36,587 nucleotides of DNA, taken from the NCBI RefSeq assembly GCF_944387245.1, contig NZ_CALXEE010000014.1, positions 1 to 36,587 of the forward strand. The letters are read 5' to 3'. This DNA comes from an uncultured Intestinimonas sp. (GTDB lineage: Bacteria; Bacillota; Clostridia; Oscillospirales; Oscillospiraceae). The notes under the pieces were generated by a model. It did no database searches, had not been told where the DNA came from, and saw nothing but the letters and a program-made list of their open reading frames with translations. The translations under genes were made by a program, and so were the position numbers. Of the stretch, positions 1-36,587 are shown in pieces (position 1 is the first letter of the stretch; the number at the start of each line of letters is the position of its first letter).

Positions 1-71
1 TATTCTCTATTCCGGCAAAGTTTTAATGTGCCCTCCGCTGATTTTATATCTTGGCAGCACTCTGTCATCCA

Positions 72-115
72 ATCCCCTATAGATCTTTGGGACAAAGATC
101 TATAGGGGATTTTTT
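72..115 (+). terminator. Rho-independent terminator of an upstream unit
   Basis: A perfect 17-bp inverted repeat (72-88 with 94-110) encloses a 5-nt loop and is followed by six T residues (110-115). It most likely ends a transcript whose gene lies before the window, because positions 1-71 contain no recognisable coding sequence. It also insulates the TetR-MATE operon from upstream transcription. Confidence 0.85.
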
Positions 116-197
116 ATCAAAATTACCACGATTATGCTCATTCACCTTACAGCGTATGGTGAAAAAGGAGGTTTTGATTTCCCTGGCATTTATTCTG

Positions 198-243
198 TTG
201 ACAAACTAATAGTATTAGTTTTAGAATGACTAATGCCGTTAGT
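198..243 (+). promoter_or_regulatory. Promoter and twin operators of the TetR-MATE operon
   Basis: TTGACA (198-203) and TAGAAT (222-227) are 18 bp apart, a good sigma-A promoter. Two matching palindromes, ACTAATAGTATTAGT (205-219) and ACTAATGCCGTTAGT (229-243), share the form ACTAAnnnnnTTAGT. Their centres are 24 bp apart. The first fills the spacer and the second covers the expected transcription start. This fits autorepression by the TetR protein encoded directly downstream. Promoter and palindromes are seen directly; the repressor assignment is inferred. Confidence 0.75.
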
Positions 244-263
244 TTTAAAGGAGGGTCTATACT

Positions 264-872
264 ATGGGTACCAAGGGCCTATCAAAAGAGCTGATTGTGG
301 CGGAGGCCATTGCCTGTATCGAGAGTACCGGGCAACCAGGTGTGTCACTCCATGAACTGGCCAGAAGGCTGGGGGTGAAAACACCGTCCTTATATAACCA
401 CATTAAAAATACAAAAGAGTTGCAATATGAGGTCTTTCGGCACGCCATCGAAAAATTTGTAGTGAATCAAAAGGCGGCCACATTGGACAAACGAAAGGAT
501 GATGCGGTAAAGGCCTTTGCAGAGGCATACCACACTTTTGCGGTAGAAAATAAGGGATTGTATCGGCTTATCATGTCCATTCCGTCAGAGGATGACGACC
601 GAGCGAAGGAACTGGCAATTCCGCTCTTGGAAACTGTCGTTGAGATCTTGTCGGATTATGGGCTGTTAGAGGAGACCATCGCCCACTGGCAGCGTGTCTT
701 CCGTGCCATTTTACACGGGTTCATCTCCGAGGAGGAACTGGGGTATTTCTACTATTATCGATCTATCGATCTGCGGAAAAGCCGTGAGATTGCAGTGCAG
801 TGTTTCCTGGATGGATTGCATGCGGAGATCGAAAAGGATACAGAAATGAGATTGGGAGAGAGTGGACAATGA
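264..872 (+). CDS. TetR/AcrR family regulator (WHG-type C-terminal domain)
   Basis: A 202-residue one-component repressor. The N-terminal helix-turn-helix spans about residues 27-51 (LHELARRLGVKTPSLYNHI), typical of TetR DNA-binding domains. The C-terminal ligand domain contains an LHGF motif, as in the TetR_C WHG group. ATG 264 follows AAAGGAGGG (247-255) at normal distance. Its stop overlaps the start of the downstream MATE gene (ATGA, 869-872), so the two are co-transcribed and probably translationally coupled. Two palindromes in its own promoter suggest it represses the operon until an exported compound binds. The gene is more AT-rich than most neighbours, which may reflect acquisition. 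The ligand cannot be predicted. Confidence 0.9.
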   Translation: MGTKGLSKELIVAEAIACIESTGQPGVSLHELARRLGVKTPSLYNHIKNTKELQYEVFRHAIEKFVVNQKAATLDKRKDDAVKAFAEAYHTFAVENKGLYRLIMSIPSEDDDRAKELAIPLLETVVEILSDYGLLEETIAHWQRVFRAILHGFISEEELGYFYYYRSIDLRKSREIAVQCFLDGLHAEIEKDTEMRLGESGQ

Positions 873-2848
873 CAAAGAACAACGAACTGTTTACAACCAT
901 GCCGGTTGGGAAGGCCGTGGCCAAGCTTGCTGTTCCCACGGTCGTCAGTCAGATCATCGTCATCCTTTATAGTCTGGCAGACACCTTCTTTATCGGCCAG
1001 ATCGGTGATCCCAACCAGATCGCAGCCCTTTCCATCACGTTTCCCATCTATACGCTCCTGACTGCTGTGGCCAATCTCTTCGGCATCGGCGCCAACAGCA
1101 TCATCGCCAGAAGCATGGGTCAAAACGATGAGCTGACCGCAAAGAAGGCATCCTCATTCTCCTTCTGGGCGGGACTCGCCGTGACTTTGGTACTGTCTGT
1201 CCTGCTGGCAATCTTTATGCAGCCGGTTCTGCTGTTCTTCGGCGCAGATGAATTTACCCTGGGCTTTACCACGGACTATCTGTTCTGGGTCTTTGTCATT
1301 GGCGGGATCCCGACGGTAGCGGGGCTGGTTCTGGGGCATCTGGTCCGTGCGGTGGGAAAGACGAAGGAGGCCGGTATCGGTCTGACCATTGGCGGCGTCA
1401 TGAATATCATCCTTGACCCCATCTTTATTTTTGTCTTCCACATGGATGTGGCCGGTGCAGCTGTCGCCACCATGCTTTCCAACGCTATCTCTATGGTGTA
1501 TTTCTTCGTTGTGCTTGCAAAGATGAGAAAGTCGACCGTTCTTACCCTTTCGCCGAAATACTTCTTACTGGAGAAGAAGGTGGCCTGGGGGACGCTGTCG
1601 GTTGGATTCCCCGCCGCTATTTCGGTACTTCTGGTCTCTGTTTCCATCTCGCTTTTGAACGGCCTGCTGCTGAAGCATGAGAATGGCAACATTCTTTCCG
1701 CAGCCTACGGCGTGACGTCTAAGTGCGGAACCATCGCGCTTCACATCAGTATCGGCATCGCCCAGGGTGTTATGCCCCTGATTGGATACAGCTATGGCGC
1801 TAAGGACCACAAGCGGGTCCATGCGGTGTGTCGTCTCTCCTTCATCATCCTGTTCATTTTCTCCATTGTGTTCCTCGCCATTGTGCAGCTAATTCCGGAC
1901 ACCATCGTTCGGCTATTTATTGACCATGAGGAGACCATCGCCGTAGGCGGTGCGTTCATGCGCCGGTGGTCCTGGTGTGTGATCGGCATGAGCCTGTTCA
2001 ACATGTATAACTCTATCTTCCAGGCTGTGGGCAAGTGGAAGACATCGCTGCTGCTGGCGGTGCTGCGACTGGGGGTCATCTTCTCCGTTCTCTGCATCGT
2101 TCTCGACCATTTCTTCGGTGTCAGCGGCCTGATGTGGGTACAGGCGATCACCGATACACTGTCCTGCCTGATCGCTATGGGCCTGTACAGCCGCTTCAAG
2201 AAGTCCCTCATGAAGGAGCTCGCCGTGACGCCGGAAGTTGCTGCCGCGCCGGTTACCTCCAACCGGGTCATTACCATCAGCCGGGAGTTCGGCAGCGGCG
2301 GCAGGACCATCGGCAAGGAGGTTGCAGCCAAGCTTGGTATTCCTTGCTACGACAGCGAACTCATTGAGAAGATCGCCGCGGAGAGCGGACTTGCAAAAGA
2401 GTACATCGAAAAGCATGGCGAATACGCTGCGTCTGACAGCCTGTATGAGAACGCCGTAGCCGGCAGAGGGCGTGACGGTCAGTCTGACTCGGACAAGATG
2501 TGGCTGGCACAGGAAAAAGTAGTGACCGACCTGGCGGAGAAGGAGTCCTGTGTTATCGTAGGCCGTTGTGCCGACTATATCCTGCGGGATACCGCCGACT
2601 GCCTGACAGTCTTTATCCATGCGTCGGATGAGAAGCGTGCTGAGCGCATCGTATCGGTATACGGCCAGCGTGAGGAGTCGCCTGCCCAACGCCTGCATGA
2701 TAAGGACAAAAAGCGCAAAGCTTATTATGAACTCTATACCGGTACCTGCTGGGGACAGGCGGACAATTACGCTCTGTGTCTGGACAGCGGTAAGATCGGT
2801 ATCGACGGATGCGTCGAAATGATCGCACAGCTCTATCAGCACTCCTAA
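869..2848 (+). CDS. MATE family efflux transporter fused to a cytidylate-kinase-like domain
   Basis: A 659-residue two-domain protein. Residues 1 to about 450 form a complete MATE transporter (two six-helix halves; early motif PTVVSQIIVILYSLADTFFI), expected to export cationic or drug-like compounds using Na+ or H+. After a short Ala/Pro-rich linker, residues 465-659 match the cytidylate_kin2 group, beginning NRVITISREFGSGGRTIG. This glycine-rich loop resembles a P-loop but lacks the canonical GK[S/T], so kinase activity is uncertain. ATG 869 overlaps the tetR stop and has GGGAGAG upstream. In-frame starts further upstream lie inside tetR and are unlikely. The fusion is intact, without a frameshift. 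What the cytosolic domain does for transport is unknown. Confidence 0.88.
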   Translation: MTKNNELFTTMPVGKAVAKLAVPTVVSQIIVILYSLADTFFIGQIGDPNQIAALSITFPIYTLLTAVANLFGIGANSIIARSMGQNDELTAKKASSFSFWAGLAVTLVLSVLLAIFMQPVLLFFGADEFTLGFTTDYLFWVFVIGGIPTVAGLVLGHLVRAVGKTKEAGIGLTIGGVMNIILDPIFIFVFHMDVAGAAVATMLSNAISMVYFFVVLAKMRKSTVLTLSPKYFLLEKKVAWGTLSVGFPAAISVLLVSVSISLLNGLLLKHENGNILSAAYGVTSKCGTIALHISIGIAQGVMPLIGYSYGAKDHKRVHAVCRLSFIILFIFSIVFLAIVQLIPDTIVRLFIDHEETIAVGGAFMRRWSWCVIGMSLFNMYNSIFQAVGKWKTSLLLAVLRLGVIFSVLCIVLDHFFGVSGLMWVQAITDTLSCLIAMGLYSRFKKSLMKELAVTPEVAAAPVTSNRVITISREFGSGGRTIGKEVAAKLGIPCYDSELIEKIAAESGLAKEYIEKHGEYAASDSLYENAVAGRGRDGQSDSDKMWLAQEKVVTDLAEKESCVIVGRCADYILRDTADCLTVFIHASDEKRAERIVSVYGQREESPAQRLHDKDKKRKAYYELYTGTCWGQADNYALCLDSGKIGIDGCVEMIAQLYQHS

Positions 2849-2879
2849 TAGCTGTGCTTTGGGAGAGAAAGAAACGATG

Positions 2880-2922
2880 GGAAACGGTCGGGAGCCAGAA
2901 TGGCTCCCGGCCGTTTCCTGTT
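2880..2922 (+). terminator. Terminator of the TetR-MATE operon
   Basis: An 18-bp stem (2880-2897 with 2901-2918, one G-T wobble, 3-nt loop) followed by TGTTTCTC. The T tract is imperfect but the stem is very stable, and it lies 32 nt past the MATE stop. Confidence 0.65.
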
Positions 2923-2949
2923 TCTCGTCACCGTGCTCTATGCACATGG

Positions 2950-2979
2950 TTGACCGCAGAGATATGAACAGGGTAAAAT
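2950..2979 (+). promoter_or_regulatory. Promoter for the PcrA-type helicase gene
   Basis: TTGACC (2950-2955) and TAAAAT (2974-2979) with an 18-bp spacer, between the preceding terminator and the helicase start at 3027. Confidence 0.55.
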
Positions 2980-3026
2980 AAAAGAAATATGTACCCTGCT
3001 GGAGTGGTCTGGCAGGGGAGGGGAGG

Positions 3027-5186
3027 ATGAACATGTGTGACCTGCTGTCAGGGCTAAACGATGCCCAGAGAGAGGCAGTCACCTCCACAGAAGGGGTAAT
3101 CCGGGTCATCGCCGGGGCTGGCTCCGGAAAGACCCGGGCGCTGTCCCACCGTTTTGCCTTTTTGGTGGAGGAGGTGGGTATCCTGCCAGGCAATATTCTC
3201 TGTGTCACCTTCACCAACAAGTCTGCCGCCGAGATGCGCCAGCGCATCCACGCTCTTACCGGAGATAACGACACCGGCTACATCAATACCTTCCACGGTT
3301 TCTGTGTCTCCGTCCTCCAGGAGGACAGCAGTGCCGTGGGCTATCCCAAGCGATTTCTGGTTCTGGACAACGCGGATATTGACGCTATGCTCCAAATCAT
3401 CTATGAGGAGCGGGGGCTCTCCCTGCGGGACATGACCTTCCAGAAGGCCAGAGACATGATCGAAATGCGTAAGCTTTTTAAAGAGCCTGACTATTACCAG
3501 GAGATGATTGCGCTCTCTCTGGAGGGCCTCCGGCAGAAGTACTCGGACGCGGTGCGGGCAGAGGACATAATTTTCTATGGATATCTCTATCAGGAGAAAA
3601 AATGCTTCGGCCTGGACTACAACGACCTTATCAAATTTACCCTGTACATCCTTGCACAGCGCCCGGATCTGAGGGAGAAGTGGCAGCAGCGGCTGGAATA
3701 CATCATGATCGACGAGTTCCAGGATATCGACCTGCTCCAGTACCAGCTGATGGAGGTCCTCTGCGGATACCATAAAAACCTCTTCGTAGTGGGGGACCCG
3801 GATCAGACCATCTACTCCTGGAGAGGCGCCGATATCCGTTACCTCCTGGAGTTGGACAAAGCTTTCCCCGGGACCCGGACCATTCTGATGATGGAGAATT
3901 ATCGCTCCACGCCGGAGATTCTGGCGGCGGCCAATTCCCTCATTGCCAAGAACCAGTACCGGCTTGAAAAAGACCTCATTCCCACCCTGCCCCCCGGCGA
4001 GCCCGTCCATTGTCACCTGGCAGACACCCAGGAAGGAGAGGCCAAGTGGATGGCGCAGCAGATGCTGGATCTTCACGAGCGGGGTGTTCAGTGGCGGGAG
4101 ATGGCTGTGCTCTATCGTGCGCACTATGTCTCACGTTCGGTGGAGGAGACCTTTCTTCATGCCCGGATTCCCTACATGATCTACAGCGGGGTGCCGTTTT
4201 ATGGGCGCATGGAGATCAAGGACGCTCTGGCCTACCTGCGCATACTGATCTACCGGGACGATCTCTCCTTTCTTCGGGTGGCCAATGTCCCCAAGCGAAA
4301 CCTGGGGAAACGCCGCATGGCCGCCCTCCGGGACTATGCCGCCCGGCACGACTGTTCCCTGTACCAGGCACTCCAGGACAATGTGGAGGAGGATATTTTC
4401 CGAAATACCAAGGGCCGGCAGTTTCTCTCCCTGGTGGAAAACCTTTCTGTTCAGGCGGAAGAACGGCCGGTTTCCGAAGTGCTCACTGCCGTGCTCCAGG
4501 AAAGTGGCTATGAGCGGATGCTCCGCACGGAGGGCAGCCAGGAGCGGTTGGACAATTTAGCTGAGCTCAAACAATCCATCTACGAGTACGAGACCACCTG
4601 TGGGGAGGAGGCCACACTGGAGCACTACCTGACCCACGTGGCGCTCCTGACTAACAGTGACACCGAAGAGCACAGGGATCGGGTCCGGCTGATGACGGTG
4701 CATGCCGCCAAAGGTCTGGAATTTCCATACGTATTCCTCTGCGGGATGAGCGAGGGTATTTTTCCCTCACGGAAGGTGCGTACCCTTCAGGCCATGGAGG
4801 AGGAGCGGCGGCTGGCCTTTGTTGCCCTGACCCGGGCCGAAAAAGGCCTTTTCCTCTCTGCCTCTGGTGGTCGAAACTTTGATGGAGCCCCACGGTACCC
4901 CTCTCGTTTCCTATTGGACATAGATACTGATTTGCTGGATCGTACCGGGGATTTCAGTGAGCGTCTCATTCAGGAGGCACGGGCTGCCATAGAGAGCAGT
5001 CAGCGCTATCTGCCTGAAAATGATGAGCAGACTACGTTGATGCCGGGACAACGGGTGAGGCACTCGGTCTTTGGTATGGGGACTGTGCTGGATGTGGATC
5101 TGGAAAAGTCAGCCCACGTGATCCAGTTTGACGATTTGCCTACTCCCAGGAGCATCTCCTTTAAAGCGAAGTTAGAACGGCTCTGA
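3027..5186 (+). CDS. pcrA: ATP-dependent DNA helicase, UvrD/PcrA type (superfamily 1)
   Basis: A 719-residue 3'-5' DNA helicase for repair and replication-fork processing. Motif I is GAGSGKT (30-36), motif II DEFQD (229-233), and motif III GDPDQTIYSWRGA starts at residue 256. The late motif VHAAKGLEFPYVF and VALTRAE are also present. The C-terminus carries the PcrA-like segment VRHSVFGMGTVLDVD, which in the family contacts RNA polymerase. Length is normal for PcrA. ATG 3027 follows GGGGAGGGGAGG (about 3015-3026) very closely; ATG 3033 in the same frame is the alternative start and has better spacing. UvrD and PcrA cannot be firmly separated by sequence alone; PcrA is the usual Firmicute orthologue. 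Confidence 0.93.
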   Translation: MNMCDLLSGLNDAQREAVTSTEGVIRVIAGAGSGKTRALSHRFAFLVEEVGILPGNILCVTFTNKSAAEMRQRIHALTGDNDTGYINTFHGFCVSVLQEDSSAVGYPKRFLVLDNADIDAMLQIIYEERGLSLRDMTFQKARDMIEMRKLFKEPDYYQEMIALSLEGLRQKYSDAVRAEDIIFYGYLYQEKKCFGLDYNDLIKFTLYILAQRPDLREKWQQRLEYIMIDEFQDIDLLQYQLMEVLCGYHKNLFVVGDPDQTIYSWRGADIRYLLELDKAFPGTRTILMMENYRSTPEILAAANSLIAKNQYRLEKDLIPTLPPGEPVHCHLADTQEGEAKWMAQQMLDLHERGVQWREMAVLYRAHYVSRSVEETFLHARIPYMIYSGVPFYGRMEIKDALAYLRILIYRDDLSFLRVANVPKRNLGKRRMAALRDYAARHDCSLYQALQDNVEEDIFRNTKGRQFLSLVENLSVQAEERPVSEVLTAVLQESGYERMLRTEGSQERLDNLAELKQSIYEYETTCGEEATLEHYLTHVALLTNSDTEEHRDRVRLMTVHAAKGLEFPYVFLCGMSEGIFPSRKVRTLQAMEEERRLAFVALTRAEKGLFLSASGGRNFDGAPRYPSRFLLDIDTDLLDRTGDFSERLIQEARAAIESSQRYLPENDEQTTLMPGQRVRHSVFGMGTVLDVDLEKSAHVIQFDDLPTPRSISFKAKLERL

Positions 5187-5215
5187 GACAAAAGAAAACT
5201 TTTCCGTTCGTCCTA

Positions 5216-5245
5216 TTGCAGAGTATGAGCTGGATATGGTACGAT
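5216..5245 (+). promoter_or_regulatory. Promoter for guaA
   Basis: TTGCAG (5216-5221) and TACGAT (5240-5245), 18-bp spacer. The implied leader is only about 25 nt, too short for a purine riboswitch. Confidence 0.5.
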
Positions 5246-5274
5246 AAACAAAATTGAACATGGGAGGTACTGCA

Positions 5275-6564
5275 ATGAAGCAGGACATGATCCTTGTACT
5301 GGACCTGGGCAGCGAGGAAAATCCCCGTCTGGCCAGAGAGATCCGTGCCCTTGGCGTTTACAGCGAGATCCATCCTCACGACATTACTCTGGAAGAGCTC
5401 AAGGCTCTCCCCAATGTGAAGGGCATTATTCTCAACGGCGGTCCTAACCGGGTGGTGGATGGCGTCGAGATCGACGTCTCCAAGGACATCTATAATTATG
5501 ATGTTCCCGTGCTCCTGGCTGACCACAAAGGGGACAAGCCCTGGCCCGCAGATCCCGCCGAGCGGAAGGAGGCTCTTTCCAACTTTGTCTTTGGACTGTG
5601 CGGTGCTCAGGCCAACTGGAACATGGACAACTTCATTGCTGACCAGGTGGAGCTCATCCGGGAGCAGGTGGGGGACAAAAAGGTCCTCCTGGCCCTCTCC
5701 GGCGGCGTGGACTCCTCCGTGGTGGCCGCCCTGCTCATCAAGGCCATCGGCAAGCAGCTCACCTGCGTCCATGTGAACCATGGCCTCCTGCGCAAGGGCG
5801 AGCCCGAGCAGGTGGTGGAGGTTTTCCGTCATCAGATGGATGCCAACCTGATCTACGTGGACGCCGTGGACCGTTTCCTGGATAAGCTGGCCGGGGTGGC
5901 CGACCCCGAGCAGAAACGAAAGATCATCGGTGCTGAGTTTATCCGCGTCTTCGAGGAGGAGGCCCGGAAGTTGGACGGCATCGAGTTCCTGGGTCAGGGC
6001 ACCATCTATCCCGACATCATCGAGTCCGGCACCAAGACGGTGAAGGCGGTCAAGTCCCACCACAATGTGGGCGGTCTCCCTGAGGATCTGGACTTCCAAC
6101 TGGTGGAGCCTCTGAAGATGCTTTTCAAGGACGAGGTCCGTGCCTGCGGCAAGGCCCTGGGTCTGCCCGACGGCATGGTTTACCGGCAGCCCTTCCCTGG
6201 TCCCGGCCTGGGCGTCCGCTGCCTGGGCGCCATCACCCGGGACCGTCTGGAAGCCGTCCGGGAATCCGATGCCATCCTGCGGGAGGAGTTCGCCAAAAAC
6301 GGCCTGGAGGGGAAGGTGTGGCAGTACTTCACCGTGGTCCCCGACTTCAAGTCTGTGGGTGTGAAGGACGGAAAGCGTACCTTTGACTGGCCGGTGATCC
6401 TCCGGGCGGTGAACACGGTGGACGCTATGACCGCAACCGTGGAAGACGTGCCCTTTGCGCTCCTCCAGAAGATCACGGCGCGCATCACTGCCGAAGTCAA
6501 AGGGGTCAATCGCGTCCTCTATGACCTGACGCCGAAGCCCTGCGGCACCATCGAATGGGAGTGA
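5275..6564 (+). CDS. guaA: GMP synthase with a truncated, catalytically empty glutaminase domain
   Basis: Makes GMP from XMP, ATP and a nitrogen donor. ATG 5275 is chosen because GGGAGG (5262-5267) sits just upstream. The 429-residue protein is about 85 residues shorter than ordinary GuaA (about 510-525). The ATP-pyrophosphatase domain is intact: P-loop SGGVDSS at 142-148, then GLLRKGE and IESGTKT. The dimerisation domain is also intact, from PFPGPGLG to the terminal TIEWE. The N-terminal class I glutaminase domain begins normally (MILVLDLGSEEN; GGPNRVVDG), but after DVPVL (76-80) the nucleophile motif GICYG is absent. A short unrelated stretch (81-102) joins directly to NFVFGLCG, so the Cys, His and Glu of the catalytic triad are all missing. 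The reading frame is open throughout. The enzyme is predicted to use free ammonia or a separate glutaminase partner. Confidence 0.92.
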   Translation: MKQDMILVLDLGSEENPRLAREIRALGVYSEIHPHDITLEELKALPNVKGIILNGGPNRVVDGVEIDVSKDIYNYDVPVLLADHKGDKPWPADPAERKEALSNFVFGLCGAQANWNMDNFIADQVELIREQVGDKKVLLALSGGVDSSVVAALLIKAIGKQLTCVHVNHGLLRKGEPEQVVEVFRHQMDANLIYVDAVDRFLDKLAGVADPEQKRKIIGAEFIRVFEEEARKLDGIEFLGQGTIYPDIIESGTKTVKAVKSHHNVGGLPEDLDFQLVEPLKMLFKDEVRACGKALGLPDGMVYRQPFPGPGLGVRCLGAITRDRLEAVRESDAILREEFAKNGLEGKVWQYFTVVPDFKSVGVKDGKRTFDWPVILRAVNTVDAMTATVEDVPFALLQKITARITAEVKGVNRVLYDLTPKPCGTIEWE

Positions 6565-6571
6565 GTTAATC

Positions 6572-6614
6572 AAAGCCGGCAAAGCATTACGTATAGTGCT
6601 TTGCGGGCTTTTGC
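6572..6614 (+). terminator. Terminator of guaA
   Basis: A 15-bp stem with one mismatch (6572-6586 with 6597-6611) followed by TTTTGCC. It lies 8 nt past the guaA stop. Confidence 0.75.
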
Positions 6615-6705
6615 CTGCTAGATAAATAAGGTGAACGAAAAATATGATTCCACAGGCTTTCTGTGTTTATAAATAGATACTAAAACTGAAAAGGGGTTGT
6701 TCATT

Positions 6706-6759
6706 ATGACAATGAAAGATATTCGAAACTATACAAGTTGGAGGGTGGCTCTAAGTTAA
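6706..6759 (+). CDS. Possible 17-residue leader peptide upstream of the GNAT gene
   Basis: ATG 6706 to TAA 6757-6759 encodes MTMKDIRNYTSWRVALS. It has a good SD, AAAAGGGG (6689-6696), 9 nt upstream. The end of the frame overlaps GGAGGGT (6740-6746), which can pair with ACCCTCC (6759-6765). CCTCC (6761-6765) can alternatively pair with the SD GGAGG (6773-6777) of the next gene. This is the arrangement of a translational attenuator, but no experiment or homologue is known to me, so coding status is tentative. Confidence 0.3.
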   Translation: MTMKDIRNYTSWRVALS

Positions 6760-6783
6760 CCCTCCTAGTGATGGAGGATAGCT

Positions 6784-7254
6784 ATGAGTAAAATTACTTT
6801 AAAGAAAATCGATGCATCAAATTTCATTGATTGCTTCCACTTAGAACTTGCGGTGGGACAAGAGAAGTACGTTTCAAGTCCGATTCGCAGTCTCGCACAA
6901 GCGTATGTCTATTACAACCAATGCGTGCCATTTGGCATATATGCAGAAGATAAAATGGTTGGATATGTAATGGTCATCTATGATTATGATGAAGAAGTAT
7001 ATAATATTTGGCACATGATGATGGATCGCACTTTTCAGGGGAAGGGGTACGGGAAAGGTGCATTGCAGGAAGTGCTCAAATACATTGCCTCAAAACCTTT
7101 TGGGAGTTCAAAAACCGTTTTAATTACCTGTAATCCCCAAAATGAAGTGGCATATAGACTATATCGCCAAATTGGATTTACCGAAACCGGCAGAAGCGAT
7201 GATGACGAACTGGAATTGGGCATAACCCTGGCAAATGCGCTCCCATATCATTAA
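6784..7254 (+). CDS. GNAT family N-acetyltransferase, spermidine/spermine acetyltransferase-like
   Basis: A 156-residue single-domain acetyl-CoA-dependent acetyltransferase. The acetyl-CoA loop is RTFQGKGYGKGAL (Q/R-x-x-G-x-G/A pattern) and the C-terminal part has NEVAYRLYRQIGF, typical of GNATs. The overall layout resembles Bacillus BltD/PaiA-type polyamine acetyltransferases, but the substrate is inferred from family similarity only. ATG 6784 follows GGAGG (6773-6777). Base composition is clearly more AT-rich than the flanking guaA and tgt genes. The gene is flanked by terminators on both sides, so it looks like a single-gene insertion by transfer. The upstream leader may control its translation. 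Confidence 0.85.
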   Translation: MSKITLKKIDASNFIDCFHLELAVGQEKYVSSPIRSLAQAYVYYNQCVPFGIYAEDKMVGYVMVIYDYDEEVYNIWHMMMDRTFQGKGYGKGALQEVLKYIASKPFGSSKTVLITCNPQNEVAYRLYRQIGFTETGRSDDDELELGITLANALPYH

Positions 7255-7261
7255 ATTTGTC

Positions 7262-7296
7262 GAGCGGTCCGGCCTGTATGACCGGACCGCTCCCTT
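7262..7296 (+). terminator. Terminator-like hairpin after the GNAT gene
   Basis: A perfect 11-bp GC-rich stem (7262-7272 with 7282-7292, 9-nt loop) 7 nt past the stop. The downstream tract (CCTTCTAT) is weak. Confidence 0.6.
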
Positions 7297-7303
7297 CTAT
7301 GTA

Positions 7304-7332
7304 TTGTAAAAACAGTGGTATTCTGTTATAAT
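7304..7332 (+). promoter_or_regulatory. Promoter for tgt
   Basis: TTGTAA (7304-7309) and TATAAT (7327-7332) with a 17-bp spacer. The start site would fall near 7339, leaving a leader of about 60 nt. Confidence 0.75.
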
Positions 7333-7398
7333 GGCATCTGTTGTCAATGAAAATAGGACCGGATATCCAGTTCCGGTCGGAAGAATAGGAGTTTTTGC

Positions 7399-8532
7399 GT
7401 GTTCGAAGTCATCAAAACCGAAGGCCGTGCCCGGCGTGGCCAGTTTTCCTGTGCCCACGGCGGAATGGTTCAGACCCCGGTCTTTATGAACGTGGGGACC
7501 CAGGGGGCCATCAAAGGCGCGGTCTCTGCCCATGATCTCAAGGAGATCGGCTGCCAGATCGAGCTCTCCAACACCTATCACCTCCACCTGCGCCCCGGCG
7601 ACGACGTAGTGCGGCAGATGGGCGGCCTGCACAAGTTTATGGACTGGGATGGTCCCATTCTCACAGACTCCGGCGGCTTCCAGGTCTTTTCCCTCTCCGG
7701 GTTGCGGAAGATCACCGAGGAGGGTGTCACCTTCGCCTCCCACATCGACGGCCGGCGCATCTTCATGGGTCCGGAGGAGTCCATGCGCATCCAGTCCAAT
7801 CTGGGCTCTGACATCGCCATGGCCTTCGATGAGTGCATTGAAAACCCTGCCACATATGAGTACGTAAAACCCTCCTGTGAGCGCACTCTTCGTTGGCTGG
7901 AGCGATGCAAGGCTGAGCACGACCGGCTCAATGCTCTGCCGGGCACTGTGAATCCTCATCAGATGCTCTTCGGTATCAACCAGGGCGGCACCTATCCCGA
8001 CCTGCGGATCTGGCACATGAAGGAGATCGCCAAGCTGGACTGCGACGGCTATGCCATCGGCGGCCTGGCAGTGGGTGAGCCTACTCAGACCATGTACGAC
8101 ATCATTGAGGCGGTGGAGCCCTATATGCCGGCGGACAAGCCCCGGTATCTCATGGGCGTGGGCACGCCCTCCAACATCATCGAGGGCGTGGCCCGTGGTG
8201 TGGATTTCTTTGACTGCGTCATGCCTGCCAGAAACGCCCGCCATGCCAAACTCTTCACTTGGGACGGTGCCCTCAACATCAAAAACGAGAAGTACAAGCT
8301 GGATGATCGCCCCATCGATCCAACCTGTAATTGTCCCACCTGCCGCTCTTTCTCCCGGTCCTATGTGCGTCACCTCTTTGTGGCGGGGGAGATGCTGGGC
8401 ATGCGCTTGGCGGTGCTCCATAACCTTTGGTTCTACAATGAGCTGACCCGCCGTATCCGGGAAGCCCTGGACCAGGGCTGCTTTGCAGACTTCCGGGCTG
8501 AGTATAGCACCAGACTGGAACAGAGAGTATAA
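7399..8532 (+). CDS. tgt: tRNA-guanine transglycosylase (queuosine pathway)
   Basis: A 377-residue enzyme that exchanges guanine 34 of GUN-anticodon tRNAs for the preQ1 base. Catalytic signatures: TDSGGFQVFS with Asp90, and GVDFFDCVMPARNARH near residue 270. The zinc site C310-x-C312-x2-C315 with His341 (LAVLHN) is complete. Length is normal for the bacterial enzyme. The start is GTG 7399, with AGGAG (7387-7391) upstream; no ATG fits. It is followed by yajC with its own promoter, a tgt-yajC order common in many bacteria. No preQ1 synthesis gene is in the window. Confidence 0.96.
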   Translation: MFEVIKTEGRARRGQFSCAHGGMVQTPVFMNVGTQGAIKGAVSAHDLKEIGCQIELSNTYHLHLRPGDDVVRQMGGLHKFMDWDGPILTDSGGFQVFSLSGLRKITEEGVTFASHIDGRRIFMGPEESMRIQSNLGSDIAMAFDECIENPATYEYVKPSCERTLRWLERCKAEHDRLNALPGTVNPHQMLFGINQGGTYPDLRIWHMKEIAKLDCDGYAIGGLAVGEPTQTMYDIIEAVEPYMPADKPRYLMGVGTPSNIIEGVARGVDFFDCVMPARNARHAKLFTWDGALNIKNEKYKLDDRPIDPTCNCPTCRSFSRSYVRHLFVAGEMLGMRLAVLHNLWFYNELTRRIREALDQGCFADFRAEYSTRLEQRV

Positions 8533-8546
8533 ATTTTACAAAAGAC

Positions 8547-8575
8547 TTGTCAAAAACGGCGGTTGACTGTATAAT
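8547..8575 (+). promoter_or_regulatory. Promoter for yajC
   Basis: TTGTCA (8547-8552) and TATAAT (8570-8575), exact 17-bp spacer, just after the tgt stop. Confidence 0.75.
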
Positions 8576-8639
8576 ATATGAAGCTGTCCAAGCATAGCCT
8601 GAAACGAAGCAGGAATCAATCATTTGGAGGTAATGTCTT

Positions 8640-8921
8640 TTGGAATGGATGTCTACGATCGGTATGCTGGTGGTCATGCTGGCCATCTTCTATTTCTTGC
8701 TGATCCGGCCTGAGAACAAGAAGAAAAAAGAGCTGGCAAAGATGCGCAGTGAGCTGACCATCGGAGATGAGGTCACCACCATCGGCGGCATCATCGGTAC
8801 CATTTGCGCGGTCAAGGAAGAGAGCATCGTTATTGAGACCAGCGCCGACCGGGTCCGGGTGGAGTTCGCCAAGTGGGCTATCTCTACCAAGGGCGCACAG
8901 ACCATTGAGACCACCAAGTGA
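8640..8921 (+). CDS. yajC: Preprotein translocase accessory subunit YajC
   Basis: A 93-residue small membrane protein associated with the Sec translocon. A single N-terminal membrane helix (about residues 7-22, STIGMLVVMLAIFYFLLIRP) is followed by the family motif RPENKKKKE and the cytosolic segment IGDEVTTIGGIIGTI. The start is TTG 8640, placed 10 nt after GGAGG (8625-8629). ATG 8649 in the same frame is too far from this SD, and ATG 8633 is out of frame. It has its own promoter and a terminator-like hairpin directly downstream. Confidence 0.93.
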   Translation: MEWMSTIGMLVVMLAIFYFLLIRPENKKKKELAKMRSELTIGDEVTTIGGIIGTICAVKEESIVIETSADRVRVEFAKWAISTKGAQTIETTK

Positions 8922-8943
8922 GTTAACTCCATAGCATGACAAG

Positions 8944-8993
8944 CACCCTCTCCGCATAGTCTTCATCAGAAGCAATGCGAGGAGGGTGTTTTT
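8944..8993 (+). terminator. Terminator after yajC that overlaps the next gene's ribosome binding site
   Basis: CACCCTCTCCGCA (8944-8956) pairs with TGCGAGGAGGGTG (8976-8988), with a 2-nt internal mismatch, and five Ts follow (8989-8993). The right arm contains the SD GGAGGG (8981-8986) of the gene starting at 8994. The hairpin can therefore both stop transcription and hide that SD. Confidence 0.65.
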
Positions 8994-9413
8994 ATGCGCA
9001 AAGCAGGGGAGGAGCAGGGCGTCAGATGGCTCCAGGTCATGACTGCCGTACTGCTTGGCGGTCTATTGTCCCTGGCAGTGTGTTTAGCAGTTCTTCTGCT
9101 CTGTTCGATCGGCATATCCAAAGGCTGGCTGGGGGAGACCTCCATGGATAAGCTGGCTATCGTCGCCTGTGTGCTGGGCGGGTTTTCCGGCGGTGTCCTG
9201 ACGGTAAAACGCTGCGGCAGCCGGGCGCTTCTGTCCGGGCTGGCCGCAGGCGGTGCCTTTTTTCTTTTACTCCTCGCGGGGGGGCTGCTGTTCTTTGCCG
9301 ACACAGTATCCATAGATCAGGGGGGGCTGGGACTTCTGTCCGGCTGTCTGTGCGGCGGAGCCGCCGCTGGTCTCCTGTGCGCCGGTCCGAAAAAGAAGCG
9401 ACGCAGAAGGTGA
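8994..9413 (+). CDS. TIGR04086 family membrane protein
   Basis: A 139-residue protein with four predicted membrane segments (about residues 14-41, 55-69, 78-101, 110-127) and a very basic C-terminal tail, KKKRRRR. The Gly-rich helices and a position right after yajC match the TIGR04086/YrzE-like group of Firmicute membrane proteins, whose function is unknown to me. ATG 8994 has GGAGGG (8981-8986) upstream, but this SD lies in a terminator stem, so expression may be low or conditional. Confidence 0.75.
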   Translation: MRKAGEEQGVRWLQVMTAVLLGGLLSLAVCLAVLLLCSIGISKGWLGETSMDKLAIVACVLGGFSGGVLTVKRCGSRALLSGLAAGGAFFLLLLAGGLLFFADTVSIDQGGLGLLSGCLCGGAAAGLLCAGPKKKRRRR

Positions 9414-9543
9414 AGCAGGGAAGAGTGGAGGATGACACAATTGGACGGAGTGTCAACCCTTGTGTGGGGGTCTATTGTTTGAGTGGGAACTGTGATTACA
9501 CTTTGTATAGAACATAGCCCGTTTCGAAGATATACCAGATGTA

Positions 9544-9592
9544 AACGCTATATATAGATATAAATAGACGTAATTAATCTATATATAGCGTT
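9544..9592. repeat. Perfect 16-bp inverted repeat
   Basis: AACGCTATATATAGAT (9544-9559) is exactly repeated in inverse at 9577-9592, separated by a 17-nt AT-rich loop. There is no T tract, so it is not a terminator. It could be a protein-binding site, an RNA hairpin, or the ends of a small mobile remnant. Confidence 0.8.
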
Positions 9593-9706
9593 ATCTGAAG
9601 GCAAGGAAGGGCATCTACGTTACCCACCATCCATTTGTTTACATAATATGTTTTACATAACGTGTTGTCATAATTAACAAAAATGAAAAAATATCCTGTC
9701 AAGTCA

Positions 9707-9735
9707 TTGCAATGTGATGCGATGGAGTTTATAGT
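9707..9735 (+). promoter_or_regulatory. Candidate promoter for proC
   Basis: TTGCAA (9707-9712) and TATAGT (9730-9735) with a 17-bp spacer. The predicted start (about 9742) falls at the base of the hairpin at 9738-9778. Confidence 0.45.
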
Positions 9736-9737
9736 AA

Positions 9738-9784
9738 TGTCTGTCGAAGGGACCGGGTGACGGTCCCTTTGTCAGGCATTTTTT
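9738..9784 (+). terminator. Strong terminator hairpin immediately before proC
   Basis: AAGGGACCG (9747-9755) pairs with CGGTCCCTT (9761-9769). Outer pairing of TGTCTG (9738-9743) with CAGGCA (9773-9778) lengthens the stem, and TTTTTT follows (9779-9784). It sits about 33 nt before the proC start. It may end upstream transcription or form the 5' end of the proC message. Confidence 0.75.
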
Positions 9785-9817
9785 AGAAACAATAATAACA
9801 ATGAGGAGGCCAACGAC

Positions 9818-10627
9818 ATGGCCGGATTTGAAAATAAGGTGTTGGGCTTCATTGGCGCCGGGAATATGAACGGCGCTATCCTGCGTGGCGTTTTGGGGCA
9901 GGGGCTTGTGATGCCGAATCAGGTATGGCTCTCCAACCGGCATGCAGAAAAGCTGGAGCCCTTTGCTGCTGAAGGGGTCTGCACTACCACGGACAATGCA
10001 CAGGTGGCCGCGCAGGCCGATCTCATCGTTCTGGGCGTGAAGCCGCAGATGTTCCCGGATGTCTTGCCGGAGCTGGCCGGTCTCACCGCCGGAAAGTGTG
10101 TGGTCTCTATTGCCGCTGGCATCTCTTCTGACGCACTGCGAAGGGCTCTGCCCGGTGCTTTGGTGGTTCGTGCCATGCCAAATACCCCCTTGATGGTGGG
10201 TGTGGGTGCCACAGCGGTAGCCCGGGCAGAGGATGTGCCGGCCGAGATGTTCCAGTCGGTCCTGAGCCTCTTTTCCGCCGCTGGTGCTGTGGCGGTCATC
10301 AAAGAGGAGCAGATGGATGACATCATCAACGTCAACGGCTCTTCACCGGCCTGGTTCTTCCGTATGGCCGACGTGATGGTCCGTCGGGCGGTCTCCGTGG
10401 GCATCGATGCCCAGACAGCCCTGACGCTCACAGCGAAAACCATGGAGGGGTCTGCCCGGCTGCTCCTGGAGTCCGGAAAGACTCCGGAAGAGCTGTGCCG
10501 CCAGGTGTGCTCCCCTGGTGGGACCACGCTGGCCTCTCTCTCTGCTTTTGAGGAACGGGATTTCGACGGTCTGATGCTGGATGCCATGGACCGCTGTACC
10601 CGGCGCTCAAAAGAGCTCGGAAAATAA
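9818..10627 (+). CDS. proC: Pyrroline-5-carboxylate reductase
   Basis: A 269-residue enzyme reducing 1-pyrroline-5-carboxylate to L-proline with NAD(P)H, the last step of proline synthesis. The N-terminal Rossmann motif is FIGAGNM (11-17). The signature region near the C-terminus is VCSPGGTTLASL, and VRAMPNTP and NGSSPAWFF are also typical of ProC. ATG 9818 follows GAGGAGG (9803-9809). It precedes spoIIM and xerD at short distance and may be transcribed with them. No proA or proB is in the window. Confidence 0.96.
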   Translation: MAGFENKVLGFIGAGNMNGAILRGVLGQGLVMPNQVWLSNRHAEKLEPFAAEGVCTTTDNAQVAAQADLIVLGVKPQMFPDVLPELAGLTAGKCVVSIAAGISSDALRRALPGALVVRAMPNTPLMVGVGATAVARAEDVPAEMFQSVLSLFSAAGAVAVIKEEQMDDIINVNGSSPAWFFRMADVMVRRAVSVGIDAQTALTLTAKTMEGSARLLLESGKTPEELCRQVCSPGGTTLASLSAFEERDFDGLMLDAMDRCTRRSKELGK

Positions 10628-10677
10628 CCCTCCTATTTGATACGCTTGTCTCATATGCTCTCTAAGGGGTGAGGGCA

Positions 10678-11304
10678 TTGAGAAAGCGAATCGTCGGGTT
10701 TTGGGATATGCCGCCGGGCGGGATCACACCGGCTCTGTCAGTATTGTCTGTGGCGTTTGCTATCGGGGCACTGGTGGGGCTTTTCCTGGCAGCGCAGGTA
10801 GGAGGAGAAGGGCAGGAGAGTCTGAGCGCCTATCTGCAGGCTTACCTGGCAGCGGCCAAGACCGGAAATGCCACCCCGCCGGAACCGGCGGCCGCCATTT
10901 GGGAGGCAGTCCGCTGGCCGCTGCTCACCTTGTTGCTCAGCTTTACCGCCCTGGGTGCGGTGGGAATACCGGCTATTTTCGCGGTGCGCGGGTTTCTTCT
11001 CTCCTTTGCGGTGTCTTCTTTTGTGCGTATCTTTGGCGGCGCCGGTGCCATTTTGGCCTTTTTTGCGTTCGGTTTTACAGGACTCATTTCTATGCCCGCA
11101 CTGTTTCTGCTGGGCGTTCAGGGATTGCTCTCTGCCATGGAATTGGCCGGACGGATTCTGGTGGGCGGAAAGAGTCCACCGTCCTTACCGGGGCGGATTT
11201 TTTGGGTGCGCAGCGGGCTGTGTGCCGCTGCCCTGGCGCTCTCCGCCGCATTGGAATGCTGGGCGGTGCCGGCCTTATTGGCCTCCGTGGCAGAGCTCTT
11301 TTGA
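10678..11304 (+). CDS. spoIIM: Stage II sporulation protein M
   Basis: A 208-residue polytopic membrane protein, about five hydrophobic segments, matching SpoIIM, the membrane scaffold of the SpoIID-SpoIIM-SpoIIP machine that remodels peptidoglycan during forespore engulfment. Typical features are an early PxxG-type N-terminus, GIPAIFAVRGFLLSFAV in the middle and a C-terminal hydrophobic region. The order spoIIM-xerD is also found in Bacillus, supporting the call. TTG 10678 is preferred because AAGGGGTGA (10664-10672) is an almost ideal SD 5 nt upstream. GTG 10669 in the same frame would overlap that SD. Confidence 0.82.
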   Translation: MRKRIVGFWDMPPGGITPALSVLSVAFAIGALVGLFLAAQVGGEGQESLSAYLQAYLAAAKTGNATPPEPAAAIWEAVRWPLLTLLLSFTALGAVGIPAIFAVRGFLLSFAVSSFVRIFGGAGAILAFFAFGFTGLISMPALFLLGVQGLLSAMELAGRILVGGKSPPSLPGRIFWVRSGLCAAALALSAALECWAVPALLASVAELF

Positions 11305-11335
11305 TTTTACATTTTGAGAGAAGGTAGGAGATCGG

Positions 11336-12220
11336 ATGGATGAGATCAATGGCTATGAGGCCTATCTCAGGACAGAAAAAAAGGCCTCCGAAAACACTCT
11401 GAGCTCCTATCTGAGGGACGTGCGGCAGTTCGCGGAATACTGTGCCCAGGAGGGACTCACGCTCACCCACGTGAACCAGCCGGATGTGGAGGAGTATGTT
11501 CGCTACCTCACCAGCCGGGGAAAGTCCGTGTCCACCGTGACCAGGGCAGCGGCGTCGCTCAAGTCCTTCTATGGTTACCTGATCCGGGCAGGGGAGGCGG
11601 CCTCCAATCCGGCCCGGGGCGTGGCGCCGGCCAGGGTGGAGCGAAAGCTGCCTCAGATCCTGACCAGCAAAGAGGTGGAGCTCTTTCTGGAGCAGCCGGA
11701 GCGAAACGATCCCAAGGGCTGTCGTGACCATGCCATGCTGGAGCTTCTTTATGCCACCGGCATCCGGGTGAGCGAACTCATCGACCTCAATGTGGATGAT
11801 CTGAACCTGTCCGGTGGGTTTCTTCGCTGTGCCGGGAAGGGGAGAAGCAAGGAACGAATCATCCCTCTGTATGCCGCCGCCATCCGAGCGCTTTCCGAGT
11901 ATCTGAAAAACGTGCGCCCCCAGCTCCTGGAGTCCGCTGACGAGCCGGCCCTTTTTGTGAATATGACCGGAAAGCGCATGTCCCGGCAGGGCTTTTGGAA
12001 GATTATCAAGCATTACCAGGAGAAGGCCGGTATCCAGAAGGAGATCACCCCCCACACTCTGCGTCACTCTTTCGCCGCCCACCTGCTGGAAAATGGGGCA
12101 GACCTGCGCTCCATCCAGGAGATGTTGGGACATGCCGACATCTCTTCTACCCAGATTTATGCCCAACTAGTAAATCAAAAATTGAAGGACGTGTATATCA
12201 AGGCCCACCCCCGCGCATAA
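11336..12220 (+). CDS. xerD: Site-specific tyrosine recombinase XerD
   Basis: A 294-residue recombinase that resolves chromosome dimers at dif sites. The N-terminal SAM-like core-binding domain covers residues 1-85. The catalytic set is complete: Arg144 (TGIRVSEL), Lys168 (GKG), His240 and Arg243 (HTLRHSF), His266 (LGHADI) and nucleophile Tyr275 (TQIYAQ). Length and the spoIIM-xerD context indicate the chromosomal housekeeping enzyme rather than a phage integrase. ATG 11336 follows GAAGGTAGGAG. XerC/XerD distinction rests on context. No dif-like site was recognised in the window. Confidence 0.93.
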   Translation: MDEINGYEAYLRTEKKASENTLSSYLRDVRQFAEYCAQEGLTLTHVNQPDVEEYVRYLTSRGKSVSTVTRAAASLKSFYGYLIRAGEAASNPARGVAPARVERKLPQILTSKEVELFLEQPERNDPKGCRDHAMLELLYATGIRVSELIDLNVDDLNLSGGFLRCAGKGRSKERIIPLYAAAIRALSEYLKNVRPQLLESADEPALFVNMTGKRMSRQGFWKIIKHYQEKAGIQKEITPHTLRHSFAAHLLENGADLRSIQEMLGHADISSTQIYAQLVNQKLKDVYIKAHPRA

Positions 12221-12259
12221 TATAGAACATGAGGATGCTCAGGGATCCTTTCCTTCTAA

Positions 12260-12299
12260 AAGACAGAGCGCCCGGACATTTGTCCGGGCGCTCTGTCTT
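12260..12299. terminator. Terminator hairpin between xerD and ruvC
   Basis: A perfect 18-bp stem (12260-12277 with 12282-12299) with a 4-nt loop. The + side lacks a T run directly after it. The - strand side has TTTT, but there is no minus gene here to use it. It most likely closes the proC-spoIIM-xerD unit. Confidence 0.7.
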
Positions 12300-12319
12300 G
12301 CCGGGGGCAGTTTTCCTGG

Positions 12320-12348
12320 TTGCACCGATCCACCCGCCGTGGTACAAT
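12320..12348 (+). promoter_or_regulatory. Promoter of the ruvC-ruvA-ruvB-glmM operon
   Basis: TTGCAC (12320-12325) and TACAAT (12343-12348), 17-bp spacer, 29 nt before the ruvC start. No LexA/SOS box was recognised near it. Confidence 0.7.
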
Positions 12349-12376
12349 AAAATATGTACAACCTTTGGAGGATACC

Positions 12377-12913
12377 ATGATCATTTTAGGCATCGATCCC
12401 GGCTTTGCCATTGTCGGTTTCGGGATTCTGGAATCGGAACGCGGGCGCCAGCGGCTGGTGCGCTGCGGCGCCATCACCACGCCGGCGGGGCAGCCTCTGC
12501 CAGCCCGGCTGCTCCAGATCGAGGACGATATGGCCCAGCTCCTATCCGCTTTCCGGCCGCAGGCCATGGCGGTGGAAGAGCTTTTTTTCAACAATAACGT
12601 AACAACAGGCATCGGCGTAGCCCAGGCCCGGGGCGTCATTCTGACGGCAGCAGAGCGGGCCGGCGTCCCCATCTTTGAATATTCGCCCTCCCAGGTCAAG
12701 CAGGCGGTGGCGGGTTATGGTAAGGCGGAGAAGCGGCAGGTTATGGAGATGACCAAGCGCCTGTTGGGACTACAGGCTGTCCCAAAGCCGGATGACGCTG
12801 CCGACGCGGTGGCCATCGCCCTCTGCCACGCCCGGTCCGCCACCTCCCGGCTGGCCGCCCTGGACCCGGCCACCCCGGGTAGCGGACGGTATGCCGTGCG
12901 CAGAAGAGACTAG
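12377..12913 (+). CDS. ruvC: Holliday junction endodeoxyribonuclease RuvC
   Basis: A 178-residue dimeric RNase H-fold resolvase that cuts Holliday junctions after RuvAB branch migration. Acidic catalytic residues are visible: Asp7 in GIDPG, Glu67 in VEELFF, and the PDDAADA cluster (138-144). ATG 12377 follows TTGGAGG. An upstream in-frame ATG at 12320 lies within the promoter and is rejected. It is first of the ruvC-ruvA-DUF6054-VOC-ruvB cluster. The C-terminal about 20 residues (after SATSRLAALDP) are not family-conserved. Confidence 0.96.
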   Translation: MIILGIDPGFAIVGFGILESERGRQRLVRCGAITTPAGQPLPARLLQIEDDMAQLLSAFRPQAMAVEELFFNNNVTTGIGVAQARGVILTAAERAGVPIFEYSPSQVKQAVAGYGKAEKRQVMEMTKRLLGLQAVPKPDDAADAVAIALCHARSATSRLAALDPATPGSGRYAVRRRD

Positions 12914-12938
12914 AACCTACATATAAGGCGGTAACACC

Positions 12939-13544
12939 ATGTTTTACTATGTCAACGGAACCGTAGCCCATATGGCCCCCTATCTGGCTGTCATTGACTG
13001 CGGGGGGGTGGGCTACGCCTGCCGCACCACCAACAACACCCTCGCCCGGCTGAAGAAGGGTGAGAAGGCCAAGCTCTACACCTACTTGAATGTCCGGGAG
13101 GACGCCATGGAGCTCTACGGCTTCTTTTCGGAAAACGAGCTCAACTGCTTCCAACTCCTCATCGGAGTATCCGGTGTGGGGCCTAAGGCGGCCTTGTCTA
13201 TTCTCTCCTCCAGCACACCCGAGACCCTGGCCATGAGCATCATCACCGGAGACGAGAAGGCCCTCACCGTGGCCCCCGGCATCGGGAAGAAAATCGCTCA
13301 GCGGGTCATCCTGGAGCTGAAGGATAAGCTGGCCAAGGGGCAGATCGCCCCTGGTGGGGAGAGCTACGGCGGCACCGGCGTCACCGTCATACCCGAGAAT
13401 AAGTCCTCCGAGGCCGCCGCAGCTCTGGCAGTGCTGGGCTACTCCACAGCGGAGATCGGCGTGGCCCTCAAGGGCATAGATTTGGACGCTCTAAGTCTGG
13501 AGGAGATCATCAAACAGGCCCTCAAGAAGATGGTGAAGGGATAG
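12939..13544 (+). CDS. ruvA: Holliday junction DNA helicase subunit RuvA
   Basis: A 201-residue tetrameric junction-binding subunit that loads RuvB. The N-terminal OB fold (1-62, starting MFYYVNGTV) is followed by two helix-hairpin-helix motifs, IGVSGVGPKAAL and VAPGIGKKIAQR. A flexible linker (about 140-155) leads to the C-terminal RuvB-binding domain (EAAAALAVLGYS onward). Length is typical. It starts 25 nt after ruvC with a GGCGG SD-like stretch. Unlike the common ruvA-ruvB adjacency, two small genes separate it from ruvB. Confidence 0.96.
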   Translation: MFYYVNGTVAHMAPYLAVIDCGGVGYACRTTNNTLARLKKGEKAKLYTYLNVREDAMELYGFFSENELNCFQLLIGVSGVGPKAALSILSSSTPETLAMSIITGDEKALTVAPGIGKKIAQRVILELKDKLAKGQIAPGGESYGGTGVTVIPENKSSEAAAALAVLGYSTAEIGVALKGIDLDALSLEEIIKQALKKMVKG

Positions 13545-13560
13545 GGAAGGGGGAGCCTTT

Positions 13561-13902
13561 GTGGCCAAACTGGAACGGCATCTCACCGGCGATTTTGACG
13601 AGCTACTGGACTACCTCCATAGAGGTATCCTCAACGGCAGCGCCTCGGCCAGCTACGAGGACGGCAGCGATTATTGTCGCTCCGACGGCCTGCGCTGTGC
13701 GGTTCGAGTCTATGAGCGGTACAGCGTGATGGGCGGCAACCGAGTAAGTCTGAATCTTACTTTGGTGGAGGACGGCGGACGCCTCTTCCTGTCCGCCATT
13801 ACCTCCGGCGGCAGTCAGGCGGTTCTCTTCAAGATCAACACTCTGGGAGAAGGCGCTTTTCTGGACTGTGTGGCGGAGTTGCTGGACCAGTGGGAGGGTT
13901 AG
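13561..13902 (+). CDS. DUF6054 family protein
   Basis: A 113-residue soluble protein with no signal peptide or membrane segment. The sequence contains the blocks GSASASYEDGSDY, CAVRVYERYSVMGGNRVSLN and FLSAITSGGSQAVLFKINT, which I recognise as the DUF6054 group of Clostridia. Function is unknown. It starts with GTG 13561 after GGGAAGGGGGA (13545-13555), 16 nt downstream of ruvA, so it is co-transcribed with the ruv genes. The link to recombination is only positional. Confidence 0.7.
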   Translation: MAKLERHLTGDFDELLDYLHRGILNGSASASYEDGSDYCRSDGLRCAVRVYERYSVMGGNRVSLNLTLVEDGGRLFLSAITSGGSQAVLFKINTLGEGAFLDCVAELLDQWEG

Positions 13903-13911
13903 TCTCAACTT

Positions 13912-14262
13912 ATGACCTGTAAGTTGCGTTCTCTGTATCTCTGTGTAGAGGATATGAGCCGTGCCATTAATTTTTATGAGGCACTTTTGGAGCAGCAGGC
14001 GACACTAAGAGACCCGGTGTACAGCGTGTTCGACATCGGCGGATTCCGGCTGGGGCTTTTTGCCTACAAGACCCAGGGAGAGTTCCACGCGTATGGCTCA
14101 AATTGTCTGCCCAGCATTGAGTTTGAGACCCTGGCACAGTTGGAACGGAAGCTGTCTGGAAAGAAGATGGTTTTCCCACTGCGGCAGATCGGACCCATGT
14201 GGGTATCGGAATGTGAGGACAGCGAGGGCAATCACATTGAGCTGACTGCCCCGTTTGAATGA
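13912..14262 (+). CDS. VOC/glyoxalase superfamily protein
   Basis: A 116-residue single vicinal-oxygen-chelate domain, two beta-alpha-beta-beta-beta units: LRSLYLCVEDMSRAINFYEALL at the start (the typical metal-site strand, with Tyr/Cys in place of the usual early His) and DSEGNHIELTAPF at the end with Glu as ligand. Because the first ligand position is not His, enzyme activity is uncertain; such proteins may instead bind small ligands. ATG 13912 has GGGAGGG at 13892-13898, a long 13-nt spacing, so translation may depend on coupling to the preceding gene. It lies within the ruv operon. Confidence 0.8.
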   Translation: MTCKLRSLYLCVEDMSRAINFYEALLEQQATLRDPVYSVFDIGGFRLGLFAYKTQGEFHAYGSNCLPSIEFETLAQLERKLSGKKMVFPLRQIGPMWVSECEDSEGNHIELTAPFE

Positions 14263-14274
14263 GGATGTGAAACT

Positions 14275-15333
14275 TTGAGCATTGATTTTTCTGACAGCGG
14301 TGGGTTTGAGACGGAAGCACCGCTGGTGACCACGTCCCTCACCCGGGACGACGAAAATGAGGGGTCCCTGCGCCCCAAGACTTTGCGGGAGTACATCGGT
14401 CAAGAGAAGGCCAAGGACAATCTGGAGGTCTTTATCCAGGCGGCCAAGATGCGCAATGAGCCATTGGACCATGTGCTGCTCCACGGCCCGCCGGGCCTGG
14501 GCAAGACCACCCTCAGCGGCATCATCGCCAACGAGATGGGGGTCAACATCCGCATCACCTCCGGTCCCGCCATCGAGAAACCCGGCGACCTGGCCGCCCT
14601 TCTTACCAACCTGGCGGAGAACGATATCCTTTTTGTGGATGAGATCCACCGGCTCAATCGCTCGGTGGAGGAGATCCTGTACCCCGCCATGGAAGACTTC
14701 GCCATCGACATCATCATCGGCAAGGGGCCGTCCGCCAACTCCATCCGGCTGGATCTGCCCAAATTTACTCTCATCGGCGCCACCACACGGGCGGGACAGC
14801 TCTCTGCGCCTCTTCGGGACCGGTTCGGAGTCACCTTGCGTCTGGAGCTTTACACTCCGGAGGAGCTCACCCGCATCGTCACCCGGTCGGCGGGTATCCT
14901 GGAGGTGCCCATCGAGGCGGACGGCGCCATGGAGATCGCCAAGCGCAGCCGGGGCACGCCCCGTATCGCCAACCGGATGCTGCGGCGAGTCCGGGACTTT
15001 GCCCAGGTGAAGGCGGGCGGCGTCATCACCCGTAAAGTGGCCGACGAGGCGCTCACCGCCCTGGAGGTGGACCACCTGGGCCTGGACGCCATCGACCGGA
15101 GGATGCTCCGCAGCATCATCGAGCACTACGGCGGTGGTCCGGTAGGCCTGGAGACCCTGGCCGCCACCATCAACGAGGAGGCCGTCACCCTCGAGGACGT
15201 GTATGAGCCCTACCTCATGCAGATGGGCTTCCTCACCCGGACTCCGCGGGGGCGCTGTGTCACCCGGAGAGCCTATGAGCACCTGGGGCTGTCCATCCCC
15301 GGCGGGATGGGTATGGACCAATTGACCTTTTGA
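14275..15333 (+). CDS. ruvB: Holliday junction branch migration ATPase RuvB
   Basis: A 352-residue AAA+ hexameric motor that drives branch migration with RuvA. Walker A GPPGLGKT (71-78), Walker B FVDEIH (120-125), sensor 1 in FTLIGATTR and the arginine-finger region PLRDRFG are intact. The C-terminal winged helix ends RRAYEHLGL. The start is TTG 14275 after GAGGATGTGA (14261-14270); no ATG gives a full-length product. The N-terminus is about 15 residues longer than in E. coli, usual for Firmicutes. Confidence 0.96.
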
Positions 15334-15345
15334 GGTACGCTGTCT

Positions 15346-15723
15346 ATGCTGTTCTGGCTGTTTTGCCTTTGCATGGACCTACTGATCCCAGCCGTGCTGC
15401 TCCTTCTGGGGCAGCGTTTTCTGACCAGGCCGCCCAAAAGTATCAACAACTTTTACGGCTACCGTACCGCTCGGTCCATGAAAAACCAAGCCACCTGGGA
15501 TTTTGCCCACCGTACCTGCGGCAGACTGTGGTTCCGGCTGGGACTGATCCTGCTGCCGTTGAGCATTATCGCTATGGTACCGGTGCTGGGCAGAGAGGCC
15601 GGTACGGTGGGTCTCTGGTGTGCCGCTGTCGCACTGATACAGACGGCGGTTCTAGTATGCAGTATTTTTCCCGTAGAGCGGGCACTCAAGCGGCATTTTG
15701 ACGATTTCGGAAGAAAGAGGTAA
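15346..15723 (+). CDS. SdpI family membrane protein
   Basis: A 125-residue protein with three predicted membrane helices (about 3-22, 62-80, 85-105). The segment NNFYGYRTARSMKNQATWDFAH is the conserved SdpI-type core, here split across residues 34-55. SdpI of Bacillus is an immunity protein against the SdpC toxin, but most SdpI-family proteins, including stand-alone copies like this one, have no known toxin partner and none is seen nearby. It sits between ruvB and glmM, 12 nt after the ruvB stop, with GAGGT as SD. Confidence 0.78.
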   Translation: MLFWLFCLCMDLLIPAVLLLLGQRFLTRPPKSINNFYGYRTARSMKNQATWDFAHRTCGRLWFRLGLILLPLSIIAMVPVLGREAGTVGLWCAAVALIQTAVLVCSIFPVERALKRHFDDFGRKR

Positions 15724-15729
15724 TCACAT

Positions 15730-17085
15730 ATGGGTAAATTGTTTGGGACCGACGGCATCCGCGGCGTGGTCAACGCCGGACTGGACGCCACGCTGGCATA
15801 TAAGGTGGGCCTGGCCACGGCCCAGGTCCTCCGGGGAGAGGAGGGGCGCAAGCCTCTGGTGGCCATTGGAAAGGACACCCGCATCTCCTCCGATTTGTTG
15901 GAGGGCGCTCTCACCGCCGGCCTGTGCTCCGCCGGCGCTGACGTACTCCATCTGGGTGTCATCCCCACACCTGCCGTGGCATGGGTAACGGTGGACCGGA
16001 AGGCCGACGCCGGCGTGGTCATCTCGGCCTCTCACAACCCCTTTGAGCACAACGGCATCAAGATCTTCAACGGCCAGGGCTTCAAGCTCTCCGACGAGCT
16101 GGAGGGCCAGATCGAGGATCTGATTCTCTCCGGCGACGTGGAGCAGATCTCCTTAAAAACCCACGACGGCATCGGTCGGGTGATCTATGCCGACGAGAGC
16201 GCCCGGAACGACTACATCAACCATCTGGTGTCCACCGTCCCGGACGGCTTTTCCGGCCTGCGCATCCTGGTGGACTGCGCCAACGGCGCCTCCTCTGCCA
16301 CTGCGCCCAGCCTCTTTGACCGTTTTGACGGTCTCCACTGCGACATCATCAATGCCGACCCTGACGGCGTGAACATTAACACCAACTGTGGCTCCACACA
16401 TTTGGAGGGCCTGGCCGCTATGGTAAAGGCGGGCAACTACGACTTGGGCCTGGCCTTTGACGGCGACGCCGACCGCTTCCTGGCCGTCAGTGAAGAGGGG
16501 GTGCCCATCGACGGAGACCAGATCATGGCCGCATGCGGCCGTTATCTTAAGGAGCAGGGAGCGCTGCCTGGGAACACCATCGTGGCCACCGTTATGTCCA
16601 ATATCGGGCTCCACCGTTTCCTGGCGGAGAACGGCATGCAGGCAGTCTGCACCGACGTGGGCGACCGAAACGTGCTGGAGCGGATGCTCAAAGACGGTTT
16701 TGTCCTGGGCGGAGAGCAATCCGGCCACACTATCTTCCTCAAATACGCCACCACCGGCGATGGCCAGCTCACAGCCCTCCAGTTCCTGCGTATCCTCAAG
16801 GTCTCAGGACGCAAGGCCTCCGAGCTGGTGGCCGACTGTCGCCAGTACCCCCAGGTGCTGGTCAATGTGGCTGTGGCTGACAACGCCCAGAAGCAGGCCA
16901 TCATGGCCTCCTCTGCGCTGAAGTCGGCCATTGGGTCGGAGGAGAAGGGCCTGGCCGGCAACGGCCGCATCCTGGTGCGCCCCTCCGGTACTGAGGCGCT
17001 GGTCCGGGTTATGGTAGAGGCCGAAACCGAGGCGACCGCTCAGGCCTGTGCCGACAGACTGGCAAATCTCATAAAAACCCTCTGA
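15730..17085 (+). CDS. glmM: Phosphoglucosamine mutase
   Basis: A 451-residue enzyme converting glucosamine-6-phosphate to glucosamine-1-phosphate for UDP-GlcNAc and peptidoglycan synthesis. Phosphoserine loop SASHNP with Ser101, metal loop DGDADR (244-249), sugar loop GGEQSGH and phosphate-binding loop RPSGTE (417-422) are all present. Length is typical. ATG 15730 follows GAAAGAGG 6 nt after sdpI. It is the last gene of the ruvC operon; only a weak hairpin follows. Confidence 0.97.
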   Translation: MGKLFGTDGIRGVVNAGLDATLAYKVGLATAQVLRGEEGRKPLVAIGKDTRISSDLLEGALTAGLCSAGADVLHLGVIPTPAVAWVTVDRKADAGVVISASHNPFEHNGIKIFNGQGFKLSDELEGQIEDLILSGDVEQISLKTHDGIGRVIYADESARNDYINHLVSTVPDGFSGLRILVDCANGASSATAPSLFDRFDGLHCDIINADPDGVNINTNCGSTHLEGLAAMVKAGNYDLGLAFDGDADRFLAVSEEGVPIDGDQIMAACGRYLKEQGALPGNTIVATVMSNIGLHRFLAENGMQAVCTDVGDRNVLERMLKDGFVLGGEQSGHTIFLKYATTGDGQLTALQFLRILKVSGRKASELVADCRQYPQVLVNVAVADNAQKQAIMASSALKSAIGSEEKGLAGNGRILVRPSGTEALVRVMVEAETEATAQACADRLANLIKTL

Positions 17086-17121
17086 TTTTATGGAAACCGC
17101 TAAAATAATCTGCATAAATAC

Positions 17122-17151
17122 TTGACATTTGGGGTGCTTTCGCCCTATAAT
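17122..17151 (+). promoter_or_regulatory. Promoter for the SigH-like sigma factor gene
   Basis: Consensus TTGACA (17122-17127) and TATAAT (17146-17151), 18-bp spacer, directly before the SD at 17156-17161. Confidence 0.8.
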
Positions 17152-17168
17152 AGGCAAGGAGTCTTGGA

Positions 17169-17804
17169 ATGAAATCAGCAGATACCGACCAAAATGCACT
17201 TCCGGATGAGACCTTATGTCTGCAAGCCGTTTCGGGTGACCGCGTCGCGGAGGAAATTCTTGTGATGCGCTACAACCGTTTGGTGCGAATTTGTGCTCGC
17301 CCCTATTTCCTGGCGGGCGGTGACAGCGAGGATTTGATTCAGGAGGGAATGCTGGGTCTGCTGAGTGCTATCCGGGAGTTTCTCCCTGGAAAGGGGAGTA
17401 CCTTTCGGACCTATGCCGAGACCTGTATCCGAAATCGGATTCTCTCCGCCATCCGGGCGGCAGCCAGAGATAAGCACGATCCACTCAACCACTATGTCTC
17501 TTACGAAACCCCTCTTCTTGATGGGAACACCGACCGTTATCCATTCACCGCATCCCGGTCACCTCTGCAAAACCCTGAGGATATGTACATCAGCAGGGAG
17601 GAACGCCGGGAGCGTCTTGGGACGCTCAAGGGACAGCTATCCGGTTTGGAGGCAAAGATCCTGACGCTCTTTCTCCGCGGTTATTCCTATGCGGAGATCG
17701 CCGTTCAGGTGGAACGGTCCCCGAAAGCGGTGGACAACGCCGTGCAGCGCATCCGGCGCAAGGTGGCACGACACATTTCTTCCGGCGATTTCAGCGAAGG
17801 CTGA
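17169..17804 (+). CDS. sigH: RNA polymerase sigma factor, SigH (Spo0H) type
   Basis: A 211-residue sigma-70 family factor. Region 2 (about 50-98) contains DSEDLIQEGMLGLLSAIREF and TFRTYAETCIRNRILSAI, very like Bacillus SigH. The linker has KHDPLNHYVSYETP (KHIPLNSYASLDKP in Bacillus). Region 4 (about 150-205) carries the helix-turn-helix YSYAEIAVQVERSPKAVDNAVQRI. SigH directs early sporulation and stationary-phase genes. ATG 17169 follows AAGGAG (17156-17161). The gene has its own strong promoter. Assignment to SigH rather than another short sigma factor rests on overall similarity as I recall it. Confidence 0.85.
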   Translation: MKSADTDQNALPDETLCLQAVSGDRVAEEILVMRYNRLVRICARPYFLAGGDSEDLIQEGMLGLLSAIREFLPGKGSTFRTYAETCIRNRILSAIRAAARDKHDPLNHYVSYETPLLDGNTDRYPFTASRSPLQNPEDMYISREERRERLGTLKGQLSGLEAKILTLFLRGYSYAEIAVQVERSPKAVDNAVQRIRRKVARHISSGDFSEG

Positions 17805-17877
17805 ACGCAATATATCAGTCCCAGCACGATCGGTTTATTCCGGACCTGGGCAAACAGTCAAAGAGAGGGAAAAGATC

Positions 17878-18162
17878 ATGTACGAAGACAAGACACTTGT
17901 ATGCAAGGAATGCGGCCAGGAGTTCGTGTTCACCGCCGGTGAGCAGGAGTTCTACGCTGAGCGTGGTTTCCAGAACGAGCCCCAGCGCTGCAAGGCCTGC
18001 CGTGATGCCCGCAAGGCCGCTGCCCGTGGCCCCCGCGAGTACTTCACCGCTACCTGCGCTGCCTGCGGCGGCGAGGCGAAGGTTCCCTTCGAGCCCAAGT
18101 CCGATCGTCCTGTTTACTGCAGCGAGTGCTTCGCCCGTATGCGGGAGGAGCAGGGCCGCTAA
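17878..18162 (+). CDS. Small zinc-ribbon protein
   Basis: A 94-residue protein with four Cys-x2-Cys knuckles: CKEC, CKAC, CAAC and CSEC. They form two predicted zinc sites. The first half matches the probable zinc-ribbon (zf-trcl) group (LVCKECGQEFVFTAGEQEFY, then GFQNEPQRC) and the second half a CxxC zinc-binding segment ending RPVYCSECF. It may bind nucleic acid or act as an adaptor; function is unknown. ATG 17878 follows AGAGAGGGA (17862-17870). It is followed by a strong terminator, so it ends the sigH transcript or is a small unit of its own. Confidence 0.85.
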   Translation: MYEDKTLVCKECGQEFVFTAGEQEFYAERGFQNEPQRCKACRDARKAAARGPREYFTATCAACGGEAKVPFEPKSDRPVYCSECFARMREEQGR

Positions 18163-18177
18163 ATTTCATACGGCTTG

Positions 18178-18209
18178 AAAAAGAGACGCCCTCGCGGCGT
18201 CTCTTTTTT
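18178..18209. terminator. Strong terminator after the zinc-ribbon gene
   Basis: A perfect 13-bp stem (18178-18190 with 18196-18208), 5-nt loop CTCGC, ending in six Ts. The A-rich left arm would also allow function on the - strand. Confidence 0.9.
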
Positions 18210-18236
18210 CTTTTACGGGAAATCGTACATTTCCTA

Positions 18237-18265
18237 TTGAAAAATGCGGAATAATGGGGTATACT
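18237..18265 (+). promoter_or_regulatory. Promoter for the DUF1858 gene
   Basis: TTGAAA (18237-18242) and TATACT (18260-18265), 17-bp spacer. Confidence 0.7.
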
Positions 18266-18305
18266 AAAGCATACCCAAATCCTAGCTTTTTGGAGGTTTA
18301 TTTCT

Positions 18306-18512
18306 ATGGCTACCATCACCAAGGATACCATCATCGGCGACATTCTGGACATTGCTCCGGAGACCGCTCCCGTGTTCCTGTCCATCGGAATGCACTGCCT
18401 GGGCTGCCCCTCTTCCCGCGGTGAGACCGTGGAGCAGGCTTGCATGGTCCATGGCGTGGATGTTGACGCTCTGCTGGAGAAGATCAACGCGCTGGTCCCT
18501 GCCGCCAACTGA
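18306..18512 (+). CDS. DUF1858 domain protein (ScdA N-terminal-like)
   Basis: A 68-residue stand-alone DUF1858 domain: TITKDTIIGDILDIAPETAPVF at the start is typical, split across residues 3-24, and the redox-like motif MHCLGCPSSRGET (29-41) carries the conserved Cys-x2-Cys. Related domains occur at the N-terminus of ScdA/YtfE iron-sulfur repair proteins and in hybrid-cluster-type contexts. Thiol or metal binding is therefore plausible but unproven. ATG 18306 follows TTTGGAGG. It has a private promoter and a private terminator, a tight monocistronic unit. Confidence 0.88.
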   Translation: MATITKDTIIGDILDIAPETAPVFLSIGMHCLGCPSSRGETVEQACMVHGVDVDALLEKINALVPAAN

Positions 18513-18520
18513 TGCAGCAC

Positions 18521-18551
18521 AAAACGGAGCGGCCGCTGCCGCTCCGTTTTT
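18521..18551 (+). terminator. Terminator of the DUF1858 gene
   Basis: A perfect 12-bp stem (18521-18532 with 18539-18550), 6-nt loop, T run 18547-18551. Confidence 0.88.
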
Positions 18552-18587
18552 CTATGCGTAAAATCGATTTAGAAAGGGGAGAAGAGG

Positions 18588-19301
18588 GTGCGTCCCATTG
18601 AACTGACACCCAGACTGCTTGCCCTGGCCAAACAGGTACCGGAGGGCGCCCGCTTTGCCGATATTGGCACCGATCACGCCCGGCTGCCGGTGTGGCTGCT
18701 GGAGCAGGGGATCATCCAAAACGCAATCGCCAGTGATTTGCGGGAAGGGCCACTGGAACAGGCCAGAGAGACCGCCCGCCGCCACGCCCTGACGGAGCGG
18801 CTATCCTTCCGTCTGGGGGATGGGCTTGCTCCCATCCGGGGTGAGGAAGTGGATGTGTGCGCCATCGCCGGTATGGGCGGTGAGACCATCGCCGCTATCT
18901 TGTCAGCCTGTCCCTGGGTAGCATCGCCAGGCCACACCTTTCTTCTCCAGCCCATGACCTCAGTGGAGGAGCTGCGGAGCTGGCTGTGGCGCAGTGGATT
19001 CCGTATCACCCAAGAGGTACTGGTGGGTGAGGGGAGGACCATCTATGTGGTCATTACCGCCATCCCCGGCGCTATGGTCCCGTTGACTCCTGCCGAGGAG
19101 TGGGCGGGGCGCCAGTACCGTGGCATGGAGTCGCCGCTGCGCGCATCCTACTTAGACCGTCTTACCGGCCGGGTGGCGCACATGGTGGAGGGACTGCGGA
19201 ACTCCACGCGGCTGGATGATCTTGAGAAATTACCTCTGTTGGAAGAAGTTCTGACGGGGCTGAATCAAATGAAGGAGGAATGGGATAGATGGCAGCGGTA
19301 A
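18588..19301 (+). CDS. trmK: tRNA (adenine22-N1)-methyltransferase TrmK
   Basis: A 237-residue class I SAM-dependent methyltransferase. Motif I is FADIGTDHARLPVWLL (23-38). The later motif DVCAIAGMGGETIAAIL and FLLQPMTSVEELRSWL match the TrmK/YqfN family, which methylates A22 in tRNA. A coiled C-terminal tail follows. The start is GTG 18588 after AAAGGGGA (18573-18580). Its end overlaps the Nif3-like gene by 13 nt, the same trmK-yqfO pairing known in Bacillus. Confidence 0.9.
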   Translation: MRPIELTPRLLALAKQVPEGARFADIGTDHARLPVWLLEQGIIQNAIASDLREGPLEQARETARRHALTERLSFRLGDGLAPIRGEEVDVCAIAGMGGETIAAILSACPWVASPGHTFLLQPMTSVEELRSWLWRSGFRITQEVLVGEGRTIYVVITAIPGAMVPLTPAEEWAGRQYRGMESPLRASYLDRLTGRVAHMVEGLRNSTRLDDLEKLPLLEEVLTGLNQMKEEWDRWQR

Positions 19302-20089
19302 AGGACGTATTCGAGTTTCTGGATGGTCTTGCGGCCTTTGATACCCAGATGGATTTTGACAACGCCGGTTTCCTGGTGGGCCGGAGTGACCGACAGGTCA
19401 ATCGCCTGCTGGTTTCTCTGGACATCACCGAGGAGGTGGCGGAGGAGGCCGGCACTCTGGGTGCCGAGCTCATCGTCTCCCACCACCCGGTGATTTTCCA
19501 TCCCGCCAGATCCATCACTGACCAGGACCCGGTGGGGCGGACCCTATTGGCCCTGACGGAGAGGGGCATAGCCGCCATCTGTGCTCACACCAATCTGGAT
19601 GCCGCTGTGGGTGGTGTCAACGACGCTCTGGCCGCCCGGCTGGGTCTCAGCGATACCGTGGTGCTGGAGCCCTCCGGCACCGACCGGCAAGGCCGCCCCA
19701 TCGGCATCGGTCGGGCGGGCAGCGTGGCCGCTGACGCCCCTGCCTCCACGGCGGAGTATGCCGCTTTTGTGAAGCAGGCGCTGGGGGCCAACGGCGTACG
19801 GTATGTGGACGCTGGCCGTCCGGTGCAGCGGGTGGCGGTGGGAGGCGGCGCCTGCGGTGACATGGGCCACCTGGCCTTGGCCTTGGGGTGCGATACCTTC
19901 GTTACTTCTGATGTGAAATATAATCAGTTCCTGGATGCCCGGGATATGGGCCTCAACCTCATCGACGCCGGACACTATCCCACCGAGAATGTGATCTGTC
20001 CCATCCTGGCCGATGCCCTCCGCAAGGCCTTCCCGGAGGTGGAAATCACCCTTACCAAACGGCACAGAGAGGTATTTTCTTACTGCTAG
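19289..20089 (+). CDS. Nif3-like dinuclear metal centre protein (YqfO family)
   Basis: A 266-residue member of the Nif3/DUF34 family, which forms hexameric toroids with a two-metal site per subunit. Metal ligands are visible in VSHHPVIFH (His65, His66), CAHTNLDAA and near the C-terminus in DAGHYPTE. It lacks the PII-like insertion of the longer Bacillus YqfO (about 370 residues). Biochemical function is unsettled; the GTP cyclohydrolase I type 2 label used in databases should not be taken as proven. ATG 19289 follows AAGGAGGA, and the gene overlaps trmK, so coupling is likely. Confidence 0.92.
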   Translation: MAAVKDVFEFLDGLAAFDTQMDFDNAGFLVGRSDRQVNRLLVSLDITEEVAEEAGTLGAELIVSHHPVIFHPARSITDQDPVGRTLLALTERGIAAICAHTNLDAAVGGVNDALAARLGLSDTVVLEPSGTDRQGRPIGIGRAGSVAADAPASTAEYAAFVKQALGANGVRYVDAGRPVQRVAVGGGACGDMGHLALALGCDTFVTSDVKYNQFLDARDMGLNLIDAGHYPTENVICPILADALRKAFPEVEITLTKRHREVFSYC

Positions 20090-20092
20090 GAC

Positions 20093-20121
20093 TTGCACAA
20101 TAATTGCCTTTGTGGTACAAT
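20093..20121 (+). promoter_or_regulatory. Promoter for yebC
   Basis: TTGCAC (20093-20098) and TACAAT (20116-20121), 17-bp spacer. Confidence 0.7.
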
Positions 20122-20160
20122 ATTTTAGCATTTTTGAGAATTTAGAAGGGGACGAATCCA

Positions 20161-20889
20161 ATGTCAGGACATTCCAAGTGGCATAATATTCAGAAGACCA
20201 AGGGCGCCGCCGACGCGAAGCGGTCTCAGATATTTACCAAGATCGCCCGCGAGATGATCGTGGCGGTGAAGCAGGGCGGCAGCGGCGACCCCAACAACAA
20301 CTCCCGTCTGGCCACCGTCGTCGCTAAGGCCAAGGCGGCCAATATGCCCAACGACAACATCAAGCGCACCATCGAAAAGGCTCTGGGCTCCGGCAACACC
20401 GACAGCTACGAGAACGTGGTGTACGAGGGCTACGGTCCCTCCGGCGTAGCTGTTATCGTGGATGCCCTCACTGACAATCGCAACCGCACCGCTCCCGAGG
20501 TCCGTCACCTGCTGGACAAGTACGGCAAGGGCCTGGGTGCCACCGGTTGTGTGTCCTGGTCCTTTGACCGCAAAGGGGTCATTGTCATCGAGAAGGAAGA
20601 CCTGGACGAGGATACGGTCATGATGGATGCCCTGGACGCCGGCGCCGACGACATGCAGGTGGAAGAGGAGACCTTTGAGATCTACACCGACCCTGACGCC
20701 TTCGGCACTGTTCTGGCCGCTCTGGAGGAGAAGGGCTACACCTTCCTGCAGGCCGCCGTGGAGATGGTCCCTCAGAACTATGTCAAGCTGGAAAATGAGG
20801 AAGACATCAAGAACATGGAAAAGCTCATTGACCTCCTGGAGGAGAACGACGATGTCCAGAACGTCTGGCACAACTGGGATCAGGACTGA
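20161..20889 (+). CDS. yebC: YebC/PmpR family protein
   Basis: A 242-residue full-length YebC, starting MSGHSKWHNIQKTKGAADAK, with KRTIEKALGSG and YEGYGPSGVAV as further signatures. The family is annotated as transcriptional regulators and is also implicated in easing ribosome stalling at proline-rich motifs; which applies here is not shown by sequence. ATG 20161 follows AGAAGGGGACG. It has its own promoter and a strong terminator shared with the convergent MerR gene. Confidence 0.95.
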   Translation: MSGHSKWHNIQKTKGAADAKRSQIFTKIAREMIVAVKQGGSGDPNNNSRLATVVAKAKAANMPNDNIKRTIEKALGSGNTDSYENVVYEGYGPSGVAVIVDALTDNRNRTAPEVRHLLDKYGKGLGATGCVSWSFDRKGVIVIEKEDLDEDTVMMDALDAGADDMQVEEETFEIYTDPDAFGTVLAALEEKGYTFLQAAVEMVPQNYVKLENEEDIKNMEKLIDLLEENDDVQNVWHNWDQD

Positions 20890-20898
20890 ACAAACACC

Positions 20899-20929
20899 AA
20901 AAGAGCCTGCCGATTTGGCAGGCTCTTTT
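20899..20929. terminator. Bidirectional terminator between yebC and the MerR-type gene
   Basis: A perfect 13-bp stem, AAAAGAGCCTGCC (20899-20911) with its complement (20917-20929), 5-nt loop. The A/T ends give a T tract on both strands, fitting the convergent genes. Confidence 0.9.
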
Positions 20930-20933
20930 CTTC

Positions 20934-21575
20934 TTATGGCACATATTCAAAGTGGCGGCACAGCCATTTTCCCGCTCTGCTGCCCAGGACCAACGCAATG
21001 GGCAGGGGGAGGATGACAAAGAGCAGGAAGTAAACCAGTGGATTCCAGAACGCGATAGACAACAGCGTAAAACGGTCGGACAACAGATCCACTGCGCCGT
21101 TGTAAAGACGCCAGAATAGCCAGACCGCTCCCAGCATGAGCAGCCATTCCACCCGGTCGTGCCAGACGCCCAAATCTATATGGTAGGGACGGTCGGAGTC
21201 CGGAATCGGCTGACCATTTACCTCACATTCCAGAAGAGAGGCATAACTCTCCAAGTCGTTTGCCTGAGCCGTGTCGATGTGTCTCAACCTTTCATAGGTA
21301 TCGATGGCCTCTTGGAGCCGGCACCGCAGGGCGAAAGAGGCGCCGGGGGCGTTCTTTTGAAAGTCTTGCCCCATGGAGCGGATCTCATTGATGGTAAAGC
21401 CTGCCTTCCGCAGGGTCCCGACAGCCCGGAGGCGCTGCACATCCGCCTCGGAAAAATCCAGCCAGGTACAGCCGCCCCGCCGCTGGGCCTGCGGGGTCAC
21501 CAGCTGTTCCTGTACATAGAACCGCACCGCCCGTTCCGTCAGTCCGGTGGCCGCACACACCTCTTTCATCTTCAT
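20934..21575 (-). CDS. MerR family regulator with C-terminal membrane segments
   Basis: A 213-residue protein. Residues 1-70 are a MerR winged helix-turn-helix: MKMKEVCAATGLTERAVRFY, then LDFSEADVQRLRAVGTLRKA. Residues 80-115 form a helical linker. Two hydrophobic segments follow (about 142-158 and 170-197), suggesting membrane anchoring with the DNA-binding domain in the cytosol. The start at 21575 is chosen because AAAGGAGG lies just upstream; longer in-frame forms run into the promoter and rnpB terminator. The promoter has the long 19-bp spacer typical of MerR-controlled promoters, suggesting autoregulation. Signal and targets are unknown. Confidence 0.85.
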   Translation of the reverse strand: MKMKEVCAATGLTERAVRFYVQEQLVTPQAQRRGGCTWLDFSEADVQRLRAVGTLRKAGFTINEIRSMGQDFQKNAPGASFALRCRLQEAIDTYERLRHIDTAQANDLESYASLLECEVNGQPIPDSDRPYHIDLGVWHDRVEWLLMLGAVWLFWRLYNGAVDLLSDRFTLLSIAFWNPLVYFLLFVILPLPIALVLGSRAGKWLCRHFEYVP

Positions 21576-21597
21576 GGACGACGCCTCCTTTGAGAGC

Positions 21598-21628
21598 AGT
21601 GTACCATCTGACGTAAGGAAAGTGTCAA
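21598..21628 (-). promoter_or_regulatory. Promoter of the MerR-type gene with a 19-bp spacer
   Basis: On the - strand, TTGACA (21623-21628) and TACACT (21598-21603) are separated by 19 bp. This over-long spacing is the hallmark of MerR-activated promoters. A clear operator dyad was not resolved by eye. Confidence 0.6.
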
Positions 21629-21647
21629 GCTTATTTCTGAAAAAATC

Positions 21648-21683
21648 AAAAAGAGAGTCCGAAGCGCTGTGCTCCGGACTCTC
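21648..21683 (-). terminator. Terminator of rnpB
   Basis: On the - strand, a 13-bp stem (21671-21683 with 21653-21665, one G-U pair) is followed by TTTTT (21652-21648) and a further T-rich stretch. It lies about 10 nt past the RNase P RNA 3' end. Confidence 0.85.
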
Positions 21684-21693
21684 ATATTGCAAG

Positions 21694-22047
21694 CAAGCCT
21701 GTAAGCCGGGTTCTGTCCTTTAAGACAGCCATCTATCTAGACGCGCCGTTGCCAGCGCGTTCCAGCCACCTCCACGGGACGGCCGGGCCAGCCATATGTC
21801 CCTCCACGGTGTTGCTCCGGATAGAGTTTACAGCGATGGGCAGTCTCCAGCCATCGGGTGAGCTCTTACCTCGCCTTTCCACCCTTACCTCGTCGGCGCA
21901 AGGCCCACAAGGCGGTATCTCTCTGTTGCACTTTTCCTAGGGTCGCCCCCGGCGGATGTTATCCGTTATCCTTGCCCTACGGAGCCCGGACTTTCCTCAT
22001 GGACGGCCTTTCGGCACTGCCCACGCGGCTGTCCAGCTTACTTGCAG
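21694..22047 (-). ncRNA. rnpB: RNase P RNA component, bacterial class A-like
   Basis: The catalytic RNA that trims the 5' leader of pre-tRNAs. On the - strand the 5' universal element AGGAAAGTCCGGGCTCC reads from about 21997 to 21981. The 3' element ACAGAACCCGGCTTACA reads 21716-21700. Internal conserved pieces GAAAAGTGCAACAGAGAG and GGTAAGAGCTCACC are present. The ends GCAAG and CTTGC pair as helix P1. Length of about 354 nt and the GGTAAGAGCNCACC element favour class A. The promoter predicts a 5' end near 22047. The 3' end is set from P1 pairing and could be off by a few bases. Confidence 0.95.
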
Positions 22048-22053
22048 ATGGTT

Positions 22054-22082
22054 ATTATATCTCATCTGTCGGCCGATGTCAA
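22054..22082 (-). promoter_or_regulatory. Promoter for rnpB
   Basis: On the - strand, TTGACA (22077-22082) and TATAAT (22054-22059) with an exact 17-bp spacer. Both hexamers are perfect consensus, fitting a highly expressed stable RNA. Confidence 0.88.
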
Positions 22083-22087
22083 TTCGA

Positions 22088-22116
22088 TTGAAATATTCAC
22101 ATTTATCATCTATAAT
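22088..22116 (+). promoter_or_regulatory. Promoter for murD, back-to-back with the rnpB promoter
   Basis: TTGAAA (22088-22093) and TATAAT (22111-22116), 17-bp spacer. Its -35 lies only 5 bp from the -35 of the divergent rnpB promoter. The transcript would begin near 22123 with a structured leader of about 100 nt. Confidence 0.75.
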
Positions 22117-22128
22117 ATAAATTGACTT

Positions 22129-22195
22129 TGCGTGCGGTGCCTGCGGCCCGTCACGCATGCGGGCAGCAGAGGCGCTGGTCCTGCCTGCTGCCGCA
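22129..22195 (+). promoter_or_regulatory. Structured GC-rich leader of murD
   Basis: Two hairpins: TGCGTG (22129-22134) with CACGCA (22152-22157), and TGCGGGCAGCAG (22158-22169) with CTGCTGCCGCA (22185-22195, one bulged G). No T tract follows, so this is not a terminator. It could modulate translation or stability of the long murD transcript; no known riboswitch class was recognised. Confidence 0.4.
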
Positions 22196-22226
22196 CCTGA
22201 CTGGAGAACCGAAAGGGGAAATGGCT

Positions 22227-23609
22227 ATGCCGACCACCATTCAAGAATATTTGGCGGGACTCAAGGGAAAATCCGTCGCCGTTATCGGCATTGGCGTGTC
22301 CAATACGCCGCTGATTAAGATGCTCCTGCGGGCGGGGATCAAGGTCACTGCCTGCGACCGCAACCGCCGGGAGAACTTCGGCGGGCTCACCGAGGAGCTG
22401 GAGAGCCTGGGCGCCGAGCTGCGGCTGGGTCCCGACTATCTGAAGGGGCTGGACCATGACGTGATCTTCCGCACCCCCGGTATGCGGCCCGATGTGCCGG
22501 AGCTGCTGCTGGCGCAGGCCAAGGGCAGCGTCATCACCTCCGAGATGGAGGTGTTTTTCCAGGTCTGCCCCTGCCACACCATCGCCGTCACTGGCAGTGA
22601 CGGCAAGACAACCACCACCACTATCATCGCCAGCCTGCTCCGGGAAGCGGGCTATCACACCTTTGTGGGCGGCAACATCGGAAAGCCCCTGCTGGCCGAC
22701 GTGGACGGCATGGAGCCCGACGACTACGCCGTACTGGAGCTCTCCTCCTTCCAGCTCATGACCATGGACCGGAGCCCCGACATCGCCGTGGTCACCAACC
22801 TGGCGCCCAACCACCTGGACGTCCATAAGTCCATGGAGGAGTATATCACTGCAAAGGAAAATATCTTTACCCATCAGTCCCCACAGGGAAGGGCCGTCTT
22901 CAACTTTGACAATGAAATCACCCGGAATTTTGTGGAGTCCGCACCGGGCCGTGCGGTATTCTTCAGCCGCCGGCAGGCCCTCAGCGAGGGCGTCTGCCTG
23001 AGGGACAACGCCATCTGGGTGGTGTCTCCGGAGGGGTCCCGGCTGGTGCTTCCTCTGGAGGACATCCTGCTGCCTGGCGATCACAACGTAGAAAACTACA
23101 TGGCGGCCATTGCCGCCGTGGACGGGCTGGTGCCCGACCAGGTGATCCGGAATTTCGCCTCCAAATTCGCCGGTGTGGAGCACCGCATCGAGCTGGTACG
23201 CACCCTCAACGGCGTGCGCTACTACAATGACTCCATCGCCTCCAGCCCCTCCCGTACCATTGCCGGCCTGCGCTCCTTTAAGGAGAAGGTCATCCTCATT
23301 GCCGGCGGCTACGACAAGCACATCCCCTTCGACGTACTTGGCCCTGAGGTGGTGGAGCATGTGAAGTACCTCATCCTCACCGGAGATACGGCGGACCGGA
23401 TTGCAGACGCCATCCGGAGCTGTCCGGCCTATCACGGTGAGCCGCCTATCTCCAAGTACGAGGACTTCAACGCCGCCGTCCTGGCCGCCCACAGCATGGC
23501 CCAACCGGGGGATGTGGTCATCCTCTCGCCGGCCTGTGCCTCTTTCGATCACTTTAAGAATTTTGCCCAGCGGGGTGAGGCTTTTAAAAAGATTATTTAT
23601 GAACTTTAA
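22227..23609 (+). CDS. murD: UDP-N-acetylmuramoyl-L-alanine--D-glutamate ligase
   Basis: A 460-residue cytoplasmic Mur ligase adding D-Glu to UDP-MurNAc-L-Ala. The N-terminal UMA-binding Rossmann domain has VAVIGIGVSN. The ATP loop is TGSDGKTTTT (from Gly123). Central motifs VLELSSFQL, TNLAPNHLDVH and the C-terminal DSIASSPSRTIAGL are typical of MurD. ATG 22227 is preferred because AAAGGGG (22212-22218) is 8 nt upstream; ATG 22221, two codons earlier, is only 2 nt from it. Its promoter and leader are distinct from the rest of the cluster. No mraY, murF or ftsW is next to it, so it lies outside a classic dcw cluster. Confidence 0.95.
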   Translation: MPTTIQEYLAGLKGKSVAVIGIGVSNTPLIKMLLRAGIKVTACDRNRRENFGGLTEELESLGAELRLGPDYLKGLDHDVIFRTPGMRPDVPELLLAQAKGSVITSEMEVFFQVCPCHTIAVTGSDGKTTTTTIIASLLREAGYHTFVGGNIGKPLLADVDGMEPDDYAVLELSSFQLMTMDRSPDIAVVTNLAPNHLDVHKSMEEYITAKENIFTHQSPQGRAVFNFDNEITRNFVESAPGRAVFFSRRQALSEGVCLRDNAIWVVSPEGSRLVLPLEDILLPGDHNVENYMAAIAAVDGLVPDQVIRNFASKFAGVEHRIELVRTLNGVRYYNDSIASSPSRTIAGLRSFKEKVILIAGGYDKHIPFDVLGPEVVEHVKYLILTGDTADRIADAIRSCPAYHGEPPISKYEDFNAAVLAAHSMAQPGDVVILSPACASFDHFKNFAQRGEAFKKIIYEL

Positions 23610-23655
23610 GTCCCTCGGGGCAGAACGCGGTTTTCCGCGGAAAGGAGTGGAATAT

Positions 23656-24696
23656 TTGGACACAAGAGAAGTTTTGGGCCGCCTGAGCGCCATGGCCGGG
23701 CCCTCTGGCTTTGAGCGCATGGTGGCCATGCAGGCCGCCGACCTGATGCGGCCCTTTCTGGACGAGGCCAACGTGGATCGCTTCGGCAACGCTGTGGGTG
23801 TGCGGCTGTGCGGCCGCCCCGGTGCGCCCCGGCTGCTGCTGGACGCCCATCTGGATGAGATTGGTCTCATCGTCACCGGAATTGAGGAAGGCTTCCTCCG
23901 TTTTCGCACCATCGGTGGGGTGGACCCCCGGATGCTGCCCGACCGGGAGCTGACTGTGCTGGCCGATACCCCCATTTTGGGCGTGGTGGCCTGTCTGCCG
24001 CCCCACGTGCTCAAGGCGGAGGACAAGAAGAAGTCCATCCCCATCGACGAGCTCCGGGTGGACATCGGCATGAGCCAGGAGGAGGCCCAGTGCCGGGTGC
24101 CCATCGGCACCCCCATGGTCTTCCGGGGCAGCTGCTTTGACCTCATGAACGGCAAGGTCTGCGGCAAATCCATGGACGACCGCTCCTGCTTTACCATTCT
24201 GCTGCGGACGGCGGAGCTCCTCCGGGACAAAACTCTGGATGTAGATCTTTACATCATGGGCAGCACCCGTGAGGAGGTGGGCGGTGCCGGCGCCAAGGTG
24301 GGAACCTACAGCCTTCACCCGGACTGCTGCGTGGCGGTGGATGTGACCCATGCCAAGACGCCGGACAACCCCAAGGGGCGGCGCAGCGGCACCGGCGGCG
24401 GGCCTCAGATCGGCGTCGGCCCCAACATGACGCGATGGATGACCGAGCGCATGGTGGCCAAAGCCAAAGAGCTGGGTATTCCCTATGACCTGGAGATTAT
24501 GGAGGGCCACACCGGCACCAACGGCTGGCACATGCAGATCGTCCGGGAGGGGATCGCCACCTCGGTGGTCTCCCTGCCCTTGAAGTATATGCACAGCCCC
24601 ATCGAGGTGCTGGACTTGGCGGACATCGAATCCTCGGCGGCCCTGCTGGCCGCCTTTGCGGAAAACCTGGGCAAGGAGGCGAAGGAACTGTGCTGA
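23656..24696 (+). CDS. M42 family metallopeptidase, copy 1
   Basis: A 346-residue zinc or cobalt aminopeptidase of the TET/glutamyl aminopeptidase family; family members assemble into large dodecamers. Metal ligands and the catalytic base are intact: His65 and Asp67 in DAHLDEIG, Asp174 in MDDR, Glu206-Glu207 in TREEVGG, Asp229 in VDVTHA, and His in KYMHSP. The start is TTG 23656, 8 nt after AAAGGAG (23641-23647); upstream frames overlap murD. Its end overlaps copy 2 by 7 nt. It belongs to a run of three different M42 genes. Confidence 0.9.
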   Translation: MDTREVLGRLSAMAGPSGFERMVAMQAADLMRPFLDEANVDRFGNAVGVRLCGRPGAPRLLLDAHLDEIGLIVTGIEEGFLRFRTIGGVDPRMLPDRELTVLADTPILGVVACLPPHVLKAEDKKKSIPIDELRVDIGMSQEEAQCRVPIGTPMVFRGSCFDLMNGKVCGKSMDDRSCFTILLRTAELLRDKTLDVDLYIMGSTREEVGGAGAKVGTYSLHPDCCVAVDVTHAKTPDNPKGRRSGTGGGPQIGVGPNMTRWMTERMVAKAKELGIPYDLEIMEGHTGTNGWHMQIVREGIATSVVSLPLKYMHSPIEVLDLADIESSAALLAAFAENLGKEAKELC

Positions 24697-25712
24697 ATCT
24701 GGTCAAGGAACTCTGCCTCCTCAACGGCGTCTCCAGCGGTGAGGACGAGGTGCGTGACTACCTGATGGAGCGGTGCCGGCCCCATGCCGCCTCCATGCGG
24801 GTGGACGCTCTGGGCAATCTCATCGTCTTCAAACAGGGGGAGAAGCGCACGGGGAACAAGCTCATGCTCACCGCCCATATGGATGAGGTGGGCTTCATCG
24901 TCAATGACATCACCGAGGACGGCTATCTGAAATTTGCCCCTGTGGGCGGAATCGATCCCCGGGTGGTCATCGGCAAGCGGGTGAGCGTGGGCCGGGGACG
25001 CATCCCTGGGGCCATCGGCCTCAAGGCCTACCACCTGGTCAGCGCCGAAGAGGAGAAGAGGGTCCCCGACTTTGAGGACCTGTATATCGACATCGGCGCC
25101 AAGGACCGGGCCGACGCCGAGCGTGTAACGGCTCTGGGTGATCTGGCGGCCTTTGAGAGCGACGCCGTGGAGTTCGGCTCCGGCATGCTCAAGGCCAAAG
25201 CCCTGGATGACCGTGTTGGCTGTGCCGTCATGCTCAAGCTCATTGAGGAGGAGCTGCCCATGGACTGTACCTTCGTCTTCTCCGTTCAGGAGGAGGTGGG
25301 CACCCGGGGCGCCTTCGGCGCTGCCTTTTCCGTCACGCCGGAGATCGCTCTGGTGCTGGAGGGCACCACAGCGGCCGATCTCCCGGGCACCGACGAACAC
25401 CGTCGGGTGGCCATCCTGGGTAAGGGCCCTGTGCTCTCCTTTATGGACAACGGCACCATCTACGACCGTGCTCTCTTTGAGCAGCTGCGGGAGCTGGCGG
25501 AAAACCATGGCATCCCTTGGCAGACCAAGAACTACCTCTCAGGTGGTAACGACTCCTCGGCCATCCAGCGCACCAAGGAGGGCGTCCGGGTGGCGGCAGT
25601 ATCCACCCCGGTCCGGTACCTGCACGCTCCGTCCAGCGTGATCTGTTGCCAGGATTTCAACTACGTGCATACGCTGGTCAAACACTTTATCGAAGCCCTG
25701 TCGGCCTCGTGA
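24690..25712 (+). CDS. M42 family metallopeptidase, copy 2
   Basis: A 340-residue aminopeptidase. Active-site residues: His63 and Asp65 in AHMDEVG, Asp172 in LDDR, Glu200-Glu201 in QEEVGTRG, Glu223 in VLEGTTAAD, and His311 in RYLHAPSS. Glu223 replaces the Asp found in copies 1 and 3, a natural M42 variation that may influence specificity. The start is GTG 24690 inside the last codons of copy 1, with AAGGAGGCGAAGG upstream. Tight overlap implies coupled translation. Confidence 0.9.
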   Translation: MLNLVKELCLLNGVSSGEDEVRDYLMERCRPHAASMRVDALGNLIVFKQGEKRTGNKLMLTAHMDEVGFIVNDITEDGYLKFAPVGGIDPRVVIGKRVSVGRGRIPGAIGLKAYHLVSAEEEKRVPDFEDLYIDIGAKDRADAERVTALGDLAAFESDAVEFGSGMLKAKALDDRVGCAVMLKLIEEELPMDCTFVFSVQEEVGTRGAFGAAFSVTPEIALVLEGTTAADLPGTDEHRRVAILGKGPVLSFMDNGTIYDRALFEQLRELAENHGIPWQTKNYLSGGNDSSAIQRTKEGVRVAAVSTPVRYLHAPSSVICCQDFNYVHTLVKHFIEALSAS

Positions 25713-25731
25713 TACAGGAGGATAGAACAGT

Positions 25732-26724
25732 ATGGATCTTTTGAAGACGCTTCAGTCCCTCAACGCCTGCCATGGCCCTGCCGGTGACGAGACCGAGGTG
25801 GCTGATGTGCTGGAGAAGCTGGCCATGCCCTTTGTGGACGAGTGCCGCCGGGACACCATGGGCAATCTCATCGCCCACAAAAAGGGGAGTGGGTCCCGGG
25901 TGATGTTTGCCGCCCATATGGACTCCATCGGCTGCATCGTCACCTATATCGAGAAGGAAGGGTATCTCCGTTTTGGCAAAGTGGGGGGGCTGCATGCCCC
26001 TGACCTCATAGCCACCCCAGTCCGCTTCAAGAATGGCGTCCGTGGTGTTATCTGCCTCAGCGAGTCGGTGGACTCCAAGGATATGACGCTGGATGACCTT
26101 TATATCGACATTGGCGCCCATGACGCCGATGAGGCCGGCGCTATGGTCAAGATTGGCGACACCGCTGTCTATGACACACCCACCTACGCCGTGGGTGACC
26201 GGCTCGTTTCTCCCTACATGGACAACCGTATCTCCTGCCTGGTGCTGCTGATGGCCATGGAGGAACTCCAGAATAGCGACAATGACCTGTATTTTGTTTT
26301 TACCACCCAGGAGGAGGTGGGGCTCCGCGGCTCCAAGACCGCAGCTTACGCCATTGACCCCGATTACGGCATCGCCGTGGATGTGACAGTCTCCGCAGAT
26401 GAGCTGGGAAGCAAGCACACCGGCAGCAGCAAGCTGGGCGGAGGTGCCGCCATCAAGGTGATGGATACCTCCGTGATCTGTCACCCCCAGATGGTCTCCA
26501 AGCTGGAGTCTCTGGCCAAAGAGCGGGGCATCCCCGCTCAGATGGATGTGATCAAGGCCGGCGGTACCGATGCTGGCAGCATCCACGTCAGCAAGATGGG
26601 CGTCCTCACCGGCGGAATCTCCATTCCCTGCCGTTACACCCACAGCCCTCAGGAGATGGTGGACCGTGGCGATGTGGAGGCCTGCGCCCGTCTGGTGGCC
26701 GCCTTCGCCGAGACCAGCCTATAA
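25732..26724 (+). CDS. M42 family metallopeptidase, copy 3
   Basis: A 330-residue aminopeptidase. Active-site residues: His62 and Asp64 in AHMDSIG, Asp164 in MDNR, Glu194-Glu195 in QEEVGLRG, Asp217 in AVDVTVS, and His in RYTHSP. ATG 25732 follows ACAGGAGG 19 nt after copy 2. The three copies are clearly diverged from each other, so the cluster is an old duplication rather than a recent repeat. Different substrate preferences or mixed complexes are possible. Confidence 0.9.
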   Translation: MDLLKTLQSLNACHGPAGDETEVADVLEKLAMPFVDECRRDTMGNLIAHKKGSGSRVMFAAHMDSIGCIVTYIEKEGYLRFGKVGGLHAPDLIATPVRFKNGVRGVICLSESVDSKDMTLDDLYIDIGAHDADEAGAMVKIGDTAVYDTPTYAVGDRLVSPYMDNRISCLVLLMAMEELQNSDNDLYFVFTTQEEVGLRGSKTAAYAIDPDYGIAVDVTVSADELGSKHTGSSKLGGGAAIKVMDTSVICHPQMVSKLESLAKERGIPAQMDVIKAGGTDAGSIHVSKMGVLTGGISIPCRYTHSPQEMVDRGDVEACARLVAAFAETSL

Positions 26725-26726
26725 TC

Positions 26727-27257
26727 ATGGATGTGGTGCTAGATTCCATCTCAGCCGAAGAACTGGTTTGGCTCCGAAGCTTAGAGGATAAGGATGGTTT
26801 TGACATGATGACCTGCCGTCCCATCCGCATGCGGAGTAGGGGAGAAAAGCTAGAGTTGTATCAGTCTGCTCTGGATGATCCAAACACTGTTATTTTGGGC
26901 CTGTGGACCTTTGATAAAAAACATCTGATTGGAAAATTGACCGCGTCAGATTGGAATCCCAGAAATCGCAGTATGGAAATAGGCTATTACCTCTGCCCGG
27001 AATGGCGTGGAAAGGGATATATGAGGTGCGCATTGCAGACCTTCTGCCGCATGCTGTTTTTGGATCAAGGTTGCAACAAAATAATGGCCCAAACCGGAGC
27101 CTTTAATATTTCCTCGATCCGTCTCCTGGAATCCTGCGGATTTCGGAGAGATGGGGTCCTACGGCAGCACCATGAAAAAGACGGCATCCTCTATGACGAT
27201 TTTCTTTATAGCCTTTTGGCAGATGAATGTATAAAACCATTGGAAAGCAGAGAGTGA
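26727..27257 (+). CDS. GNAT family N-acetyltransferase, RimJ/RimL type
   Basis: A 176-residue acetyltransferase. GKLTASDWN and MEIGYYLCPEWRGKGYM supply the beta-4 strand and acetyl-CoA loop (R-G-K-G-Y). FNISSIRLLESCGFRRDGVLR and DGILYDDFLYSLL complete the RimJ/RimL pattern, split here. The substrate (protein N-terminus or small amine) is unknown. It begins 2 nt after copy 3 of the M42 genes without a clear SD of its own, so it relies on coupling. It is somewhat more AT-rich than both neighbours, a hint of later insertion into the operon. Confidence 0.82.
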   Translation: MDVVLDSISAEELVWLRSLEDKDGFDMMTCRPIRMRSRGEKLELYQSALDDPNTVILGLWTFDKKHLIGKLTASDWNPRNRSMEIGYYLCPEWRGKGYMRCALQTFCRMLFLDQGCNKIMAQTGAFNISSIRLLESCGFRRDGVLRQHHEKDGILYDDFLYSLLADECIKPLESRE

Positions 27258-27265
27258 AAAGGAAT

Positions 27266-28516
27266 ATGCCATTACAGATAAGTGACCGGGTCCGGGAGCT
27301 GGGCCGGAAGGCTCAGGCGGACCTAGGAGAGCAGTTCGCCCGCATCGACGCCATTGCGGAGGAAAATACGCAGAAGGTCCTGGCGGCGTTTCAGAAGCAC
27401 CGGGTAGCAGAGGCCTACTTTGCCGGCACCACCGGCTATGGCTACGACGATCTGGGCCGGGACAAGCTGGAGGAGATTTACGCCGACATCTTTGGTACGG
27501 AGGACGCTCTGGTCCGCATCGGCTTCGTCAACGGTACTCATGCCATTTCCTGCGCCCTGTACGGTGCCCTGAAGCCTGGGGACACCCTGGTCTATGCCGT
27601 GGGGGCGCCCTATGACACCATCCAAGGCGTCATCGGTATCACGGACAAGGGCTTTGGATCGCTGAAGGACTACGGCATCAACTACAGGCAAGTAGAATTG
27701 GTTGACGATAAGCCCGACCTGGAGGGCATGGCCAGAGTGGTCCGGGAGGACCCCACCGTGAAGGTGGTCATGATCCAACGCTCCAAGGGCTATGCCACCC
27801 GAGCGTCCTTGTCTGTGGCGGAGATTGGGGAGATGTGCCAAGTCATCAAAGCCGCCAACCCCAACGTGGATATCCTGGTCGACAACTGCTACGGCGAGTT
27901 CGTGGAGACCCTAGAACCTACCCAGGTGGGAGCCGACCTGGTGGTGGGCTCCCTCATCAAAAATCCTGGTGGCGGTCTGGCCCCTACCGGCGGCTATATG
28001 GCTGGGCGGAAAGACCTCATTGAAAAGGCCTCCTACCGCATGACCATCCCCGGTATCGGCCGGGAGTGCGGCTCCACGCTGGGCAACAACCGTTTACTCT
28101 ATCAAGGACTTTTCCTTGCCCCCCATACCACCGCTCAGGCGGTAAAGACAGCGGTCTTTGCCGCCCGGATCATGGAGCAGCTGGGCTATGAGGCTGAGCC
28201 CTCTTCCCAGGCAGTCCGCCATGACATCATCCAGATGATCCACCTGGGGAATCCCGAGGCGGTGAAACGGTTTTGCAAGGGCATCCAAAAGGGAGCTCCG
28301 GTGGACTCCTATGTGACGCCGGAGCCATGGGACATGCCCGGCTACGACTCCCAGGTCATTATGGCGGCAGGTGCCTTCATTCAGGGGGCTTCCATCGAGC
28401 TCTCCGCCGACGCCCCCATGCGGGAACCCTACACCGTCTATCTCCAAGGCGGCCTTACCTACGAAAGCGGCAAGGCCGGCGTACTCCTGGCGGTGGAAGA
28501 GCTTTTGAAGGACTGA
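27266..28516 (+). CDS. Methionine gamma-lyase family PLP enzyme (aluminium-resistance protein family)
   Basis: A 416-residue fold-type I PLP enzyme of the family annotated both as methionine gamma-lyase and as aluminium-resistance protein. The PLP lysine is expected at Lys232 in GSLIKNPGGGLAPTGGY. VDNCYGEF supplies the cofactor Asp, and FAGTTGYGYDDLGRD near the N-terminus is characteristic of this group. Actual substrate is not established. ATG 27266 follows AAAAGG closely; the alternative GTG 27254 overlaps the GNAT stop (GTGA) and would add four residues. Confidence 0.88.
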   Translation: MPLQISDRVRELGRKAQADLGEQFARIDAIAEENTQKVLAAFQKHRVAEAYFAGTTGYGYDDLGRDKLEEIYADIFGTEDALVRIGFVNGTHAISCALYGALKPGDTLVYAVGAPYDTIQGVIGITDKGFGSLKDYGINYRQVELVDDKPDLEGMARVVREDPTVKVVMIQRSKGYATRASLSVAEIGEMCQVIKAANPNVDILVDNCYGEFVETLEPTQVGADLVVGSLIKNPGGGLAPTGGYMAGRKDLIEKASYRMTIPGIGRECGSTLGNNRLLYQGLFLAPHTTAQAVKTAVFAARIMEQLGYEAEPSSQAVRHDIIQMIHLGNPEAVKRFCKGIQKGAPVDSYVTPEPWDMPGYDSQVIMAAGAFIQGASIELSADAPMREPYTVYLQGGLTYESGKAGVLLAVEELLKD

Positions 28517-28560
28517 TACGAGCCATGGCCCGCATAGAGTTGCCATAGGAGGTGACTGCT

Positions 28561-29244
28561 ATGCGGGCTTGGTATGGCCGGCCCTTTCGACGCTGCCGGT
28601 CCTGTCGGAAAGGGAGAGGGCTCTGGCTGGCAGGGCTTCTGGGGGTCCTGCTGGCACTGGGATTCATTTTCAGCCTGGAACTGCGGCTCCGCCCGGTGGT
28701 GGAGACTATGGCGAAGGCCAAGGTGAGCAATGCCGTCACCCAGCTGTTGGACGGCGCCGTTACAGCTGAGATCCAGTCCAGAGCCATCACTTACAGCGAT
28801 CTCATCACCGTGGAAAAGGATGACACCGGCCACATCACGGCCCTCACCAGCAATATGGCGGCGCTGAACGACCTGCGTACCAGTATTCTGAGTGATGCGG
28901 TGGCAGCCGTAGATCAGATCGATGATCAAAACCTGTCCATCCCGGTGGGAAACCTGACGGGGATCAACTTCTTTTCCGGCCGAGGTTTTGAATTACCCGT
29001 AGATGTGATGGCGGTGGGCTCCGCCCATGCCGTCTTTCAGAGCCGGTTCTCCGACGCCGGCATCAACCAGACCCGGCACCAGATCCTGCTGGAGGTAACG
29101 GTCTCCGTGGACATTCTGCTCCCCGGAGGGGACCTGCCCACCGAGATCAGCGCCCAGGTCCCGGTGGCCGAGACGGTCATTGTTGGCAGCGTCCCGGACA
29201 CCTATGTGGAGCTCCCCAACCTTCAGGGTGGGACGGAATCGTAA
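28561..29244 (+). CDS. yunB: Sporulation protein YunB
   Basis: A 227-residue protein with a basic N-terminus, one membrane helix (about residues 22-40, LWLAGLLGVLLALGFIF) and an extracytoplasmic domain beginning ELRLRPVVETMAKAKVSNAV. The later NLTGINFFSGRGFELPVDV and VSVDILLPGG match YunB, a sigma-E-controlled sporulation protein of Bacillus. Its molecular role is poorly defined. ATG 28561 is chosen because AGGAGGTGA (28547-28555), a near-perfect SD, is 5 nt upstream; GTG 28552 lies inside that SD. Confidence 0.85.
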   Translation: MRAWYGRPFRRCRSCRKGRGLWLAGLLGVLLALGFIFSLELRLRPVVETMAKAKVSNAVTQLLDGAVTAEIQSRAITYSDLITVEKDDTGHITALTSNMAALNDLRTSILSDAVAAVDQIDDQNLSIPVGNLTGINFFSGRGFELPVDVMAVGSAHAVFQSRFSDAGINQTRHQILLEVTVSVDILLPGGDLPTEISAQVPVAETVIVGSVPDTYVELPNLQGGTES

Positions 29245-29311
29245 GCAATTTTTAAAGAAGCGGCCTCTCCCGCGTGCTAGAATGAGAAAAAACACGGGAG
29301 GGAACAATGCT

Positions 29312-31979
<2,668 letters not shown>

Positions 31980-31994
31980 CGTAGTCACAGCCCT

Positions 31995-32034
31995 CATGGG
32001 GCGTGTCTCAGTCGAGACACGCCCCATGCGTTTT
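31995..32034 (+). terminator. Terminator after ligA
   Basis: A perfect 15-bp stem (31995-32009 with 32014-32028), 4-nt loop, then CGTTTT. Confidence 0.82.
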
Positions 32035-32063
32035 CTCTATTTTCAGTTAAAGGGGCGTTTTAC

Positions 32064-32471
32064 ATGATCGTGCTCCTGTGCGCGGACAAAAAGAACGGAA
32101 TGGCCTTTCATCAGCGCCGGCAGAGCCTTGATAGGGCGGTGCGGGCAGACATTTTGGCCACGGCCTGCGGAAAACCGATCTGGATGACTCCCTATTCAGC
32201 ACGGCAATTCACCGAACCGGAGGCCATGCTTCAGGTGTCCGAGGCACCCCTATGCGAGGCCGGGGAGGGAGCCCTCTGTTTCATGGAGTTCCCACCCCTA
32301 GCCCCCGGCCTGGACCGGATCGAAGCTCTGGTGGTCTACCGGTGGGACAGGGTCTATCCCGCCGATCAGTGGCTGGATCTGGACCTGAGCACAGGCTTCC
32401 GTCTGGTCTCCAGCTGGGATTTCTCCGGTCACTCCCATGAAAAAATTACGAAAGAGGTTTACCAGCGATGA
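32064..32471 (+). CDS. Conserved protein of unknown function
   Basis: A 135-residue soluble protein with no signal peptide or membrane helix. It begins MIVLLCADKKNGMAFHQRRQ and ends with HSHEKITKEVYQR. I recall similar proteins in Clostridia, sometimes labelled ribonuclease Z, but the metallo-beta-lactamase motif HxHxDH is absent, so that label is not supported. The stop overlaps the start of the downstream nuclease (ATGA, 32468-32471). Tight coupling suggests a related job, for example control of, or protection from, the nuclease; this is inference only. Confidence 0.7.
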   Translation: MIVLLCADKKNGMAFHQRRQSLDRAVRADILATACGKPIWMTPYSARQFTEPEAMLQVSEAPLCEAGEGALCFMEFPPLAPGLDRIEALVVYRWDRVYPADQWLDLDLSTGFRLVSSWDFSGHSHEKITKEVYQR

Positions 32472-33352
32472 AACGAATCCAAGCCCTACTGCCAACTATG
32501 GCGATGCTTTGTACATTGCTGCTCAGCGGATGTGAAGGGATAGCACCTTCCACTTGTTCGGCGTCTTACTCCCTGGAGGACCTACCCGCCTACAGCGGTG
32601 AGCCCTATGTGACGGTCAATGACAACGAGCCCTTCTTTACCCAGGAGGACATGACCACCAATTCCTATGAGACCTACAGCGAGCTGGACGCGCTGGGCCG
32701 CTGCGGTGTGGCCTGGGCCAATGTGGGGATCGACCTGATGCCCGCGGAGGACCGGGGGAGTATCGGCCAAGTGAAGCCCTCCGGCTGGCAGACCGTCAAG
32801 TATGACATTGTGGATGGGAAATACCTTTACAACCGTTGTCACCTCATCGGTTTTCAGCTCACCGGCGAGAACGCCAACGAGAAGAACCTCATCACTGGCA
32901 CTCGCTATCTGAATGTGGATGGTATGCTGCCCTTCGAGAACCAGGTGGCCGACTATGTCAAGGAGACCGAAAACCATGTGCTCTATCGTGTAACCCCCAT
33001 TTTTCAGGAGGATGAGTTGGTGGCACGTGGCGTTCTCATGGAGGGCCTGAGCGTGGAGGACGGAGGCGAGGGCATTTGCTTCTGCGTCTATGCCTACAAC
33101 ATTCAGCCCGGGATCGTTATCGACTACGCCACCGGTGACAGCTGGCTGGAAGGGGAGGACACTCAGCCCAAAGAGACCACCAACTCCAGCGGAGGCACCG
33201 CTTACGTCATCAACACCAACTCCGGAAAGTTCCATCTGCCTACCTGCTCCAGCGTGGAGGACATGTCCCCCAGTAACCGTCAGGATTATGTGGGAGAGCG
33301 GCAGGAGCTTCTGGATCAGGGATACACCCCCTGCGGTATCTGCAAGCCCTGA
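32468..33352 (+). CDS. Lipoprotein DNA/RNA non-specific endonuclease with C-terminal Cys/His domain
   Basis: A 294-residue exported nuclease. The N-terminus is a lipoprotein signal with lipobox L19-S20-G21-Cys22, so the mature protein is membrane-anchored outside the cell. The nuclease core contains the active-site-like YNRCHLIGFQLTGENAN and NLITGTRYLN of the EndA/NucA-like NS_2 group. The C-terminal 50 residues (YVINTNSGKFHLPTCSSVED onward) end PCGICKP, giving one His and three Cys as probable metal ligands. Roles in DNA uptake or nutrient scavenging are plausible. ATG 32468 overlaps the upstream stop. Confidence 0.87.
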   Translation: MKRIQALLPTMAMLCTLLLSGCEGIAPSTCSASYSLEDLPAYSGEPYVTVNDNEPFFTQEDMTTNSYETYSELDALGRCGVAWANVGIDLMPAEDRGSIGQVKPSGWQTVKYDIVDGKYLYNRCHLIGFQLTGENANEKNLITGTRYLNVDGMLPFENQVADYVKETENHVLYRVTPIFQEDELVARGVLMEGLSVEDGGEGICFCVYAYNIQPGIVIDYATGDSWLEGEDTQPKETTNSSGGTAYVINTNSGKFHLPTCSSVEDMSPSNRQDYVGERQELLDQGYTPCGICKP

Positions 33353-33376
33353 GGGATTGGGATCGGGAGGAAGTTT

Positions 33377-34660
33377 ATGAGAGATATTGTAATATCGTTT
33401 GGGGCCTGGGTACAGGAGACCTGTGAGACGGATCCTGTCAAGGCAAGACGCTGGCTGGCCAGAGGCTATCGGGCCAAGGAACTGCAGATCCGCCACGATC
33501 CCCGGCTGAAGGACAGCTCTGCTGCCCGGATGGTGGCGGCTCAGACCATGCGGGCCATGACTCTGCCTTTGGTCCACCCTGAGCGCTCCGCCATGGCCAG
33601 CTTGTTCCTGCCCTGTGAGCCATTGCAGGTCATGGGACTCTATCCATACTCCTGTGAGGGTTTTGGCTGCTTTCTGTCCGGTACCCAGGCTGAGCAGTCC
33701 TTTTTACACTACGCCGAGAGCCAGGGGCTGCCGGACACCTTCTGTTCCTACCACCGGATCTTCATCGGTGCGGCGGAGAAGGGGCTCATGCCCAAGCCCC
33801 GGTTCATTCTGAATACCACTCTGGCCTGCGACGCCAACCTGCTCACCTTCCGTCGGCTGGCCGAGTACTTCCAGGTGCCCCAGTTCGTGGTGGACGTGCC
33901 CTACGAGACCGACGAACAGGCGGTGGACTATGTGGCCGACCAGCTCCGGGAGATGGTCCGTTTTATGGAGAAGGAGACGGGCCAGCATCTGAAGGAAGAC
34001 GATCTTCGGGCCGCGGTGGCCCGGAGCCAGCGGAGCATGGAGCAGTTTGATCGCTATATGACCCTGCGCGCGGACAAGCTGCTGATCGGAGAGCTCACCG
34101 GCGAGATGTTTTCCGCCTTTGCCCTCCATACGCTGCTGGGTACCCCGGAGACTGAGGCCTACACCCGCCGGTGTATCCAGGAGGCGGAGAAGGCACCCCC
34201 TGCGGAGGGGGTACGGCTGGTGTGGATGCATACCACTCCCTTCTGGGTCCAGCCTCTGCGTCAGGTCACCGACTATAACCGTCAGGTTCAGGTGGTGGCC
34301 TGCGACATGTGCTTTGAGGGCCTGCTGAAGGGGCCCGTGGATGACGACCCCTACCGGGCCATGGCCCGGCGGGTGGTATACTCCGCCTTCAACGGCCCCG
34401 TAGAGCGGCGCATCCAGCGGGGCATCGACGCAGCCCGTCAGGTTAAGGCGGACGGCGCCGTGTGGTTCTGCCATTGGGGTTGCAAGCACACCCTGGGCGG
34501 TGCTCAGCTGGCCAAGCAGGGCTTCGAGGCCGCCGGAGTTCCGTGTCTGGTTCTGGACGGAGATGGCTGTGACCGCAGCCACGGCGGCGAGGGCCAGTTG
34601 GCCACCCGTATGGAGGCCTTTGTGGAGATGCTCAAAGCAGGGGGGAGGTCCAAAGAATGA
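33377..34660 (+). CDS. 2-hydroxyacyl-CoA dehydratase family protein (HgdB/BcrC-like subunit)
   Basis: A 427-residue iron-sulfur protein of the 2-hydroxyacyl-CoA dehydratase / benzoyl-CoA reductase family. Cysteines that could bind the cluster lie in YPYSCEGFGCFLSG, TTLACDANLLTFRRLAEYF and FCHWGCKHTLGG, with VPYETDEQAVDYVADQL in between. In known enzymes such a subunit pairs with a second dehydratase subunit and is activated by an ATP-dependent activase. Both those parts are supplied by the next gene, which overlaps it by ATGA. ATG 33377 follows GGGAGG. The substrate is unknown; no CoA-transferase, acyl-CoA dehydrogenase or Etf gene is nearby. Confidence 0.87.
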   Translation: MRDIVISFGAWVQETCETDPVKARRWLARGYRAKELQIRHDPRLKDSSAARMVAAQTMRAMTLPLVHPERSAMASLFLPCEPLQVMGLYPYSCEGFGCFLSGTQAEQSFLHYAESQGLPDTFCSYHRIFIGAAEKGLMPKPRFILNTTLACDANLLTFRRLAEYFQVPQFVVDVPYETDEQAVDYVADQLREMVRFMEKETGQHLKEDDLRAAVARSQRSMEQFDRYMTLRADKLLIGELTGEMFSAFALHTLLGTPETEAYTRRCIQEAEKAPPAEGVRLVWMHTTPFWVQPLRQVTDYNRQVQVVACDMCFEGLLKGPVDDDPYRAMARRVVYSAFNGPVERRIQRGIDAARQVKADGAVWFCHWGCKHTLGGAQLAKQGFEAAGVPCLVLDGDGCDRSHGGEGQLATRMEAFVEMLKAGGRSKE

Positions 34661-36312
34661 GCACGACCTATTATATCTGCAAATATACTCCGGTGGAGCT
34701 GCTGGAGGCTTTGGGCGGCACCTGCCAGGTCCTGGACGAGATGCCGGACAATTTTTCCCTCAGCGACCAGATGGGTCATCCGAATCTCTGCGGCTTCGGT
34801 AAGTCTGTGCTAGAAGCCTGCCTCTCCGGACAAGTGAAGGAACTGGTGCTGGTCAACTGCTGCGATACCATCCGCAGCGTCTATGATATTCTGGCCGCCA
34901 AGGGTGAGATGGACTTCCTGTTCTTGCTGGACATGCTCCACACCAGCGGCCCCAGAGCCACCGCCCGCACCAAGGCAGAGCTGCTCCGGCTGGCCGAGGC
35001 CTATGCCGCCTACAAGGGTACAACCTTTGATCCCAACCGGTTCCGGGCCGCCTTCCGCCCGTCGGAGCGGCCGGAGGGCCCTTACCTGAGCGTTATGGGC
35101 GGCAGGGTAGGGGACAGGCTCTTTCAGGCCATGGCAGAGTCCATGCCTGTGCCGGTCTGCAATGACACCTGTGTCCACGACCGCTTTGTGCCGCCGCCGG
35201 AGGGGAAGGAGACGGGCCTGGAGGCCCTCATGGAACCCTATGCCCAGGCCTTGCTGGAACAAGTCCCCTGCATGCGTATGACCGATGTAACCGGCCGGGA
35301 GAGCCTGCGGCGGTCGCCTGATCTGCGGGGCATCATCTATCACACGGTGAAGTTTTGCGACTACTACGGCTTTGAGTACTCCAAGCTCCGCAAGGACTGC
35401 GGCGTGCCGCTGCTGAAGCTGGAGTCCGACTATACCGTGCAGAGCAGCGGGCAGCTCCGCACCCGGCTGGAGGCCTTTGCCGAGAGCTTGTCACCGGAGA
35501 CCACACTGACCAGGAAGGGGAGAGGACAAGTGAAGAAGGGATATTTTGCGGGGATCGACAGCGGGTCCACCAGTACGGACGTAGCCATTCTGGATCAGGA
35601 CAAGCATCTGGTTGCGCAAGTCATCCTGCCCACCGGCGCAGGTGCCGCGGTGGGCGCGGAGCGGGCCATGGAGGCGGCCCTGGCCCAGGCCGGACTGAAG
35701 CCGGAGGACATCACCGCCACCGTCACCACTGGCTACGGCCGTTCTGCCATCCAGCTGGGCGATAAGTCCATTACCGAGATCACCTGTCATGCCAAGGGCG
35801 CCTTCTTCCTGGACCCCACGGTGCGCACTATCATCGACATCGGTGGGCAGGACAGCAAGGTCATCCGGGTGGACGAGACCGGAAATGTGGTAAATTTCAT
35901 CATGAACGATAAGTGCGCCGCTGGAACTGGCCGCTTCCTGGAGCTCATGGCACGGACGCTGGAACTCTCTTTGGATGAGATGAGCACCGTCGGCCTGAGC
36001 TGGAAGGAGGACATTACCATCTCCAGCATGTGTACTGTCTTCGCTGAGTCGGAGGTAGTCTCCCTCATTGCCCAGAACAAGAGCACGGCTGATATTATCC
36101 ATGGTCTCAATGAGGCGGTGGCGGCTAAGACCTGTGCCCTGTGCAAACGGCTGGGTGGGGAACCCACCTATATGATGACGGGCGGTGTTTCCAAGAACAA
36201 GGGTGTGGCCGAGGCCATCCAACGCCGCCTGGGGGCGCCCCTACACATCTCCCATGAGGCACAGCTCAACGGTGCTTTAGGTGCAGCCCTATTCGCCTTG
36301 GAACTATCATAA
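34657..36312 (+). CDS. Fusion of a 2-hydroxyacyl-CoA dehydratase-like subunit and its ATPase activator
   Basis: A 551-residue protein. Residues 1 to about 285 are a short dehydratase-like module with cysteines in LVNCCDTIRSVYD, VCNDTCVHDRF and KFCDYYGFEY. Residues 293-551 are an activase (HgdC/BcrAD, ASKHA ATPase): GIDSGSTSTDVAIL at 299, IDIGGQDSKVI, Cys420 in NDKCAAGTGRF and Cys459 in SSMCTVFAESEVV. The 39-residue Cys spacing equals that of the HgdC cluster ligands. An SD-like AGGAAGGGGAGAGG (35512-35525) and in-frame GTG 35530 (residue 292) lie at the junction, so a free 260-residue activase may also be made. The dehydratase module is shorter than usual subunits. ATG 34657 overlaps the preceding stop. 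Confidence 0.87.
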   Translation: MSTTYYICKYTPVELLEALGGTCQVLDEMPDNFSLSDQMGHPNLCGFGKSVLEACLSGQVKELVLVNCCDTIRSVYDILAAKGEMDFLFLLDMLHTSGPRATARTKAELLRLAEAYAAYKGTTFDPNRFRAAFRPSERPEGPYLSVMGGRVGDRLFQAMAESMPVPVCNDTCVHDRFVPPPEGKETGLEALMEPYAQALLEQVPCMRMTDVTGRESLRRSPDLRGIIYHTVKFCDYYGFEYSKLRKDCGVPLLKLESDYTVQSSGQLRTRLEAFAESLSPETTLTRKGRGQVKKGYFAGIDSGSTSTDVAILDQDKHLVAQVILPTGAGAAVGAERAMEAALAQAGLKPEDITATVTTGYGRSAIQLGDKSITEITCHAKGAFFLDPTVRTIIDIGGQDSKVIRVDETGNVVNFIMNDKCAAGTGRFLELMARTLELSLDEMSTVGLSWKEDITISSMCTVFAESEVVSLIAQNKSTADIIHGLNEAVAAKTCALCKRLGGEPTYMMTGGVSKNKGVAEAIQRRLGAPLHISHEAQLNGALGAALFALELS

Positions 36313-36480
36313 CAACATAATGATAATGGAGTTCTGGGCCCAAAGATCAGTCAGGTCCCCACCGACGATCAGGAGACTGTCATTATCGCCTGCGCCGCCG
36401 TCCGGTAGCGGTAACGGTGGTGGCGGCGACTCCGGTGAAGGTGCCAGAAACGTGACGGTTGTACCAGAATAACAACAAAA
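36313..36480. other. Intergenic stretch with coding-like fragments, no supported gene
   Basis: No start with an SD and no frame long enough to trust. One + frame reads GVLGPKISQVPTDDQETVI before a stop at about 36407, and another reads a glycine-rich SGSGNGGGGDSGEGARNVT ending at 36472. Together they look like remnants of a protein C-terminus, but this could be chance. Two hairpins follow. Confidence 0.35.
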
Positions 36481-36484
36481 GAGC

Positions 36485-36513
36485 AGGCGGCGCGGAAATA
36501 CTCCGCGCCGCCT
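36485..36513. terminator. GC-rich hairpin after the dehydratase-activase gene
   Basis: A perfect 12-bp stem (36485-36496 with 36502-36513), 5-nt loop, no T tract directly after it. It probably works together with the next hairpin. Confidence 0.45.
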
Positions 36514-36524
36514 CAGCCTGTCGA

Positions 36525-36565
36525 GAAACCCGGCATATGCGTCAAGCATAAGCCGGGTTTCTTGT
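36525..36565 (+). terminator. Terminator-like hairpin near the window end
   Basis: A 16-bp stem with one A-A mismatch (36525-36540 with 36546-36561), 5-nt loop GTCAA, followed by TTGTGT. It most likely ends the 32064-36312 unit. Confidence 0.65.
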
Positions 36566-36587
36566 GTATAGCTGCCAAAGAAGGATA

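Follow-up and report, generated by a model that had tools for sequence, protein, structure and literature searches.

Where does a GMP synthase obtain its nitrogen once the catalytic half of its glutaminase is gone? GuaA is, in textbooks, a glutamine enzyme. The guaA gene described here lies in a window of 36,587 nucleotides (the whole stretch of DNA analyzed) and raises this question, as its product retains only the first half of the glutaminase fold. The gene and its parts are as follows:

5262..5267 (+): GGGAGG, a probable ribosome-binding site 7 bases 5' of the ATG (sequence inspection)
5275..6564 (+): short guaA (S form), 429 amino acids, an open frame with its ATG at 5275
5275..5514 (+): N-terminal half of a class I glutaminase domain, residues 1-80 (TIGR00888 positions 1-74 of 188)
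5515..5565 (+): linker, residues 81-97, standing where the catalytic half would be (alignment of relatives)
5566..6561 (+): N-type ATP-pyrophosphatase and XMP-binding/dimerization domains, residues 98-429, complete (TIGR00884, 457.7 bits, cut-off 338.75)
5698..5718 (+): P-loop SGGVDSS, residues 142-148, invariant in an alignment of 36 sequences
5770..5778 (+): His166-Val167-Asn168, instead of the Phe/Tyr-x-Asp of full-length GuaA, in the adenine-binding strand
6049..6066 (+): lid-loop motif VKSHHN (usually IK[T/S]HHN, according to excerpts of PMC9312489)
6283..6558 (+): GMP_synt_C dimerization domain, residues 337-428 (PF00958, 128.1 bits, cut-off 27)

In line with the first-pass annotation, which had claimed an open frame with complete synthetase and dimerization domains, the TIGR00884 and PF00958 matches are both complete. 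Two features of a glutamine-hydrolyzing GuaA (EC 6.3.5.2), the N-type ATP-pyrophosphatase with its SGGVDS P-loop and the XMP-binding/dimerization domain, are present in the window protein; the third, a class I glutaminase with a Cys-His-Glu triad, is not. Indeed, a motif search of the protein found neither G-[IV]-C-Y-G nor H-x-E-V, and the glutaminase model TIGR00888 matches residues 6-80 only, stopping at position 74 of 188 (54.4 bits, cut-off 172.15), so that the claimed loss of the glutaminase catalytic core is confirmed. In an alignment to A. baumannii GuaA (7sbc), residue 80 corresponds to 93 and residue 94 to 192, that is, 13 residues stand in place of 98. The proposed deletion of about 105 residues is therefore real but was overestimated, the net loss being about 85. 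Nor does DVPVL run straight into NFVFGLCG, as had been thought. Rather, a short linker lies between them, and its length and sequence differ between relatives. The retained half-glutaminase is modeled by AlphaFold2 with a pLDDT of 85-95 by ten-residue blocks.

Most of the 10 window ORFs scanned are typical of a chromosome (UvrD helicase, GNAT, tgt, ruvA, ruvB and others), and we set aside a phage context on these grounds. A tyrosine recombinase of the phage-integrase family (11336-12217, +) lies 4.8 kb from guaA amid chromosomal genes. Elsewhere, the window encodes a 682-amino acid protein in which a MATE transporter domain is fused to a cytidylate kinase-like domain (800-2848, +) and a bacterial RNase P class A RNA (21686-22044, -). 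No riboswitch was found in the window at the gathering threshold.

To place the short gene among its relatives, we collected the best 80 of at least 589 GTDB contig stretches, together with loci from 99 genomes including the window's own. The first-pass annotation had proposed a search for guaA length classes, and such classes exist: full-length (F), with a half-glutaminase as in the window (S), and headless, with the half-domain gone too (H). We labeled X two further half-glutaminase proteins (G020, G038), separated from S by a boundary of 60% identity, and Y the headless proteins of G018, G045, G088 and G065. The S form occupies 74 rows at 66-100% identity (at least two rows are identical, and L091 has a shortened frame), and H occupies 43 rows once two cut by contig ends (L109_H and L111_H, which are S-like genes) are excluded; a third row cut by a contig end, L054_Y, was reassigned to F. 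The nucleophile elbow and H-x-E-[V/S] motif occur in 36/36 F rows and in 0/127 of the others, five of which are cut or fragmentary (L034, L054, L109, L111 and L127).

S rows carry the labels Bacillota, Bacteroidota, Kiritimatiellota and Lentisphaerota. Those of the last two phyla are MAGs, and record titles identify others as isolates of Bacteroides oleiciplenus, Parabacteroides goldsteinii, Faecalicatena contorta, Anaerotruncus massiliensis and Caryophanon tenue. The recurrence of one architecture in 74 rows, some from isolates, rules out a sequencing artifact or assembly error. This distribution also contradicts the suggestion that the form is lineage-specific.

Several neighboring types came to light in the same collection. 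Most H proteins (L029-L039, L095-L119) have an N-terminal tail near RPExMxRI(T/N)T where the half-glutaminase would be. The proteins of G020 and G038 (L121 and L122; both genomes are without a full-length GuaA) represent a second GuaA type with half a glutaminase, 46-50% identical to the window protein and probably derived separately from S. In G008, a 179-amino acid frame resembling the GuaA C-terminus (L127, G008:C1:1384597-1385118) lies about 14 kb from a full-length guaA that itself has an unusually long branch.

Is the short protein still maintained? Among 12 close sequences (58-66 pairs, those with dS >3 removed; dS near 1), median dN/dS was 0.098 over residues 1-82, 0.29 over linker residues 83-97 and 0.075 over the core. 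The half-glutaminase remnant is thus itself maintained, given its value of 0.098. The window also holds a long ORF antisense to guaA (5161-6582, -); purifying selection was measured on the + frame. A decaying or regulatory pseudoenzyme might be suspected from two relatives, namely a genus-mate of the window's organism (G003, L120) in which only residues 1-112 of the short gene still match and a full-length guaA is also present, and L091 with its shortened frame. However, the low dN/dS of both core and half-domain, the catalytic motifs invariant among 36 sequences, and the existence of 6 S-only and 8 H-only genomes of good quality, which have no other GuaA, make this explanation extremely improbable. 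The S form is stable, as first proposed: its recurrence across phylum labels and in several isolates, together with purifying selection on the half-glutaminase, rules out decay.

The residues that would handle adenyl-XMP are present as well (DxxES, IK(T/S)HHN, KD(D/E)V(K/R), and the C-terminal Lys and Glu). The lid-loop Ile is changed to Val in 67/74 S proteins, and the second Pro of KPP is altered in the S and H rows displayed. The most consistent change lies at residues 166 and 168, which are His and Asn in 117/117 S and H proteins (L109 and L111 excluded); among 37 F proteins, by contrast, position 166 is Phe in 33 and Tyr in 4, and position 168 is Asp in 36 and Asn in 1. From the P-loop offset, we take these positions to correspond to the E. 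coli strand Leu255-Asp261, which holds the adenine (excerpts of PMC10526850). Judged from sequence, the fixed F166H and D168N pair could mean altered chemistry. Together with the KPP change, this would fit the amination of a nucleotide other than XMP, or the use of another cosubstrate. We regard such a switch as very improbable, since the residues reported to contact XMP (Lys421, Glu427 and, by our own alignment offset, Arg215) are retained, and the genes occur in a guaB and purine-riboswitch context.

This context emerged from the gene neighborhoods. Among 106 immediate neighbors of S searched with Pfam (of 128 ORFs; 22 were dropped by hand, mostly short ones but also the full-length guaA in L022), the commonest matches were full-length GuaA (6) and IMP dehydrogenase (5). 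In L070, L073, L075, L078 and L089, guaB immediately precedes S and shares its strand; the guaB motif also occurs upstream in L069 and next to the headless gene in L123, and S adjoins guaB in some Bacteroidales. In Caryophanon, a purine riboswitch precedes S and an F gene follows it; this was the only purine riboswitch found among the 16 sources scanned.

F genes have nitrogen and amidotransferase genes around them. They lie near various of an AmtB-PII fusion, GSIII, a GATase_2 gene, CarA, AsnB, GlmS and PyrG (G021, G046, G053, G063, G074 and G087), carAB sits beside F in the window's genome and in G008, and coordinates place pyrG no more than 20 kb from F in 11/56 genomes that have both. Further full-length guaA genes stand among glutamine and ammonium genes, including a GltB-type GATase_2 (L188, L189, L191, L192, L197, L199 and others). 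The same query genes in 109 S/H loci gave one match each for GlmS, AsnB, PyrG and GSIII and two for CarB, and none for AmtB-PII, CarA or GltB within flanks of 0-3 kb. Because the S/H flanks are this short, and the F regions span 9-20 kb and were partly picked for pyrG or glnA near F, the contrast is only suggestive. The query frames AmtB_PII, AsnB, GSIII and GS406 start with residues upstream of the gene, and GS406 matches were left unused because GS406 overlaps PyrG on the opposite strand in places.

A tree of the synthetase core unites S and H in one clade (support 100/100, branch 0.69), within which H forms a single clade nested in S (100/99). H therefore points to a stepwise path from full glutaminase to half to none. 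This tree was built carefully from 37 F, 12 of 74 S, 8 of 45 H, 2 X and 3 of 4 Y proteins, L126_Y being omitted for its long branch; in a wide, quick tree, the contig-cut "H" rows L109 and L111 group with S. The X proteins and the headless proteins of G018, G045 and G088 were placed among F, and that of G065 is too divergent for placement. A single clade of all short forms was rejected (p-AU 0.0004), one of S, H and X less firmly (p-AU 0.029); given the long branches, we are unsure of the number of glutaminase losses. The Bacteroidota S proteins sit amid those of Bacillota, which suggests that S moved between phyla.

Whole genomes bear on whether the short form can serve a cell by itself. The 66 genomes of good quality (completeness of 90% or more, contamination of 5% or less) divide into 32 with F only, 5 with F and S, 9 with F and H, 6 with S only, 8 with H only, 1 with X only, 3 with Y only and 2 with no GuaA. 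A glutaminase-less protein is thus the only GuaA in 18 (G012, G014, G015, G018, G020, G023, G062, G065, G070, G075, G076, G079, G080, G081, G088, G093, G096 and G097). Of these 18, 17 also encode an IMP dehydrogenase, 8 over the model cut-off and 9 of a divergent type at 332-359 bits; the exception is G080. Among the relatives at large, IMP dehydrogenase matches are of two kinds, at about 520-665 bits and, near full length but divergent and below cut-off, at about 330-365 bits; the window's genome scores 659 bits. In two good-quality genomes, G007 and G047, IMP dehydrogenase is present and GuaA was not found.

The window's own genome does carry a second, full-length guaA (G000:C76) with GICYG and HPEV intact, cut by the contig end at its C-terminus only. 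The first-pass annotation had named such a gene as grounds for abandoning its proposal; it exists here, whereas other genomes have the short form alone. Overall, F is present in 16/45 short-form genomes (the window's included) versus 45/54 without a short form, so that the two avoid each other (p=1.3e-6, Fisher test, kinship ignored). A set of 41 genomes from the same family as that of L070 included 2 with S and 1 with a headless protein; none of these three has F, which is present in 35 of the remaining 38. Coexistence is also common: F passes its cut-off in 18 of 21 genomes reached via chosen S or H loci, and among the three exceptions G114 has a pair of neighboring partial frames that match the F glutaminase.

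This coexistence raises the alternative that short GuaA works only as a heteromer with F, in a mixed dimer held by the C-terminal domain, drawing ammonia from its partner or tuning it. The two genes share 16/99 genomes and, in 13 S or H loci, a single locus, and the dimerization domain is intact. Yet 29/99 genomes, including the 18 good-quality ones, have a short form without F; the flanks (0-3 kb) of the remaining S/H loci contain no F; and in the window's genome the two genes lie on different contigs. We consider an obligate heteromer unlikely.

The short form might instead borrow a separate glutaminase subunit, as in the archaeal two-subunit GMP synthetase. The H proteins resemble archaeal GuaAb in length, and several sole-form genomes contain further class I glutaminase frames of about 195-270 amino acids, those of G012 and G093 reaching about 100 bits with TIGR00888, below cut-off. 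Excerpts of PMC10526850 describe the archaeal subunits as associating only transiently. Against this, the TIGR00888 search found no GuaA-type glutaminase over cut-off in the sole-form genomes (0/18) and was positive in 14/14 controls, 4 archaea among them. Class I glutaminase matches number only 1-4 per sole-form genome even with S half-domains counted, and G079 has no TIGR00888 match at E 0.001. The full-length enzyme is the only protein of the window's genome to exceed the TIGR00888 cut-off. A dedicated partner is accordingly very improbable, and the first-pass proposal of free ammonia or a borrowed glutaminase retains its first half, ammonia being the best reading, and loses its second, an archaeal-like GuaAa.

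It is thus probable, as far as sequence can tell, that the window protein is a working enzyme, converting XMP to GMP with free ammonia, not glutamine, as nitrogen donor. Because the synthetase motifs are kept and the glutaminase is gone, ammonia use is the simplest reading. Adenyl-XMP would arise from ATP and XMP at the dimer's ATP-pyrophosphatase site, which is intact, and cellular ammonia would attack this intermediate. The half-glutaminase may keep helix 1 docked on the synthetase, acting as a structural or regulatory part and not as a nitrogen donor. In genomes with both genes, S or H would be the isozyme for ammonia-replete conditions and F the glutamine-dependent enzyme for scarce nitrogen; elsewhere, the short form would be the only GMP synthase. 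A precedent exists: the synthetase domains of GMPS from P. falciparum and E. coli, when isolated, are reported to convert XMP to GMP with external ammonia.

Several observations weigh against ammonia use. According to excerpts of PMC10526850, all studied GMPS prefer glutamine, and the Km for ammonium is much higher, up to 174 mM; ammonia use predicts a lower ammonium Km than that of known GMPS. Free cellular ammonia is usually considered low (excerpts of PMC3376133). Where the short form and F coexist, the two enzymes could act together. We also count against it the F166H/D168N pair, the lack of IMP dehydrogenase in G080, the nine sub-cut-off IMP dehydrogenases and the missing CTP synthase. 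The latter (TIGR00337; synthetase domain PF06418) is absent from 18/18 good-quality sole-form genomes versus 5/46 F genomes (present in 41/46; p=9e-12, kinship ignored). It is present in the Bacteroidales-family short-form-only genomes G112, G134 and G153 and in G114, and absent from G109, an S-bearing Bacteroidales MAG without F. Ammonia use does not account for this absence; a common gene cluster may have been lost. Glutamine shortage was not supported as a driver, with glutamine synthetase family matches in 66/66 good-quality relatives, some having only weaker matches in frames of about 700 amino acids.

On a broader scale, we hold it an even chance that gut anaerobes of several phyla repeatedly dropped the GMP synthase glutaminase and make guanine nucleotides from free ammonia, that the short enzyme moved between phyla as an isozyme for ammonia-replete conditions and displaced the glutamine enzyme in some lineages, and that the half-glutaminase was retained as a docking or regulatory module. 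A glutaminase-free family would alter models of nitrogen flow into nucleotides in ammonia-rich guts, and the half-domain form lends itself to testing what glutaminase helix 1 contributes to the synthetase. Among the matches listed in searches of the open-license PMC literature, none described a glutaminase-less GMP synthase. In a 2012 survey that spanned about 800 genomes, Table 1 gives a fusion rate of 100% for GMP synthetase, with no glutaminase-free enzyme in 730 genomes (PMC3376133). The family is probably hidden by annotation, because NCBIfam names such proteins "glutamine-hydrolyzing GMP synthase" above cut-off (the window protein, two S relatives and one H protein).

The closest known system is the two-domain glutamine-hydrolyzing GuaA (NF000848, or TIGR00888 with TIGR00884), which has the same synthetase and dimerization domains in the same order and whose first half of the glutaminase fold the window protein keeps at the same place. 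S differs in lacking the catalytic glutaminase half, in residues 166 and 168, and in forming a separate long-branch clade (100/100). Like S, archaeal GuaAb is a synthetase without a fused active glutaminase, and structure alignment gives 52-54% identity to the M. jannaschii and Pyrococcus synthetase subunits. By contrast with the archaeal pair, genomes reliant on the short form have no GuaAa over cut-off. GuaAb, moreover, is free of glutaminase sequence, as the H form would be, whereas the window protein is not (residues 1-80); this remnant points to loss from a fused ancestor. NadE type N, a single-domain ammonia-dependent NAD synthetase, offers a parallel in a related N-type ATP-pyrophosphatase without glutaminase and with a short/long split (excerpts of PMC3376133). 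Its substrate differs, and the short NadE is inferred there to be ancestral, whereas short GuaA looks derived. AsnA and AsnB, which carry out one reaction with ammonia and with glutamine, respectively, provide an analogy only. These two are unrelated proteins, whereas short and full-length GuaA are paralogs. The fold and chemistry are already known; what is new is the domain layout and the way the short form stands in for the glutamine enzyme.
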